Translations under genes and position numbers: made by a program
The notes under the pieces: generated by a model
The model's database searches: none
The model's input: only the letters and a program-made list of their open reading frames with translations
Told to the model about the DNA's origin: nothing
Origin: Pseudomonadota bacterium
GTDB taxonomy: Bacteria; Desulfobacterota; Desulfobacteria; Desulfobacterales; JAHIVH01
Direction of reading: 5' to 3'
Length of the DNA: 64,000 nucleotides
Assembly (NCBI GenBank): GCA_018816735.1
Contig: JAHIVH010000054.1
Span: forward strand, 1-64,000
Shown here: positions 1 to 64,000 of the stretch, one piece after another
Position numbering within the stretch: the first letter of the stretch is position 1
Layout: each line of letters starts with the position of its first letter

Positions 1-362
1 AAAAAAATCTCCCCTTGATACTTTCGGTAATGAAAAATCATATCCATCAAAAATACTCATGGGCTGGTGATAAAAAATTGCTTTTTGAGGGGATGTCTAT
101 CTCATAATTACGGGCAGAAATTTACCGTGAAAATCTATGATCATTAAAAAATACTTAAGAAAGAGAAGTAATTAACAGATCGCTGACACTGAAATTCTGG
201 CGGTTAGATCACTAAATGCAGCTTAAACAATTGAAATTATATTGATTTAGTGTACTTTTTCAAAAAGGTTTACATAATCATTCTGATCAGACAGAATAAA
301 TATTTAAAATTTATGTATTTTTAATAAATTTATGACTATTTTTAGTCGAATGAAAAAATTTT
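1..362. other. AT-rich stretch without a gene
   Basis: I see no coding region, RNA gene or convincing repeat here. The DNA is very AT-rich. A small hairpin with arms GACTA and TAGTC at about 334-347 lies just past the stop codon of the minus-strand RES toxin and could act as a weak terminator. Confidence 0.5.
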
Positions 363-827
363 CTAAGAAATATAAAGAGCTAACCTGTTATCAGGTTTGA
401 ATTCTTCCTTTTGATGAATTTTAATTTTCTTAAAGTCTGGATGGCGAGGGTTCACCATGAATATTTTTTCGGCAGGGACAATTGCCGACGGTATTTTTAG
501 TATTAAGGCATCATATGATTCTAACCACTTCGTTCCCTCATCAATAGTAAAATTATGCCATGGAGTGACATTCCAATCATTCGGTAAATAATCCGTATCG
601 AATACCTCCACTTTGTCCTCCGGCACTTCTATAGACAACAATAGCCTGTTATAAAGATCTTTAATATATTGGCAGTGGGCTATCGTTTCAAGAATAGCAA
701 GGGACCGATTCCCCGCTAAATATAATGCTGGCAACCCTTTCTGATTCCAGCGGCCACCAGCTATTTCAGCACCTTTACCACATAAATCATCAGAATGCCA
801 AACTTTTGACATCCGGAATAAAATCAT
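363..827 (-). CDS. RES-domain toxin
   Basis: This 154-residue protein looks like a RES-domain toxin. The family is named for conserved Arg, Glu and Ser residues, and characterised members degrade NAD+. The block from GGRWNQKG through LYLAGNRSLAILETIAH is the typical RES core, and a late segment ending in NPRHPDF also fits the family, whose proteins are about 150-160 residues long. The start codon shares one base with the stop codon of the upstream antitoxin gene (TAATG arrangement), so the two are translationally coupled in the antitoxin-first order usual for RES-Xre pairs. NAD+ depletion as the mode of action is inferred from the family, not visible here. Confidence 0.85.
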   Translation of the reverse strand: MILFRMSKVWHSDDLCGKGAEIAGGRWNQKGLPALYLAGNRSLAILETIAHCQYIKDLYNRLLLSIEVPEDKVEVFDTDYLPNDWNVTPWHNFTIDEGTKWLESYDALILKIPSAIVPAEKIFMVNPRHPDFKKIKIHQKEEFKPDNRLALYIS

Positions 828-1267
828 TAGCCGAACTCACTATATTCTATCCGCGTTAATTCCGACTTTATCAGGTCACGCCCTTTGTGAGTATCCATGA
901 TATCAACTGGCCTTTTATGGTTAAAGTATGCGTTTCCCGTAAATAACCATTCATTTAACCTTTCTTTGTCATTGTCAAATGCCAACAGGCCAATTTTATA
1001 AATTTCCCCTATTTCTATGAACGTTTCACTGACAATTAGCTCTAACGTCTTTTTTTTGTTATCCAGACTTCTTTGTAATGTCCTTACAGATATGGGCAAT
1101 ATCTTTGACCAGGTATTTATAGATAGTTCTGAATATGAAATAAAATTTTTTGCATGGCTGGACGTAAAATTATTACGAATAGTATCAATCAATTCGTTTT
1201 CGTTATGTATGTTTTTTACCATACTTTCAGGCATTTTATACATATTGTGCAAAAAGTCGTATTGCAT
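827..1267 (-). CDS. Xre/MbcA/ParS-type antitoxin (DUF2384-like)
   Basis: This 146-residue protein precedes the RES toxin and overlaps it by one base. It resembles the antitoxins of RES pairs: an N-terminal helical segment, a helix-turn-helix-like part around ILPISVRTLQRSLDNK, and a C-terminal toxin-binding part with EWLFTGNAYFNHKRPVDIMDT. The last of these is the DUF2384/MbcA-type motif in which a short helix is followed by G-x-x-P-x-D. It is expected to neutralise the toxin and repress its own operon. A promoter with possible operator half-sites lies just upstream. The pair has no link to the neighbouring IS remnant beyond adjacency. Confidence 0.82.
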   Translation of the reverse strand: MQYDFLHNMYKMPESMVKNIHNENELIDTIRNNFTSSHAKNFISYSELSINTWSKILPISVRTLQRSLDNKKKTLELIVSETFIEIGEIYKIGLLAFDNDKERLNEWLFTGNAYFNHKRPVDIMDTHKGRDLIKSELTRIEYSEFG

Positions 1268-1291
1268 TTTATTTCCTTTTTTTTGTAAAAA

Positions 1292-1337
1292 GTGACATTT
1301 GGCATATATATTAACGTCATTTGTCCGTTTAAGTCAA
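1292..1337 (-). promoter_or_regulatory. Candidate promoter and operator of the RES-Xre operon
   Basis: On the minus strand a -35-like TTGACT (about 1332-1337) is followed after 18 bases by a -10-like TAATAT (1308-1313). The spacer and the region after the -10 hold two CAAATG-containing half-sites (ACAAATGACG and CCAAATGTCA) in direct orientation, a sensible place for autorepression by the antitoxin. This rests on reading the sequence only. Confidence 0.45.
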
Positions 1338-1402
1338 CTGTTTTTATTGCCCATCAAAGTTTCAGAAAATGTAAATGGAAGGAGATCAGAATGAATGTGT
1401 GT

Positions 1403-2196
1403 TGTCGCAAAAAATATAACAAGGTCGAACTTTTCTTCAGTTCCTGAAACTATGCGGCCAAAGAATAGAATATTTCTGCCGGAGTTTGCCCACAGTTATT
1501 CCGGTTTTCCATCTGGCCTTTCCGGATCATTCGGACAAGCTCAATTACTCTGAGTGTTACACTGGCAGCATAAAATTCTTTAAATCCAAGCATAGGCCTT
1601 GTGATTCGTTTGATGAAACGATGGTCCTGCTCTACGATATTATTCAAGTACTTTATTTGCCGGATATCAATGTCTGTTTTGTTTTCAGCGTTGTATTCCT
1701 CAATAGCAACCTTGTTCGATCCGCTCTTATCAATCGTAATTTTTTCTGGCAAACCGTTATTTTCAATGGCTTTCACAAAAAATCGTTTGGCTGCTTTCTT
1801 GTGCCGTTTCTTTGTAAGCAGGAAATTAATGGTGTTGTTCTCTTTATCCACGGCCCTGTATAAATAACATTATTTCCCTTTGACCTTTATATATGTCTCA
1901 TCCATTCGCCAACTTTTACCAACGGGCTTTTTCTTTTTCCTGAAGGCATCTTCCATCATTTCTGTATATGTGACAACCCAGCGTTGAACCGTTGAATGGT
2001 CAACATCTACTCCACGCTCATTCATTAATTCTTCAATATCCCTGTAAACTCAATGAATATCGCAAATCAGTAAAACAGCTTGCAGAATAATACATGTCGG
2101 AAAATGGGTCCCTTTCAAACGATCTTGATTCATCTGATATCCTGTGTAAATGTAAAATTCATATCAGATAGCGCGCGTCAAGTAAAGTTCGCGACA
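1403..2196 (-). mobile_element. Decayed IS6-family insertion sequence
   Basis: The element holds a broken IS6-type transposase reading frame. Its likely ends carry the short inverted match TGTCGCAA at 1403-1410 and, on the other strand, TGTCGCGAA at 2188-2196. The resulting size, about 794 bp, matches the roughly 0.8 kb usual for IS6 elements. I could not find a target-site duplication, so the exact ends are uncertain. Confidence 0.55.
1450..2133 (-). pseudogene. IS6-family transposase with two in-frame stop codons
   Basis: Reading the minus strand from ATG at 2133 gives a protein beginning MNQDRLKGTHFP and continuing through VYRDIEELMNERGVDVDHS, QRWV, KSWRMDETYIKVKGK, CYLYRAVDKENNTINFLL and LGFKEFYAASVTL. 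This is the whole DDE transposase of the IS6 family, with the first Asp in RMDETYIKVKG. The single frame is interrupted by TGA at 2050-2052, where the family normally has a residue before YRDIEELM, and by TAA at 1870-1872, where the family has Trp or a similar residue before YLYRA. There is no length change, so it looks recently inactivated by point mutation. An intact copy elsewhere would be needed to mobilise it. Confidence 0.85.
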
Positions 2197-2418
2197 GAAA
2201 CGTTTTTACCCCTACGGGCAAAGTGAAGGAAAAGCCAGTCGTTCCATGGTATCCCTGTAGGTGTCCGCCTTCATCACAGCATATCAGTCTTTCAGGAGCG
2301 TTTAAAATATTTTCAATGATTACGGAGTATTACGTTTCTTGTTTTTTCGGCTTAATTCTTGCGGTAATATAATCTCAGATGTGCTCTTTCACTTCACATC
2401 TATATAGATGGAGACGAC

Positions 2419-3045
2419 ATGCAGTTAAATGATAATATACCTGCCCGAATTCTGATTGTTGAAGATGAACCCGCCGTGTCGAAGGTCATGCAGCTCAGAT
2501 TGGAGAGTTTCGGCCATGTGGTATGCGAAATTTTCCCCTCCGGTGATGAGGCGGTAGCAGCAATGGAAAAATCGCAGCCAGATCTCGTGATTATGGACAT
2601 AAAAATAAAAGGTGGAATGGATGGCATCGAAACCGCCGCCGTCATCCGTGCCCGTTATGAGGTGCCCATTATATTTCTTACTTCATTTGCCGATGACAAG
2701 CTTCTCAAAAGGGCAAAGGCAACCGAACCTTTTGACTATATCATCAAACCCTATGAAGGCAAACAACTGCATATAGCTGTGGAAATGGCTCTCTACAAAC
2801 ACCGGGTGGACCGGGAGAGACGTCAATTGATCGCGGAGTTACAAGATGCGCTGGCAAAGGTTAAAAAGCTGAGCGGTCTGCTCCCCATCTGCGCTTCCTG
2901 TAAAAAAATACGAGATGACAGCGGGTACTGGGATCAGGTGGATGCTTACATCCAGAAACATTCGGAAGCAGAGTTCACCCACAGCATTTGCCCTGAATGC
3001 ATGAAAAAACTTTATCCGGAGCTCTCCTTTGGACCTTCCAAATAA
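2419..3045 (+). CDS. Response regulator with C-terminal four-cysteine module
   Basis: This 208-residue protein starts with a CheY-type receiver domain (about residues 10-125): ILIVEDEP carries the acidic pair, Asp60 in VIMDIKIKG is the likely phosphorylation site, and FLTSFAD and YIIKPYE give the conserved Thr/Ser and Lys. A short coiled coil (about 130-152) leads to a tail with LLPICASCKKIRDD, FTHSICPECMKKLYPE, i.e. two CxxC pairs. No DNA-binding or enzymatic output domain is present, so the tail is probably the output or interaction part. The same tail ends the HAMP sensor at 9154-10599. The start has a good GGAGACGAC ribosome site. It lies 190 bases upstream of the giant STAND-type gene on the same strand. 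Confidence 0.88.
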   Translation: MQLNDNIPARILIVEDEPAVSKVMQLRLESFGHVVCEIFPSGDEAVAAMEKSQPDLVIMDIKIKGGMDGIETAAVIRARYEVPIIFLTSFADDKLLKRAKATEPFDYIIKPYEGKQLHIAVEMALYKHRVDRERRQLIAELQDALAKVKKLSGLLPICASCKKIRDDSGYWDQVDAYIQKHSEAEFTHSICPECMKKLYPELSFGPSK

Positions 3046-3233
3046 CAAAAATGCTTGAAAAATTAAAATTTAAACGTATAATCAACCCATTCTAAAGCCT
3101 TGCTTGGTTCGAACCCTATTCGTATTTGGTACGCGACCTATTTGAAGTTGTAATTCTTCCGAAATGATAAAAAAGATTATCTGTATCATGTCCAATTATA
3201 AATGGCTGAATTCGTTATACGGGCAGATAGACA

Positions 3234-6200
3234 ATGGCAAAGATCACTCCTGTTTCACCATGGCGAAGCGTTCCTGTTTTCATTACAGGAACATTCAGGG
3301 ATATGCACGCTGAACGGGATTATTTGATCAAGCATATCTTCCCCGAATTGGAAGAACGACTACAGGAGCGCCGGCTGAACCTGGAGGTGATCGATTTGCG
3401 CTGGGGTGTTGAAACCGTATCGATCGAAGCTGAAAATCAAAAGGAAATAGAGATCTTGCGCGTCTGCCTGGATGAAATTGATCGCAGCCGCCCCTTGCAA
3501 ATTATCCTGTTGGGAGATCGCTATGGTTGGATTCCACCGCCTGAGCGAACCGAAGCAGCGATTCGCGAAAAAGGGATTGCCATTGAAGATAAACAGATCA
3601 GCGTTACAGCCTTGGAAATCGAATTTGGTGCCTTTGCAGGTGATCCTTCGCAAAGGCGTTGTTTTATCTACAACCGCGACCCCTTACCCTATACATCCAT
3701 GCCGCCTGAAGACCGAAGCCTATTCAGCGATTCCCAGTCCGGCCATATGGTCGAGGCTGAGCAGCTCAAGACGCTGAAGAAAAGACTGAAAGATGCTTTT
3801 CCAAATCGTTTTCGCAGCTATCGTGCAAACTGGGATGCAGGCCAGAAAAGGCTCACCAATCTCGAAGATTTGGGACAGATGGTATTGGACGACCTGTGGT
3901 CAGAAATTGACACCCTTACCCAACCTTTTGAGCAGATGGGTGATTCGACCTTGAAAGCTCACCAGAAGGAACAGACAAATGATTTTATCGGCCAGCAAAT
4001 CCGGGATTTTGTGGGCCGTGAATCAACTATCAATGAACTTAAAGCATTTGCATTGTCACCGCGCACACCTCAAACCGATTGGGGGATTTTAGTCGTTTCA
4101 GGCCCAGGCACGGGCAAGAGTGCGCTTTTTGCCAGACTTTATAACGAATTGATCAGGGAAGATGTATTGCTTATCGCCCATACCGTAGGTGTGGGTGACC
4201 GCGGAGACGCCATTGATGCAATTTTGCAGCACTGGATAGCGCAGATCAGCCGGTCTGAAGGATTGAGTATCAATCTGCCCGATACTGTCAATGGTCACAG
4301 GCTGGATGAGGTCTTTGCCTATTACCTCACCAAGGCGGCTGAGAATAAATCTGTCATCCTGATGGTAGACGGGCTTGACCAGTTTGCAAGCGCAGATCGG
4401 GGGCGGTCCTTGAACTGGCTTCCCTGGCATTGGCCTGAAAATACGCATTTCATCGGCATGATCCGGTCCGGTGAAACGCTGGACAGGCTCAAACAAAGAA
4501 CCGGTTTGCGGGAATATGAACTGCCCTTGCTCACACCGGATGAAAGCGCCCAAATCGCAGAGTTAATCTGCCAGCGCTACCATCGACGCATGGACAAAAG
4601 TGTATTGCAGATTCTGGTGCAGAACCCGTCAGCCGGTAACCCGCTATGGCTGAACCTCGCGCTTACAAAGCTGAACCTGCTTGATATGGATGCGTTTGAA
4701 AAAATGGAAACCGTTTATAGCGGGACAGCGGAACAGCGGCTTCAAAAGCTCCTGATAGATACTGTCAGGCAGTTTCCACCGGATATTGCCGCCATGTATG
4801 ACTGGTTTTTAGAAGATACAGAAGCGATCAATGGCCGTATAGCCCGGGCATTTGTCACTTGCATCGCATTGAGCCGTTCGGGTTGGCGCAAACAGGATTT
4901 TCAGGGAATCATTGCCCGATTGACCGATCGAACCTGGTCGGATCTTGTCTTTGCACGCTTGCGCCGATCGATGAGGGGGCATCTTTTTCAACACGGCCTT
5001 CAAGCCCGGTGGGATTTCGTTCATCCGCAAATGCGGCAGATGGCTATCTGGAAATATGCCTCAAATGAGCAGGAACGGATTGCCGGGCACAGGTCAATAG
5101 CCGGTTACCTTGAAACCTGCGATCTCGAGGATCCCCTGCGTAGCAGTGAGCTGGTCTACCATTATATCATGGCTCAGGACCAAAGACGTGCGGCCGGATA
5201 TCTTGCCGGTGCTCATGGGATGGATGAAAGGCAGACTGCGGCTCAAACCCTTCTGGAATTCCTGCTGAATGATCCAAGGCAACAGGAAGACAGGATGGCC
5301 TGGGTCGTTTCCATGGTAAACCAAAAAGATCTCTCGCTCGATCAGCAGGTCATCCTTGCGAAACGTCTTGAAACCGATCTGGGTGATGAAATGGCCCATG
5401 CCGGCTTAGTCAAAGAGCAGATCAATTTCTTCACAGGCATCAAGGGCTTCTGGGAACGTCTTTCTGGCAGCGCATTCGATGATCGCAACCGGCAAGGACA
5501 TCTGGCACATACATTGCTGAAAATGGGAGTGTTGCAGAAAGAAATGGGGGATTTGAAAAGTGCTGCAGAGAGTTTGACCGCAGGTGTCAGAATCGTTTCT
5601 GATCCGGCCCTGGCTGCAGATGACTGGAAAGCGATGGCCGCCCTGTTGCACCGTTCTTTGGCTGAAGTTCTGGTCGCATCGGGTAAAATTACAGATGCCC
5701 ATTGGATCTATACCCGGGTCATGGCCTATCCTGTCAATGAGATGACACTGGCCGATCAGGCGTACTTCATGCTTTTGATGGCCTATTCTTCGCTGACGAT
5801 GGGACATGCAAATGCCGCTGTCAGCAGTTACCAAAATGCATTTGAGCGGCTGGAAAAAATTGCCCGTATCGCCCCCTTGGTCACCGAGGAGGTCCGCCGT
5901 GAAATGGGTCTGCTCAAAGCCCGCTTGAGCCAGGCCAAACGTTTGGTGGGAGACCTGAATTCAGCGTTCACCGTCATTCAAGAAGCCATTCAAATCGGCG
6001 AAGATCTGGTTGGCAAAGCCCCTTCCAGAAGAGACCGCCTCTTTGATCTTGGCTACTATCACTTGTGGTGTTCCGATGTATTGGAAGAATATGGTGAAGT
6101 CTGCGGCAGCTTTAACGCCTCGCTGGAAAGCAGCCATAAGGGATTTGAAATTTTATCCCGGCTCGCGCAAAGAGATCCCCAAAATCAATCTTTAAGCCAA

Positions 6201-8768
6201 GGCGTGAGGGAGGCAAAAGACCGCATCACGAGACTGCAGTCACGAATGGACACCCCATTAAAAACGAAAACCGGCAAGGCTGAACCTGCATGCGATGATA
6301 CAATCTTTAAAACCAACCTGTTTTTTAAAGTTCCATTTAAGGCGATTTCGACGACGACAGAAGATGCGTTTGTGGCGGATCTCAAAGCCAAGGCACCGGA
6401 ACGATTCGCCGCCTGGCAAACATCTGTCTTATCCGGTCCGGCCACCGGCGATTGGATACTGCGTGTTGACACGGGCCAATTGGGATCAAAACGAATATTT
6501 AAGACCAAAGATCTTGAAAAAAATGAAGATGGTTCCTACCCTATCAGTCTTGGCCAGGGCGAGGAGCTGCTGCGGCCCTTGGCGGAGAAAGGCGATGTTG
6601 ATGCCCAAATGCGTCTCGGGAAACTGTTCTATGCTGGCAACTCATCCAAAGTAGATCAACAGCAGGCTATCAAATGGTTTCAACTGGCGGCCGACCAGAA
6701 AGTGGCCGAGGCCGACTACTACCTGGGAAACATTTATGCGAGGCACGAAACCGGCCTGAAAGATCGGCAAAAAGCCTTTGCTCACATGCTTTTGGCGGCT
6801 GAAAGCGGATTGGCCAATGCTCAGTATTATGTCGGCAATTATTATTCAACAGGGTTTGGCATATCGCCAGATAACCATAGGGCTATCCTCTGGTACCGAA
6901 AGGCAGCGGCGCAATCGCATGCCGGAGCCATGTGTATTTTGGGTTTTTCCTACCTGAACGGCCGCGACGTTCCAAAGGACATTCTGCAAGCTGTCGCGTG
7001 GATTCGGAAAGCTGCTGAACTAGATTGGCCAGATGCCTGCTACACGCTGGCCCAGTTTTACCTTGAAGGCAATGGCGTTCAAAAAAGCATTGAGGTCGCC
7101 ACCAAATGGTTTCGTAAAGCTGCTTTGCACGGTCATAAGCAGGCTCACTTTCAATTGGGAGCAATATACACCCATGAGGCAGACTATGTTCAGGCAAGCT
7201 TGAGTCTGAATGAAGCTGCAAAACAGAATCTTCCGGAGGCTCAGTATGGCCTTGGCTGGCTTTACCTGAAGGGCCAGGGCGTTCAAAAGGATGTGAATAA
7301 GGGGATCGGATGGATTGAAAAAGCAGCTGAACAGGATTTTGCTGCCGCCCAACACGATTTGGGGGTCATCTATTCAAAGGGAGAGCTTATTCCCGGAGAT
7401 CCCCACAAAGCGGTTTATTGGTTTGAAAGAGCAGCCTCGCAGGAATTTGCCGAAGCAAAGTATCGTCTGGGGTGGCTTTTTTTAAGGGACAATCCGGTTG
7501 AAGAAAATATCACAAAAGGCCTTGGCTGGTTAAAGAAGGCTGCAGACCAAGGTCTTTCGACTGCGCAATATGATTTGGGGGTGATCTTTGCAGAGCCCGT
7601 GTTTGTAAAAAAAGACATTCACGCCGCTTTCCAGTGGTATACCAAGGCTGCAGACCAAGGCCTGGCTGTAGCGCAGCATAATCTGGCTTACTTTTACCTC
7701 AATGGTACGGGCGTGGAGAAAAATGTTGTCAAAGGCTTTGAATGGCTCAGGCGGGCAGCAGAGCAAGGTCTGGCCGATTCGCAGTATGATCTGGGCATTT
7801 TTTATTCACAGGGGACATATGGTGATAGGGATGCGGCACTGGGTGCCGCATGGTTTGAAAAGGCTGCTCAGCAGGAAATGCCCCTGGCGATGTATAACCT
7901 TTCGCAGCTCTATTTAACCGGCAATGGTGTTGAAAAAGACAAAGACCTGGCCATGAGGTGGCTTAAAAAAGCAGCGGAAAAAAAATTTTTCCCTGCATGG
8001 CAAATGCTCATGCAATTGGGTAAAAAAGACGATGAAGACAGCATGTCATCCTACCAATGGGCTGCTGAAAAAGGAGAACCCATGGCGCAATTCAAGATGG
8101 GGGTTCATTATCACAAGAAAAACAATCCAGAAGCTTTCAAACAAGCCGCCTATTGGTACTGCAGAGCCGCAGAACAGGATTTGCCTGAAGCACAATACAA
8201 TTTGGGATATCTGTATCTGGAGGGCCAGGGGATGGCAAAGGATGTGGAAAGCGGAATCCGCTGGATTAAAAAAGCTGCCAATCAGGGTTTCACGATGGCT
8301 CAATACGAATTGGGGGCATTTTACCAAGCGGGCCTTTTTGTGAAACAGGATTTTCAAAGCGCTTTTGACTGGTTTAAAAAAGCAGCGGAAAAGGATAGTA
8401 TCGAGGCGCAATATAATTTGGGTTACCTCTACCTGGAGGGTAAGGGAACCGGTAAGAATCCTGAAACAGCCGTTCAATGGATCGAAAAGGCGGCCCATAA
8501 GGGGCTGGCCAATGCGCAGTACGATATGGGCGTTTTTTATTTTGAAGGAACGTCTGTTCCCAGAAACTATCCATTGGCGATCCAGTGGTATCAACTGGCA
8601 GCGAGACAGGGATTCCCTGCCGCCATGCATAATCTGGCTCATATGTATTTAAATGGCCAGGGTATTCCCGCAGATAAAGACAAGGCGATGGAATGGTTTC
8701 AGAAGGCAGCTGCTTTGGCATTTTTGCCATCTAAGATGGAACTCGCAAAAAAAAAGGATAATCATTGA
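3234..8768 (+). CDS. Giant DUF4062 / STAND-type NTPase / Sel1-repeat protein
   Basis: This 1844-residue protein has three parts. The N-terminus (about 1-220) matches DUF4062 (VPVFITGTFRDMHAERDYL, VIDLRWGV, ILLGDRYGWIPP), seen in bacterial and animal (TEP1/NPHP3-like) multidomain proteins. Next comes a STAND/NACHT-like NTPase with Walker A GPGTGKSA at about 290-297 and Walker B-like VILMVDGLDQF at about 373-383, then a helical region with TPR-like segments (about 540-1010). The C-terminus (about 1120-1835) carries some 20 Sel1-like repeats, mostly ending in KAA. Such proteins are usually ligand-triggered signalling or defence switches; the effector would have to be the DUF4062 part. No obvious partner gene is fused; a receiver-domain gene lies just upstream. 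No signal peptide is seen, so it is probably cytoplasmic. The actual role is unknown. Confidence 0.85.
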   Translation: MAKITPVSPWRSVPVFITGTFRDMHAERDYLIKHIFPELEERLQERRLNLEVIDLRWGVETVSIEAENQKEIEILRVCLDEIDRSRPLQIILLGDRYGWIPPPERTEAAIREKGIAIEDKQISVTALEIEFGAFAGDPSQRRCFIYNRDPLPYTSMPPEDRSLFSDSQSGHMVEAEQLKTLKKRLKDAFPNRFRSYRANWDAGQKRLTNLEDLGQMVLDDLWSEIDTLTQPFEQMGDSTLKAHQKEQTNDFIGQQIRDFVGRESTINELKAFALSPRTPQTDWGILVVSGPGTGKSALFARLYNELIREDVLLIAHTVGVGDRGDAIDAILQHWIAQISRSEGLSINLPDTVNGHRLDEVFAYYLTKAAENKSVILMVDGLDQFASADRGRSLNWLPWHWPENTHFIGMIRSGETLDRLKQRTGLREYELPLLTPDESAQIAELICQRYHRRMDKSVLQILVQNPSAGNPLWLNLALTKLNLLDMDAFEKMETVYSGTAEQRLQKLLIDTVRQFPPDIAAMYDWFLEDTEAINGRIARAFVTCIALSRSGWRKQDFQGIIARLTDRTWSDLVFARLRRSMRGHLFQHGLQARWDFVHPQMRQMAIWKYASNEQERIAGHRSIAGYLETCDLEDPLRSSELVYHYIMAQDQRRAAGYLAGAHGMDERQTAAQTLLEFLLNDPRQQEDRMAWVVSMVNQKDLSLDQQVILAKRLETDLGDEMAHAGLVKEQINFFTGIKGFWERLSGSAFDDRNRQGHLAHTLLKMGVLQKEMGDLKSAAESLTAGVRIVSDPALAADDWKAMAALLHRSLAEVLVASGKITDAHWIYTRVMAYPVNEMTLADQAYFMLLMAYSSLTMGHANAAVSSYQNAFERLEKIARIAPLVTEEVRREMGLLKARLSQAKRLVGDLNSAFTVIQEAIQIGEDLVGKAPSRRDRLFDLGYYHLWCSDVLEEYGEVCGSFNASLESSHKGFEILSRLAQRDPQNQSLSQGVREAKDRITRLQSRMDTPLKTKTGKAEPACDDTIFKTNLFFKVPFKAISTTTEDAFVADLKAKAPERFAAWQTSVLSGPATGDWILRVDTGQLGSKRIFKTKDLEKNEDGSYPISLGQGEELLRPLAEKGDVDAQMRLGKLFYAGNSSKVDQQQAIKWFQLAADQKVAEADYYLGNIYARHETGLKDRQKAFAHMLLAAESGLANAQYYVGNYYSTGFGISPDNHRAILWYRKAAAQSHAGAMCILGFSYLNGRDVPKDILQAVAWIRKAAELDWPDACYTLAQFYLEGNGVQKSIEVATKWFRKAALHGHKQAHFQLGAIYTHEADYVQASLSLNEAAKQNLPEAQYGLGWLYLKGQGVQKDVNKGIGWIEKAAEQDFAAAQHDLGVIYSKGELIPGDPHKAVYWFERAASQEFAEAKYRLGWLFLRDNPVEENITKGLGWLKKAADQGLSTAQYDLGVIFAEPVFVKKDIHAAFQWYTKAADQGLAVAQHNLAYFYLNGTGVEKNVVKGFEWLRRAAEQGLADSQYDLGIFYSQGTYGDRDAALGAAWFEKAAQQEMPLAMYNLSQLYLTGNGVEKDKDLAMRWLKKAAEKKFFPAWQMLMQLGKKDDEDSMSSYQWAAEKGEPMAQFKMGVHYHKKNNPEAFKQAAYWYCRAAEQDLPEAQYNLGYLYLEGQGMAKDVESGIRWIKKAANQGFTMAQYELGAFYQAGLFVKQDFQSAFDWFKKAAEKDSIEAQYNLGYLYLEGKGTGKNPETAVQWIEKAAHKGLANAQYDMGVFYFEGTSVPRNYPLAIQWYQLAARQGFPAAMHNLAHMYLNGQGIPADKDKAMEWFQKAAALAFLPSKMELAKKKDNH
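6590..8745 (+). repeat. Tandem Sel1-repeat coding array
   Basis: About twenty 33-38-residue repeats are encoded in tandem. From the seventh on they alternate between two types: one of the form LGYLYLEGQG...GIRWIKKAA and one of the form LGVIY...FQWYTKAA. This suggests growth by duplication of a unit of about 72 codons. It is a protein-level repeat, not a CRISPR array or noncoding satellite. Confidence 0.8.
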
Positions 8769-9153
8769 TTCAATGCCATTATGATGAAATATGGATTTGT
8801 TGAAAACTGTCCGGAAGCTGATGACGGGAATGAGCCATAAAAAATAATTGAAATAAAATGGGATTCGTTTTATAAGAGAGAGAATTCAATAGAGATTCAA
8901 TGCATAATGCAGCACATATAAAGAGTTTTCATTCAGTATTGCCAAAGTCTTACCAGAGATCGCTTTTACGCCAAACCCGCTGGAATGAAATCGGTGTCTT
9001 CATGCCGCTTTTTTAAAAAAAAACGAGCTTGACTGTTAAAAGCAAAATTGCCGCTGCATCAGAACCGGACTTGTTTTTTTTTTGTAGCCCCAACTCACTC
9101 AGTGATTGTGTTTAATCCTATTCAAAATATAATTGGATTCAGGGAAAAGTACT
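8769..9153. other. Intergenic region, no gene seen
   Basis: This 385-base gap between the giant gene and the HAMP sensor holds no convincing gene, RNA or strong hairpin. It presumably contains the sensor gene's promoter, which I cannot place. Confidence 0.5.
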
Positions 9154-10599
9154 ATGAAAATCCGAACCAAAATAAATCTTGGCTATGGCCTTTTTTTCAT
9201 CCTGATTCTCTGCGTCGGGGCCATCGGTTTATGGGCAAACCTCAATATTCTTGAACAGATAGAGCTAAAAAATGCTTCGTTTCGTCAAATGGTCACCGTT
9301 GCCCAGCTGTCAACCGAGTTGAGTTATCATGCGAAGAATGCGGAAGCGAGTCTTGTTCAGTTTTTATGCCTGAACGATGACATGGACCGGAAATCGTTTT
9401 TTCTTCATGTCAAGCAACTGGATATGCATCTTTCAGCTTTAAAAAACCGGGAGTTGGATCCGGAAGGACTTGAAATAGTCCAAAGATTATCAACTGAAAA
9501 GGATAAACTTCTTGAAAAAGGAAATCAGCTGCTGGCAGATTATAATGATGAAGTTAAAAGGACAGGCATTTATATACCCAGGAACTTCAAGGTTCAGATT
9601 CAATCGTTTCATGATATTTCTTCCGATATAAGAAATCAGGGTGTATCTTTCACACAATACATCACAAAAACCCTGAACCGGCAGGCAGCAATTACGGCTA
9701 TCAGCGAAATTGTCAGCTATATCACGAGGGCCAAAGGGCATTTGATGCTTTATCTGATTCTTGGATCGGAGGCGGATCGCAATAAATTTTTTGACCGTTT
9801 GGTATCGCTTGAGGAGCAGATCCGTATTTTTGAATACTATACATCTGATCCGGATATAAAACAGGTCGCAAAAGAACTTTACAAAAAAAAAGAAGGATTC
9901 GCATTGCAAGGGGAGACACTCTTGACTTATTATGATCAGGATATAAGGGATAGGGGGCTATTTCCCTTTGAAGATCATCGTCAGGCGATTCGGGAGTTCT
10001 GGGAGGCCGCTTTAAACTTTAGTCAGGACGTGATCGATATCGGAAAGAGACATGACGCGTTGAAACAGAGCAGCATGGTTACCCTTGCCAAATCAGCACA
10101 ATTTTTTAAAATCCTTATATACGTGGGCCTGATTGTTTCCCTTTTACTGGCATTTGTTTTGGGAAACATGATTTCAAAAAAACTCTCAACCCCTTTTATG
10201 CAATTGCAAAATGCATTTGACAAAATTGCAGGAGGTCAGCTGAATATCACCCTTAACAATGCAGCCAATGATGAAACACGAACCCTGACGGATTCATTCA
10301 ACGCCATGGCCATCGAACTGAAGAATTACGCCGCGCAGCTTGAAGACCGGAACCAGAAACTGAAGATGGAAATTGAAGCACGTAAACAAACCCAGGCTGA
10401 CCTGGAAAAGGCGTTTAACGAATTGAAAATTTTAAGGGGACTGCTGCCAATATGCAGCCACTGCAAAGAAATCAGGGATGACAAGGGGGTATGGAATAAA
10501 CTGGAGGCATATATCGGGCAGCATTCTGAGGCTGAATTTACGCATTCCATCTGCCCGAAGTGTCTGGACCGACTTTATCCTGAAACAGATGATGATTAA
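9154..10599 (+). CDS. HAMP-domain membrane sensor with C-terminal four-cysteine module
   Basis: This is an inner-membrane sensor-like protein of 481 residues counted from ATG at 9154, preferred over an upstream TTG because an AGGGA ribosome site fits it. A first membrane helix (about 8-28: LGYGLFFILILCVGAIGLW) precedes a long helical periplasmic domain. A second helix (about 319-340: ILIYVGLIVSLLLAFVLG), a HAMP domain (about 341-393) and a coiled coil follow. The end carries LLPICSHCKEIRDD and FTHSICPKCLDRLYPE, the same two-CxxC module as the response regulator at 2419. There is no histidine kinase, cyclase or methyl-accepting domain, so the cytoplasmic signal must leave through the coiled coil or the Cys module. 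Ligand unknown. Confidence 0.85.
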   Translation: MKIRTKINLGYGLFFILILCVGAIGLWANLNILEQIELKNASFRQMVTVAQLSTELSYHAKNAEASLVQFLCLNDDMDRKSFFLHVKQLDMHLSALKNRELDPEGLEIVQRLSTEKDKLLEKGNQLLADYNDEVKRTGIYIPRNFKVQIQSFHDISSDIRNQGVSFTQYITKTLNRQAAITAISEIVSYITRAKGHLMLYLILGSEADRNKFFDRLVSLEEQIRIFEYYTSDPDIKQVAKELYKKKEGFALQGETLLTYYDQDIRDRGLFPFEDHRQAIREFWEAALNFSQDVIDIGKRHDALKQSSMVTLAKSAQFFKILIYVGLIVSLLLAFVLGNMISKKLSTPFMQLQNAFDKIAGGQLNITLNNAANDETRTLTDSFNAMAIELKNYAAQLEDRNQKLKMEIEARKQTQADLEKAFNELKILRGLLPICSHCKEIRDDKGVWNKLEAYIGQHSEAEFTHSICPKCLDRLYPETDDD

Positions 10600-10634
10600 C
10601 CCCAACCCATTTAAACCGAAGAGGAGGAATAATC

Positions 10635-11429
10635 ATGCTTGAAATTAAAAATGCAGTTGCCATCATTACCGGCGGCGGCGGTGGTATCGGACTGGAGATG
10701 GCAAAATACTGGGTCAAAAATGGCGGCAAGGTCGTCATTGCAGACATCTCCCGGAATCTTTTGGACAAGGCTGAAGCTGAATTGAAAGCCTTGAATGGAG
10801 ACGTGGTTTCTGTGGTCTGCAATGTTACCACAGAAGAAGACAATGCCACGCTGGCAGATACCGCCATCGAAAAATTCGGCCAGATCAACCTGGTCGCCCC
10901 TTTTGCGGGGATCATCAAAGACAGCATGATGGTTTCTCCGGACAAGGAGACCGGCAAGGTTACCCGAAAAATGTCTCTGGACCAGTTCAAGGCGGTTATC
11001 GACATTAACCTGACAGGTGTGTTTTTAACCATACGCGAATGCACGGAGCGAATGATCAACAACACCTGTAGCGGGCTCATCTGCCTGGTTTCCTCCACAG
11101 GCTCTCTGGGAACGGCAGGACAGATCAATTACTCCTCGTCCAAGGCTGCCATGAGCGTGATGCCGAAGGTCATTACCGCAGAATTGTTTCGTCGGGGTCT
11201 TGCGGATAAAATTCGATGTGTGGCCATCGCTCCCGGTTATGTGGGTACAGCCATGGTCAAAGGGATGAACCAGACTGCCCTGGAAAAGATAATAAGCGAG
11301 GTGCCTATCAAGCGCCTGATCGAACCCGAAGAGGTGGCTTCACTTGTTGGAGAGCTCTATCGGAACGAAGCACTTGCAGGGGATGTGTACTTTATTCATG
11401 GAGGGTTGCGTCTGGGGTCCAGAGGTTGA
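10635..11429 (+). CDS. Short-chain dehydrogenase/reductase (SDR)
   Basis: This 264-residue protein is a classical-type SDR, an NAD(P)-dependent oxidoreductase. It shows the Rossmann motif TGGGGGIG near the N-terminus, an NxAG-like AGI segment, the catalytic Ser in LVSSTGS and the YxxxK pair in NYSSSKAAM. Length and motif spacing are normal for the family. A strong GAGGAGGA ribosome site precedes the ATG. The substrate cannot be read from the sequence, and the neighbours (a sensor upstream, the convergent secretion operon downstream) give no pathway hint. A hairpin terminator follows its stop codon. Confidence 0.9.
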   Translation: MLEIKNAVAIITGGGGGIGLEMAKYWVKNGGKVVIADISRNLLDKAEAELKALNGDVVSVVCNVTTEEDNATLADTAIEKFGQINLVAPFAGIIKDSMMVSPDKETGKVTRKMSLDQFKAVIDINLTGVFLTIRECTERMINNTCSGLICLVSSTGSLGTAGQINYSSSKAAMSVMPKVITAELFRRGLADKIRCVAIAPGYVGTAMVKGMNQTALEKIISEVPIKRLIEPEEVASLVGELYRNEALAGDVYFIHGGLRLGSRG

Positions 11430-11434
11430 ATCAT

Positions 11435-11471
11435 ATTTTATCCCCTCAACCAGAATTTGAGGGGGTAAAAT
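11435..11471. terminator. Bidirectional hairpin terminator
   Basis: A 15-bp stem (ATTTTATCCCCTCAA paired with TTGAGGGGGTAAAAT, one G-T wobble) with a 7-base loop lies between the convergent SDR gene and the type VI operon. The flanking A and T runs let it work in both directions. Confidence 0.75.
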
Positions 11472-11482
11472 CAACATCTTGT

Positions 11483-11911
11483 TTATTTCTTTTTTAATTC
11501 CTCCTGGAATTTTTTTTGCAGGTCATCAAAGAGTTGCTGTTCCTTTTTTTTCTTCTCTTCTGTAAAAGCCTTGACCTTGTCTTCAAGGGCGCTTTTTGAT
11601 TTTTCCTTAAAGCGGGTTAGTTCATCCGCCAGGCTGATTTTGGGCGTCTCCCTTGGAAGTTCTTCCACTTTCAGATGGTCGGATATCATGAATCCCGTTT
11701 TTTCAAACGCACCTTCAACCATTTCGATGACCCCCAGATCCCTCAGTTTTGATGCGATATGGCTTACCCTATCCATGCTCATTCCTGTCAGGTTGCTGAT
11801 ATCGGCGTGGGTAGGAATGGCGTTGTTTTTAAAATCAAACAACCGTATTGCTGCCAGAAAAACATGGGCTTCGTCATAGAAACTTGTTTTTTTCACCTTG
11901 TCACCTGCCAT
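11483..11911 (-). CDS. Winged-helix-like protein with charged coiled coil, last gene of the T6SS operon
   Basis: This 142-residue protein is not one I can name. Residues about 10-75 look like a small winged-helix/MarR-like fold (DEAHVFLAAIRLF, IPTHADISNLTGMSMDRVSHIASKLRDLGVIE). The C-terminal third is a Lys/Glu-rich coiled coil. Its start overlaps the end of tagF by 11 bases, so it belongs to the secretion operon. It could be an operon-linked regulator or an accessory protein that uses the winged helix for protein contact. No effector-like or membrane features are visible. Confidence 0.65.
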   Translation of the reverse strand: MAGDKVKKTSFYDEAHVFLAAIRLFDFKNNAIPTHADISNLTGMSMDRVSHIASKLRDLGVIEMVEGAFEKTGFMISDHLKVEELPRETPKISLADELTRFKEKSKSALEDKVKAFTEEKKKKEQQLFDDLQKKFQEELKKK

Positions 11912-12665
11912 ATCCCGGTAATTTTGCCGCCTCTACCAGAAACGAAAAATCCTCTGTGACCAGTGGTCTTTTAAAGACGATCATGTTCTCTTCTCCGGAT
12001 AAAACGGTTGTGAAAATGGCATTGGGGGTGTAAGGGCCGAGTTCTTTTTTTAACAGAAGATGCAAATGGTCTGCTGATTCCTGAAGATCAGAAGAGGGTA
12101 GAGGGGCTATTTGAAACAGGGCCTTGCCGTTTTGAACGAGCTCTCTAAGCTGTGGTTTCAGATCAGGGCTTTTTGTAATGCCTTGAGGCGGATCAGCCTG
12201 ATGGTTTTTATCAGTATGGTCGGACCCGTCAGCCTGAAGCGTCGGCATTGCCCGGATATCCGACTCAAGCATTTTGATGTCCGAATACCGTTTGCAGGCC
12301 AGGTATTCGGCTCTTGTCCAGGTCTTTTCGCAAATATGGGTCAGCATTTCCCAGTTTTTTTCCCAATCCTTCAAAGGGCCGGTACCGATGATTAACAGGG
12401 GAAATTTTCTTCCGATACTGTCACTGCTGTCATGGAGGGTGCCCAGGATCAAATCTTTTTGAGGGCCTTTGATCCAGAATCGAAACGAATTCCATGATTC
12501 TTTGCTTTGACCGGGTTTAAGTGACTGAAACCCCTTTTCAACCCAGGCTGAAAACGCTTTCAGAATAGGTATATGATCACATGTTGAAAAATAATCTCTT
12601 GCAACAGGATGTTTACCATAAGCCGCCCATTCCCATGAACGTTTTAGTTTAAAGAATCCCAGCAC
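11901..12665 (-). CDS. tagF: TagF, type VI secretion-associated protein
   Basis: This 254-residue protein matches TagF: an early GKHPVARDYFS segment, the counterpart of the family's G-K-x-P-x-x-x-D-F motif, followed by FRFWIKGP and RKFPLLIIGTGP. TagF acts in post-translational control of type VI secretion, in some bacteria by holding the system off until the PpkA/PppA phosphorylation switch relieves it. It overlaps the 3' end of tssM by 22 bases and the next gene by 11, which indicates tight coupling. There is no fused PppA phosphatase domain, unlike in some species. Confidence 0.85.
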   Translation of the reverse strand: MLGFFKLKRSWEWAAYGKHPVARDYFSTCDHIPILKAFSAWVEKGFQSLKPGQSKESWNSFRFWIKGPQKDLILGTLHDSSDSIGRKFPLLIIGTGPLKDWEKNWEMLTHICEKTWTRAEYLACKRYSDIKMLESDIRAMPTLQADGSDHTDKNHQADPPQGITKSPDLKPQLRELVQNGKALFQIAPLPSSDLQESADHLHLLLKKELGPYTPNAIFTTVLSGEENMIVFKRPLVTEDFSFLVEAAKLPGYGR

Positions 12666-15600
12666 GCTGCTATCTCCTCCGGTGTATTTCCAGACGCCAC
12701 ATCAAGCAGGTTGATGACAGGCCAATTGCCTGTAAACTGATACGTTACCACAATATATTGAATGGCCATACGATCCAGATTCGCTTTTTTGTCCGGAAAA
12801 TCAGACGGGTAAAATTTAACGGACCCGCTTGAAAAATCTCTCAAAAATTTTGAAAATGGGGGGAAGCCCGTATATTTTTTTTCCAGCGTGAGCTGCCCGA
12901 CTTTAATTTTTAATGAAACGTCACCGCAATTGTTGGGAGAAAAATTGAAATTTTTTCTCACAGGATAGTTCAGGTTTTTAAGTTCCTGTATTTCATCCCC
13001 GCATTGAAGTTCAAGGAGGGTTTCATGGGGCTTGATTTTTGCCTTGTCATTCACATCTGTGGGAAGTCCTTTGATGGTTACCGTATAATTATCCTTAATT
13101 ATTTTGGGTGCGCGATCGGACTTTGTTATAAAATTGAGGAAGGCATCCTTGAATTTGACACTTCGATCCAAAACGAATTTTGCCTGATACCCTTTATTGC
13201 GGTCGCGGTTTAAAAAGGGTTTGCCCGGGCCTGAGAGAAACCTGTTTGCATAGCCCTCTTTCCCAAGGAGCAGATCATTTAGCATTTTCTGGTCTGACAC
13301 ACCTTGAATTTCAACAAGCACTGTCTCATTCCAGAGGGTCTGAAGCTGGCAACCTGTTTCAATGAGACCAAATTGCCATAAGTAATCAAGCGGTCCTGTA
13401 ATGAGTTTCCAGACCATTTTATCCGAAGCATCCAGATTTGCCATGGATGCACGGAGGACATCAACCGCATTTTTGGCCAGCCAGAAAGGGGATTCGCTTG
13501 TTACAGGGTCTTCATTAAAGGTTTTTTCACTGAGTTGATACATCAGTTGTTGGGATGGCGCATTGGTCGCTATTGCGGAAAGCGCATCAATGTAACCATT
13601 GAATATGGTGGCCGTACTCTCGCCACTTTCCTTTCTGATCCGTTTGATTTTGTTAACGATTGATTTGCCTTTGCTTGTCAACGAGGCAAGCCCTTGCTGC
13701 TGATCTGCGGCGCGCAAACTTTCACCCTGACTTCTGATCGTATTGAACTCACGGGCCATGGATATCCAGGATGACGTGTCTTTCTCTGCAACAGGTGTAA
13801 GCTCGGTTGACATCTGTTTGAAGAAAAGAAAATAGGGGCTCTGGTCTGTTGGCATTCTGGAGGCCATTTTTTTCCATTCCTCCTCACCATTCAGCTTGTC
13901 CTTTCCTGTGGGAAAAGACAACCCGAATTGATACCAGGCATCCAGGTATTTCTTTTTATACCAGCTTTCAAACGTCATTTTTTTTCCGGCCACAATCAAC
14001 GGGTCAGGTAATGCCCGCTCCAGCTCTTTTAGAAAAGCGTCTTTATTTTCTTTTCCTTTGATGGTAAAAGACGCCTGAATTTTACTTTCTATGGCATTGT
14101 TTTTTCTGCTCCCTCCCCAGAAATCATCAAGGGTCAACCCTTTCAATTCCGGGTTTTTATTGATCCAGGCCACGATCCAGTTGAGTGAAATATCATCCTT
14201 TGTGACCAGATGATTAAGCCATGTCTGCAAGGGGGCTCTTTCCTGTGTCAGATCCGAAAAGTTTCGGCCCCAATAAAGATAGTAAAGATAGAGACCGTTC
14301 AGTTTTTCCAGGACTTCAGGAATGGCATTTCCTCCCTGGAATAAAACAGTGCAGTCCGGTTGAGGGGCGTTATTGAGGGCTTCGATGTCATCGCCTCTGA
14401 TCGCATTTTCCAGAAGATTGACTCTTCTCACCAGGTGGGCGATATGGTCGCCGACCATTTCTTCAGGCGTTTCACGATTGAAAGCGGTCATTCTGTCGGA
14501 GATCTGTTTTGTAAAAAGAGAATTCAGGAATGCATTCGTGAATCGTTTACAATATTCTCTTTTCAGATCATCTTCCACATTTCTGCTTTCATTCAAGCCC
14601 AGCCTCGGAATCCACCAGTTTCTGTTCTGTGCGTTTACATCGAGAATGGCTTTTCGGAAACGGTCCAGAATAATGACGTCTGAAAGCAAATCGCCCCTCA
14701 GAAAAGATGAATCGGAAATTTCATGGGAGATTTTATTCAGGGAATGGATGTTTTTCATGAAAGAAAAACTCAATAATCCACAAATGGCGATGGCAATGGC
14801 AATGTATGATGACAGCCAGAGATTTTTTGTAAATTTGTTCAGCTCAAGCGCCCGTTTTGTCGGGGCATATAATTCACGCTCATTGGGAAGTATTTTGGCA
14901 AAGTAGTCGTGAAGAAACAGGCCTTTGCTGGTTTCCTGCAGGGTATTCTCCTTGTCAATAATGCCAAGCTCTTTCAGAAAGTGCGAGTATGGGGTACCCT
15001 CCTGCTTTCCACTGCTGAAAAAGATGCCTCTCAGGAAGGCCGCCTCTTCATATCGGTTTTCCAGAAAAGCGCCTTTAACGAATGCTTTTAACGGGGTCTT
15101 TATGGATTCGAACTCTTCCGGAAATAGAAGGAATGAGGGGTTCAATCCATATCTGGATGATTTTGATGTTGAATATTGGCAGAGGATCAATCTTAAGTCT
15201 CTCAACCGGTCCCCAATAGAGGACATCACCTGGTCCACAAATGCCGGAGAATCCATTGACCGATCATTATTCATGAGTCCCATGGCCTGGTTCAGACTTT
15301 TTTCCGGAAGATAACTGGAGAATTCCGTCATCCCCTTGATCAGGTCGCATTTTGTCACCATCACATGAATGGGAAAAGACGCGCCTAAAACAAGCATCAG
15401 TTCTTCTATCCTCTGCCGGATCGTCTTTCCGTATTCCTCGATAGTTTCTATCTTTGCCTGAAGGAGTCTGTCAACGGGAATGGTTACGATAAGACCGTTG
15501 ATCGGTTCCTTCTTCCGGTATTTCACAAGGTGGGACAGAAACATCTGCCATTCATCTTTGTCCCGGCTTTCATCCACAGGAACCGCGTATCGTCCGGCTG

Positions 15601-16108
15601 TATCCAGGATGATGGCTTCATCAAAAAACCACCAGTCGCAGTTTTTGGTTCCGGAAAGCCCCGATACCCGGTTTACCTGGGCAAACTGTGAATCAAGCTT
15701 GGCACTCTCGATAGCTGTTGTTTTTCCGGAGCCGCTCTCCCCCATGATCATGTACCATGGAAGAACATAAAGCGGGTTGCCATGCTCCTTGAGCCGGGAC
15801 TGTTTCAGTTCATGCATGGCTTCGGTCCACCGGGTTTTAAGTTCGGTGCTTTTATCTTTTTCTTTGCTTCCCGGTTCAAACGGTGTCTTGTCCTGGGAAA
15901 TGATCTGTTCAACAAAATATTTTTCCCGATAATTCAGCCATTTCTGCCTGATGAAAAGAACCCCCATGACGATGCCGAAAATCCCCAGGATGATGAAAAG
16001 GCTGGCCCACCATGGCCAGTCGAGTGTCAAAACCAAACCCGCAATCAGCAGACATGCCAGGATAGCCAGCAATACAATTAAACTGATTTTAAGAATTTTT
16101 CCGATCAT
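12644..16108 (-). CDS. tssM: TssM (IcmF-like) inner-membrane protein of type VI secretion
   Basis: This 1154-residue protein is the large subunit of the T6SS trans-envelope complex. Two N-terminal membrane helices (about 8-28 and 34-53) precede a cytoplasmic NTPase-like domain with an intact Walker A motif, GESGSGKTT, at about 123-131. A third membrane helix (about 447-467, YIAIAIAICGLLSFSF) leads to the long periplasmic part that contacts TssJ. Length is normal. It starts 6 bases after tssL stops and overlaps tagF at its end. Confidence 0.95.
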   Translation of the reverse strand: MIGKILKISLIVLLAILACLLIAGLVLTLDWPWWASLFIILGIFGIVMGVLFIRQKWLNYREKYFVEQIISQDKTPFEPGSKEKDKSTELKTRWTEAMHELKQSRLKEHGNPLYVLPWYMIMGESGSGKTTAIESAKLDSQFAQVNRVSGLSGTKNCDWWFFDEAIILDTAGRYAVPVDESRDKDEWQMFLSHLVKYRKKEPINGLIVTIPVDRLLQAKIETIEEYGKTIRQRIEELMLVLGASFPIHVMVTKCDLIKGMTEFSSYLPEKSLNQAMGLMNNDRSMDSPAFVDQVMSSIGDRLRDLRLILCQYSTSKSSRYGLNPSFLLFPEEFESIKTPLKAFVKGAFLENRYEEAAFLRGIFFSSGKQEGTPYSHFLKELGIIDKENTLQETSKGLFLHDYFAKILPNERELYAPTKRALELNKFTKNLWLSSYIAIAIAICGLLSFSFMKNIHSLNKISHEISDSSFLRGDLLSDVIILDRFRKAILDVNAQNRNWWIPRLGLNESRNVEDDLKREYCKRFTNAFLNSLFTKQISDRMTAFNRETPEEMVGDHIAHLVRRVNLLENAIRGDDIEALNNAPQPDCTVLFQGGNAIPEVLEKLNGLYLYYLYWGRNFSDLTQERAPLQTWLNHLVTKDDISLNWIVAWINKNPELKGLTLDDFWGGSRKNNAIESKIQASFTIKGKENKDAFLKELERALPDPLIVAGKKMTFESWYKKKYLDAWYQFGLSFPTGKDKLNGEEEWKKMASRMPTDQSPYFLFFKQMSTELTPVAEKDTSSWISMAREFNTIRSQGESLRAADQQQGLASLTSKGKSIVNKIKRIRKESGESTATIFNGYIDALSAIATNAPSQQLMYQLSEKTFNEDPVTSESPFWLAKNAVDVLRASMANLDASDKMVWKLITGPLDYLWQFGLIETGCQLQTLWNETVLVEIQGVSDQKMLNDLLLGKEGYANRFLSGPGKPFLNRDRNKGYQAKFVLDRSVKFKDAFLNFITKSDRAPKIIKDNYTVTIKGLPTDVNDKAKIKPHETLLELQCGDEIQELKNLNYPVRKNFNFSPNNCGDVSLKIKVGQLTLEKKYTGFPPFSKFLRDFSSGSVKFYPSDFPDKKANLDRMAIQYIVVTYQFTGNWPVINLLDVASGNTPEEIAACWDSLN

Positions 16109-16113
16109 TTGAT

Positions 16114-16800
16114 TTACTTTGGTATACTCTGTATTAAGTTGTTTCCAATATTACTCAAAACAAACCGAAAAATAACAAACAACACAATGTATAAAACCAC
16201 CGGCGCACAAATGCCTGCCAGCGTGTAAACAGAAAAGCGCCTGAATTTTTTTCGACCTTTTGACAGGTCAGAAGGCGCATCAGACAGATAGGCTTCAGGG
16301 AAAATGTCACTGTTCTCAAGCGTTGGCCCGCCTGCCCGGGTGCCTGTTAAAAATTTGAGGTTTGACAGTTTTAACTGGTCCAACATGTACTCATCCCCTT
16401 CATTGACATACTGCCCGGCAAACCCCATTGACAGACATAGATAATAAATCTCCCTCACATCCCGTTGATGGGGCCCTAATGCGTTCAGGCGTTCAAAAAA
16501 AGACTCCCCGGCATTGGTGACCTGATAGTATACCTGCTGAAGCGGTTCTTTCCGCCACTTCCCTTTATCAGCCCAGCCTGAACTCAGAATCGCCTCATCC
16601 GTCCAGGCACAAATGGCAAAACGGGCGAGATCGTAATCGGTTCGGGCAAACGAATGCTTCGCCACATCTTTTTCACTTTGTTCTATCAGACGAATCACTT
16701 CAGGCCGGACCATCTGGTAGGTATAGGATCTTTCATGGAGATTCTTCAGAAAATAATTAATATAGGCAACAAGCTTCATAAAAGAATCGGATAACCGCAT
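16114..16800 (-). CDS. tssL: TssL (DotU-like) inner-membrane protein of type VI secretion
   Basis: TssL forms the inner-membrane complex with TssM. The helical cytoplasmic domain shows the family features (DEAILSSGWADKGKWRKEPL, FFERLNALG, YYLCLSMGFAGQY), and a single C-terminal membrane helix (LAGICAPVVLYIVLFVIFRF) anchors it. I chose the ATG at 16800 (228 residues) rather than 16818 because a GGGAGGG ribosome site lies 6-7 bases before it. No peptidoglycan-binding domain follows the anchor, so wall attachment must come from another protein. Confidence 0.95.
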   Translation of the reverse strand: MRLSDSFMKLVAYINYFLKNLHERSYTYQMVRPEVIRLIEQSEKDVAKHSFARTDYDLARFAICAWTDEAILSSGWADKGKWRKEPLQQVYYQVTNAGESFFERLNALGPHQRDVREIYYLCLSMGFAGQYVNEGDEYMLDQLKLSNLKFLTGTRAGGPTLENSDIFPEAYLSDAPSDLSKGRKKFRRFSVYTLAGICAPVVLYIVLFVIFRFVLSNIGNNLIQSIPK

Positions 16801-16801
16801 A

Positions 16802-18187
16802 TCATGCCCTCCCGACAACCATCAGTTCAATGGCCAAATCCTCCATCGCCGAGTCCCAATACATGGCAAGATTGCCGTTTTTTTGCACCTGTTGCCATTT
16901 TTCGCTGTGATGGTCAACCTGGAAATAAATGGAATTGGCCCGTCTGGGAAGCTCCTGGGGAGGAATCTGGATGTGCGTTAATTTAATGCCGGGAAGCGCC
17001 CGGGCAATAATTAACGGCAGAGATTCCCTGGAACTGACTTTAACAACCGAGTCTATGGCATTAATGACGGTTTCCTGATTCGTTTCTGTTGTAATCACAA
17101 TGTAAAAACGGTTTTGCCCCTCAAATATTTTGGGGCTGATTTCAGTTGTGTAATAGGTTTCGTCATATTCCAGCTTTAGGATATGGTCCGGCCCGGAAGT
17201 GATCGAATCAAGCAATCGGGTAATCAGGGACAGTGCTTTTGAAAAACATGACCACAGGTTTTTATGCTGATACACCGGAAGAAGAGGGGTGCCGTCTGCC
17301 TCTTCGCCATTTACATTCACCTGATCTGAAAACGTCGACAGTTCGCCAATCAGCTGCCTGAGGCTGGCATACACATGCCAGGGATGAATATTTTTTGTTT
17401 CCGTGATGTGAAAAAGAAGCGGGACATACCGGTTCAGGGATCTTAAAGCAAGCAGGTATACCATATCCCGTGCGCCGAATTCAGACGTATGAATGCCCCT
17501 TTCACGTTTGTAGGCCTCAAGCCGGTTGCTTTTGGAGGCAACCTGATCCCTGATTTCCATGATCAGCTTATGGAGATTATCGTTGCTTTCCAGGGTCAGG
17601 CAGGGGGGGGCAAATTTATCGGAGAGGAGAATCTCATCTCCGTTTCTTTCGATCCGGGCAACAGGAATCAAGTCATAGTTTCCCAGTTGATCTATTTCCG
17701 TTTCAAAGAAAATTTTAATCACATAACTCATGTGTTTTATTTGGGCAGTCACGCCGCCCTTATACATATCCCTGACGTCTTCGGGTTCTTCCCTGCTGGC
17801 AAACCGCGTAATTGTATCTGACAGGTTGTCAAAATTGGGAAGCGTTGTCACATTGTCGCCTGTGGGGTTCAACTTTCTTAAGCCCAGGTAAACCGTAAGA
17901 GGCTTGTCACTCTCCACCCATGCATTTTCAAATGACCGGGTCTCTATGATCGCATTCCCAGGTGAAACCGCATAGGTCATATCTGAAAAAAGGCATTCAC
18001 CCTTGATCACGGTGAACGAGAAATTATTGAGCGCTGTCTTTTGAATTTCCAGATGGGCAACTCCCCATAAAAAAGGCTGGATAAATTTATGATACGGGGT
18101 GAGCAAGGATTGAAAATAAGAATTCTCCAGCTGGAAATGCTGGGGTTGAAGAAAAAGTCCCTGATGCCAGAATAGTGGTCTTTCCAT
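16802..18187 (-). CDS. tssK: TssK, type VI secretion baseplate adaptor
   Basis: TssK joins the T6SS baseplate to the membrane complex. The N-terminus (PLFWHQGLFLQPQHFQ) is diagnostic, and the body and C-terminal receptor-binding part (IKLTHIQIPPQELPRRANSI, YFQVDHHS) are complete at about 461 residues. The ATG at 18187 is preferred over a GTG at 18199 because a GGGGAG site lies at a workable distance from it. It is almost directly adjacent to tssJ upstream and tssL downstream, giving the common J-K-L-M order. Confidence 0.95.
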   Translation of the reverse strand: MERPLFWHQGLFLQPQHFQLENSYFQSLLTPYHKFIQPFLWGVAHLEIQKTALNNFSFTVIKGECLFSDMTYAVSPGNAIIETRSFENAWVESDKPLTVYLGLRKLNPTGDNVTTLPNFDNLSDTITRFASREEPEDVRDMYKGGVTAQIKHMSYVIKIFFETEIDQLGNYDLIPVARIERNGDEILLSDKFAPPCLTLESNDNLHKLIMEIRDQVASKSNRLEAYKRERGIHTSEFGARDMVYLLALRSLNRYVPLLFHITETKNIHPWHVYASLRQLIGELSTFSDQVNVNGEEADGTPLLPVYQHKNLWSCFSKALSLITRLLDSITSGPDHILKLEYDETYYTTEISPKIFEGQNRFYIVITTETNQETVINAIDSVVKVSSRESLPLIIARALPGIKLTHIQIPPQELPRRANSIYFQVDHHSEKWQQVQKNGNLAMYWDSAMEDLAIELMVVGRA

Positions 18188-18195
18188 GATAAACG

Positions 18196-18729
18196 TCACT
18201 CCCCGATTTTTTGTATTTGTTGAGAGCCTAAGGTCATATCAATGCTTAACTGAACTGGCGAGTAATATTTTGTTCGTTTGATAAATCCCCTTTTGTTAAT
18301 GATGACCGGAATGTCGTAGAGCTTGGTTATCCTTTGACCATCCAGCATATTATAGCCGGCAACAATACCGATATATTTGGCACCATCTGCACGATCCAGC
18401 GTAAATGTCAAATCCTTGCCCGGCTGGATGATGAGCGTTTTGGTTGTTGAAACACTTTCATCAAAAAGTTTGCATTCCAGTAAATCATAAAGCCCCTGCT
18501 CATCGCCGGAGAGCTGGTTAAATGCATTCGGCTCCTTGAGCTGGTAGATGCACAGTTGAATCGTATGGGGTTTCCCGCCATAAAGGTTTAATTGACGGTC
18601 TGCTTTTATACGGATCATCACAGCGTCTTTTTCATAGTTCCATTTTGCCGGTTCAACAGGCCCAAATGCACATGCATTTAAAAAGAAAACTGCCAAAAGA
18701 ATTAAAAACAAGTTCATGGTGTGTTTCAT
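18196..18729 (-). CDS. tssJ: TssJ, outer-membrane lipoprotein of type VI secretion
   Basis: This 177-residue protein has a lipoprotein signal peptide with lipobox-like LNAC, then a TssJ-type beta-sandwich (LNLYGGKPHTIQLCIYQLKEPNAF, LIIQPGKDLTF, YIGIVAGYN). TssJ is anchored in the outer membrane and holds the periplasmic end of TssM. Length is normal. An ATG with an AGGAGAT-like ribosome site fits the start. Confidence 0.92.
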   Translation of the reverse strand: MKHTMNLFLILLAVFFLNACAFGPVEPAKWNYEKDAVMIRIKADRQLNLYGGKPHTIQLCIYQLKEPNAFNQLSGDEQGLYDLLECKLFDESVSTTKTLIIQPGKDLTFTLDRADGAKYIGIVAGYNMLDGQRITKLYDIPVIINKRGFIKRTKYYSPVQLSIDMTLGSQQIQKIGE

Positions 18730-18821
18730 AAATAAATCTCCTGTTTCTCGTATGCCAGCTTACAATAAATGTAAGGATGATATCTATTATTATAAAGTTT
18801 ATATGTGTGTTAATCGTATGG

Positions 18822-19586
18822 CTATAAATTATTCAAGCTTTTAGATTGATTATGACAATTTTTTTCAAATTCCCGTAAAAAGCTTTCCATGAAACGGCCG
18901 GATTCTACCCAGTTTCTGTACTTGCCGTATTTTTTTTCAAATACATCATAGTATTGTGCTTTTTTGATTGCACCAAAACCGAACTTCCCTGGTGATTCTG
19001 ACTGGATTCTTTCCGGGTCGAATTCTTTTAATATGTTATCGACGATGGTTTGTACAGACATTTTGTAAGCTTCCTGTGTGATCAGAAACGTATGCTTGAT
19101 TCTTCCGATATAGGCTGCAAGCTCCTGCAGATGGTGTTCGTCTCCAAGATGATAACTGATGAGTTGCCGGATGGTCTTGTCCGGGGATATGTCTCTGGTG
19201 ATGGAATTGTTTATCGCGCTCACAAGCTCGTTCAGTGAATTAAAGATCGTGTTCAGCGAATCACTCAACCGTTGCATCAGCTCAGATGAAGAGAGTTTGT
19301 CTGTGGGCACGTCATGGCCCAATAACAAAGAGAAAAATCTGCAAAGATCATCCAGCCTGTCAGGCTCAGCCGGAGTATCATCAGGTGCGATAGTGGCAGG
19401 TCTGAATACGGCCAAAATGTCTTCCATACCTGCCCGTTTTTCATCAGATGACAATCCTTTCAACATGAGTTCAAGGTATGTTTCCATAGCCTTTTCAGCC
19501 TGAATCTCATCTGAATGGTAAATCTCTCTTAACTCTGAAGAGATTTTGCCTATGGGTAAAGGCGTTGAATTCTTGTGGCTATTCAT
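18822..19586 (-). CDS. TagH/Fha C-terminal-domain protein lacking the FHA domain
   Basis: About 254 residues from ATG at 19586; an upstream ATG at 19634 would overlap the previous gene by 56 bases, this one by 8. The second half resembles the C-terminal domain of T6SS FHA proteins (TagH/Fha1): FNSLNELVSAIN, LQELAAYIGRIKHTFL, ILKEFDPERIQ, FEKKYGKYRNWVESGRFM. The usual N-terminal FHA domain is absent, replaced by about 90 low-complexity residues. It presumably contacts the baseplate as in TagH, while phosphothreonine reading must be done by another protein. It sits between the threonine-motif protein and tssJ. Confidence 0.75.
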   Translation of the reverse strand: MNSHKNSTPLPIGKISSELREIYHSDEIQAEKAMETYLELMLKGLSSDEKRAGMEDILAVFRPATIAPDDTPAEPDRLDDLCRFFSLLLGHDVPTDKLSSSELMQRLSDSLNTIFNSLNELVSAINNSITRDISPDKTIRQLISYHLGDEHHLQELAAYIGRIKHTFLITQEAYKMSVQTIVDNILKEFDPERIQSESPGKFGFGAIKKAQYYDVFEKKYGKYRNWVESGRFMESFLREFEKNCHNQSKSLNNL

Positions 19587-20319
19587 AACTGTCCGGTCCG
19601 AGTGTGACGGTTTCAAGGATAATGTCATCATCATCCGATTTCCTGATCATCAGGGTCTTTTCAATCATGTCCTGTTCCCCAAAAGCGATCGCCCTCTCCC
19701 TGATATCCGGCATTTCTGGTGTATTGTCCGGCAGAATTTCTCTTTTGTCCGCTTTTGGGGTGATAATGAGGGTTTGATCGTCAAGGCTTTCCTCATGGGA
19801 AAGGGCTGCCGGCAGAATGACGGTTTTTTCCAGATCATCCCATTCCGGTTCTTTGGAATCAGGCCGGTCAGCCGTTCGATCTTCTTTTTTTACAGGTGCA
19901 GGGTTGTCCTGCACAAAGGGTTTTAGGGGGCTGTTTCCGGATAATATAATGGTCTTTTCCAGATCCACTTCTCCGGAAGCCGGTTTCTCAGGGTCCGATT
20001 CAGTCTGCCCTGTTTTTCCGGCAGATTCAGACCGGGGCTTTCCGGACAGGATAATTGTTTGCTCCAGGTCTTCCGGGGCTTTAACACTTACAGGTTTCGG
20101 AGCGTCTGCCATTTTTTCAGGCTGAGGTGCGACCCTGCTTCCTGAGGGCTCATTAAAGCCATTTTTCCCCCACCATTTTTCGGATATGCTTACAAGAATT
20201 TTATAGATGGCTTCGTTACCCCTGCTATCGTCATCATTCGCCTCTTTTATGATTTGAGATTCTGAGGATTCGGCAGGGCTATTTTTGATTAATTTTTCCA
20301 TATCGTTTGTTATAAACAT
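19579..20319 (-). CDS. Disordered protein with six repeated threonine motifs (candidate phosphothreonine scaffold)
   Basis: This 246-residue protein is mostly acidic and Pro/Ser-rich, without a recognisable fold. A short pattern of the form (E/D)-x-T-(I/V/L)-(I/L/M/T)-(L/I) recurs: Thr88 in DLEQTIILSG, Thr123 in DLEKTIILSG, Thr166 in DLEKTVILP, Thr183 in DDQTLIIT, Thr222 in IEKTLMI and Thr237 in LETVTL. Such motifs resemble phosphothreonine sites bound by FHA domains. It is the first gene of the T6SS operon and overlaps a TagH C-domain gene that lacks its FHA part. I infer it is a substrate of a PpkA-like kinase; no kinase is in this window. Start may be 20319 or 20301. Confidence 0.65.
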   Translation of the reverse strand: MFITNDMEKLIKNSPAESSESQIIKEANDDDSRGNEAIYKILVSISEKWWGKNGFNEPSGSRVAPQPEKMADAPKPVSVKAPEDLEQTIILSGKPRSESAGKTGQTESDPEKPASGEVDLEKTIILSGNSPLKPFVQDNPAPVKKEDRTADRPDSKEPEWDDLEKTVILPAALSHEESLDDQTLIITPKADKREILPDNTPEMPDIRERAIAFGEQDMIEKTLMIRKSDDDDIILETVTLGPDSYE

Positions 20320-20542
20320 TATACTGCAAAATCAACCTGTGCTATGGCAGTTCAAATCATTTTTGGATGTGTTTGTTAAAAATGATCAGTTAATATTGAT
20401 GTTACAGACTTAAGAATTAGGCCACTATTATCTTTTTTTATCCATTTTGTAAATCAATTGTTGATGCTTTGAAAAAAAACGATCGTACCTGAAGAATGAA
20501 TCTTATGATTGACAAAAAGACAGGGAACAGGAATGTATATTT

Positions 20543-20923
20543 ATGAAAAATAAGGACAACGTTTTTAAAATCCGTTCGAAGATCTGGATAGAAGACAGTC
20601 AAGGCAATGTCATTTTCGGACTTGGCCGGTTTCGTATCCTGAGCACCATTGAAAAGTGCGGCTCCATCAATGCAGCCGCAAAGGAATTAAAAATGGGATA
20701 CCGGGCGATCTGGGGCAAGATCAAGACAACGGAAGAAGCGTTGGGCCAACCCCTTCTCGTGCGGAATACCGGCGGGGCCGCTGGTGGCGGTTCCGCGCTG
20801 ACGCCCCTGGCCAAATCCCTTTTGAATCGATTCAGACTCATTCACGGCCAGGTGAACGACAAGGCAGATGAATTTTTTGATGAGAAGTTCGCCCCCCGAT
20901 TGTACATCGATGACAACAAGTAG
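20543..20923 (+). CDS. ModE-like transcriptional regulator (DNA-binding domain only)
   Basis: This 126-residue protein matches the N-terminal LysR-type winged helix of ModE: ILSTIEKCGSINAAAKELKMGYRAIWGKIKTTEEALGQPLL, then GGGSALTPLAKSLLNRF (the full stretch is at about residues 30-95). The two molybdate-binding MOP domains of classical ModE are missing, as in many short delta-proteobacterial homologues. It lies just upstream of the molybdenum/tungsten formate dehydrogenase on the same strand, so metal- or oxyanion-linked control of that gene is a reasonable inference. How it would sense metal is not clear. Confidence 0.82.
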   Translation: MKNKDNVFKIRSKIWIEDSQGNVIFGLGRFRILSTIEKCGSINAAAKELKMGYRAIWGKIKTTEEALGQPLLVRNTGGAAGGGSALTPLAKSLLNRFRLIHGQVNDKADEFFDEKFAPRLYIDDNK

Positions 20924-21000
20924 CCAGATAGCATCCATCCTTAAATCCCAATCCATGGCCGTTTAGCCGGCGGGCAACCCGATTTTTTTGATATCCATTG

Positions 21001-21040
21001 TGTCAATATTGACATAGCGATATTTGTCTGATATCTCGCT
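21001..21040. promoter_or_regulatory. Candidate operators upstream of formate dehydrogenase
   Basis: A perfect 14-bp palindrome, TGTCAATATTGACA (21001-21014), is followed directly by an imperfect inverted repeat, AGCGATAT - 7 bases - ATATCTCGCT (21016-21040). They lie between the ModE-like gene and the formate dehydrogenase gene. The second resembles a ModE site only loosely, so the binding proteins are unknown. Confidence 0.45.
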
Positions 21041-21194
21041 GTGGTGAATAAGTCATAAAAGGTTAGCTATAGGTGTTTAGAGTTAATTATTTTTAGATAG
21101 TTGTAATAATAATGATTACAATGACCCAAAATTTCTTGATTTCGGAAACAGGAAGGTGGGTGGATGATATGATTTCTTTTTGAAGGAGACAAAA

Positions 21195-23960
21195 ATGGCT
21201 GATAAAACAATGCGTGTAAACGGTCGGGAAATTTCCTTTGCGGCCGGAGAGACCATCCTTGAAGCAGCGTCCCGTTATGGCATTTCGATCCCAACGCTTT
21301 GCCATCTAAAGGGAACGACCCCCCATGGGAAATGCCGGATCTGCGTGGTGGAAATCGAAGGTGAAAAAGAGCTTAAAACCGCCTGCAACACATCTTGTAC
21401 TTCTGGCATGATGATCAGAACCGAATCAAAAAAGGTTGTGACGGACCGGAAAAAAACGCTCGAAGAACTGATCGCCCATGGCAATCACAATTGTGCGGCG
21501 TCAAGTGCAGGGAATTCGGACTGGACCGGTTTTCAACTGGCGGTTCAGCAGGATGACAATGAAAGTGAGCTTTGCCCGGTATGGGGCGACTGCAAATTGC
21601 AGGATCTGCTGTATCAGTATCAGGTGACTCAGAAAAAATCATCTGAGAGAAAATCGCCTTTGCCAAAGGAAATCGTAAACCCGCTGATCATCAGGGATTT
21701 TTCAAGATGCATTCTCTGCGGCCGGTGCGTGAGTGCCTGCAACGAAGTGCAGGTCAACCGGGTGATCGATTTTGGCGAACAGGATGGCCGGGAGAAAATT
21801 GTCACAAAAAATAATACGTCTCTCGCAGATTCGAATTGCGTGTTTTGCGGTGAGTGTATCCAGGCATGCCCTGTGGGCGCCCTTGTTGAGAAAAAGGCCG
21901 TTTATCGGTGGCGGCCCTGGGAAGTGACAAAAATCCGCACCACCTGCCCGTATTGCGGCGTGGGATGCCAGCAGATGCTTCATGTCAAGGACGGCAGGAT
22001 TGTCAAGGTGACAGGTGTTGAAAAGGGGAAACCGAATCTGGGACGGCTGTGCGTTAAAGGCCGTTTCGGATATGATTTTATCTATTCGGATGAACGGTTG
22101 AAAACCCCCCTGATCCGTGAAAACGATCATTTCAGGGAAGCCTCCTGGGATGAAGCGCTCGACCTGGTTGCAAACCGGTTCAAGGAAATTATCGCCACAG
22201 ACGGCCCGGATGCCCTGGCAGGCGTGAGTTGCGCCCGAAGTATCAATGAAGATTCCTATCAGATGCAAAAACTTTTTCGCGCGGTGTTCAAGACCAACAA
22301 TATTGATCACTGCGCCCGCACCTGACATGCCCCGACTGTCGCCGGGCTGGCGGCATCATTTGGTTCAGGTGCAATGACCAATTCATTTGGTGAGTTTTCA
22401 AGGGCAAAGATGTTTTTGGTAATTGGTTCAAATATGACAGAAGCGCATCCTGTGGCAGCCACGTTCCTGAAAAATGGGGTGCTTAAGGGTGCCAAGCTGA
22501 TCGTGGTGGACCCACGGGCCCACAAGCTGGTCGATTATGCGGATCTGCATGTGCCCATCCGGGTCGGTAGCGATATCGCATTTTTAAACGGGCTGATGAA
22601 TGTGTTGATCGGCGAAAATCTGTATGATAAAAATTTTGTTGAATCCAACACCGAAGCATTTGACGCACTGAAAGAGACAGTGAGTGAGTATCCGCCGGAA
22701 CGGGCCGCAGCGATCGCAGGCATTGCTCCTCAATTGATTGTTGACACGGCCCGTATGCTTGCCTCCGTCAAACCGGTCATGTTGTGTTATACGCTGGGCA
22801 TCACCGAACATACCTGTGGCCGGAATAATGTGGTGTCTACGGCCAATCTTCAGATGCTTCTGGGCAATATGGGGATGGAATGCGGCGGGGTTAATCCCTT
22901 GAGGGGCCAGAACAATGTGCAAGGCGCCTGTGATATGGGGGCATTGCCCAATGTTTTCCCCGGATATCAGACAGTGGTGGATGAAACAGCCAGAAAAAAG
23001 TTTGAGGCATTCTGGAATGTGTCGGATTTGCCCTCTCAAAATGGGTTGATGATGCCACAGATGATGGATGGTCTGGTTTCAGGCAAGATAAGGGGGTTCT
23101 ATATTTTTGGTGAAAATCTGGCAAGTACGGAACCGGACATTCATAAGGTAGAGCATGAACTCGCTTCTGCCGAATTTCTGGTGTGTCAGGATATTTTTTT
23201 AAACGAGACCACCAAATTCGCCCATGTGGTGTTGCCCGCGGCTGCCTGGAGCGAGAATGACGGCACGTTTACGAACAGTGAACGTCGTGTCAGCCGGGTG
23301 AGGACAGCGAGTTCGCCGCCAGGAGAGTCCAAACCAAACTGGTGGATATTCAAGGAAATCGCCAAACGCATGGGGCAGGCCTGGTCATCAGACAGCGCTA
23401 AAGAGATCTGGGATAACGAGATATCGATACTGGCGCCAGCACTGGGCGGCATCAAATATCACCGGATTGAGGGAGACGGGCTTCAGTGGCCCTGCCCGAC
23501 AGAGGCGCATCCGGGAACGTCATATCTTCATAAAGAAGGCCGGTTTACCCGGGGCAAGGGTGCATTTATTCCCGTGGAATGGACACCGCCTGCGGAAGTG
23601 CCGGATGACGAGTATCCGTTCGTGCTGAGTACGGGAAGGAGACTCTATCACTACCATACACGGACGCAGACCGGTCGGTGTGAAGGATTGAATGACCTTC
23701 TGGGAGAAGAAACCGCAGATATCTCAAAAGAAGATGCGACCATACTGTCTATCATGGATGGTGAAATGATAAAAGTGGCTTCCAGAAGGGGTGAAGTCAG
23801 GGTCCGGGCGCGGGTGACCCATGAGGTGCAGAAGGGGCTTGTATGGATGGCGTTTCATTTCCGGGAGGGAAATGCCAATTTTCTGACCAATGCAGCCTTT
23901 GATCCGTTTACCCAAACTGCGGAATACAAAGCGTGCGCGGTTCGTATTGAAAAACTGTAG
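21195..23960 (+). CDS. fdhA: Selenocysteine-containing formate dehydrogenase, catalytic subunit
   Basis: One 921-residue protein is read if TGA at 22323-22325 is selenocysteine (Sec377); the parts before and after it are in the same frame. Order: a NuoG-like 2Fe-2S domain (about 1-90, TLCHLKG...GKCRICVVEI), a Cys/His cluster segment, two 4Fe-4S motifs (CILCGRCVSAC about 173, CVFCGECIQACP about 215), the molybdopterin 4Fe-4S motif (TCPYCGVGC about 250) and the Mo/W-bisMGD catalytic domain. CART-Sec-HAPTVAGLA is the formate dehydrogenase active site. It oxidises formate or reduces CO2, and the NuoG-like front suggests electron exchange with a NAD-linked or bifurcating partner, not encoded nearby. 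No signal peptide, so cytoplasmic. The ATG has a GGAGA ribosome site; an upstream TTG is less likely. Confidence 0.93.
22338..22354 (+). promoter_or_regulatory. Bacterial SECIS hairpin of fdhA
   Basis: Twelve bases after the UGA, GTCGCC pairs with GGCGGC around the 5-base loop GGGCT. A loop that begins with G and starts about 19 bases past the UGA fits known bacterial SECIS elements such as that of E. coli fdhF, which SelB binds. Confidence 0.7.
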
Positions 23961-24502
23961 TATTTATAATGGCATCAAGGGCCTTATAGAATGCCTGTAT
24001 GGGGAGGGCCTGGCATTCCGGACAAAAGGATTTTTCAAACTCATCCGAATTGTGCCCCGGATGTTCATGCGTTGACGTGCATCGGGCGATAGCAGAGTGG
24101 GTTGGGCATTTTTTTAGTTCCACCGCCATATCTAAATTAAAGATAATTTGTATTTATTACCACGACGTTCATGAAGGGCATGAAGCGTTAAAATGGTTTA
24201 AGCCATATGGTATTTTTTTCTTCATGACCTTCGTGTCCTTCATGGTGGAAAAGAATTTCATAGATAAATTTCCTTATTCTTAATCTCGTCTTGAAAACAA
24301 ACCTTTCTTGATTTCAGTTTTCATCTGTTTTATAAATACATAATTTTTTTTTTCCGATACGCATATCGATAATCCAACGAATCACTTCAGTAAAGGTGGT
24401 TGCTTTTTTTTAGACTTCTGGAAGATGGCATTCCTTTTGCATTTTCGAAAGTCCAATTGGGATGCTAATTAACTACATAAACATCAGGAAGGTGGCATTG
24501 AT
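23961..24502. other. Intergenic region with a palindromic repeat
   Basis: Apart from the imperfect inverted repeat at 24159-24248, I see no gene here. The region before 24503 must contain the efflux operon promoter, which I cannot place with confidence. Confidence 0.5.
24159..24248. repeat. Imperfect palindromic intergenic repeat
   Basis: The left part (ACCACGACGTTCATGAAGG, then GCATGAAG) matches the reverse complement of the right part (CTTCATGACC, TTCGTGTCCTTCATGGTGG). It is of the widespread ACCACGAAG/CTTCGTGGT intergenic palindrome type. A similar element is at 30424-30503. Confidence 0.6.
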
Positions 24503-25882
24503 ATGAAAAACATGAGAATTTTAATTTCCAGTCTGGTCGTAATACTCATCATACTGCTTCAATTGAAAACAAGCGACACGGCGATTGCCGAATCTGCTTC
24601 CGATCAGAGTTACAAACTCTCCCTTCAGTCTGCCATAGAGAAGGCATTGGGGAAAAACCCCATGATCGACGCGTCTCAGGCCAGAATGTCGGCATCCTCA
24701 GAGCGGATTACCCAGGCGCGATCCGGCTTTTATCCCCAGATTTTTGCATCTGAAACCTATCAGAAGACCACAAATCCCATGTGGGCATTCGGCATGAAAC
24801 TGAATCAGGCAGATATTGCCCAGGCGGATTTTATTCCGGACAGATTGAATGATCCGTCCGCAATAGATAATTTCAATACCCAGATCGGCCTGTCCTGGTC
24901 GGTTTTTAATGGCGGAAAATCATGGCATGGCCTTAAACAGGCGGATATGGGTTATCAGGCATCCATTGCCGATCTTGACCGCACCCGTCAGGAAATCATT
25001 TCACAAACCGTTTTTGCCTATACGGATCTGGTTTATGTGAGCAATTGCAATTCGGTCGTCGATCAGTCTCTCCTCACTGCAAAAGCGCACCTGAAAATGA
25101 TTGAAGACAGATACAACAACGGCCTTACCGTCAAAAGTGATCTGCTTCGCGCCCGGGTTCACATTGCAGAGCTGGAGCAACGGCAGGTTGACGTAAAAAA
25201 CCAGATCCTGGTGGCTGAGGCGGCCCTTTATTCGGTTCTGAATGAGGATGTCACGTCCAGTCTGGAACCGGTCACGCCTTTATCTGAAAAAAAGGTTCCG
25301 GCAAAGGAATTGGCGGTGTGGATCGATACGGCGATGACGAAGCGTCCGGATTTCCTGAAAATGACCTGGCTCGAAAAGATGGCTCAGGAAGAGATAAAAA
25401 AATCCCGGTCCGGCCATCTGCCGTCTTTGAATATTCAGGGAAACTATGAAATCAATACCCCCGATTTTGATGAAACTGCGGATAATTATACGGTCGGCGC
25501 CAATGTGACGGTGAACCTTTTTTCAGGATTGGGCATCTCGGCCCAGACCCGGGAAGCCTTGTACCGCCATAATGAAATCAAGTCCCAGTTAAGAGCGATG
25601 ACCCTGAATATTCGTTTTGAAATCAAACAGGCGTACTATATGCTTCAAAGTGCGTCTACCCGAATTCATGTGGCGGATATTTCAATTGACGAAGCCACAG
25701 AAGCCCTTCGAATTGTAAAGGACCGTTACAATAACGGGCAGCTTTCAGTTGTATCGCTTCTGGATGCGGAGCTGACGCTCGACCGTGCGAAAAACAACTA
25801 TTATATGGCATTGAGGGATCATATGCAGGCCCGCGTGAAACTGGATCTGGCTTCCGGCACGCTTGATGCAGCGTTTCAATAA
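24503..25882 (+). CDS. TolC-family outer-membrane efflux channel
   Basis: This 459-residue protein has an N-terminal signal peptide (ILISSLVVILIILLQL) and two OEP domains typical of TolC-like channels (SLQSAIEKALGKNPMIDASQARM, FNGGKSWHGLKQA, RPDFLKMTWLEKMA, FSGLGISAQTREA, VKDRYNNGQLSVVSLLDAELTL). It forms the outer-membrane exit of the tripartite RND pump encoded directly downstream. An AGGAAGGTG ribosome site precedes the start. No lipobox Cys is seen, unlike in the OprM-like protein at 43505. Confidence 0.93.
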   Translation: MKNMRILISSLVVILIILLQLKTSDTAIAESASDQSYKLSLQSAIEKALGKNPMIDASQARMSASSERITQARSGFYPQIFASETYQKTTNPMWAFGMKLNQADIAQADFIPDRLNDPSAIDNFNTQIGLSWSVFNGGKSWHGLKQADMGYQASIADLDRTRQEIISQTVFAYTDLVYVSNCNSVVDQSLLTAKAHLKMIEDRYNNGLTVKSDLLRARVHIAELEQRQVDVKNQILVAEAALYSVLNEDVTSSLEPVTPLSEKKVPAKELAVWIDTAMTKRPDFLKMTWLEKMAQEEIKKSRSGHLPSLNIQGNYEINTPDFDETADNYTVGANVTVNLFSGLGISAQTREALYRHNEIKSQLRAMTLNIRFEIKQAYYMLQSASTRIHVADISIDEATEALRIVKDRYNNGQLSVVSLLDAELTLDRAKNNYYMALRDHMQARVKLDLASGTLDAAFQ

Positions 25883-25964
25883 CAAGGCTAATATAAATGA
25901 AGAAGTAAGAATTGTTGTCAAATTTTGAATAATAAAATGTCAATAAGGGAAAAGGTGAAATGCC

Positions 25965-27140
25965 GTGAGAACAGAAAAAAGACTACATCAATTAATCGGG
26001 GTGGCTGCAGCATTACTCATTCTCCTTGCTGCCGGCTGCAAGGATAAAATCCACGAGGGAAATACGTCCCAGGAGACCCGGCCGATCGTCAAGGCAAACA
26101 CGGCTGTGGCTGAAATCGTAAAACAACCGGAAATTTACGAAGCTTCAGGAACCATTCAGCCGAGGACTGCAGCCGTTCTGTCGGCAAAAGTCATGGGAGA
26201 AATAAAGAAGATTCTGGTTCGGGAAGGCGATGTCGTAAAAGCAGGAGATCTCCTCATCAAAATTGAAGACAGCCAGATAGCTGCGCAACTGCGTCAGGCT
26301 GAAGCTGCGCTTGCTGAAGCAAATCAGGCCGCCCAGGCCGCCCAGGCCGGTTTTGAAGCGGCTCAGGCATCCATGTCTTTGGCGCAAAAAACATTTGACC
26401 GGTATGAGTCCCTTCTTAAAAACGATTCTGTGAGCCTTCAGGAATATGATGAAGTAAAGGGAAAGCATGAGCAGGCAACCGGCGCTCTGGCCCAGGCAAA
26501 ATCCATGAGGGACGCATCCCATAACAAGATTGAACAGGTAAAGGCGGCCCTTGAGGCAGCCAGAACAACCTATCAGGATACGTCCATCACCGCACCCTAT
26601 GATGCAACCGTCACCGGCAAAATGGTGAATCTGGGAGACATGGCTGCACCAGGCGTGCCCCTTTTAAAGCTTGAAGATACCGGTTCATATGAAGTGTATA
26701 TGGTGTTGCCGGAGTCCTATATCCGCTATGTGTCTGTGGGCGACAAGCTCTCTGTGGTGGTGCCGTCACTTCAAAGTGCCTCTTTTGATGCAATAATAAA
26801 AACGATCAATCCGGCTGCAGACCCGACGATAAGGTCTTTTCAGTTAAAAGCCGGTTTGCCGGATGTTCCGCAAATTCGTGCAGGCATGTTTGCGCGGGTG
26901 ATGATTCCGGTGGGTGAAACAGAAATCATATTGATTCCGGATACGGCTCTTGTTCATCATGGCCAGCTTACCGGAGCCTATATTGTGGATGCCGAAAAAA
27001 TCACCCATTTCAGACTTGTCCGGACAGGACGGGTATTTGACACTCAGGTTGAGGTGCTCTCCGGGATCAATAAAGGAGATGTCTACATTACCCACGTGGA
27101 TGAAAAAACTGTTGATGGCGCACAGGTGGAGGAAATATGA
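25965..27140 (+). CDS. RND efflux periplasmic adaptor lipoprotein (membrane fusion protein)
   Basis: This 391-residue protein has a lipoprotein signal peptide (LLILLAAGC) and the lipoyl / alpha-hairpin / beta-barrel order of HlyD/AcrA-type adaptors: [25 protein letters not shown], then an Ala/Gln-rich coiled-coil hairpin, then [20 protein letters not shown]. It links the pump to the TolC channel. GTG is the apparent start, with AAGGTG upstream. Its end overlaps the pump gene by four bases (ATGA). The substrate is unknown. Confidence 0.92.
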
Positions 27141-30100
27141 AACAGAACGCCGGACCGGCGGGCAGAATGGCCCAGTTATTTATCAGCTCCAAGTTGACAC
27201 CGCTTGTGATCATTGCCGGAATTCTTTTGGGAATGGCTGCCGTTATCGCGCTGCCGCGTGAGGAGGAGCCGCAGATTATTGTTCCCATGGTGGACATCTT
27301 CGTCCAGATGCCGGGCGCTACGGCAAAGGAAGTGGAACAGCGGGTCACAAGCCCCATGGAAAAACTGTTGTGGGAAATTCCCGGTGTGGAATATGTTTAC
27401 TCCACGTCAAGTCCGGGAATGGCAATGGCGGTTGTCCGGTTTTATGTCGGGGAAAACGAAGAAAATGCCATTGTCCGCCTGCAATCCAAACTCACGTCCA
27501 ATTTTGACCGTATTCCCTATATGGTCAGTATGCCGATGGTAAAACCCAGATACATCGATGATGTGCCGATCCTGGCGTTGACCTTCTGGAGTGAGACGGT
27601 TGACCATTACACACTCCGGCGGGTGGCGAATGAGATTGAGGACATTGTCAAGCGGGAACCGGGTGTATCCATCACTGGGGTTATCGGCGGGCAGAACCGT
27701 CAGTTGGAGGTGCGACTTGATCCATCTCTTCTCGCAGCTTATGGACTGGATGGCACGATTATTTCCAGAATGCTTATAGATGCAAATACGGAATCCCAGG
27801 CCGGCAGTTACCCGTCAATAGATGGCCAGGTTCTGGTTCAGGTGGGGGGATTTTTAAGAACCATCGCAGATGTCAAGCACCTGGTTGTGGGCGTATTTGA
27901 CGGCCATCCCGTATACCTTGACAATGTGGCGACTCTGGTGGATGGCCCTGCAGAACCGGATAATTACGTATTTTACGGAAATGGACCGGCCGATGACGAA
28001 ATAAATGCCCCTGCCGATGCATCTCAGATGGGGGAGTACCCGGCAGTGACGCTGACCCTGGCCAAACGAAAAGGGATCAATGCGATTTCGGTAGCAGAAA
28101 ATGTCCTGAAACGCATTGAAGATGTCAGGGGGCATATCATTCCGGATAACATTCATATGACCGTTACCCGGCATTATGGGGAGACGGCCAAAGAAAAATC
28201 AAATGAACTGCTGTATCACATGGCCATTGCCGTTATTTCAGTGACCCTTCTGATCTGGCTGACATTGGGCAGAAGAGAGTCGATGATTGTGGCTCTTGCC
28301 ATTCCGGTTACCCTGGCATTTACATTGGCTGTGTTTTACCTGTTGGGGTATACCTTAAACCGTATTACGCTGTTTGCCCTGATATTTTCCATAGGTATCC
28401 TTGTGGATGACGCCATCGTTGTGGTGGAAAATATTGTCAGGCATTTCCGGATGGTGTCAAATCGGGATCGTTCAAAGATACAGGTGGCATTGGAAGCGGT
28501 CAGTGAAGTGGGGAATCCAACCATTCTCGCGACATTTACAGTCATCGCGGCCATTCTTCCCATGGCCTTTGTCGGCGGGCTCATGGGACCCTATATGCGC
28601 CCGATCCCCGTGGGTGCAACCGCAGCCATGGTTTTTTCCCTGATCGTGGCATTTATTGTCACCCCCTGGGCATCGGTGCGTCTGTTGGGTCATGGTCATG
28701 GTGGTCATGGTGCCCATGAACACGGCGAGCAGGAAGACTGGTCCACGCGTATTTACAGAAAAATCATGGACCCGCTCATTCACAAACCTGCCATGAGGTG
28801 GTCTTTCCTGATCCTGGTGGTTGTCATGCTGCTTTTGGCCTGTGGTATGGTAGGGGTCGGCATGGTCCGTGTTAAAATGCTTCCCTTTGACAACAAGAGT
28901 GAATTTCAGGTGATCATTGACATGCCGGAATCTGCCACGCTGGAAGAAACGGCCGCCGTCGCAAAGAGCATGGGCGATTACATCAAAACGGTCAATGAAG
29001 TGGTGAATTACCAGATTTATGTGGGTGACGCGTCACCGTTTAATTTCAATGGGCTGGTCAGGCATTATTATCTCAGGAAGAGCCCTTATATGGCCGATAT
29101 CCAGGTCAATCTTGCCGGCAAGCACAAACGCAAGAGCCAGAGCCATGATATTGCAAAAAGAGTAAGGCCCGCGCTTGTAGAGATTGCAGAACGGTATGGT
29201 GCCCGGGTCAAAGTGGCTGAAGTTCCTCCAGGGCCGCCTGTTTTATCCACCCTGGTCGCTGAAATTTATGGGCCGGATTACGACCGTCAGCGGGAAATCG
29301 CAAAACAGGTCATGGACATTTTTTCAGAGACCGAAGGTGTCGTTGATGTGGACTGGTACATGGAATCTTCCCAGCCAAGGTATTTTATTGACGTGGATCA
29401 GGAAAGAGCGGCTCTTCACGGCATCCCGGTATCGATGATCGTGCAGAATATAAACCTGCAGTTAAGCGGCACCAAATCCGGGCTGCTTCACAATTCGCTG
29501 GAGAAGGAGGACGTCGATATCTTTTTGAGGCAATCGATTGCCGAACGGTCCGATGTCAATCGGCTGCTCGCGCTTAAAATACCCGGCGCAGACGGCCATA
29601 TTGTGCCGTTGTCCGAGCTCGTCACGGTGAAAAAAACAGAGGCGGACAAGAGTATTTATCATAAGAACCTGATGCCTGTGGTCTATGTGATCGGCGATGT
29701 TGCCGGGAAGAAAGAGAGCCCGGTGTATGCGATTCTGGAGATGTGGAAGAAAATCAGTGAGATGAAAATTCCTGAAGGGTATGAAGTGGCCCAGCACACG
29801 GCAGCCGTACCGGACTCGGATCGTCTTTTTTCCACGAAATGGGACGGGGAGTGGCATATCACCTATGAAGTGTTCAGGGATCTGGGCATTTCCTTTGCGA
29901 TTGTTCTGGTCCTGATTTTTATTCTGGTCGTTGGATGGTTTCAATCCTTTTCCACACCGTTGGTGATCATGGCAGCCATCCCGTTTTCATTGATAGGGAT
30001 CATGCCGGCGCACTGGGGGCTGAATGCTTTTTTTACGGCCACATCCATGATCGGGTTTATTGCAGGTGCGGGCATTGTCGTCAGAAATTCAATCATTCTG

Positions 30101-30382
30101 GTTGATTTTATCGAGCTTCGCATAGCTGAAGGCATGCCCCTTGACAAGGCCGTGATTGATGCCGGTGCGGTCCGGTTCCGGCCCATGATGCTGACGGCGG
30201 CTGCGGTTGTCGTGGGCGCGTCCGTCATTCTTTTTGATCCGATTTTTCAAGGGCTGGCGATTTCCCTGATGGCAGGCGAGGTGGCATCCCTCCTGTTCTC
30301 ACGAATGACCGTGCCTATCCTGTATTTTCTGGATAAAAGATGGGAGGCTCAGCATATATCGCATGTCACTGATAAACATTAA
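27137..30382 (+). CDS. RND-family efflux pump, inner-membrane subunit
   Basis: This 1081-residue proton-driven transporter is full length for AcrB/CzcA-like pumps. It has the two halves of the family, each with periplasmic porter loops and a membrane bundle. [17 protein letters not shown] in TM4 carries the proton-relay acidic residues, and [19 protein letters not shown] is the second-half equivalent. It belongs to the hydrophobe/amphiphile-type branch rather than the metal branch. A histidine-rich cytoplasmic loop ([14 protein letters not shown], about 517-530) is unusual and might bind metal. Together with the two upstream genes it makes a complete tripartite pump. No regulator is next to it unless the sigma-54 activator convergent to it is involved. 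Confidence 0.94.
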
Positions 30383-30423
30383 ATGATCAGGCAGATAAAA
30401 GGCCTGAATCACGGATACAATAG

Positions 30424-30503
30424 TTTTAACCACGGAGCACAAAGAGAAGCACGGAGAAGAAAAACCTTAGGTGTTCAATCTCTGTGCCCTCTGTGGTTAA
30501 AAA
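30424..30503. repeat. Imperfect palindromic intergenic repeat
   Basis: TTTTAACCACGGAGCACAAA and its continuation pair with TCTCTGTGCCCTCTGTGGTT plus AAAA at the right end; about 20 of 24 outer positions match. It lies between convergent genes and may also stop transcription. It is of the common CCACAGAG...CTCTGTGG intergenic class. Confidence 0.65.
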
Positions 30504-30552
30504 TTTCAATGTGCAACCATAGGTTACTGAATTCATGAATCAGCGAATGGAT

Positions 30553-31959
30553 TCAAGCGCCGGTCAGGTCATCCTGCTGAAGCGGAATATTCCATTTTTT
30601 CATGTGTTTCCATATGGCGGTGCGGCTTCTTCCAAGCCGCCGTCCCGCTTCAGCCTTGTTCCAGCCGCTTTCCCCCAAAGTTTTCAGGAGCACTTCCTTT
30701 GTCAGTTGGCCGGTGCTTGCCAGCCGCGGTTTTTCATTGTGACTGGCATAGCTGTATGGCGTTCTTCTAAGCTCGATGGGCAGATCTCCCAGATCGATTG
30801 CATCATCGTTTAATAGCACAAATGCATGCTCGATCGCATTCTGGAGTTCTCTGACGTTGCCCGGCCAGGGATGATCCATTAAAACGCGCATGGCTGAGCT
30901 GGAAATGTCTTTTACTGTTTTTCCTGTTTTTTGATTCTGAATGTTGACAAAGTGGTGGCAGAGAAGGTGAATGTCTTCTTTCCGGTCTCTCAGCGGGGGG
31001 ATATGGACCGGGAACACCTTTAGCCGGTAATAGAGATCTTCCCGGAACTCTCCTTTGTGAACCTGCCCATAGAGATCCTTATTGGAAGCTGTAATGATGC
31101 GGATGTCGATTTTCCGTTTTTTGCTTTCCCCCACACGCTCGATTTCTCTTTCCTGAAGCACCCGGAGCAGTTTCACCTGGATATACGGGCTGATATCGCC
31201 TATTTCATCCAGGAAAAGGGTGCCCCCGTCTGCTTCTTCAAATCGGCCGGGCCGGTCTTTTATCGCCCCTGTATACGCGCCCTTTACATGGCCGAACAGT
31301 TCGCTTTCAAGGAGTGACTCCGACAGCGCACTGCAATTGATGGTGACAAAGGGCTTTTCTGACCGGTTACTGGTGAAATGGATGGCACCTGCCACCAGTT
31401 CTTTTCCGGTGCCGCTCTCGCCTGAGATGAGCACGGTGGCATCACTTGCAGATGCAGACTGGATGGCTGAAAAAACGCGCTGCATGGCATGGCTCTTTCC
31501 GATAATATTGTTGAACTGGTAGATTTCGCCAAGTTTTCGTTTGACTTCCACGATCATATTCCTGGATCGTTGCAGTTCGGTGAGATCGGTAACGGTTTCC
31601 ACCACGCCGATGATGTTGTCCTCATCATCCTTGACAACCCGGGCACTTTTTAAAACCGGTACATTGTAGCCGTCCTTGTGATGGAGCATGCATTCCTTTC
31701 CGTCCACTGCGCCTTTTTTGAAAATGCCGCATTCAAACACGGAAGCCGGACAGCTTTTGTTAAAACATTGATTGAAATTCAGCATGGAACAGCCCCGTCC
31801 CATGGCTTCCCGGGCCGTATACCCTGTAATTCTTTCCATGGCCCGGTTCCATGAGGTAATCATCCCCTTGTCGTTCAAGGTGAATACGCCATCTGCCATG
31901 GCTTCCATCATGAGGTTCAGAAACCGTTCGTCAAGCGTGCTGGATTTGCTGTTTGCCAT
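30553..31959 (-). CDS. Sigma-54-dependent activator with cysteine-rich PAS domain
   Basis: This 468-residue protein has three parts. The N-terminal PAS domain (about 10-130) carries Cys57, Cys65, Cys70, Cys77 and Cys90, suggesting a redox, metal or cluster-based signal. The AAA+ domain has GESGTGKE (Walker A) and ELFGHVKGAYTGA, the loop that contacts sigma-54. The C-terminal Fis-type helix-turn-helix is AGRRLGRSRTAIWKHMKKW. I chose ATG at 31959 because GGAGGT lies just upstream; an ATG at 31980 lacks one. It is divergent from the thioredoxin-permease operon, and a perfect inverted repeat plus a -24/-12 promoter lie between them, so it very probably activates that operon. No receiver domain, so it senses directly. 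Confidence 0.93.
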   Translation of the reverse strand: MANSKSSTLDERFLNLMMEAMADGVFTLNDKGMITSWNRAMERITGYTAREAMGRGCSMLNFNQCFNKSCPASVFECGIFKKGAVDGKECMLHHKDGYNVPVLKSARVVKDDEDNIIGVVETVTDLTELQRSRNMIVEVKRKLGEIYQFNNIIGKSHAMQRVFSAIQSASASDATVLISGESGTGKELVAGAIHFTSNRSEKPFVTINCSALSESLLESELFGHVKGAYTGAIKDRPGRFEEADGGTLFLDEIGDISPYIQVKLLRVLQEREIERVGESKKRKIDIRIITASNKDLYGQVHKGEFREDLYYRLKVFPVHIPPLRDRKEDIHLLCHHFVNIQNQKTGKTVKDISSSAMRVLMDHPWPGNVRELQNAIEHAFVLLNDDAIDLGDLPIELRRTPYSYASHNEKPRLASTGQLTKEVLLKTLGESGWNKAEAGRRLGRSRTAIWKHMKKWNIPLQQDDLTGA

Positions 31960-32001
31960 GAGACCTCCGCCATGTTTCATTTCAGGAAAATGATACCCAA
32001 C

Positions 32002-32036
32002 CGTTACCGTAACGTTACATTAACGTTACGGTAACG
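32002..32036. promoter_or_regulatory. Perfect inverted repeat, probable enhancer site of the sigma-54 activator
   Basis: CGTTACCGTAACGTTA and TAACGTTACGGTAACG form perfect 16-bp arms around a 3-base spacer. It sits 43 bases before the activator start and about 150 bases before the -24/-12 promoter of the thioredoxin gene, the usual distance for an upstream activating sequence. It could also allow autoregulation. Confidence 0.75.
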
Positions 32037-32167
32037 ACTGGGCGGTGTCAAGCCCAAATTTTCTTAAACGGGCATGCCGGGCGATTCTAAAAATGATTGA
32101 ATGATATCAGTAGGATAAATTCAGAATTGCGATGATATCAACGGTTTGCAAGACATAGGAAAGCGTT

Positions 32168-32183
32168 TGGCATGGTTGTTGTT
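32168..32183 (+). promoter_or_regulatory. Candidate sigma-54 promoter of the thioredoxin-permease operon
   Basis: TGGCATGGTTGTTGTT matches the sigma-54 consensus TGGCACGRNNNTTGCW in 14 of 16 positions. The GG at -24 is intact, and the -12 element is GT instead of GC. Transcription would begin at about 32194, some 40 bases before the thioredoxin ATG. Confidence 0.65.
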
Positions 32184-32232
32184 ACTATATATGCAGGAAC
32201 GCTGAAACCTGTAAACATGGAGGAAACAAAAC

Positions 32233-32553
32233 ATGGCAGCAAAGCAATTAATGAATGCAAAAGAATTTGAGACCGTTATCAAAAAAGGGGTGACGCTGAT
32301 CGATTTTAACGCCCCCTGGTGCGGGCCCTGCCAGGCTCAGGCCCCCATCCTCAAAAAAGTGTCGGGAAAGTTTGAAGGAAGGGCGCTTGTGGCTGAGATG
32401 AATATCGATACCAATCAGGACACTGCCGCAAGGTATTTTGTTCAAAGCATTCCCACATTGATTATTTTCAAGGATGGCAAAGAAGTGAAGCGGTTTATCG
32501 GTTTTCAGGGAGAACATGTGCTCGTGTCCGCGCTGGAGAACAGTCTCAATTAA
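32233..32553 (+). CDS. Thioredoxin
   Basis: This 106-residue thioredoxin has the active-site motif WCGPC at Cys30/Cys33, the cis-proline segment SIPTLIIFKDGKEV and normal length. There is no signal peptide, so it is cytoplasmic. A GGAGGAAAC ribosome site precedes the ATG. It is the first gene of an operon with a Cys-rich small protein, a permease and a candidate selenoprotein. I infer that it serves as the reductant of one of these partners rather than as a general thioredoxin. Confidence 0.94.
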   Translation: MAAKQLMNAKEFETVIKKGVTLIDFNAPWCGPCQAQAPILKKVSGKFEGRALVAEMNIDTNQDTAARYFVQSIPTLIIFKDGKEVKRFIGFQGEHVLVSALENSLN

Positions 32554-32576
32554 AACAAGACGTAGAGGAGAAAATC

Positions 32577-32780
32577 ATGGAAGGATGCAAGGATAGATCG
32601 GGAAATGGACCAGGGATGATGTGCATGAAGCATCAGGTTTATATGTGTGAAAAAGACATGGCATGCCGCGATCCCCACATTCATTGCAAATTCAGATCGT
32701 CATGCCCCATATGGTTTCTGACCAAAAGAGGCGGACGGGATATTGATAAATCGTCTGAAGCACTATCAAGAGTTGCATGA
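32577..32780 (+). CDS. Small cysteine-rich protein of the thioredoxin-permease operon
   Basis: This 67-residue soluble protein has six cysteines (positions 4, 16, 24, 30, 37 and 43) in the first two thirds, with HQVYMCEKDMACRDP and HCKFRSSCPIWF as the densest part. A clear GAGGAGAAAATC ribosome site and its position 24 bases after the thioredoxin gene support it as a real gene. I do not recognise a named family. The spacing suggests metal or cluster binding, or a thiol substrate for the thioredoxin. Confidence 0.75.
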   Translation: MEGCKDRSGNGPGMMCMKHQVYMCEKDMACRDPHIHCKFRSSCPIWFLTKRGGRDIDKSSEALSRVA

Positions 32781-32814
32781 TCAGGAAATGCATTTACACA
32801 AAGGAGACGGATAA

Positions 32815-33801
32815 ATGAAAAGAATACTCTCGGGCATCAATAAAAATCTGGTGCTGGCCATTCCCTTGATGATGACAGCCGGTTTTCTATATGGTCTTTC
32901 AACCGATACCGGATTTTTAAAAAATCTGATACTGCCCTTTACGTTCTTGATGGTGTATCCCATGATGGTCAATATGAACGTCAAAAAGATATTCGAGGGC
33001 GGAGATGGAAAAACACAGGTGATGACCCAGGTCATCAATTTTGGCATTAGTCCGTTTATTGCATACCTGATCGGAATGATATTTTTTGAAAATCAACCGT
33101 ACATGGCATTGGGCATTTTGCTTGTGGGGCTTTTACCTACAAGCGGCATGACGATTTCATGGACCGGACTGGCCAATGGCAATATTGAAGCCGCCATAAA
33201 AATGCTGGTTACCGGTCTTCTTTTGGGAAGTTTTGTTACACCTTTTTACATTCAATTTTTGATGGGCACTTCGATTGATGTCAATATGCTTTCCATTATA
33301 CGACAGATCGCTCTCATTGTTTTTCTGCCGCTTGGAATCGGATATCTGACACGGAAGATCCTGATCGGTAAATATGGAGAGACTGTTTTCAAAAAAGAGA
33401 TCTCTCCGCTGTTTCCGGGGTTGTCAACCCTGGGTGTTCTGGGGATTGTGTTTACAGCCATCGCAATAAAGGCAAAAATAATATATGGTTCGCCCCAGAT
33501 GATTCTTTACATCATGATCCCTCTGGGAATTATTTACGTAGGAAATTATGCAATAAGTACGATTGCAGGCAGGCGGTTTCTGCCTTATGGTGATGCTGTG
33601 GCCCTGGTTTACGGCACTGCCATGCGGAATCTGTCTATTGCACTTGCCATTGCCATGAATGCATTTGGAAAAGAGGGGGCAGATGCCGCCCTTGTTATTG
33701 CTGTCGCCTATATCATTCAGGTTCAGTCCGCAGCATGGTATGTGAAGTTTTCAGAAAGGATTTTCGGGTTTAAAAAGACGACCGTTGCCTCTTTAGGGTA
33801 A
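32815..33801 (+). CDS. BASS/ACR3-type permease
   Basis: This 328-residue protein has about ten membrane helices and resembles the bile acid:sodium symporter / ACR3 arsenite exporter superfamily (LVGLLPTSGMTISWTGLANGN, FTAIAIKAKIIYG, GTAMRNLSIALAIAMNAFG). The Cys that ACR3 arsenite exporters carry in the fourth helix is absent: the corresponding place reads LLPTSGM. Arsenite export is therefore not assured; another oxyanion or organic anion is possible. An AAGGAGAC ribosome site fits the ATG. It lies in the sigma-54-controlled operon, followed by the candidate small selenoprotein. Confidence 0.85.
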   Translation: MKRILSGINKNLVLAIPLMMTAGFLYGLSTDTGFLKNLILPFTFLMVYPMMVNMNVKKIFEGGDGKTQVMTQVINFGISPFIAYLIGMIFFENQPYMALGILLVGLLPTSGMTISWTGLANGNIEAAIKMLVTGLLLGSFVTPFYIQFLMGTSIDVNMLSIIRQIALIVFLPLGIGYLTRKILIGKYGETVFKKEISPLFPGLSTLGVLGIVFTAIAIKAKIIYGSPQMILYIMIPLGIIYVGNYAISTIAGRRFLPYGDAVALVYGTAMRNLSIALAIAMNAFGKEGADAALVIAVAYIIQVQSAAWYVKFSERIFGFKKTTVASLG

Positions 33802-33927
33802 TGGTGATATTTAGAGTCTACGATTCTATTTAAACAGGAGACAGGAAAAAGGTTTGATGGCGACGTAAAAAATAGAATTTTTACCATGAAGTTTAAAAGA
33901 CCAACATAGATAAAGGAGCAAAAGAAG

Positions 33928-34071
33928 ATGGCAGACTGGATAATCATACTACTCATTATCGGCGGCTACCTGCTGCTGCAGTTGTATATTCTCCCCAAAA
34001 TGGGCATCTCCACCTGAATGAGGGAAGGCAATTCCTGCCAGGTGGCAGATCATAAAAACGACAAGAAGTAA
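33928..34071 (+). CDS. Candidate small membrane selenoprotein (47 residues, Sec30)
   Basis: From ATG at 33928 (AAGGAGCAAAAGAAG upstream) comes one membrane helix, WIIILLIIGGYLLLQLYILP, then KMGIST, then TGA at 34015-34017. If the TGA is selenocysteine the frame goes on through MREGNSCQVADHKNDKK to TAA. Support: (1) CTGCC/GGCAG with loop AGGT lies 17 bases past the UGA, a plausible SECIS. (2) A diverged copy of the tail at 36690-36761 has AGA for TGA, mostly synonymous or conservative changes and a whole-codon gap. (3) The genome evidently uses Sec (fdhA). Sec30 and Cys36 could form a redox pair at the membrane face. It follows the permease gene. Without Sec it would be a 29-residue peptide. 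I do not know a described family for it. Confidence 0.75.
34035..34048 (+). promoter_or_regulatory. Candidate bacterial SECIS hairpin
   Basis: CTGCC pairs perfectly with GGCAG around the loop AGGT. The loop begins 22 bases after the UGA and has G in its first two positions, as in known bacterial SECIS elements. The stem is short (5 bp). Confidence 0.6.
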
Positions 34072-34080
34072 CAACATTTT

Positions 34081-34123
34081 TTATCGATAATAGGGGTTGG
34101 CTTCCCACTATCATTATCGATAA
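34081..34123. terminator. Large inverted repeat between convergent genes, probable bidirectional terminator
   Basis: TTATCGATAAT (34081-34091) and ATTATCGATAA (34113-34123) are perfect 11-bp arms, with further pairing of GGG and CCC inside. T-rich DNA flanks both sides. It separates the permease/selenoprotein operon from the convergent serpin gene. Confidence 0.7.
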
Positions 34124-34150
34124 GGCTTTAATAAAATTTTTTCTTGAGTA

Positions 34151-35491
34151 TTATGATAAAGTCGGATCGACCACACTTCCGATAAATAAGATAGAACCGG
34201 TCTCTTTATCCAATATCACAAAAATGAATGGCCGGTCGATTTTCATTGCAGTATCCACCTCCGGTACGGATGTCGCCCCCATAAGCGTACCTGTTGCGGC
34301 TGCTGCCTCAGTTCCTTCTTCATCCACTCTGACAAAGGCCTTATGGGCGATTTTCGAAATGGTCAAATCTTTGTTTCCGGTTATACCTGAAAAATCACTT
34401 GTTGCCGGAAAAAATGCATCTATCATTCCCATGTTTGTTAAAATGCCGGCCAAGCCATTCATGGTATACCCGAAGGAAAATTTGGGTAAAGAGAGAGATA
34501 CTTTATGATCTGACATTTCACGGACCATTTGCCTGACTCTTGTTGCATTTAGCGAATGGTCAACAGTGTTAAATTCACCGTCTTCCGGCAGGATGACGAT
34601 CATGGATGTCTTTTCATCTTTGTATAAAAGTTCAACAGCTTGATAATCAGAACCTTCAGTGTAGGGGAATACATTTAGCTGGTGCATCATATCAACGGTT
34701 TCGATACTTCCGTCAACCAAATAGAAATCCTGGCGCTGTGTTTTGCCGCTTTTAAATTTATTTAACCAGTCTGCCAGAAAATAAATGGTGTTTGTGATAA
34801 CCAGACGGCTATTGCTTGTGACGCTTCCTTGGGGAAGCAAATCTTTAATCCGTTTTTCTGTCTGTTCTTCAACCCATTTATTGATGATTATCCTCGAAGG
34901 TTCGGGTTCGGAAATAAAATCAAGGAAGTTGATCACTCCTGAACCATATTTTTCAGAAATGATATCCAGATAATCCTGCTCAAAATGAAATCCCTCCTGG
35001 CCCCATAGTGCATTTGAGACATAAAGCCTGAATCCTTCAGGATTATCTGCCCCCTTGGTGTTAAGTGTTTCATGAAGGTCATTGAAAAATGTATGGATGT
35101 CTGCCTGGGAAAAGGAAAAGTTAAGGGCTTCAGCCATTTGTGCTTCTGTGTCGCCTCTGGCGCCCGCCCAGGCCATGGCAAGGGCGCAGGAAATACTGTA
35201 GGGCGATATAAACATATTTTTTTCGCCATTGATCGCTTTTGCTTCATGATATAGGCTGAATGAAAAATCGTTGTTCCCCATGACAAATTTTTCAAAATCA
35301 CTATATTCTAAAATATCCACATCTTCTTTCAGGTCCTCGAAGTTCTGTGCATCATTGGATTGCAATGGTTCAACAGAATCGGATGCTTCCGGTGTGTCGC
35401 TGTTGGAAGTGTTACAACTCAGCAGACTGAGCGCAGGAAGAAATAAAAACATTATAAATATCGCCGAATAGGCTTTGTAAGATTTTTTCAT
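34151..35491 (-). CDS. Serpin-family protease inhibitor, lipoprotein
   Basis: About 446 residues from ATG at 35491, which has a strong GGGGGGA ribosome site; an ATG at 35509 is less likely. A lipoprotein signal peptide (FLFLPALSLLSC) anchors it outside the cytoplasm. The serpin fold is complete: FISPYSISCALAMAWAGARG, LVITNTIYFLADW, SLSLPKFSF, KAFVRVDEEGTEAAAATG and RPFIFVILDKETGSILFIG. The hinge GTEAAAATG is the type found in inhibitory serpins. Counting from it, the P1-P1' bond may be Thr-Ser in GATSVPEV, pointing to a protease with a small-residue preference. Bacterial serpins are uncommon and may guard against foreign or host proteases. Confidence 0.93.
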   Translation of the reverse strand: MKKSYKAYSAIFIMFLFLPALSLLSCNTSNSDTPEASDSVEPLQSNDAQNFEDLKEDVDILEYSDFEKFVMGNNDFSFSLYHEAKAINGEKNMFISPYSISCALAMAWAGARGDTEAQMAEALNFSFSQADIHTFFNDLHETLNTKGADNPEGFRLYVSNALWGQEGFHFEQDYLDIISEKYGSGVINFLDFISEPEPSRIIINKWVEEQTEKRIKDLLPQGSVTSNSRLVITNTIYFLADWLNKFKSGKTQRQDFYLVDGSIETVDMMHQLNVFPYTEGSDYQAVELLYKDEKTSMIVILPEDGEFNTVDHSLNATRVRQMVREMSDHKVSLSLPKFSFGYTMNGLAGILTNMGMIDAFFPATSDFSGITGNKDLTISKIAHKAFVRVDEEGTEAAAATGTLMGATSVPEVDTAMKIDRPFIFVILDKETGSILFIGSVVDPTLS

Positions 35492-35797
35492 GGGGTATCC
35501 CCCCTTCAATAAAAGCCTCGTTATTGGATCAAAGGATGAATGTAAACTTGTCGTTTTTTAAAACGCGCTTAATTGCTGAACGTCGCGCCTCTATAAGATA
35601 AATTCCTATAGGTTCTGTTATATATCTGTCGTCAAAAATCGCAAGCAAATATTTTAAGGCGAAACATAACCCCTTTTTTTTAAAAGATACACTTGGCATC
35701 CGGCAAAGGGTTTCCATCCTAAATGATATGTAAGTATTTAAAATTAAAACATAGTTAATATGGCTATGTATTTTAATATTGACATCCTGCCATACAC

Positions 35798-36697
35798 ATG
35801 ATTACCAGTCATGCCGGACAGCAGACCCATAAGGCACTGATCGGCCAGACGCCACTTGGACCTTCGCGGAAAAGGCGCGACCCGACATATTTTATAAAAC
35901 CACTTGAAATGACAGATGCACAGGTCCGGGAGGTTATCGACGCGTTTGTGAAAGCCGCAGAACACTCTGTCAAAGCAGGTTCTGATATGGTTTTTGTTCA
36001 TGCAGGAGGCGGGGACCTGTTGAACCAGTTTATAAGCCCGTTTTTTAATGTCAGGGAGGATGACTGGGGCGGTTCTGATGAGAAACGTTTTCGTATTTTA
36101 CGGGAGATCATTGAAAAGATCCGGCATACCATAGATGATCGTGTCCCCATTCTTGTCAAAATGAATTGCAATGATCGAACGCCTAAAGCAGGGGTGACAC
36201 CCGAACTGGCAAAAAAATATACGGCATGGCTTTCGGAGATTGGTGTTGATGCTGTGGAACTGACCTCTGGGATCAAATTCTATAATCATATGAACTGCTG
36301 GCGAGGGGCGGTGCCCGTTCGTGAGTCAATACGATCTTTTCCGCTTTGGAAAAAAGGGCCGGGATGGCTGAAGATGAAGTTAACGATGGAAGGAAAATAT
36401 GAGTTTGAGGAAGGATGGAATCTCGAGGATGAGCTTCATGTTAAACCCGCTATGGGCAATATGCGGTCATTTTTTGTAGGTGGGCTTCGCAGGATAGATT
36501 TTATGGAAGAAATCGTGGAAAAAGGCTATGCCGATTTTGTCTGCATGGGCCGACCATTTATCAGGGAACCGGATCTTGTAAAGAAATTTAAAGAAGGAAA
36601 AAAACAGGCAGATTGCAAATCCTGCAATAAATGTATCGGAGGTGTCATCAATCAATTGCCGACAGCCTGCTATCGCAACGGTTTGCCGCTTGCCTGA
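35798..36697 (+). pseudogene. 5'-truncated old-yellow-enzyme (NADH:flavin oxidoreductase) gene
   Basis: The 299-residue frame begins MITSHAGQQTHKALIGQTPL, which corresponds to roughly residue 85-90 of OYE-type FMN oxidoreductases. The N-terminal first strand and FMN-binding part are missing, and an in-frame stop lies 18 bases upstream. The rest is intact: the HAGGGDLLNQF region, DDWGGSDEKRFR, VLVKMN-like ILVKMNCNDRTP, FFVGGLRR, DFVCMGRPFIREP and a C-terminal CKSCNKCIGG. Without the front part it is unlikely to fold around FMN. The end of the gene overlaps the selenoprotein-tail remnant, so this spot looks like a recombination scar. Confidence 0.75.
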
Positions 36698-36761
36698 AAT
36701 AGGCGTCGCCACCAGAATGCGGGAAGGTGATTCCTGGCAGATGGCAGATAAAAATGACAAA
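36690..36761 (+). pseudogene. Remnant of the small selenoprotein tail
   Basis: The frame reads LPEIGVATRMREGDSWQMAD, then KNDKK, and aligns with the end of the candidate selenoprotein (LPKMGISTUMREGNSCQVAD, then HKNDKK). Sec is replaced by Arg (TGA to AGA) and the tail Cys by Trp, one codon is deleted, the stop is lost and the membrane helix is gone. Nucleotide identity is about 75-80 percent. Confidence 0.7.
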
Positions 36762-36773
36762 AAATCAATGGTT

Positions 36774-38258
36774 TTATTTTTCCTGGCGGTCCTTGCGCAG
36801 ACCTTCCGATAAAAAAGCTACGGGTCGGGGATGCATATGCAAAGCAGCAGGGTTGTTTCCGCCCTTTAGCTTTGATCTGATGCGTAACGGCCAGAAACGG
36901 AAGCGTCCCAGCCGTTTAAGCGCCATGCGGGTTCTTCTGATGTCTTGCTTTTGGTGGTTGATACCGCCGTATACTTCTCTGTTGAACATATCTATGATCA
37001 GGTTGATTTCCTTACCCAGTCCAGGGAATTGGTCTATGAGGCGCGAACCATACGCCGCAGGCGTTTCCGCCGGGAAGATATGAAACCCGCTTCGGCGCCC
37101 CCAGGATAAAAATCGGTCATATGTTTGGGCGACGCTGTCATCACGCCGGATGGCCTGGAACAGTTTTTTTCTGAGGAAAGACCAGATCTTTTCAAACCAG
37201 GCAAACATCCGGTACAACAGATTTCCATGTTGAAAGGCTGGCGTACCGGCATCTGTTCTTGAAAGAAGCCAGCTTAAAAGGTTTTTTAGCAGATGAAAGG
37301 CAACAATACACAACGCCGTCAGCACAATCAAGCCGATGGAGACAACCAATCCCCGGAAAATCCATTCCATAAACCCTTGGGCAGACATCTGTAAGGGGCC
37401 CTGCTGTTGCCATGCCATGTTGTTGTTTGATTTCGGTAGCTGGTATGTGGGAGAAAACGATGGAAAAATTTGTAGTACCCAACCGACCACAGGCACGATT
37501 AACCATTTCAGCATGGCATATCCCGTGGCTGCCGCATGCTTTAAATACGGAATGAAAAGCATGACCATACCTGTTCCCAAAAAGACAGTCACAACCGAAA
37601 AACCGATAATGACACCCGCGCCTTGGTAACCATTCATATAAACCCTTGTCTCTTCGATTTCATTTCTTGAGAAGGCTGTGGCCAGCAGACCGAAGATGAC
37701 AAAGGGGAACAGGAAGAGATCCGCTATAGGATTGGCCAATCTTATGATCAAGGTATTTACGAAAATAAGATAGAAAAAAGATCTGATTCCCGAATCGAAT
37801 CTTGAAATCACCTGGTCTGAGGAAATGGATCTTCCTGCAAACAAAGCCCCCTGAATCCAGAACAGAGATATCCCTGCAAACAATAAGGTTGAAATAAAGA
37901 AAATGGCTACCGGTTGCAGGGAAAGATCCGCAATGTTGAAATGCCGGGTCAACAGGTTTTTGATATAAAACAGGTCAAATTCTGATTGAAGCAGGTGAAT
38001 CAAACAGCGCGTGACTATAATAAAACCCATGGCATGCAGGAGGATGACATATATGATGCGAAACCTGTTTTTTGTTAAATAGCTGGTGAGCAGGGTTGAA
38101 CAGAAAAAGGCGGTTACGCACGCGCTAATAGGAAACAAACGGGTGGTCAGACCCTGGGAAAAAAACATCATCCAGGCATAGGCCCAGCAAAATTCCATGC
38201 CTGCCAAGGATAATCGCAGTAGATATGCATGATGGTGTTTCATGTCCGGTTGCTTCAT
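36774..38258 (-). CDS. Multi-spanning membrane protein with DUF4129-like C-terminus
   Basis: This 494-residue protein has about nine membrane helices, followed by a cytoplasmic C-terminal domain that resembles DUF4129 (SVAQTYDRFLSWGRRSGFHIFPAETPAAYGSRL, full stretch at about residues 390-425; then a MFNREVYGG motif). DUF4129 commonly ends the transglutaminase-like membrane proteins found beside MoxR and DUF58 genes; the transglutaminase domain itself is absent here. It is the third gene of that operon. The function of this trio is thought to involve assembly or maturation of envelope proteins, but remains poorly defined. Confidence 0.78.
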   Translation of the reverse strand: MKQPDMKHHHAYLLRLSLAGMEFCWAYAWMMFFSQGLTTRLFPISACVTAFFCSTLLTSYLTKNRFRIIYVILLHAMGFIIVTRCLIHLLQSEFDLFYIKNLLTRHFNIADLSLQPVAIFFISTLLFAGISLFWIQGALFAGRSISSDQVISRFDSGIRSFFYLIFVNTLIIRLANPIADLFLFPFVIFGLLATAFSRNEIEETRVYMNGYQGAGVIIGFSVVTVFLGTGMVMLFIPYLKHAAATGYAMLKWLIVPVVGWVLQIFPSFSPTYQLPKSNNNMAWQQQGPLQMSAQGFMEWIFRGLVVSIGLIVLTALCIVAFHLLKNLLSWLLSRTDAGTPAFQHGNLLYRMFAWFEKIWSFLRKKLFQAIRRDDSVAQTYDRFLSWGRRSGFHIFPAETPAAYGSRLIDQFPGLGKEINLIIDMFNREVYGGINHQKQDIRRTRMALKRLGRFRFWPLRIRSKLKGGNNPAALHMHPRPVAFLSEGLRKDRQEK

Positions 38259-38265
38259 ATTTACA

Positions 38266-39465
38266 CTAGGCTGTTTGAGCGATTAATGCGTTTTTGCCAC
38301 AGATGTCATCGATTGTAAAACAGGTTCCTATAATTCGATCATGAGTTGCATCAGGACAACTGATGACAGAGACCACCGGGATGTTGATCTGGTTGAAATA
38401 TGCATGGGCATCATAAAACGCATGGTCATTTGAATAGGACGCATAGATACAGCTCACTCCCGATGAAAGCGCAAGCCCTGCATTCAAAAGCGCACCTACG
38501 TTTCCGCTGGGCTTTATATTCACGCCTGCCAGGGATTCAAGAATGGCTGCCAGCTGTTGAGGGGTTTTTGAAATGGGAACGACAGATCCACCGTTGCCAT
38601 TTACATGACCGTTTGTCATCAGACCTATGGGATATCCTATCCGGTCATACTGAACCGCAATGGAGGCGATGACTTCTATGGTCCTTTCAAATGGTGTGTC
38701 TGCATTATTTTCAAAAAAACTTTTCACATCCAGTACAAAAAGAATTTTTTGTTGAACCGTCGGCTCGAAAATTTTTTCCTGCAGACGAAGGTACCTTGCG
38801 CTGGCTTTCCAGTGGATATATTTTGACGGGCTTCCAGACTGATAATCCCTGGTACCTTCTATATACACAGGGTCAAGCACCGGTGTTTTGGCCTTTGGAA
38901 TTCCAAAAAGCGCTTTTGGAGAAATAAAAAACGGGGAAAGTTCGACAATTCGTGGATATACAATCAGGCGCCTTGAAGGCGTTTCTGAGAGTTCATTTTG
39001 GAAAAAATCAAACAAATCACCAATGATAAGGTTGGCAGAGCCGATTTCATATATTCCCCTGCAAGCTGCTTCACATTTCAGGTTAAAGGTCACTTTTTGA
39101 AACCACATCAATGTCCCCTGTCTGTTAAAGCCATTACTAGTGAAGGTTGAACGAAACAGGTCGTTTGGGGGAACATCGATTCGAAAACCGATGGGGAGCA
39201 GTTTGGCATTTTCAAGCTCAATATCCAGTGCAAATGACTCACCGGGAAAAACCCGTTTTTTGTCAAGAATTAGATCGTAGTGGACATGGCGAATACTTGC
39301 CTTGCACCAGAGCCTCGTACTTACATGAATGAATACAAAAAGCAGGGAAAACACTATAAAACTTCGAAGCCCGAATACCATGGAAAAGAAGAAAAGAATT
39401 CCGGCCAAAGCGTTAATTACGCCTGAACTTACCATGGACCGTTGTGTGATTGTCATAGCACTCAT
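38266..39465 (-). CDS. DUF58-domain protein
   Basis: This 399-residue protein has two N-terminal membrane helices (about 10-45) and a C-terminal vWA-like DUF58 domain with the diagnostic YIEGTRDYQSGSPSKYIHWKASARYLRLQEK region (about residues 195-225; written in part: RDYQSGSP, IHWKASAR). DUF58 proteins work with a MoxR-type ATPase, encoded immediately upstream, in an undefined chaperone-like process at the envelope. Spacing to its neighbours is under 10 bases on both sides. Confidence 0.9.
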   Translation of the reverse strand: MSAMTITQRSMVSSGVINALAGILFFFSMVFGLRSFIVFSLLFVFIHVSTRLWCKASIRHVHYDLILDKKRVFPGESFALDIELENAKLLPIGFRIDVPPNDLFRSTFTSNGFNRQGTLMWFQKVTFNLKCEAACRGIYEIGSANLIIGDLFDFFQNELSETPSRRLIVYPRIVELSPFFISPKALFGIPKAKTPVLDPVYIEGTRDYQSGSPSKYIHWKASARYLRLQEKIFEPTVQQKILFVLDVKSFFENNADTPFERTIEVIASIAVQYDRIGYPIGLMTNGHVNGNGGSVVPISKTPQQLAAILESLAGVNIKPSGNVGALLNAGLALSSGVSCIYASYSNDHAFYDAHAYFNQINIPVVSVISCPDATHDRIIGTCFTIDDICGKNALIAQTA

Positions 39466-39474
39466 GTTGTCTGC

Positions 39475-40416
39475 TCACTCCATCGTTGCCGGTACAGGCA
39501 TATTGGATAGAATGCCGTCTAAAACATCTTCGGCTTGTGTGCCGCGAAGTCTTTCTTCCGTACTTAAAATCAAACGATGGGAAAGAACAGGGGGGGATAA
39601 ATACTGGATGTCATCGGGCAGTACATAATCACGTCCTCTGATGAGGGCAATCGCCTGGGCTGAGCGCATCAAACCGATGGCCCCTCTGGGGCTGACGCCA
39701 AATCGCACGGATGGATGATCACGGGTTGCCCGGACAATATTTGTGATATATTCCCGTATTGGAGAAGAGATATAAATGTTTTTTCGGAGATGCTGAAGTT
39801 CGGTAATGTGTAAAGGTGTTGCAACCGATTTCAGGTTTTCCAGGGGGTTTTCCTTCTGAAACCGCTCAAGGATCTTCATTTCTTCATTCTTTTTGGGATA
39901 CCCCAGGTTGATTTTGACGAGAAACCGGTCCAGTTGGGCCTCAGGTAAAGGGAACGTGCCTTCAAGTTCGATGGGATTTTGTGTCGCGATAACGAAAAAG
40001 GGGGCAGGGAGTAAAATCGTATGGCCGTCAATCGTAACCTGGTGTTCCTCCATACTTTCCAGCAGGCTCGATTGGGTGCGGGGGATGGTGCGGTTAATCT
40101 CGTCTGCCAAAAGAATATTGGTGATCACCGGTCCTTTCTGAAATGTGAATTCCCCTTTTTTTTGATCAAAGATATTGAATCCGGTTATGTCTGATGGCAG
40201 CAGATCCGGTGTAAACTGAACCCGCTTGTATGAACCGCCGATGCTTCTGGCAAGGGATTTTGCGAGCAGGGTTTTCCCCAGTCCGGGCACATCTTCGATC
40301 AGCGCATGCCCCTCTGCGATGAGGGCCACCAGTAAAAGTTCAATGGAATGATTTTTCCCGACAATCACTTTGTTGATATTGTCGATGATGTTGCCGCATA
40401 ATTGAACATCAGACAT
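39475..40416 (-). CDS. MoxR-family AAA+ ATPase
   Basis: This 313-residue AAA+ ATPase has EDVPGLGKTLLAKSLA (Walker A), LLADEINRT (Walker B), the TIPRTQSSLLESMEEHQVTI and FVIATQNPIELEGTFPLPEAQLDRF segments typical of MoxR proteins, and a full C-terminal lid. MoxR ATPases act as chaperones for metal-centre or complex assembly, usually beside vWA/DUF58 partners as here. It is the first gene of the three-gene operon. Confidence 0.95.
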   Translation of the reverse strand: MSDVQLCGNIIDNINKVIVGKNHSIELLLVALIAEGHALIEDVPGLGKTLLAKSLARSIGGSYKRVQFTPDLLPSDITGFNIFDQKKGEFTFQKGPVITNILLADEINRTIPRTQSSLLESMEEHQVTIDGHTILLPAPFFVIATQNPIELEGTFPLPEAQLDRFLVKINLGYPKKNEEMKILERFQKENPLENLKSVATPLHITELQHLRKNIYISSPIREYITNIVRATRDHPSVRFGVSPRGAIGLMRSAQAIALIRGRDYVLPDDIQYLSPPVLSHRLILSTEERLRGTQAEDVLDGILSNMPVPATME

Positions 40417-40612
40417 GTCTTCTCCTCAACGTTTGGCCATACCGGCATGGCTATGTAATTAAACGCTATCCGTTTTTTTTCATAGTCCAATTATAGGAAT
40501 ATTTGTTTTGCTGTTAATAATGATGAGTGCGTTCACTGAACTTTGTCAACATTAGTGTGGCGAATGGACATTTGTCAAAACATTTTTTAAAGATAGAATT
40601 CTGTTATCCATA

Positions 40613-42172
40613 TCAATTTGCATTAGCGGACTTTCCCCGCAGCAACAGCACCAGGGGGATGGTGCTCAGAAACAAGAGGCCGAAAACCCATGATACTTCG
40701 TTATAGGCCAGCATGGCGGACTGTATTTTTACAACTCTGTCGGTCAAAAAAATGGCTGCATGGTGCATGGCCTGGGGGTTCAGTCCCGCATGACTCAGAA
40801 TTTGTTCGGTGGCTCGGCTGTATTCGGCATAATTCGGGTTAAACGGGTTGACATTGTCGATCAGGTAGGACCGGTGAATCTGCTGCCCACGCGATACGAT
40901 GGTGGCGGCCAATGCATAACCGATATTGCCGCCGACCCGGCGTGAGAGCGTGTAAATACTCGTGGCATCCGTCATGTCCGGTTTCGGTACAGTGGATAAT
41001 GACAGGGTACTTAAGGTGACGAACATGAATGGCATGCCGATCCCCATGATCAAAAGCGTGGGAACCAGATTCCAGAACCCTGCCGCAAGGGATAATCCTG
41101 AAAGGTCATAATAAGACCAGACCGTGATTCCCACGCCAAACATCACCAGAATCCGTGCATCCACATGGTTATAAAGCCGGCCCACGACAGGCATGCAGAT
41201 CAAAAGCATAAGCGCTCGCGGCGCCAGCACCAATCCTGCCTGAAATGCCGGGTATCCGAGAAGATTCTGGGTAAACTGCGGCAGGATGAATGTGGTGCCG
41301 AAAAGCGCGATCCCGAAGATGATCCCCATGGCCGAGCCAAGGGACAGGGAAATGTTTTTTAAAATCCGGAAATTGATGATCGGTTCCGGGTTTTTCAGTT
41401 CCCAGAAAACCAGGCCGACCAGCGCGGCAGCACAGACGGTTGTTCCCAGAATGATCAGGTTGGAATCGAACCAGTTTTCACCCTGACCCCGCTCGAGGAC
41501 GATCTGCATGGTGGTAAGCGAGAGGGTCAGAAGAGCGATGCCCATCCAGTCGACGTTTTTTACACCGCGCCTCAGATACTGCGGATCATGAACAAAGGCG
41601 CCGATCATCACCATACCCACAAGGCTGACCGGGACGTTGATGAAAAAGATCCAGGGCCATCCGTAGTTATCCGTCAGCCAGCCCCCCAGAATCGGTCCCA
41701 TGGCCGGTGCCAGAACCACGCCCATGCCGAATATGGCCATGGCCATTCCCTGTTCTTCCTGGGGAAACGATTCCCTTAAGATCGCCTGGGAAACCGGGAT
41801 CAATGCGCCGCCGCCGATGCCCTGCAATACCCGGTAAATGAGCATCTGGTGAAACGATGTGGCCGTGCCACAGAGAATCGAGCCCAGCGTGAACATCCCG
41901 AATGACCACAGGTAGAGGCGCTTTCGGCCAATAAGTGCACTGAACCAGCCGGCCATGGTCACCATAATGATTTCAGCGATGCTGTACGCCGTAGCCACCC
42001 AGGTGATGGATGACAGGTCTTCACTGAAGGTTCCCATCATGTGGGGCATGGACACATTTACCACACTGATGTCCATGACGGCCATAAATGCGCCGAACAT
42101 CACCGTAATGGCCACCACCCACTTGTTGACTGCTAAGGCCGGGGCAGAGGTATTTTCGGAAAAGACATTCAT
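40613..42172 (-). CDS. DHA2-type MFS multidrug exporter (EmrB/QacA-like)
   Basis: This 519-residue protein has 14 predicted membrane helices and the DHA2 signatures: FMAVMDISVVNVSMPHM in TM1, GWFSALIGRKRLYLW for motif A, and GMGVVLAPAMGPILGGWL for motif C. It is the inner-membrane pump of a three-part EmrAB-TolC-like system. It overlaps the adaptor gene by 4 bases (ATGA) and has a GGAGACGAC ribosome site. Substrates are probably hydrophobic toxic compounds. Confidence 0.94.
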   Translation of the reverse strand: MNVFSENTSAPALAVNKWVVAITVMFGAFMAVMDISVVNVSMPHMMGTFSEDLSSITWVATAYSIAEIIMVTMAGWFSALIGRKRLYLWSFGMFTLGSILCGTATSFHQMLIYRVLQGIGGGALIPVSQAILRESFPQEEQGMAMAIFGMGVVLAPAMGPILGGWLTDNYGWPWIFFINVPVSLVGMVMIGAFVHDPQYLRRGVKNVDWMGIALLTLSLTTMQIVLERGQGENWFDSNLIILGTTVCAAALVGLVFWELKNPEPIINFRILKNISLSLGSAMGIIFGIALFGTTFILPQFTQNLLGYPAFQAGLVLAPRALMLLICMPVVGRLYNHVDARILVMFGVGITVWSYYDLSGLSLAAGFWNLVPTLLIMGIGMPFMFVTLSTLSLSTVPKPDMTDATSIYTLSRRVGGNIGYALAATIVSRGQQIHRSYLIDNVNPFNPNYAEYSRATEQILSHAGLNPQAMHHAAIFLTDRVVKIQSAMLAYNEVSWVFGLLFLSTIPLVLLLRGKSANAN

Positions 42173-43443
42173 GTCGTCTCCTTGGCTCCTTTGTTCCCAG
42201 GCGGAAGGGGATTATTATCCGGAGCATCTTCCGGCCATCCGCTATCCCCGACATTCACATCCGGCACCACCGACATTCCCGGAGTCAAAAGAACAGGGGG
42301 CGCGTCTTTCTGTGGGTCGAAAACGATTTTAACCGGCACCCGCTGGACAACCTTGACATAGTTGCCTGTGGCGTTTTCAGGCGGCAGCAGGCTGAATCTG
42401 GCGCCTGTACCGCGCTGGATGCTGTCCACATGGCCGTGAAAAGCAATATCCGGATATGTATCCACTGTGATCTCGACAGGTTGACCTGGCTTCATCCGCT
42501 TGATCTGTGTCTCCTTGAAATTGGCGGTTACCCATACTTCGCGGGGGACGATGGCCAGAAGGGATTGACCGGTTTGCACGAACTGGCCGGGTTCAACACC
42601 TTTCTTGGCCACAACGCCATCACAGGGGGCCAAAATTTTCGTATAGGACAGGCTTAGCCGGGCCTGGATCATTTCCGCCTCGGCTTTGTCCATATTGGAA
42701 CCGGACACATCGGCCTGAAAGCGGCTCTGCTGGATGCGTTGGGGTGCGGCTTGGGCCATGACCAGACGAGCATCGGCCTGGTGTAATCTGGCCTCTGCGG
42801 CTTTCAGTGCAGCGTCTGCTTCCTGAACCGCCGCTTTTTGGATTTCGATTCTTTTTTGAACGGCTGTCAGGCCTGCGGCAGTGATGTGTTCGGCAACCTT
42901 TGCATGATCCAGATCCTGCGGGGATACCATCTGATGTCTGGCGTTTGCCGAATCGGCTTCTGCACGGATTTGATCGAGAGCTGCCTTGGCCATGGCGAGC
43001 CGGGCCATGACTTCCTGAACAGCGGCTTTAGACGCTTCCATGCTGCTCCTGGCTTCATCCAGTTCCGCAGTTGCGGTGATCTGGGTCAGTTCCACCTCTA
43101 TATTTCGTGCCTGATCAGCTGCCTTTGCCGATTCAAGAGCGGCTTTTGCCGCATTCAGGCGGGCGTCAAAATCACCTGGGTCCAGTTCGACCAGGAGATC
43201 ACCGGCCTTTACCCACCGGTTGTCTGTTGCATAGACCTTGATCACGTGCCCGGCCACCCGGGGGCTGACCGAAATAATCTTGCCATCTATAAATGCGTCG
43301 TCAGTGGATTCGTGGGATAAGGAATGAATGAAGTGGGGGATGCTGAATACAAGCACCAGGACAATCAGCCCGGCTGCTCCCATCCGGATTATTTTTTTTT
43401 TGCGTGAAAGGCCGGGGGCGCTTCCTGGGATATCTGTCGTCAT
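42169..43443 (-). CDS. EmrA/HlyD-type membrane fusion protein
   Basis: This is the adaptor of the MFS efflux system, about 424 residues from ATG at 43443, preferred over 43497 because AAGGA lies about 8 bases before it. There is one membrane helix (AAGLIVLVLVFSIPHF), a biotinyl-lipoyl segment (VSPRVAGHVIKVYATDNRWVKAGDLL, about residues 58-83), a long Ala-rich coiled-coil hairpin, and LSYTKILAPCDGVVAKKGVEPGQFV. It bridges the MFS pump and the OprM-like channel encoded on either side. Confidence 0.92.
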   Translation of the reverse strand: MTTDIPGSAPGLSRKKKIIRMGAAGLIVLVLVFSIPHFIHSLSHESTDDAFIDGKIISVSPRVAGHVIKVYATDNRWVKAGDLLVELDPGDFDARLNAAKAALESAKAADQARNIEVELTQITATAELDEARSSMEASKAAVQEVMARLAMAKAALDQIRAEADSANARHQMVSPQDLDHAKVAEHITAAGLTAVQKRIEIQKAAVQEADAALKAAEARLHQADARLVMAQAAPQRIQQSRFQADVSGSNMDKAEAEMIQARLSLSYTKILAPCDGVVAKKGVEPGQFVQTGQSLLAIVPREVWVTANFKETQIKRMKPGQPVEITVDTYPDIAFHGHVDSIQRGTGARFSLLPPENATGNYVKVVQRVPVKIVFDPQKDAPPVLLTPGMSVVPDVNVGDSGWPEDAPDNNPLPPGNKGAKETT

Positions 43444-43504
43444 TACGGGGTCCTTGTCATCTGGTGTCGTCTGGTTGGTTTGGGTTGTCTGTATCATCTT
43501 TGTC

Positions 43505-44920
43505 TCATTTTTTTATTTTACTGAAATTGCTTGCAGCCCGTGGCAGTCCAGCGGAAATATCAGGTTTGAGAGATCCGGTTACGCGAAGCAGTCTTAAATA
43601 GTCGACGTTACGGTTGAATTCTGCTGCTGAAAGAGAAAGTTCGGCAGAAAGGAGACCGTTTTGCGCGATCAGACGCTCAAGGTTGGTTCCTATCCCTGCG
43701 TTCACTGCAGCATCTGATTGCTTCAGGCTTTCACTGGTGGCCTGTACCTGAATGTTCAGTTGATTGATCTGTTGGTCATCCTTCCTGAGATTTTCAACAG
43801 CCACTATCAGATCTTTTACCACCTGCCTTTGGGCATGCAATTCGGCAAGCCGGGCCTGCCGCAGCCGGGAATATGCGGTCCGGACATCCGCATGAATCAG
43901 TCCTGCAGAAAAAATCGGTACATTGATCCGGATCAGAGAGGTCCAGTCCACATCGCTTGGAAATGATTCCCGGGACAGGTAATATGACAGATTGAGGGAA
44001 ATCGACGGGAAATAGTCGCCCCATGCCGCTTCAAGTGAGGTTGCCGAGGCCTTCACCTGCTCATGGGCGGCAATCAGGTCCTGCCTGTGGGAATCGGCCA
44101 GTGTCAGGAGCGATTCCACCTGCCATTCGGCCGCAGGGATCTGGAGATCGTTTGCAAACGGTCCCTTTACTTCCGGTACACCAATTAAATAGGCTAACAT
44201 GGCCCGCCCGGTTTTCACGTCGTTTTCCGCCTGAATCCGGTTGCTGCGTGTTTTCGCAAGCTGCGCTTCAGCAAGGGAAATATCCATTGGCCGTGCCATG
44301 CCCGCCTTTTCTTTCACCCGGATATCCGTTAACTGCTGACTGCCGACCTGGACGGAATACTGCAAAACCGCTGCCTGTTTTTCCGAATGCATTACCTGAA
44401 AATAGGTCTCTGCCACATCCAGCATAAGGAGCGACTGCCGATCCAGCAACAGCGCCTCTTTCATTCGTGCTGAAGATCCGGCTGCCTGAAATGTTCGTGC
44501 ATCGCGAAACGGATTCAGTGTCATATTTCCCGTTATCGGCACATCGGTTGTTTGGGTGGGAACGAATTCGGTAATAAGCGGATTGCCGGCGCCAAGTGAT
44601 GTCTCTCCCTGGTGCATGAATGCCGGGGCAAAACTGATCGTCGGCAGGAAAGCCGCAAAGGCCCGGTCCTTGTTGATTAGCGTTTGAAGGTAATCTTCTC
44701 CGGCAATGGCCAATTGTTCGTTGTGCGCATTGGCAAGTTTCATCGCCTGCGCCAACGTAAGTGGATCTTCAGGATGAAACACTGCCTCGGGTGTGTATTG
44801 TTCGGCATCAAGGACATCCCGATAGCGTTGTACGTCCTTGTCCTGGTTTACCGCACAACCATTCATAAAAAAAAGCAGCATCACGCCTGTCATCCACACC
44901 CATCTGGATCGGTTCAGCAT
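43505..44920 (-). CDS. OprM/TolC-family outer-membrane efflux lipoprotein
   Basis: This 471-residue protein has a lipoprotein signal peptide (VMLLFFMNGC) and two OEP domains (LTLAQAMKLANAHNEQLAIA, MRPMD-like MARPMDISLAEAQLAKTRS, IFSAGLIHADVRTAYSRLRQA). It forms the outer-membrane channel for the adjacent EmrAB-like pump. An AAGGAGGAT ribosome site precedes its ATG, and it overlaps the end of the tetR gene by 7 bases, so the four genes form one operon. Confidence 0.93.
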   Translation of the reverse strand: MLNRSRWVWMTGVMLLFFMNGCAVNQDKDVQRYRDVLDAEQYTPEAVFHPEDPLTLAQAMKLANAHNEQLAIAGEDYLQTLINKDRAFAAFLPTISFAPAFMHQGETSLGAGNPLITEFVPTQTTDVPITGNMTLNPFRDARTFQAAGSSARMKEALLLDRQSLLMLDVAETYFQVMHSEKQAAVLQYSVQVGSQQLTDIRVKEKAGMARPMDISLAEAQLAKTRSNRIQAENDVKTGRAMLAYLIGVPEVKGPFANDLQIPAAEWQVESLLTLADSHRQDLIAAHEQVKASATSLEAAWGDYFPSISLNLSYYLSRESFPSDVDWTSLIRINVPIFSAGLIHADVRTAYSRLRQARLAELHAQRQVVKDLIVAVENLRKDDQQINQLNIQVQATSESLKQSDAAVNAGIGTNLERLIAQNGLLSAELSLSAAEFNRNVDYLRLLRVTGSLKPDISAGLPRAASNFSKIKK

Positions 44921-45522
44921 ACATCCTCCTTGACGGTTATCGCTGCCTTGACGAACCTCAGGATATGATCGGTCAAAGCTTCCCGGTCAATTGTTTCGAT
45001 GCCGTCTATTAACGCTGACCTGACAAATCCGGGGATATATCGGGCGGTCAGTTCCGGATGGGGATCGATAAAGATACCCTGAGAAATCCCACGACAGATG
45101 ATCGATTCGATCAGGTCTTTGAATTCCCTGCGTTTTGCATCCCATTTGGCGCGTTCAACCGGTCCCCAGCTGGGAACCGTTCGCATCACTTCAAACAGAT
45201 GCGGGGTTTGGTATGCAAACCGGATGGTTTCCCGGATGACAACTTCCATATTTTCCTCAGGGCCATAGGCCTCTTCGTCCATCCGGTCCCGCAGGCAGTG
45301 AATCAGGCGGGAAAATCCGCTGTAAAGCACAGAAAGATACAGGTCTTCCTTGTTTTTGAAATACGTATAAAGCGTTCCCTTTCCCACGGAGGCTGCTTCG
45401 GCCACATCACTCAGCAAAACCTTATGAAAGGGTTGCGTGGCGAATAGTTTAGCCGCTGCCGTGAGAATTTTTGCCCTTTTCTGTTCATCCAGCACCTGCA
45501 TGGCTTTTGTTACCTTTCGCAT
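44914..45522 (-). CDS. TetR-family regulator of the MFS efflux operon
   Basis: This regulator has up to 202 residues. The N-terminal helix-turn-helix reads ILTAAAKLFATQPFHKVLLS, VAEAASVGKGTLYTYFKNKEDL. The C-terminal ligand domain is of normal size. A second start at 45501 has a somewhat better ribosome site (AAAGGT). As first gene of the efflux operon it is expected to repress its own transcription until a toxic ligand binds. I did not find a clear palindrome in the short upstream region. Confidence 0.92.
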   Translation of the reverse strand: MRKVTKAMQVLDEQKRAKILTAAAKLFATQPFHKVLLSDVAEAASVGKGTLYTYFKNKEDLYLSVLYSGFSRLIHCLRDRMDEEAYGPEENMEVVIRETIRFAYQTPHLFEVMRTVPSWGPVERAKWDAKRREFKDLIESIICRGISQGIFIDPHPELTARYIPGFVRSALIDGIETIDREALTDHILRFVKAAITVKEDVC

Positions 45523-45570
45523 TCAAGGCTTAATACAATATCACATCAATCATTGTCATGTTATTTTCAA

Positions 45571-46227
45571 TCACGGTGCAAGTTTTTGGCCACCTATCCG
45601 GTTTGCCAGAGAAACGATCGTCTCTTCAGCCGCGTCAAATCCCATTTGCGACATGTCGATGGAAAGATGATAATTACGGGCATCATACCATGATTTTTTC
45701 GTGAGCCGCTCGACATACCGCTTTCGATCCAGATCCATGGAATCGATCAGTTGACTGGCAATGGTTTCGCTATCAGCGCCGTAGAATTTGATCAGCCGTT
45801 CGATACGAAACCGTCTGGGGGCATGGATAAAGATATTCAGCAAGCGGGCCTGTCCGCCAAGAACATGGAAACCGCAACGGCCAACGATCACGCATGACCC
45901 CTGGGCAGCCAGTTGCAGCAATACCCGCTTTTCCGCCTCGATCAACTTATCATCTGAAATGATCGGCGGCGGTGGGGTGGTGCTGATGATGTATTCGGGA
46001 CATGTGGTTGAAAATGTTTCTATCAGTCGAATCCAGAAACTTTTGATACGCTCTTCCCGATGGGCCAGATCCGCTTCGGTCATTTTCAGTTCTTCTGCGG
46101 CATGCTGGAGAATCTGGCGGTCCAGATAGCCCAAACCCATTCGGCAGGCGATCCTTCGGCCCAGTTCGGCCCCGCCGCTTCCCGGTTGCCGGGCAATGGT
46201 GATCTGAAACGGTAATGGTGTCGTCAT
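45571..46227 (-). CDS. Cytidylate-kinase-like P-loop protein
   Basis: About 218 residues from ATG at 46227, which follows a GGGGG-containing ribosome site; a longer frame to 46326 has none. ARQPGSGGAELGRRIACRMG is the modified P-loop of the cytidylate-kinase-like family, followed by LGYLDRQILQHAAEEL and CVIVGRCGFHVLGG, where the last resembles VIxGRG. Proteins of this kind are common in anaerobes and are distinct from the essential Cmk. The substrate is unproven. Confidence 0.85.
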   Translation of the reverse strand: MTTPLPFQITIARQPGSGGAELGRRIACRMGLGYLDRQILQHAAEELKMTEADLAHREERIKSFWIRLIETFSTTCPEYIISTTPPPPIISDDKLIEAEKRVLLQLAAQGSCVIVGRCGFHVLGGQARLLNIFIHAPRRFRIERLIKFYGADSETIASQLIDSMDLDRKRYVERLTKKSWYDARNYHLSIDMSQMGFDAAEETIVSLANRIGGQKLAP

Positions 46228-46388
46228 GGCAACCCCCGTGTGACACGTGTTTTTTGTAATCCTCAAATGATTGAGGGGGGTGGTTCCAATCGGCACAGGC
46301 AATACCGACCGACCGGTACTGGGCAACCATACCGGGTTGCCACAGTCCTGTCAATTTATTTCCATACATGGAAAATGGCGCATGGGGT

Positions 46389-46917
46389 CTAAAACCTGCA
46401 AGTGAAAAGAAATCCTATATATGCTGGTCCCGTATAGGGAAGAACAGACCATTTCTGGCCCTTTACTCGGTGAAACGCCGGTACCATGTAGCCGGTCAGA
46501 CTTCCCATGAGAGCACCCGCAATGATATCCGTGGGATAGTGCTTCCCTGCACGGTACCGAAGATATCCGGTCGCCGAGGCCATTAAAAGCGATCCGCTCC
46601 AGACAGCAGAGCAGTATATCCCTTGTATGGCTGCTCCACATGTCGCTGTGCTCCGACCCGTTGAATGTGGCAGACCGGTCGAAACAGTTTGCATCGGACC
46701 TTGAGAGCGACTGCAAGTCATTTGAACCCAATGTATTTTGATCTCTGCCCAAATAGTGTGCCCCGACCTTTGCGGCCAATCCGGCACCGGCATGCGCCAA
46801 CTCCGTTTCATAGCTTAATTTATAGACATTCCCTGAAGCAGAAAGAGGCGGAGTTATGTTGAAAAAAATGATAAACAGGCAGACGATTTTAAAAATCAGT
46901 TTCAGTGCAGTTTCCAT
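46389..46917 (-). pseudogene. PAP2-family phosphatase, broken by deletion and frameshift
   Basis: From ATG at 46917 comes a signal peptide (LIFKIVCLFIIFFNITPPLSA) and a mature start ending in SDANCFDRSAT and SDMWSSHTRDILL. At about 46600-46620 the family match moves to another frame, reading SGSLLMASATGYLRYRAGKH, then YPTDIIAGALMG. This last part is the third phosphatase motif. The first two motifs (K-x6-RP and PSGH) are missing altogether, so about 80-100 codons were lost along with the frameshift. The enzyme cannot be active. Confidence 0.75.
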
Positions 46918-47051
46918 GTGGCATCCACCCAACGCTTCGGGTATTAACATCAAGGCTTGTGCCGGTATCTCCGGCAGATATGGGAAACCGTAACCCGGTT
47001 TTCTCATGAAAGTCAAGTGAGCCACGGAGCTGCATAGAGCAACTTCAAGGC

Positions 47052-49034
47052 TTACCGGGCAGTTACCTTGAATCGGCCGACCATGCTATTCAGCTTTTCT
47101 GCCATGCGGGAGAGTTCAGATGAATTTTTATTTACCTTGGAGCTGCTGTTGGCCATTTCACTGATCGTCCGGGTTAATTCTGAGATTTCAGATGCTATGT
47201 CTTTGGATACATCGGAACTCTGTGAAACGTTTGTATTGACTTCATTCATGTTGGTTGAGGCCTGGGATAAATTGCCGCTGATCTCACGGGTTGCAATAGA
47301 CTGTTCCTCAACGGCTGAAGCGATCGTTGTGACGATTTCATTTACATTATTGATGACGCTGGTGATGGCTGCCATTTCTTTTACTGTGGATTCTGTAGAA
47401 TTCTGGATTGCCTCGACGCGCTGTTTGATCTCTCCGGTGGCGCCTGAGGTCTGCATGGCCAGATCCTTGATTTCGTTGGCGACGACGGCAAACCCTTTGC
47501 CGGCCTCTCCTGCACGGGCTGCTTCTATGGTAGCGTTCAAGGCCAGCAGATTGACCTGCGCGGATATCTCCGTGATGGCCCCGATAACTTTTTCGATTTC
47601 CTGGGCGGCGTTACCGAGCGTACCCATCTGTTTGGAGACTGATTCGGTTTGTTTGACCGCTTCATGCGTCGTCTCCCGGGCTTTTTCCGTATTCAGGGCA
47701 ATTTCATTAATGGTTGTTTCCATTTCTTCTGTGGATGCAGCCACCATATTGATATTGCCAGTGGTTTGGTCCATCGCGTCTGCCACCGTATTCATGCTGA
47801 TACTCATTTCTTCCCCGGCAGTTGAAACAGCTGTTGCCTTTGTGGACATCTGGTTTGCTCCTGAGGACATCTGTGCTGAAACAGCAGCAAGTTCTTTTGA
47901 AGAAACAGTCAGTTGACCTGCGTTTTGAGCAACTTCCGTGATAATCGTCTGAATTTTCTCTATAAAAATGTTGAACCATCTGGCCAGTTCACCGACTTCG
48001 TCCTTGCTGGCAACGGTAAGGCGCTTGGTGAGATCTCCCTCCCCTTCTGCCGCATCCTTTAAACCTGCCACAACGCTGTTGATGGGTTTTACCACTGAAT
48101 TGGCGATGAAAAAGATCAGTGTGCCTGTCAGAAGAACAATAAATGCGGAAAACAGGATATTGAAAGACCTCAGTCGGTTGATGGGCGCAAAAATTTCACT
48201 GGTAAAGCCACCCACACCAAGGGTCCAACCGGTCAGACTGTCTTTACGGAAGACAACGATTTTTTCTGCGCCATTCCAGACATATGTGATGGTTCCGTTT
48301 TCCATCTTCATCATTTCCTGGCCAAAATCCAATGTCTTCATATTCAGCTTTAAAATCTGGTTTTTGTCAGGGTGTACAACAATGTAGCCCTCCTGGTTGT
48401 AGATATAGCCATATCCGTTTTCACCCACCTTGATCGGGTCAATGAATTCATGGGAGAAACTGTTTAGTGCCACAACGGAAAACAGGACGCCCTCTATTTT
48501 ACCGTTGATTTTGATGGGTGCGGATACAGATGTGATCGGATTTCCTGTCAGCCTGCTTTTCAGAATGTCGGATATGACAATATTGCCATTCCGGCTTTCT
48601 TTAAAATACTGCCGGTCAGAAATGTTAAGTTTACCGACAGTGTCAGGAGTGGATGCCGCTATCACACTACCGGAAAGATCGGCTATGCAAATATCTTCAT
48701 AATATTTGCCGCTATCCTTAAGCTTTTTCATATAGGCGTTTGCTGCTGTTCGGGCTGCTTCGCCTTCTTCATCGTCTTTTAATGCGGTCTTGAAGATATC
48801 AATTTCGCTCCAGTAAAGTACTTCAATCTTTCGGTCATTCATCCATGCAGTCAGGAATTTTATGGTGAACTCTGCAATTTGAGTTGTCTGGCCGATAAGG
48901 GCTTCTTTAATCGCTGTCCTGGATTTTTGATATGAAATGATGGACGATATCAGCATTCCAAGGATCATGAGTGTTAATGTGGGAATGAGAAATTTTTTTT
49001 TCAATGAAAGATTCGTTTTCATGATACCAGCCAT
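47052..49034 (-). CDS. Methyl-accepting chemotaxis protein
   Basis: About 660 residues from ATG at 49034, which has a perfect AAGGAGGAAAT ribosome site. Two membrane helices (about 12-34 and 280-305) enclose a double Cache sensor domain with a [18 protein letters not shown] and [18 protein letters not shown] pattern. HAMP follows, then a long MCP signalling domain with the hairpin tip [22 protein letters not shown] (written here with one generalised position), and [19 protein letters not shown]. It directs motility in response to small organic ligands, perhaps acids or amino acids. It has no C-terminal CheR/CheB pentapeptide. Confidence 0.95.
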
Positions 49035-49430
49035 TATTTCCTCCTTTTTAGGTAAAGCAACTGGGGGCACATATCTGAGATAATATAGATCGGGGAATTA
49101 TCCTTAAGAAAAATTTTTAAGGCACAGTCAAGAATTGGTACTCTGGGGTCAAACCGGAAAAATGATGTCCTGTGGTATTGTTTCTGATTTGGAACATCAA
49201 AAAATTTTTGTTAAGCATAATATAATGCAAGGTTGTTCACAAGTAATATTTGATGAATTATCGGGCTGCTTCTTATAAAATCTTCACAGATGGTCATTCA
49301 TTTATAAAATGACAGAAGGTCCCAGATGCCCGGGGTTGCATTTTGAAAACGATCATTTTTGAAAATAATGTTGACACCGGCAACATTATTTTTTAAGTCT
49401 ATGTTTACTGTGTAAACATTGGGAAGGTAC
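49035..49430. other. Intergenic region with regulatory palindromes at its right end
   Basis: The first 325 bases hold no gene or clear element. The last 70 bases contain the two palindromes described separately. The chemoreceptor and TetR promoters must both be in this divergent region. Confidence 0.5.
49362..49419 (+). promoter_or_regulatory. Two perfect inverted repeats upstream of a tetR gene, probable operators
   Basis: AAAATAATGTTG and CAACATTATTTT (49362-49392, 7-base spacer) form 12-bp arms. ATGTTTAC and GTAAACAT (49401-49419, 3-base spacer) form 8-bp arms. A TTGACA lies inside the first palindrome (49371-49376) and may be a -35 box. The second has the symmetry and length common for TetR operators and lies 11 bases before the start codon. 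Confidence 0.65.
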
Positions 49431-50051
49431 ATGGCAAAAAAACAGATAAAAAAATCCTATCATCATGGTCACTTGAGAGACGCTCTCATAAATGCCGCAC
49501 TGAAATTAATTGAAAAAAAAGGCGTAAAAGGGCTGACCCTTCGGGAGATTGCCAAGCATGCCAAGGTCAGCCATTCTGCCCCTTACCGTCATTTCAAGGA
49601 CAAGGCGGACCTGCTTACCGCAGTTGCGGTGGAAGGGTTTGAAACGCTCGTAAAAGAGACCCACAAACGGTTTGAAACGGTTTCCGGCGATCCGCTTTCC
49701 CGGTTTCGGGAAAGCGGGCTTGCCTATATCGATTTTGCCATCGCACACCCATCCCATTTCAGGGTGATGTTCGGGCTGGGGGAAAACAGACAACAGACAC
49801 CGCCAGCGCTGAAAAAAGCATCGGGTGAATCTTTCAGGATTCTTTTGGATAGCATCATGGCATGCCAGGAAAAAACATATATCAAAGCAGGTGATCCCAT
49901 GGAACTGGCACTTTGTGCATGGTCCATTGTTCACGGATTTGCAACACTCTATATTGAAGGGTATATCAAAAAATATGATTATGAGGGAAATCAGCGATTA
50001 AAGGAAATGATCACAGATAATCTGTATCTGGGACTTCATATAAAGCCTTAA
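49431..50051 (+). CDS. TetR-family regulator
   Basis: 206 residues from ATG at 49431. The DNA-binding domain reads HHGHLRDALINAALKLIEKK, GLTLREIAKHAKVSHSAPYRHFKDKADL, where the second stretch covers about residues 36-63. The C-terminal domain resembles the TetR_C WHG type (AHPSHFRVMFG, LCAWSIVHGFATLYIEG). It probably represses itself and the downstream ferredoxin and flavodoxin-ferredoxin genes; palindromes lie just upstream. The effector is unknown. Confidence 0.92.
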   Translation: MAKKQIKKSYHHGHLRDALINAALKLIEKKGVKGLTLREIAKHAKVSHSAPYRHFKDKADLLTAVAVEGFETLVKETHKRFETVSGDPLSRFRESGLAYIDFAIAHPSHFRVMFGLGENRQQTPPALKKASGESFRILLDSIMACQEKTYIKAGDPMELALCAWSIVHGFATLYIEGYIKKYDYEGNQRLKEMITDNLYLGLHIKP

Positions 50052-50136
50052 TAAGAAACCATCTGTTCATCACACGGTACTCTTGTGGGAAAGGGAAGCC
50101 GTGTCAATTCTAACCTTTTAACTGAAGAGGTGTACC

Positions 50137-51219
50137 ATGGCGGAAGATATTTACAAAAAACTGGCTAATGTTCTGGATACGTTACCAAACGGTTATCCGG
50201 CCACAGAAAGCGGTATTGAACTCAAGATTTTGAAAAAGATTTTCGAGCCTGACGAGGCAGACCTTTTCTGCGATCTGAAACTGTCCTTTGAAACGCCGGA
50301 ACAGATATCCAGAAGGACGGGAAGATCTCTTGATGGTCTTTCCGGAAAGTTGACCACCATGTGGCACAAGGGGCAGATTTTTGGCGTTGATTTCGGAACA
50401 GCCAAACTCTTTAAGATGATGCCCTGGGTATTTGGCATTTATGAGTTTCAGCTCAAACACCTGACCAGGGAATTTGTTGAAATGGTGGAAGAATATATGC
50501 CTTACTTTGGTATGCAGTTTTTTTCCAATAAACCCCAGTTGATGCATATCGTGCCTGTGGAACAGGAGCTTAAAAATTCCCAGGAAGCCATGCCGTATGA
50601 ACGGGTGTCATCCATTATTGAAAAAGGCCTGTCTTTTGCCGTAAACGATTGCATTTGTAAAAAAGAAAAGGAACTCCTGGGGGAAGCATGTGACAGGCCC
50701 ATGGAAGTGTGCCTTGCAATTGCTCCTGTTCCCGGTATTTTTGATAACCATCCTTTTGGCGCCAAACCGATTACCAAGGAAGAGGCTTATGAAGTGCTTC
50801 GAAAATCCGAAGAAGCCGGACTGGTTCACATGACCAGTAATTTTCAAAATGGCCATATATATATCTGCAATTGCTGCAGCTGCTGTTGCGGCGTGTTGAG
50901 AGCGATCAATGAATATGGTATCTCGGAAGGGGTGAACTCATCTTATATTGCGCAGATTGAAACAGATACGTGCGTGGGATGTGGCATTTGCGCGGATGAG
51001 CGGTGTCAGGTTCATGCCATCGAGGAAGATGATGGCGCATATGTCGTCCTGAAGGATAGATGTATTGGCTGTGGGCTCTGCATATCCACCTGCCAGGTCG
51101 AGGCCATTTCACTTGTGCGTAAGAATCCTGAAGATATCGTTAAACCCCCTGTGGATGAAATGGACTGGTATAAAAAACGAAGTGAAATCCGGGGGGTGGA
51201 TGCGGGAACGTATATGTAA
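50137..51219 (+). CDS. 4Fe-4S ferredoxin-type iron-sulfur protein
   Basis: This 360-residue cytoplasmic protein has an N-terminal region with a winged-helix look (ISRRTGRSLDGLSGKLTTMW), a middle with several Cys (NDCICKKEKELLGEACDRPMEVC, at about residues 170-195; YICNCCSCCCGVL), and two C-terminal 4Fe-4S motifs (CVGCGICADERCQ; CIGCGLCISTCQ). The unusual CNCCSCCCG run may bind a further cluster. Homologues occur in anaerobes next to oxidoreductases, and here a flavodoxin-ferredoxin fusion follows. It is probably an electron carrier or reductive activator. Confidence 0.85.
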   Translation: MAEDIYKKLANVLDTLPNGYPATESGIELKILKKIFEPDEADLFCDLKLSFETPEQISRRTGRSLDGLSGKLTTMWHKGQIFGVDFGTAKLFKMMPWVFGIYEFQLKHLTREFVEMVEEYMPYFGMQFFSNKPQLMHIVPVEQELKNSQEAMPYERVSSIIEKGLSFAVNDCICKKEKELLGEACDRPMEVCLAIAPVPGIFDNHPFGAKPITKEEAYEVLRKSEEAGLVHMTSNFQNGHIYICNCCSCCCGVLRAINEYGISEGVNSSYIAQIETDTCVGCGICADERCQVHAIEEDDGAYVVLKDRCIGCGLCISTCQVEAISLVRKNPEDIVKPPVDEMDWYKKRSEIRGVDAGTYM

Positions 51220-51306
51220 TGACTTTTTTCATTTTTCTCCCTTTGACGGTGACTGTCTCGTCAAGGGGAGACCGTATTGAAAGCCAATCTTAAGGATGAT
51301 GACAAA

Positions 51307-52287
51307 ATGGAATTGAAAAAGACAACCCGGAGAACGTTTTTGCGAAATATGGCTGTTTCAGCTGCTGCCATATCGATAACTCCGGTACCGGCTTCGGCAT
51401 GTATGACGATTGACACAATCAAGGGAAATGTGCCCATGAAAAAAAGAGACGTGAAGCATGTCCTTGTTCTCTGGTACAGTCAGACCGGCAACACCGAGCG
51501 GATGGGCAGGCTGATTTCAAAGACACTTGAAAAGCGGGGTATCACGGTCACTGCATCTGAGATGAGAGAATTTGATCTGTCGCATTTTCCAGATGTGGAT
51601 CTGATTATTGCAGGCTCGCCGGTTTTTTATTATGACACACCGGATTATGCTAAAAAATGGATCGATGCGATGCCGGATTTAAAGGGTACGCCTGTTGCCG
51701 CCTATGTCACCTATGGGGGGCCTGAAGGAAACCAGCACAATGCAGCCTGTTCCATATTAAGGCATCTTTCGGACAGGGGAGGGGTGCCTGTGGGATTGAA
51801 GTGGTTCATGAACATGAGCACGTTTCCCCTGGCCTGGTCTGAGGAAAAGGTTCACCACAAGACCTGGATGAGCCGTGATCTGCCGAATGAAAACACGTAT
51901 AAGGATGCACGGGCGTATGCGTCGTTTCTGGTCAGCCAGGTCGAACAGGGAAAAGACAGCGTGTTCTCCAAAAAGCTGACCTTAAGGGAAATGTCCATTT
52001 TCTTCGGCCCTGAATGGTGGACGAAAAAAATTGTAAAGAATCATTCCATAGACAAAGATAAATGTATTCAATGCGGAACCTGTGTGGACAAGTGTCCGGC
52101 ACATGCCATTGATATCGATCAGTTCAAAATAGACCGGAAATCATGTGTGCTCTGCTTTGGCTGCATCAACAATTGCCCGGTCCAGGCTGTGACCATGACC
52201 TATAACGGCGAAAAGGTATCCGGATATCCCGAATTCATGAAACAAAAGAAGTTGAAGATTATCGAACCGGAAGAATTGCAAGGGTGA
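51307..52287 (+). CDS. Tat-exported flavodoxin-ferredoxin fusion
   Basis: 326 residues from ATG at 51307 (AAGGAT upstream; the frame also continues to a TTG at 51277). The N-terminus TTRRTFLRNMAVSAAAISIT is a twin-arginine signal, with probable cleavage after PASA. A flavodoxin domain follows (LVLWYSQTGNTERMGRLISK for FMN phosphate binding; AYVTYGGPEGN), then two 4Fe-4S motifs (CIQCGTCVDKCPAHAI; CVLCFGCINNCPVQAV). It resembles the cytoplasmic EFR1 flavodoxin-ferredoxin family but appears exported, which is odd. It likely moves electrons in the periplasm. Confidence 0.85.
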   Translation: MELKKTTRRTFLRNMAVSAAAISITPVPASACMTIDTIKGNVPMKKRDVKHVLVLWYSQTGNTERMGRLISKTLEKRGITVTASEMREFDLSHFPDVDLIIAGSPVFYYDTPDYAKKWIDAMPDLKGTPVAAYVTYGGPEGNQHNAACSILRHLSDRGGVPVGLKWFMNMSTFPLAWSEEKVHHKTWMSRDLPNENTYKDARAYASFLVSQVEQGKDSVFSKKLTLREMSIFFGPEWWTKKIVKNHSIDKDKCIQCGTCVDKCPAHAIDIDQFKIDRKSCVLCFGCINNCPVQAVTMTYNGEKVSGYPEFMKQKKLKIIEPEELQG

Positions 52288-52525
52288 TCTTTAACATTTT
52301 AAAATTGCATCATCCCATGATGTGTGGGATTTTAATCTTGACAAAACAATAATCGACTATCTATAGTCAGCTAACACGCCATATCTATCCTGTTCAAGAT
52401 AATTGAAATCATTCAATATGATATTGGATTGGGATATTGTTTTGTTTATTATGTAAATTCAAATGGTTTGGCTATGTTGTGGGAAATCGCCGTTTTAAAA
52501 ATCGTGTAAAGGAAGGAAGCTGTTC

Positions 52526-53740
52526 ATGAAAAAGAATAATCCGTTATCGATGATCATGTTTATTTTTGTATGGGTGGGGTCTTTAATGGCAATAACTGCC
52601 TGTGACACAAGCACGACCAAACTTGAGTGGGAACATATCTATGATGAAGCAGAGACGTACGCCGGGCCATCAACTATTTTCGAGGCCAGGGATGGTGGGT
52701 ATATCGTTTATGATTATTCATATGTACCGAATCAATCGATGTTAATGAAAATTGATAATCAGGGGAATCCGTTATGGCAGGATATTTTTGACCGGGACGG
52801 TGCCCTGGCTTTCCGTGAAACAACGGATGGCGGTTATCTTATGAAAAGTATTCAGGCAAAAGAGCTCCTTCTTAAAAAACTGGACGAGAACCGCGAGTTG
52901 ATCTGGCAGGCCACATACACAGTCAGTGCCAATGAAGATATCAAATCGTCCATGTGGACGGATGATGGCGGATGTGTCATCAGTGGCTTGGTGGATAACG
53001 ATCCTGAAGCTGATACGGCGTTTATCGTCAAACTGGATGCCTTGGGTGGTGTTGAATGGAAAACAACCCCTGAAAACGATTTCTCAATTTTGGACTGCCA
53101 GGCCAGTGACGGCGGCTTCATCGCGATGACCAAAACCGAAACAGAAGACGGAAACCAGTTCTGGATGCATAAACTGAGCGCATCCGGTGAATTTCTCTGG
53201 TCAAATATCGTTCATGAAACAGCTATCACCAGATTGCCCCTGGGCAATGTCACCTTTGCCGTTCGGACGTTGTACAAATTCAGGGATATCAAACCGTTGA
53301 TGGCAGGGGGCTTTATTGCAACAGGCGCAATTGAAAGTATTTATATGTCGGATGAAGGCGATATTGAGAAAGACAATTCTTCCTTTGTCATGAAAATATC
53401 AGACTCAGGCGAGCTGATATGGCGGAAATCTTTTATGGCCCAGCTTGGATACGAAACATCCTACTTGACATGGAAATATGCAAAGCATGTTATTGAGACG
53501 GTGGACAAGGCGTATGTTGTCACCGGATACGGATATAAAACAGGGCCAGACGGCGCTGTGCAAACCCTGTGGATGGCCAAATTATCAACCAACGGCGTTG
53601 TCCTGCTCGATAAAAAGTATGACACTGATTCTGAGGAACCCGATTCTACAGGAACCGCGCTTTCCGCCACCCAGGATGGGGGATACATCGTGGCCGGCCT
53701 AAAGGGAAATTCAAACAGGATAATGAAATTTATCGATTGA
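52526..53740 (+). CDS. Lipoprotein with DGGY-type repeats (beta-propeller-like)
   Basis: This 404-residue protein has a lipoprotein signal peptide with ITAC lipobox. Repeated blocks of the form (T)xDGGYIVxG, followed by (MK)(K)LDxxGxxxW, can be seen at least six times (EARDGGYIVYD, ETTDGGYLMKS, TDDGGCVISG, ASDGGFIAM, MAGGFIATG, TQDGGYIVAG). This is typical for secreted proteins with a seven-bladed propeller-like fold. No catalytic motif is visible. It stands alone between the flavodoxin fusion and the convergent reductase gene. A GGAAGGAAG ribosome site precedes the ATG. Confidence 0.8.
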   Translation: MKKNNPLSMIMFIFVWVGSLMAITACDTSTTKLEWEHIYDEAETYAGPSTIFEARDGGYIVYDYSYVPNQSMLMKIDNQGNPLWQDIFDRDGALAFRETTDGGYLMKSIQAKELLLKKLDENRELIWQATYTVSANEDIKSSMWTDDGGCVISGLVDNDPEADTAFIVKLDALGGVEWKTTPENDFSILDCQASDGGFIAMTKTETEDGNQFWMHKLSASGEFLWSNIVHETAITRLPLGNVTFAVRTLYKFRDIKPLMAGGFIATGAIESIYMSDEGDIEKDNSSFVMKISDSGELIWRKSFMAQLGYETSYLTWKYAKHVIETVDKAYVVTGYGYKTGPDGAVQTLWMAKLSTNGVVLLDKKYDTDSEEPDSTGTALSATQDGGYIVAGLKGNSNRIMKFID

Positions 53741-53759
53741 CCCAAACGGTTGCCGATCA

Positions 53760-55415
53760 TCAGACCGGAAGGGTTGTTTTATAAATTTCAAATCCGCCGT
53801 TCAGGCTTTTGACGTTGAAGCCCTTCTGGGACATGATCCGGTACCCCAGATACCCCCTCAATCCGATGGCGCAAAAGACGACATACGATTTTTTCCGGTC
53901 AAGTTCGCTCAGTTTTTCCCGTAAACGTTCAATGGGAATATGGATGGCACCTTCAATGGTTCCTTCCATGTCGATTTCCAGTGGGGTGCGAAGATCGATC
54001 AGGGTTGTTTCTGATTGGTCAATCCCGCCAATTTTATCCCAGTGGATAACGTCAATATCTCCATTGAGAATATTTGAGGCCACAAAACCGGCAATATTTA
54101 TCGGATCTTTGGCCGCAGAATAGGGCGGCGCATAGGCCAGTTCGAGACGTTCAAGGTCGTGAACTGTCAACCCCGCATAGATAGCGGTTGACAGAATGTC
54201 AACCCGTTTGTCAACCCCTTCACCACCGACGATCTGTGCGCCTAAGATTTTTCCCGTTCCCGGTGAGAAAAGGAGCTTGATGCCCATGGTTTCTGACCCC
54301 GGATAATAGGAGGCATGGGAACCTGAAAAGGTATAGCTTCTGATGTAAGCCATGTTTTCCGCTTTGAGGTTTTTTTCGGTAAGACCGGTGATTGCAGCGG
54401 TTTTCTTGAAAACTTTCACAATGGATGTGCCAAGGACGCCATGGAAAAGGGACGCGCGGCCCAGCGCGTTGTCAGCCGCAATTCTTGCCTGTTTATTCGC
54501 CGGTCCAGCCAGGGGAAGCAGCATTTCTTTTCCGGTGATAAGATGCCGGTTCACGACCGCATCGCCAACCGCGAAAATATCAGGGTCGGATGTTTTCATG
54601 GCGGCATTCACTTCGATACCTGACCGGACACCGAGTTCAAGACCTGCTGTTTTGGCAAGCCCGTTTTCCGGTCTCACCCCCACAGCCCAGATAACCATAT
54701 CGGTGTCCAGGTGATACCCGTTTTCAGTGAACAGGCGGATTTTTCCATCATGCCGTGTGATGCGGATTACCCGATTTTCAAGATCCAGCATCACCCCGTT
54801 TTCCCACATGTGTTCATGGAGCATGGATGCCATTTCAAAATCGAGTTGGGGCATGATCTGATCCAGCATTTCAACGAGGGTTGTTTTAACGCCTTTTGCA
54901 GTGAGGTTTTCCGCCATTTCCACACCGATAAACCCTCCTCCCACAATGACTGCGGATTTGGGCGTGTGTGTTTCCACAAAGGCCATGATCCGATCGGTAT
55001 CCGGAATCGTCCGGAGTGTAAATACCTGGCTTAAATCCAACCCTTCAACTGTGGGAAGAACCGGTTCCGCACCAGGTGAAAGGATCAGTTTGTCATAGGA
55101 TTCCTTATAGGTTCTGCCGGTTTTTAAATCCGTGACAGCAACGTGTCTGTTATCCCTGTCTATGGAGAGGACGCTTGTAGACGTTCGGATATCAATATTG
55201 TATCTTTCTCTGAATAATTCGGGAGTGGTTACAAAAAGGTCGTCGCGGTTTTTAATGGACCCGCCGATATAGTAGGGCAGACCGCAATTGGCAAAGGAGA
55301 TAAATTCACCGCGTTCAAATATAACAATGTCGGCATCTTCATTTAATCGCCTTGCCCGTGCCGCTGCAGTCGCACCACCTGCGACCCCGCCTACGATTAC
55401 AATTTTTTCTTTCAT
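53760..55415 (-). CDS. CoA-disulfide reductase with C-terminal rhodanese domain
   Basis: About 551 residues from ATG at 55415 (an upstream ATG at 55439 is possible). The FAD motif IVGGVAGGATAAARARR and the single active Cys in SFANCGLPYYIGG mark the CoA-disulfide reductase / Npsr group. IVGGGFIGVEMAENL binds NAD(P)H. The rhodanese domain at the end has an active-site Cys in VVFCAIGLRG. Such fusions reduce CoA-disulfides, CoA-persulfides or polysulfide. This suits an anaerobe that handles reduced sulfur, and fits beside the oxygen-defence genes. Confidence 0.93.
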   Translation of the reverse strand: MKEKIVIVGGVAGGATAAARARRLNEDADIVIFERGEFISFANCGLPYYIGGSIKNRDDLFVTTPELFRERYNIDIRTSTSVLSIDRDNRHVAVTDLKTGRTYKESYDKLILSPGAEPVLPTVEGLDLSQVFTLRTIPDTDRIMAFVETHTPKSAVIVGGGFIGVEMAENLTAKGVKTTLVEMLDQIMPQLDFEMASMLHEHMWENGVMLDLENRVIRITRHDGKIRLFTENGYHLDTDMVIWAVGVRPENGLAKTAGLELGVRSGIEVNAAMKTSDPDIFAVGDAVVNRHLITGKEMLLPLAGPANKQARIAADNALGRASLFHGVLGTSIVKVFKKTAAITGLTEKNLKAENMAYIRSYTFSGSHASYYPGSETMGIKLLFSPGTGKILGAQIVGGEGVDKRVDILSTAIYAGLTVHDLERLELAYAPPYSAAKDPINIAGFVASNILNGDIDVIHWDKIGGIDQSETTLIDLRTPLEIDMEGTIEGAIHIPIERLREKLSELDRKKSYVVFCAIGLRGYLGYRIMSQKGFNVKSLNGGFEIYKTTLPV

Positions 55416-55519
55416 ATCAATCACATGCCTTATGAACACTCAAACCATTTGTCATGTGATCGGAATCACGGAGTCCTATGGGCGTGTTCTACAGGGATAT
55501 CAAGCGGTTCGTATGATCA

Positions 55520-55981
55520 CTAGTTACCCTGTTCCGCCATATAGTCATCATAAATGGTTTCAATGATCTGTTTATGGTTTGCCTCTTCCTGGGCCAGAAT
55601 ATTGAATATTTTCAACTGCTCATTGTCCTTTGCCTTGCTGGAGATTTCTCTGTACATGGCCAGAGATTTTTCTTCCCGTTTCATGGCCAGTCTCAACCGG
55701 TCAGGATAAGACATATTTTGATCGTACTTTACATCAACCAGATAGTCGCTTATTTTAAGATCAGTAATATTTTTGAATTGATATTCTTCGGCCAGTTTTT
55801 TGTTTTTAAGGAAATTTTCCAGCATGGTTACGTGCTTTTCCTCTTCCTTTGAAAATTTATGAAACGTTTCTTTGGCGCCGGATGCGGTTTCAAGTTTTGA
55901 AAGGTCCTGATAAAATGAGACCGCTTCCTTTTCTTTTTCAATGGCAAAATTGATGATATCTCCAACTGAACTGAAACTCAT
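55520..55981 (-). CDS. Ferritin-like / rubrerythrin-family diiron protein
   Basis: 153 residues from ATG at 55981 with an AAGGAGAAA ribosome site. Four helices carry the diiron Glu/His motifs IEKEKEAVSFYQDL, FSKEEEKHVTML, MKREEKSLAMYREI and AQEEANHKQIIETIY. There is no rubredoxin domain. It probably reduces peroxide or stores iron. It is divergent from the rubredoxin operon, separated by a small gene on its own strand. Confidence 0.92.
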   Translation of the reverse strand: MSFSSVGDIINFAIEKEKEAVSFYQDLSKLETASGAKETFHKFSKEEEKHVTMLENFLKNKKLAEEYQFKNITDLKISDYLVDVKYDQNMSYPDRLRLAMKREEKSLAMYREISSKAKDNEQLKIFNILAQEEANHKQIIETIYDDYMAEQGN

Positions 55982-56081
55982 TTTTTTTCTCCTTATTGAT
56001 AATAAACGATCTATCCTGAACGGCCCGGAAAGCACGGCTTATACGTTGGCCGACAACTTGGCCTTGATTAAATCAGGAATT

Positions 56082-56282
56082 TTAGGCATTAAATCGGTAA
56101 TTGTCAATAAATCTTCCCTTGTTGTCCTTTATCACTTGTGTCACCGCCACCGGAATCAGCGCCTCCTCACCCGGAGATACGGCATCAGAAACTGCAGCGA
56201 TCAGATTGTATAGATTGGTTTTGAAAAGTTGTTTTTTATTTTGCTTAGTGCCATTTTTTCTGTCAGAATGATTCACTTTCAT
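56082..56282 (-). CDS. Small hypothetical protein
   Basis: This 66-residue soluble protein starts at an ATG with a strong CGGAGGAAATC ribosome site. The first 20 residues are basic (KNGTKQNKKQ); the rest, YNLIAAVSDAVSPGEEALIP and VAVTQVIKDNKGRFID, looks structured. I do not recognise a family. It precedes the ferritin-like gene by about 100 bases on the same strand and may be cotranscribed with it. Confidence 0.55.
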   Translation of the reverse strand: MKVNHSDRKNGTKQNKKQLFKTNLYNLIAAVSDAVSPGEEALIPVAVTQVIKDNKGRFIDNYRFNA

Positions 56283-56504
56283 ATGATTTCCTCCGTTTAG
56301 GGTATCGGACTGGATTTATTGTCGTTTCAACAGACATTAATGCATTAAATGTGCCAAATGTCATCTTTACTTTTTAAATGGACAGATTTAAGTCAGGCAT
56401 ACATTTTGAATAATTCGCGAATAAGTCAAAATGTGCAATTGATATTTTCGTGTATCGTCAAGGGATCAATATTTAAAAAAAAGACATTGAACAAGGAGGG
56501 TAAC

Positions 56505-56708
56505 ATGACAATCGACAAATTAATAATGAGAATTGCAGGGTCGTTTATACTGATCAGTCTTCTTCTTGCATGGCTTCACAGTTCCTACTGGTTGATTTTT
56601 ACAGCATTTGTCGGAGCCAATTTGCTTCAATCCTCATTTACCGGATTCTGCCCCATGGTCCCCATATTGAAAAAATTCGGGATAGAACCTGGAAAGGCAT
56701 TTGATTGA
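56505..56708 (+). CDS. Small DUF2892-type membrane protein
   Basis: 67 residues from ATG at 56505, right after AAGGAGGGTAAC. Two membrane helices form a YgaP-like DUF2892 hairpin with the ending ANLLQSSFTGFCPMVPILKK, in which the Cys is in the usual GFCP motif. In other proteins this domain follows a rhodanese; here it stands alone, a few kb from the CoA-disulfide-reductase/rhodanese. Membrane anchoring of a sulfur carrier is a possible role. Confidence 0.85.
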   Translation: MTIDKLIMRIAGSFILISLLLAWLHSSYWLIFTAFVGANLLQSSFTGFCPMVPILKKFGIEPGKAFD

Positions 56709-56898
56709 CACGTTTAATATTTAATTCACCGGCAGGGTTGGATGAAACGTTTTTTTTGATACATCTGTGTTTCAAAATACAGTGTCAAACTGATTTTCAC
56801 TTAAAATAATAGTTGCGAATAAAGAGGTTTTAAGTTTTATTGGTGTTAGCATAGCGTGAACCCAAATTAATCTTGAATTTTATTATTAGGAGGTATGT

Positions 56899-57060
56899 AT
56901 GGACAGGTATGTATGCGATTTGTGCGGTTATGTTTATGATCCGGCTGAAGGTGATCCTGATAACGGCATTGATCCGGGTACGGCGTTTGAGGATCTTCCG
57001 GATGGGTGGGAATGTCCTCTTTGCGGTGCGTCAAAAGATGAATTTTCAAAAGAAGAATAA
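56899..57060 (+). CDS. rub: Rubredoxin
   Basis: 53-residue rubredoxin with both iron-binding pairs, CDLCGY and CPLCGA, and the typical [18 protein letters not shown] core. AGGAGG lies upstream. It is the electron donor for the flavodiiron protein encoded 20 bases downstream in the same operon, in which oxygen (or NO) is reduced to water at the expense of NADH. Confidence 0.97.
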
Positions 57061-57080
57061 GATAGAGGATTAAAGGAGCT

Positions 57081-58274
57081 ATGAGACCAAAAGAGGTTGT
57101 AAAAGGTATTTATAATGTTGGGGTTATCGACTGGAACATCAGGGATTTTCATGGATATTCCACTGAAAAGGGCACAACATACAATGCCTATCTGGTGATG
57201 GACGAGAAAATTGTCCTGATTGATACGGTAAAAGCACCGTTCACAAAAAAGCTCCTTGAAAATATTTCAAAGATAGTTGATCCAAAACAGATAGACTTTC
57301 TGATCAGTAATCATGCTGAGGCAGACCACTCCGGTGGTCTGCCGGAAGTTATGAAGGAAATAGGAATAGATAAACCGGTCTACTGTTCAAAGCTGGGAGA
57401 AAAAAACCTGCGGCGTCATTTTGGTGAAGGACTGAATTATCAGCCCGTTGAAAACAAAAGTGAAATGACAACAGGAAAAAGGAAGCTCCTGTTTCTTGAG
57501 ACAAGGATGCTTCACTGGCCGGACAGCATGTTCACTTATGATGTAACCGACAAGCTTCTTTTCTCAAGTGATGCCTTTGGACAGCATTATGCCAGTCAGG
57601 AGATGTTTGATGATCCGGCAGACACATCACTGATGGACCATGCAAAAAAATATTATGCCAATATTCTGCTTCTTTATTCGGATAAAGTCCGTAAACTGAT
57701 TGAAGCGGTAAGGGGCATGGGAATTCCTATTGATACCATATGCCCGGATCATGGGGTGATATGGAAAAATAATCCATCACGAATTATTGATGCCTATACG
57801 ACCTGGAGCGAAAGACGTCCTTTGAAAAAAGCGGTCGTTATCTATGATACCATGTGGAACAGTACGGTTCAAATGGCCGATAAAATTGTCGCAGGTATTG
57901 CGGATGAAGGTGTGGATGTGAGACCTCTCCATTTAAGAAGCTTTCACAGAAGCGACATTATGACAGAAGTGATGGATGCCAAAGCGGTTGTTGTCGGTTC
58001 TCCTACCCTTAACAATACAATCTATCCCACTGTGGCCGATTTTTTGACGTATATGAAGGGGTTGAGGCCGGCAAATAAAATCGGCACATCTTTTGGTTCA
58101 TACGGGTGGAGTGGGGAGGCTGTGAAAATAATCAATAGCGCGCTCGAGGAAATGGGGATTGACCTGGTTGATCCGGGTGTGAAGGTGCAGTATGTCCCGG
58201 ACAAGGATAACCTTGACGAATGCTATGCATTGGGAAAAAAAATCGGGCAGGCGGTGAATGCCTCATTTGAATAA
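57081..58274 (+). CDS. Flavodiiron protein (rubredoxin:oxygen oxidoreductase, FprA type)
   Basis: 397-residue A-type flavoprotein. The N-terminal metallo-beta-lactamase-like domain carries the diiron ligands, SNHAEADHSGGLP with the HxExDH set, and later LHWPDSM, FSSDAFGQH and CPDHGVIW. The C-terminal flavodoxin domain (VVIYDTMWNSTVQMADKI, GSPTLNNTIYPTVADFL) binds FMN. It reduces O2 or NO in the cytoplasm with electrons from rubredoxin. The ribosome site is AAAGGAGCT. Confidence 0.97.
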   Translation: MRPKEVVKGIYNVGVIDWNIRDFHGYSTEKGTTYNAYLVMDEKIVLIDTVKAPFTKKLLENISKIVDPKQIDFLISNHAEADHSGGLPEVMKEIGIDKPVYCSKLGEKNLRRHFGEGLNYQPVENKSEMTTGKRKLLFLETRMLHWPDSMFTYDVTDKLLFSSDAFGQHYASQEMFDDPADTSLMDHAKKYYANILLLYSDKVRKLIEAVRGMGIPIDTICPDHGVIWKNNPSRIIDAYTTWSERRPLKKAVVIYDTMWNSTVQMADKIVAGIADEGVDVRPLHLRSFHRSDIMTEVMDAKAVVVGSPTLNNTIYPTVADFLTYMKGLRPANKIGTSFGSYGWSGEAVKIINSALEEMGIDLVDPGVKVQYVPDKDNLDECYALGKKIGQAVNASFE

Positions 58275-58482
58275 ACGATCGGGAATGAGCCGGCCAGAAA
58301 TAGAGCTAAGTCTTTGTATCCTTTGCGAGGTTTGCAGGGGCGCATGCCCATCTGTCTTCAGACTAAACAGCGCTGGGTATATGGAGGTTGCAGACCTGGA
58401 TCAGTATCCGGAAACAGAAGTTGATGAGGCGATAAAACATTGCCCTGCCAATTGTATTTCCTGGGTAAGCAATGATGGATAA
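58258..58482 (+). CDS. 4Fe-4S ferredoxin
   Basis: Up to 74 residues; the GTG/ATG region offers starts at 58258 (overlapping the flavodiiron gene by 17 bases) and 58285 (MSRPEIELS, 65 residues), and I cannot decide between them. A single 4Fe-4S cluster is expected from CILCEVCRGACP with a distant HCPANCI. It is an electron carrier cotranscribed with the flavodiiron gene. Confidence 0.85.
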   Translation: MPHLNKRSGMSRPEIELSLCILCEVCRGACPSVFRLNSAGYMEVADLDQYPETEVDEAIKHCPANCISWVSNDG

Positions 58483-58497
58483 ACCACGGGGAAAATT

Positions 58498-59181
58498 ATG
58501 GCTGGTCGAAAGCTGAAGCAAATCATTCTTGAAATACTTGAAACAGAAGATCTGGATCAGGGGATAAAAAAAATTCTTTTTTATCCTTATGGCAGAAGTA
58601 TAGGCCCTCTGATTTCACTTTTCTGCAGTAAGGAACCCCTGATAAAATGGAAAGCTGTTACGGTTATCGGGGTTGTGGCCGGAAAAATTGCAGATGCGGA
58701 TATTGAGTATGCCAGAGTGATTATGAGACGGCTGATGTGGACCCTGAATGATGAGTCTGGCGGCATTGGCTGGGGTGTGCCGGAAGCCATGGGAGAGATC
58801 ATGGCATTAAGTGATGTCCTGGCAAGGGAGTATCATAAAATATTAATTTCCTACATATCGCCAGGGGCAAATTTCCTGGAAGTACCTGCATTGCAAAAGG
58901 GTGTGTTATGGGGGTTGACGAGGCTTGCTTCAGAAAGGCCGGAATATCTTGATGGCGCGGTCGAGTTTCTCCCGAAATTTTTCGATTCAGAAGATCCGTC
59001 CTTAAGAGGGCTTTCCGCATTTGCAACGCTTAAGATCGATCCAAAATCGTCAGATAGAATACCCGAGAGTTTATACCAGGACGCTTCGGAAATCGATTTT
59101 TATCAGGATGGGGAAATCAACCTGTATCTGTTGAAAGATTTTTTAAAGCTTGCCGTTTCGTCCCCTGTGAATGTTCAGTGA
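58498..59181 (+). CDS. HEAT-repeat protein of the DVU0298 type
   Basis: 227-residue all-helical protein with HEAT-like repeats (PLISLFCSKEPLIKWKAVTV, WGVPEAMGEIMAL, GVLWGLTRLASERPE, DPSLRGLSAFATLK). It resembles the DVU0298 family of sulfate reducers, found next to redox genes, of unknown function. There is no signal peptide. It lies 15 bases after the ferredoxin gene, so it is part of the operon. Confidence 0.8.
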   Translation: MAGRKLKQIILEILETEDLDQGIKKILFYPYGRSIGPLISLFCSKEPLIKWKAVTVIGVVAGKIADADIEYARVIMRRLMWTLNDESGGIGWGVPEAMGEIMALSDVLAREYHKILISYISPGANFLEVPALQKGVLWGLTRLASERPEYLDGAVEFLPKFFDSEDPSLRGLSAFATLKIDPKSSDRIPESLYQDASEIDFYQDGEINLYLLKDFLKLAVSSPVNVQ

Positions 59182-59456
59182 TACATAAGTGTGTCACACC
59201 GTCATTCGAGACAGAGAGAATTAAAATTCCTTTTAATATTAAATTGTTATTGTAAAATGGATGACTGGTTCGCTTCAGAGCGCAAGCGGTCTTTCATTTC
59301 TGCATATGAATCGAAAAGCCATATCCTGTTGGTGAACCCTTGCCATTCAAGCCTTTTTAAAAAAATCAACCGTTTTGGCACATATGTTGAAATGTCATAC
59401 TGCTAAAGAATAAAGCCGTTTTTTTTTATGTCAAATTATTAAAAAGGACAAAGCCA

Positions 59457-59705
59457 GTGAGACCATGCGATCATAACATCAAATTAACCCTGGAGCTTGT
59501 GAACGAGATGATCAGGCTTGCCGATCAGGGCGATGACAATCGCGATGATTCCGGATGCGGAATTTTATATGGAATCTTGAGGGATTCAGCATACAAGATT
59601 AAAAAGATAGCTGAAGAGGAAAAAGATGCCCATATCCGGAAAGGCTGGTGGAATACCAATCAAATGATCAATCAATCAATGGAAAAGGAGCTAAAGAATG
59701 GCTAA
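59457..59705 (+). CDS. Small hypothetical protein upstream of rubrerythrin
   Basis: 82 residues beginning at GTG (AAAAAGGAC upstream; another start at the internal ATG at 59466 is in another frame). It is helical, with [20 protein letters not shown] and a basic-acidic C-terminus. Its end overlaps the rubrerythrin start by 8 bases, which supports it as a real, coupled gene. Family unknown to me, though similar small proteins accompany rubrerythrins in anaerobes. The 275 bases before it hold only a weak GTG-started frame that I do not support. Confidence 0.65.
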
Positions 59706-60243
59706 GTATGTATGTTCGGTTTGTGGTTATGTGCATGACGGGAATACCCCTCCGGAAAGATGTCCTCAATGTGGTGCGGCACAAGAGAAATTCAGTGAGA
59801 GAACAGAAGGTGCTCTGGATTGGGCAGACGGCCATGTCATCGGTGTGGCAAAAGATGTTGATCCGGAAATTTTGGAAGGCCTTCGTGCCAATTTCATGGG
59901 AGAGTGCACCGAAGTCGGCATGTACCTTGCCATGAGCCGTCAGGCAGACCGGGAAGGATATCCTGAAATTGCCGAAGCCTATAAGCGGATTGCCTTTGAA
60001 GAGGCTGAACATGCTGCAAAATTTGCCGAACTCCTTGGAGAAGTGGTGGTCGCAGATACAAAAACAAACCTGAAGGTCCGTGTGGAAGCCGAATATGGTG
60101 CATGCAAGGGCAAAAAGGATATCGCCACCAAAGCCAAAAAACTGAACTACGATGCCATTCATGACACGGTGCATGAAATGTGCAAAGATGAAGCGAGGCA
60201 TGGCCAGGCATTTGCCGGGCTCTTGAAACGATATTTTGAATAA
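59698..60243 (+). CDS. Rubrerythrin with N-terminal rubredoxin domain
   Basis: 181 residues. The rubredoxin-like domain is at the front ([16 protein letters not shown]), followed by a ferritin-like diiron domain ([54 protein letters not shown]). This is the reversed domain order, as in NADH-peroxidase-type (reverse) rubrerythrins. It reduces H2O2 in the cytoplasm. A GGAG site inside the preceding gene serves as ribosome site, and a terminator follows it. Confidence 0.95.
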
Positions 60244-60288
60244 AAGTTTTAACCCATAAAAATCATTACCCTTCCTCCATCCCCAAAG

Positions 60289-60330
60289 AAAAGACCGGGT
60301 GATGCAAAATGCATCCCCGGTCTTTTTTTT
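60289..60330 (+). terminator. Rho-independent terminator after the rubrerythrin gene
   Basis: AAAAGACCGGG pairs with CCCGGTCTTTT, with an inner GATGC/GCATC stem, followed by a run of eight T. It may also serve the convergent barrel gene on the other strand. Confidence 0.92.
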
Positions 60331-60350
60331 GATTTGCTTTAAGGCTTCAT

Positions 60351-61094
60351 TTAAAAATAGATACGGGCACCCACGGATATGCCTGTCTGGGTCAGAGATT
60401 GGTCAAATTTAGATTTGTCTGTTGGGAAAGCTGTACCGCCGTCTTCTTGTTTTATTTTTCGATCGCCATCCATATCGATTTTAAGATATCGGATTGTTCC
60501 AGTGAATGAAACAGAGTCTGTCAGAAAACGTTCAATACCAAGGTTTAACCCATAGAAAATGCCATTCCCGTCTTTTGTTTCCTTCAATTTATATGGAATC
60601 GACGCCATTGTCCCATCTTCTTCATTGGGATATTGATAGTCACCTTTCTCTTTATATTCATCCTTTTCCATGGCAAAACCTATCCCGCCGCCAAATATAA
60701 CAAAAAGATTTTCTGTAACCGGCAAGTGGTAATAAACAGACGGGCCTATTAAAAAAGTTGTATAGTCGCTGTCGGATTTATAACTCTCAGCCGTACTATC
60801 AAAATCACCGCTTCCAGTGTTGGACTCATAACTTAAAATAAGACCCAGTTCCAGGTTATCCATAACAAAGTAGCCTATGCCCGTATTGACACCAAACGAG
60901 TCTGTTTCATTGTCCGGATATGTATTTTTCTTATCTTTCGAATCAGACATGACAAAACTCAGATCCAAATCTCCACTCAGTGCAATGGTCCCCTTACCGA
61001 TGACTGCATTGCTGCCGAAGCTCCATCCGGTAGAAACAAAAGCCGTCAGTGTTACCATAGCAGTCAAAGTGATTATCCCTTTTTTTAACATCAT
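60351..61094 (-). CDS. Outer-membrane beta-barrel protein
   Basis: 247 residues with a signal peptide (GIITLTAMVTLTAFVSTGWSF) and alternating amphipathic strands typical for small porin-like barrels (OMP_b-brl type). The C-terminus ends in Phe (VGARIYF), a signature for outer-membrane insertion by Bam. A strong AAGGAGGAAGC site precedes the ATG. Function unknown, possibly a surface or immunity-type barrel rather than a transporter. Confidence 0.9.
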   Translation of the reverse strand: MMLKKGIITLTAMVTLTAFVSTGWSFGSNAVIGKGTIALSGDLDLSFVMSDSKDKKNTYPDNETDSFGVNTGIGYFVMDNLELGLILSYESNTGSGDFDSTAESYKSDSDYTTFLIGPSVYYHLPVTENLFVIFGGGIGFAMEKDEYKEKGDYQYPNEEDGTMASIPYKLKETKDGNGIFYGLNLGIERFLTDSVSFTGTIRYLKIDMDGDRKIKQEDGGTAFPTDKSKFDQSLTQTGISVGARIYF

Positions 61095-61343
61095 GCTTCC
61101 TCCTTTTTATGTGATCATCATGCGATCTATTATGATTCAAGTTTTTAAAAACAGCGTTGAAATGATTCGGTGAAGACAGGTCAAACAGTTAATATACTGA
61201 TCTTCTTCGCATAAAAAGAGCTGAATGTCAATTTAACAAAAGGGGTTGTCCTGTGGATGCTTTTTGATAAGCGTTGACACATCTACAGCCCGAATGGTAT
61301 TGGTTTTTAATATTTTAAGATTAAAAAACATGGAGTGAAACGC

Positions 61344-61967
61344 ATGATCGCTATGCTGGTCAGCATTTTTATAAGGGGTATATTGAGCTTGCGAAATATT
61401 ACAGTGGTCACGTGCCTGGTTTTTCTGCTCATGAGCTGCTCACCTGAGACCCATCCGGAAATACCGGACATTCAGGATGGGGTGTCGGCTTTTTTGAGAT
61501 TATCTGCCAAAACACCGGATTTCGGCACCCTATATCGTATCAATTCTTTCATGTTTTCAAAAAATACAATAACCGGCGAAATCATAAAACGTAAACTGCC
61601 ATGCCTGATGGGGGCTGTTTCTCCACCTGTATTGAGACAAACTCCATTTGAGACGGTTCCTGCCGGTAACCATATTTCCATGAATGTGACAGGACGCATC
61701 GATGACAGACGATCGCTCATCTTTTATTATTTAAATCATGAGTTGGCCTTCGACACCAGAGCCGGTCATATCTATGACGTCGTTATTGAAATTGTTGATC
61801 ACCATCCGGGCAGGAAATTTAATATGATCGTCTATGAAAAAGAGACAAATTCGGATGACGAAAAAGGGGAAGAAATTGTCATAAACCGGGGATTCCCACT
61901 GAATGCTACGGAATGGGTATTAAACCCCATACTTGTCCCTGCCACAGATATTTGTATCGACGAATAA
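61344..61967 (+). CDS. Putative lipoprotein
   Basis: 207 residues from ATG at 61344 with GGAG about 8 bases before it (an upstream GTG at 61335 is possible). A signal peptide of somewhat long length ends in a lipobox-like LLMSC. The mature part has no motif I recognise. The start of the next gene follows by 37 bases, so cotranscription is possible. Confidence 0.7.
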   Translation: MIAMLVSIFIRGILSLRNITVVTCLVFLLMSCSPETHPEIPDIQDGVSAFLRLSAKTPDFGTLYRINSFMFSKNTITGEIIKRKLPCLMGAVSPPVLRQTPFETVPAGNHISMNVTGRIDDRRSLIFYYLNHELAFDTRAGHIYDVVIEIVDHHPGRKFNMIVYEKETNSDDEKGEEIVINRGFPLNATEWVLNPILVPATDICIDE

Positions 61968-62003
61968 CGTAAAGACGATCCCAAAGGTTACAGGTAATTT
62001 TTA

Positions 62004-62726
62004 ATGAAAGAAGACCCCATTAAAATCGGCATCAGCACCTGCCTTCTGGGGAAAAAGGTTCGCTGGGACGGCAATCACAAACACGATCGATTTCTCACCG
62101 ATACCCTGGGACAGTATGTGGACTATGTGCCGGTCTGTCCGGAAATGGAGTGCGGCATGGGGGTGCCCCGGGAACCGGTCCGGCTGGTGGGCGACCCGTT
62201 TGCTCCCCGACTGATGACTATCCGTACCCATAAGGATTTCACCGGGCAGATGAAAGCCTGGGCAGGAAAGCGTCTTTTGGAACTGGAAAAAGAGAATCTC
62301 TGTGGCTATATTTTCAAATGTGATTCCCCTTCAAGCGGCATGATTCACGTGAAGGTTTACGGCGAAGATGGTAAATCCGCAAGAAAAGTGGGCGTCGGCA
62401 TATTTGCCCGCATGTTCATGGATCATTTCCCCAGAATTCCAGTGGAGGATGATTGCAGGCTCCATGATATCAAAATAAGGGAGAATTTTATTGAGAGGAT
62501 TTTCATGCTTAAAAAATGGCGGGAGCTATTAAAGACCGGAAAAACATTAGGCGGGCTTGCGGACTTCCATACCCGGCAGAAACTCCTTGTCCTCGCCCAT
62601 AGCGAGACGCACTACCGTGAGATGGGCAGAACGGTTGCCGAAGGTAAAAAAATGCCGGTAGATAAGCTTTTTGATACATACGAACACTTGATGTCCGATG
62701 CCCTGAAACTCAGAAATCATGCCTGA
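62004..62726 (+). CDS. DUF523 - DUF1722 protein with shortened C-terminal domain
   Basis: 240 residues. DUF523 (about 5-140) is intact with IGISTCLLGKKVRWDG, VCPEMECGMGVPRE and KCDSPSSGM. The DUF1722 (YbgA-like) part starts normally (FHTRQKLLVLAHSETHYREMG) but the protein stops about 80 residues early. The last residues, LKLRNHA, match the usual end of full-length family members, which points to an in-frame internal deletion instead of a plain truncation. Function of the family is not well established; some are photolyase-linked. Confidence 0.82.
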   Translation: MKEDPIKIGISTCLLGKKVRWDGNHKHDRFLTDTLGQYVDYVPVCPEMECGMGVPREPVRLVGDPFAPRLMTIRTHKDFTGQMKAWAGKRLLELEKENLCGYIFKCDSPSSGMIHVKVYGEDGKSARKVGVGIFARMFMDHFPRIPVEDDCRLHDIKIRENFIERIFMLKKWRELLKTGKTLGGLADFHTRQKLLVLAHSETHYREMGRTVAEGKKMPVDKLFDTYEHLMSDALKLRNHA

Positions 62727-62960
62727 TATCTTTTAAAAGAATAAACACAGTGTCTAAACCTTTACAATGGCTTTAAAAAAGTCTATATGATCTAATAATA
62801 TCATTTAATAGCCTTTTTTTAAGCTTTTATTGTCTATATATTCGATGCCAGGCGATCGGCAGGGTTCATGCTTGACATTCATCATTTGTATAAATATAAT
62901 AGCTTAAAAATTGACTTTTAATAATTAATTTAACAATTAATATACTTAATTGGGTCTATT

Positions 62961-63293
62961 ATGGATTATTATTCAATGACCGACAAAGGGATTGCGGCAG
63001 AGATTGGCGAAAGGATCAGGACGTTGAGGCTTCGGAAAAACCTGACCCAGCAGCAATTGGCCGATCACGTGATGCTGTCCTTAAATTCCATCAAGGCTCT
63101 TGAAAAAGGAAAGGGCAAAATGATGACCCTGATCACCGTATTGAGAGAGCTGGGCGCATTGGATTCTCTGGATGCGTTTGTCCCTTTACCCCAGATCAGC
63201 CCGCTGCAACTGGTAAAACTTAAAGGGAAAAATCGGGAGCGGGCAACCGGAAAGAGAGGCAGTCAGCGGTCAGAAGGAACATCCGAATGGTAG
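62961..63293 (+). CDS. HipB-like antitoxin (XRE-family regulator)
   Basis: 110 residues with a helix-turn-helix IRTLRLRKNLTQQQLADHVM, SLNSIKALEKGKG and a long basic C-terminus. Its stop overlaps the ATG of the following HipA-like gene by 7 bases, the usual arrangement for HipBA. It should bind HipA and repress the operon. The 230 bases upstream are very AT-rich with several TTAAT blocks, which may include operator and promoter but give no clear palindrome. Confidence 0.9.
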   Translation: MDYYSMTDKGIAAEIGERIRTLRLRKNLTQQQLADHVMLSLNSIKALEKGKGKMMTLITVLRELGALDSLDAFVPLPQISPLQLVKLKGKNRERATGKRGSQRSEGTSEW

Positions 63294-64000
63294 CCAAAGT
63301 GGATACGGCCCTTATACGGCTATGGGGCGATGTTGTGGGTGCTGTGGCATGGCTGGAAGAAAGGCAGCACGGTGTCTTTGAATATGCACCGGCATTCCTG
63401 AAAAAGGGGCTCGATATCTCCCCCATTCACATGGGCATCCGGGAAGCCCGGCAGGGTAATGGTACCTTTTTTTTTCCTGGACTGAACCGAGATACCTACC
63501 TGGGGCTTCCAGGCCTTCTGGCAGATTCGTTGCCCGATAAATTCGGAAACAGCATCATCGATGCCTGGCTGATGAGAAAGGGCAGGACCCGGGAAAGCTT
63601 CAGTCCGGTGGAGCGCCTCTGTTATACAGGTAACCGGGGGATGGGCGCCCTTGAATTCGAGCCTCCGGTCAATCGACAGTTTGACACATCTGTTTCTGTT
63701 GAGGTTGCTCAACTGGTGGCACTGGCCCAGCAGGTGATGGCCGAGCGAAAGAAGCTCAATGTGTCAATCGGCGCGGGCGACAGGGAAAATGAAGACGCCC
63801 TGATGGATATTCTTCGTGTGGGAACCTCTGCAGGCGGCGCTCGGCCAAAGGCTGTCATTGCCATGAACGACGAAGATCAAATTATTTCCGGCCAGGGCAA
63901 TGTGCCTGAAGGCTACGACTACTGGATTCTGAAATTCGATGGTGTGGACGATCTCGAACTGGGTGAGCCCAAAGGATTCGGCCGTATTGAATATGCATAC
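63287..64000 (+). CDS. HipA-like kinase, partial (runs off the window)
   Basis: 238 codons are visible from ATG at 63287 without a stop; the family is about 400-440 residues, so the kinase C-lobe lies outside. The visible part shows the HipA N-terminal domain (WGDVVGAVAWLEERQHGVFE, LPGLLADSLPDKFGNSIIDAWL, CYTGNRGMGALEF) and the segment toward the P-loop (GTSAGGARPKAVIAMN), the ATP-binding region. HipA toxins phosphorylate glutamyl-tRNA synthetase or similar targets. Activity of this copy cannot be judged here. Confidence 0.93.
   Translation, partial: MVAKVDTALIRLWGDVVGAVAWLEERQHGVFEYAPAFLKKGLDISPIHMGIREARQGNGTFFFPGLNRDTYLGLPGLLADSLPDKFGNSIIDAWLMRKGRTRESFSPVERLCYTGNRGMGALEFEPPVNRQFDTSVSVEVAQLVALAQQVMAERKKLNVSIGAGDRENEDALMDILRVGTSAGGARPKAVIAMNDEDQIISGQGNVPEGYDYWILKFDGVDDLELGEPKGFGRIEYAY

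Follow-up and report, generated by a model that had tools for sequence, protein, structure and literature searches.

An apparently undescribed family of small membrane proteins with a predicted selenocysteine in Desulfobacterota and other bacteria

Closest described selenoproteins and the locus in the window

The eukaryotic selenoprotein K is grouped with selenoprotein S. As described in PMC3628699, selenoprotein S has 189 residues and passes the membrane once, with a small N-terminal lumenal part and a cytoplasmic C-terminal tail in which Sec is the next to last residue; a Cys of this tail is proposed to form a selenosulfide with it (Cys174-Sec188). Among bacterial proteins, a review table (PMC13188914) includes Trx-like-fold selenoproteins with UxxC or CxxU motifs, TsoA (NF045695, motif LULAXC) and the deep-Sep hypothetical proteins DG (motif GUxG) and DW (motif GxU). 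The bSECIS model given there places a loop of 3-9 nt, with G at position one or two, at a distance of 16-37 nt from the UGA.

We found a gene for a predicted 47-residue membrane protein with an in-frame UGA in the window, which is the whole stretch of 64,000 nt analysed here, from a genome of the Desulfobacterales. The product, MADWIIILLIIGGYLLLQLYILPKMGISTUMREGNSCQVADHKNDKK, has a single hydrophobic helix N-terminal to position 30, and 17 codons separate the TGA from the TAA stop at 34069-34071. An initial annotation had described a strong ribosome site and a frame running through TGA to TAA, and this layout was confirmed on the sequence. The single helix followed by Sec and a close Cys is borne out by the translation and by the homologues; Sec30 keeps its number, but the Cys, given there as Cys36, is residue 37. 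Scans for promoters and terminators near the gene gave scores little above those of shuffles, all Rfam matches around it were far under their cut-offs, and plasmid records held no match to the small protein. The features are collected in Table 1.

Table 1. Features at and around the predicted selenoprotein gene (positions in the window)
Feature	Position	Strand	Remarks
Thioredoxin (PF00085, TIGR01068)	32233..32553	+	local neighbour, possible reductant
Cys-rich small protein, 67 aa	32577..32780	+	relatives near 2 other order-level loci
SBF/ACR3-related permease	32815..33801	+	neighbour in the window only
Ribosome-binding site AAGGAG	33913..33918	+	9 bases from the ATG at 33928
Predicted small membrane selenoprotein gene	33928..34071	+	47 aa + TAA; Sec30, Cys37; homologues in other genomes
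In-frame UGA, predicted Sec30 codon	34015..34017	+	TGA kept in the phylum; Cys in distant homologues
bSECIS-like hairpin CUGCC-AGGU-GGCAG	34035..34048	+	stem 17 and loop 22 bases after the UGA
Serpin (PF00079, E 2.3e-108)	34151..35509	-	convergent with the selenoprotein gene; start lipoprotein-like by eye
Flavin oxidoreductase (PF00724)	35798..36697	+	best match spans profile positions 135-259 of 342 and ends where the relic tail begins; gene looks truncated
Relic of the selenoprotein tail	36687..36764	+	helix missing; AGA in place of the Sec codon and TGG in place of the Cys codon

Judged by architecture, selenoprotein S may be the nearest functional parallel. The two share a single membrane pass and a tail with Sec and a partner Cys, and no homology is claimed. 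An N-out/C-in layout like that of selenoproteins S and K agrees with hydropathy and charge bias, and is a prediction from sequence. The new protein differs from selenoprotein S in that Sec precedes Cys and stands seven residues after a conserved Pro, and in that a SECIS-like hairpin lies within the coding region. With the Trx-like-fold selenoproteins it has in common a Sec with a nearby Cys, Cys homologues and a bSECIS right after the UGA; unlike these, it is only about 47 residues long, has a membrane helix and shows neither a match to a Trx family nor a motif listed in the table (PMC13188914). Its spacing is U-x4-C in 83 of 90 members and U-x6-C in the window, in contrast to the UxxC and CxxU of the Trx fold. 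TsoA, compared here by its table entry (PMC13188914), likewise has Sec with Cys at a short distance, but NF045695 is not among the NCBIfam matches at E≤1 of 50 members. DG, DW and DF are, like the new family, new selenoproteins of Desulfobacteria and relatives without known domains. The listed motifs of DG and DW differ from the TU found here (PMC13188914), and DF has no TGA homologues according to PMC12013277, whereas the new family has very many.

Searches of curated collections suggest that the family is new. The window protein matched no NCBIfam family at E≤1 and one Pfam family under its cut-off. Among 50 members, the best NCBIfam match was a transporter suffix domain (E 0.0065, matched by 3 of 50) and the best Pfam match had an E-value of 0.004 (its family also matched by 3 of 50); these matches are weak and scattered. 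With nothing above a curated cut-off, we rejected membership of a known NCBIfam or Pfam family. An hmmsearch of the PDB gave chance matches only (E 0.34 and 0.4), and none of the 119 selenoprotein families in the review table (PMC13188914) has this layout. The earlier remark that no family of this layout had been described thus agrees with NCBIfam, Pfam and the published lists, and the family is apparently undescribed, although an earlier mention elsewhere in the literature is possible. A study from 2007 reportedly dealt with the selenoproteome of Olavius algarvensis.

Conservation of the frame across the UGA

Searched with the 47-residue translation, 52 of 58 genomes, the window's own included, gave matches at E≤1. 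Credible copies (best E≤0.0017) occur in 49 of the 58, and each best match contains exactly one in-frame TGA; three genomes gave only matches with E 0.38-0.79, which are not credible, and six gave none. The sole genome of the same genus, which is 65% complete, is among those three and so has no credible copy. With profiles, the family was detected in 235 of the 291 genomes searched from the window's class (E≤0.01; 167 of the 200 better genomes) and in 167 of 395 genomes of its phylum (E≤0.001); because genomes recur among the 58-genome, class and phylum searches, and the profiles A1 and A3 include some of the searched genomes, the three counts are neither independent nor additive. Among the matches listed, every one at class level has at least one TGA inside, as do all but one at phylum level. 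The exception (G618) stops short of the UGA position, and reading on shows U there. The family, spread over relatives of sulfate reducers and some other bacteria, is far larger than was initially supposed, and the conservation of the gene in many genomes is, by these comparisons, beyond chance.

The Sec position is TGA in all 90 rows aligned across the phylum, 50 of which were pulled by a motif that requires TGA, while the other 40, from other classes, were placed by profile coordinates without the motif and all have U. We dropped a chance motif match (L072) and two contig-edge pieces from one genome with another copy (L047, L071) before this count; the second tandem copy of L053 is among the 90 rows and is excluded from the 49 context loci. 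The order-level consensus is MKExLIxLxxIGVWxLLQxYILPKLGIST-U-MRxACQVTxKK. Among the 50 aligned order-level members, Cys37 is invariant, which the retrieval motif did not demand, and Q18, L22, T29 and Q38 are kept at ≥90%; P23, G26 and Sec30 are also invariant, but the motif required all three. Family members have about 45-70 residues, and their helix ends in the signature LP(K/R)xGxxT-Sec, followed by a short charged tail. The Cys lies most often five residues beyond Sec and seven in the window: of the 90 TGA members, 83 have their first Cys at +5, four at +6 and one, the window, at +7, and two have no Cys within 11 residues of Sec. Beyond the Cys, the tail is variable and charged. In G041, a sequence without a stop matched weakly (E 0.047); it has SKKGISYT where members have LPKLGIST, and we took it as chance. 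The check for homologues proposed in the initial annotation thus shows that similarity continues beyond the UGA in relatives.

A diverged copy of the tail had also been cited. It exists in the window (E 0.0013, 65% identity to the selenoprotein tail), but it fails as support for Sec: the helix is absent, and Arg and Trp stand at the Sec and Cys positions. We rejected this relic as evidence for Sec because both key residues are gone.

We then examined the capacity for Sec decoding. The own genome has two tRNA-Sec matches above the Rfam cut-off, both with anticodon TCA, and two selB matches above the cut-off. The selB genes lie on contigs C11 and C31 and the tRNA-Sec genes on C101 and C31, with one of each within 1 kb on C31, so that the genome apparently carries two Sec-decoding sets. 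An FdhA-like frame in the window, named from its motif only, has an in-frame TGA at 22323 (CART-U-HAPT). Sec decoding in this genome, which the initial annotation had read from fdhA, is supported by the FdhA-like UGA frame, selB and tRNA-Sec together. In the window's order, selB is above the cut-off in 45 of the 49 genomes with a credible copy; three others hold pieces only (G008, G032, G037) and G042 has none. In a set of 30 Sec-form and 10 Cys-form genomes that are hand-chosen and mutually dependent, with G1419 taken as a Cys form from a stop-free match and the Sec-form G1252 left out, selB is above the cut-off in 27 of 30 versus 5 of 10; the three Sec-form exceptions are G1260, G979 and G1084, of which G1084 has a short piece of 198 bits. 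The best selB match in G042, a 411-residue frame with 198 bits, looks like EF-Tu. The copy in G042 (L048) has Ser in place of Thr before the UGA and no hairpin of the model type, which possibly fits decay after the loss of Sec decoding in this single case.

Natural Cys forms were sought in one scan of 84,980 genomes, which is blind to Sec forms because its pattern demanded Cys at the Sec position. It gave five loci. Four are Cys forms (L106-L109) that share the motif LP(K/R)(L/M)G(I/V)PT-C-M(S/G)xxC and come from one MAG each of Planctomycetales, Cyanobacteriota, Chloroflexi and 'Deltaproteobacteria'; the fifth (L110) matched by chance inside a long frame. Profile searches in the phyla of these MAGs, which we take to be distinct from that of the window, detected the family in 23 of 246 genomes for the Planctomycetales MAG and 25 of 282 for the 'Deltaproteobacteria' MAG, seeds included. 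For the Chloroflexi MAG, the only match in 292 genomes was the seed itself, a result that doubles as a specificity control. Among 38 non-seed loci taken from the first two of these groups, the motif is present in 36, with 31 Sec forms and five further Cys forms (L195, L202, L203, L216 and L218), while L211 and L224 lack the motif and eight genomes of the 23/246 group were unread. The Cys homologues that the initial annotation had proposed to look for thus exist in distant lineages. The Cys at +5 is present in six of the nine Cys forms read (L106-L109, L216 and L218) and absent from L195, L202 and L203. Within the group of G679, one subset carries the motif TU-x-VPxPRRS and likewise has no Cys at +5. 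Because of this subset and these three Cys forms, the pairing of Sec with Cys cannot be general, and the PRRS sequences argue against a Cys that is always needed.

The window's hairpin, with a 5-bp stem and the 4-nt loop AGGU, begins at the distance from the UGA that had been given for it. It was scored against the bSECIS constraints of PMC13188914, which we applied in simplified form. A score of at least 6 is reached by the window and 80 of the 90 members in all, versus 0.299 of 602 ordinary TGA stops drawn from these members' loci and 0.122 of base-shuffled sequences; a score of at least 7 is reached by 67 of 90, versus 0.171 and 0.058, respectively. The window itself scores 7.0, a value also reached by that 0.171 of ordinary stops, and ten members have no hairpin that fits the model at threshold 6. 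At order level the hairpin is CC-UGUC-AGGU-GACA-GG with variants, and other-class members often use a different one, with the loop GGA about 23 nt after the UGA.

Covariation was analysed in 49 of 62 distinct 24-base windows, those from the window's order, with 13 from other classes excluded. In this set, and with the reservation that the relatedness of the sequences inflates the shuffle tests, 87.2% of cells pair versus 80.8 in shuffles, 28 cells are changed on both sides versus 9.4 +/- 2.4 (none of 500 shuffles as high; 3-11 in slid versions) and the covariation score is 0.283 versus 0.168. The order-level structure beats every slid version in pairing, two-sided changes and covariation score. 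The number of pairs with a double change (3 versus 2.9 in shuffles) and of further pair types (9 versus 7.7, with 49 of 500 shuffles as high) is not special. One pair stands out (CG 32, UA 14, GC 1, UG 1 and unpaired 1 in the 49 sequences); it joins the third position of the codon immediately upstream of Cys to the first position of the codon four places downstream of Cys. The Gln codon after Cys, the source of the AG in the loop, is CAG in 55 of 55 cases, versus 31 CAG and 31 CAA among the other Gln codons in the 66 bases from the UGA on. The hairpin is thus conserved with compensatory changes, the outcome on which the initial annotation had made its SECIS proposal depend.

Alternatively, translation might stop at the UGA, leaving a membrane peptide of 29 residues, with the downstream part acting as RNA structure, as a leader or as a second ORF that would start at an AUG after the UGA. 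UGA is normally a stop, the next codon is ATG in 58 of 90 members, and the conservation after the UGA overlaps the hairpin. However, the natural Cys forms read through, six of nine keeping the Cys at +5; the remaining 32 of 90 members encode L, A, V, F, I or T directly after the UGA; the Cys is fixed at +5 while the distance of the hairpin varies among members; and selB is present in most genomes with the UGA form. We consider termination highly improbable and read the tail after the UGA as protein. Homologues, Cys forms and the covarying hairpin together support the proposal of a new selenoprotein family; that the family of the window gene is one of selenoproteins is almost certain.

Gene neighbourhoods in three groups of loci

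We compared neighbouring genes by tblastn with 18 query proteins at 49 order-level, 40 other-class and 40 other-group loci (129 in all). The raw counts below are given in this order for a distance of 1.5 kb, and they are lower bounds because 36 of the 40 other-group loci hold at most about 1.5 kb per side and several loci end at contig ends. The neighbours vary from lineage to lineage, and none of them occurs throughout.

The initial annotation had assigned the protein to the service of the adjacent permease; in the window, 126 bases separate the end of the permease gene from the ATG of the small gene. A permease match was found at one of the 129 loci, the window itself, in searches of up to 3 kb (1.5 kb for 36 other-group loci). 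With a linkage that is not conserved, we rejected this accessory role, which we regard as most improbable. Thioredoxin genes occur at 1/4/4 loci, that is at 9 of 129, eight of them on the same strand, and a thioredoxin is a plausible partner of the small selenoprotein.

Genes for an ECF sigma factor (18/0/6) and a zinc anti-sigma factor (17/0/5) are recurrent neighbours. This linkage raises an alternative in which the protein is a regulatory selenoprotein whose Sec, with or without the Cys, senses oxidised thiols or sulfur at the membrane and controls the sigma/anti-sigma pair in the manner of SigR-RsrA; the protein could then signal rather than catalyse. The sigma gene follows the selenoprotein gene in the window's order and precedes it in four of the six other-group cases, and one anti-sigma factor weakly matches RsrA (TIGR03988, 33.7 bits, cut-off 62.5). 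On the other hand, the pair is found at none of the 40 other-class loci and not in the window, and it may simply regulate the operon. We regard a regulatory role as unlikely. At 10 of 12 order-level ECF loci (for example, L039), the longest sigma ORF begins 121-127 bases after the selenoprotein start, so that the two genes may overlap in different frames.

A TAT 4Fe-4S protein (15/2/0) and a membrane partner (15/1/0) form a pair that lies upstream at 15 of the 49 order-level loci, on the same strand in all. The Fe-S protein resembles HybA and HmcB, below their cut-offs. The partner has four helices by eye and no Pfam or NCBIfam match; we take it to be cytochrome-b-like. At L026, L039 and L057, for example, the TAT 4Fe-4S protein and a hydrophobic protein stand together upstream, and no catalytic subunit was recognised in the stretches read. 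These neighbours suggest membrane Fe-S electron transfer in the window's order, and the small protein might be a subunit of such a complex, passing electrons between the quinone pool or the Fe-S protein and cytoplasmic thiols. This is less probable still than a regulatory role: the Fe-S protein is found at two and its partner at one of the 40 other-class loci, neither occurs at the 40 other-group loci, and the window lacks both.

An FmdB-type zinc ribbon (1/13/0) lies within 340 bases on the same strand at 13 of the 40 other-class loci, and MobB (8/0/0) is restricted to the window's order. FmdB itself has reported Sec forms according to the review table (PMC13188914). CcdA was found at 0/2/1 loci. 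Sulfur genes adjoin the other-group copies, with DUF302 at 0/0/6, rhodanese at 0/0/9 (three being the rhodanese domain of a PDO-like protein), PDO-like at 0/0/3 and SQR-like at 0/0/2 loci; the one exception is a CoA-disulfide-reductase-like gene (1/0/0) in L045, and none lies beside the window copy. The Cys forms of L195 and L202 continue in frame into a DUF302 domain (PF03625 for L195, a tblastn match for L202), and a DUF302 match lies shortly downstream of the Sec forms L197, L199, L204 and L208. The Cys forms of L216 and L218 stand between a metallo-beta-lactamase/rhodanese protein and a Pyr_redox_2 protein, which we take to be a persulfide dioxygenase (PDO) and SQR. In L108, the Cys form is followed by a DsbD_TM-thioredoxin fusion.

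A possible membrane-anchored redox relay

While the identity of the family appears strong, its function is predicted from sequence and gene context. Sec right after the helix, Cys in reach and operons with thiol and sulfur genes suggest a membrane-tethered selenol relay. We favour a membrane-anchored Sec/Cys thiol-redox relay, which is a probable reading; of the roles considered, thiol redox at the membrane is likely, one in sulfur chemistry possible and service to the permease unlikely. The mean net charge of the 90 members is -0.28 before the helix and +1.64 after it, in a count where 17 of the 40 other-class rows begin at the profile match rather than at Met, and this bias speaks for a tail in the cytoplasm. 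The DUF302 fusion is in keeping with this orientation if DUF302 is cytoplasmic.

In the proposed relay, the C-terminal tail would face the cytoplasm, and Sec and Cys would form a selenenylsulfide. The selenol would attack a persulfide, a polysulfide or a disulfide as the oxidised form of sulfur produced at the membrane, the Cys would resolve the adduct, and thioredoxin or a similar reductase would restore the Sec-Cys pair. The rhodanese, DUF302, PDO-like and SQR-like neighbours, together with the ECF sigma and zinc anti-sigma factors, suggest that sulfane sulfur is handled and thiol stress controlled at these loci. The assignment of sulfane sulfur as the substrate is tentative. A still more speculative proposal is that this minimal, widespread membrane selenoprotein is a persulfide/polysulfide reductase or relay tied to thioredoxin and a thiol-sensing sigma factor.

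If these readings are correct, the protein may be among the commonest selenoproteins of the window's class. A presence in 235 of 291 class genomes is high in itself, yet no credible curated model was found among those searched. The family may plausibly have been overlooked because reading up to the UGA leaves only 29 residues, and methods based on Cys/Sec pairs would plausibly miss it because Cys forms look rare. The DUF302 fusion offers a handle on DUF302. The protein is small enough for whole synthesis, so that selenol chemistry at a membrane would be directly testable, and it would provide a bacterial functional counterpart of the eukaryotic selenoprotein S.
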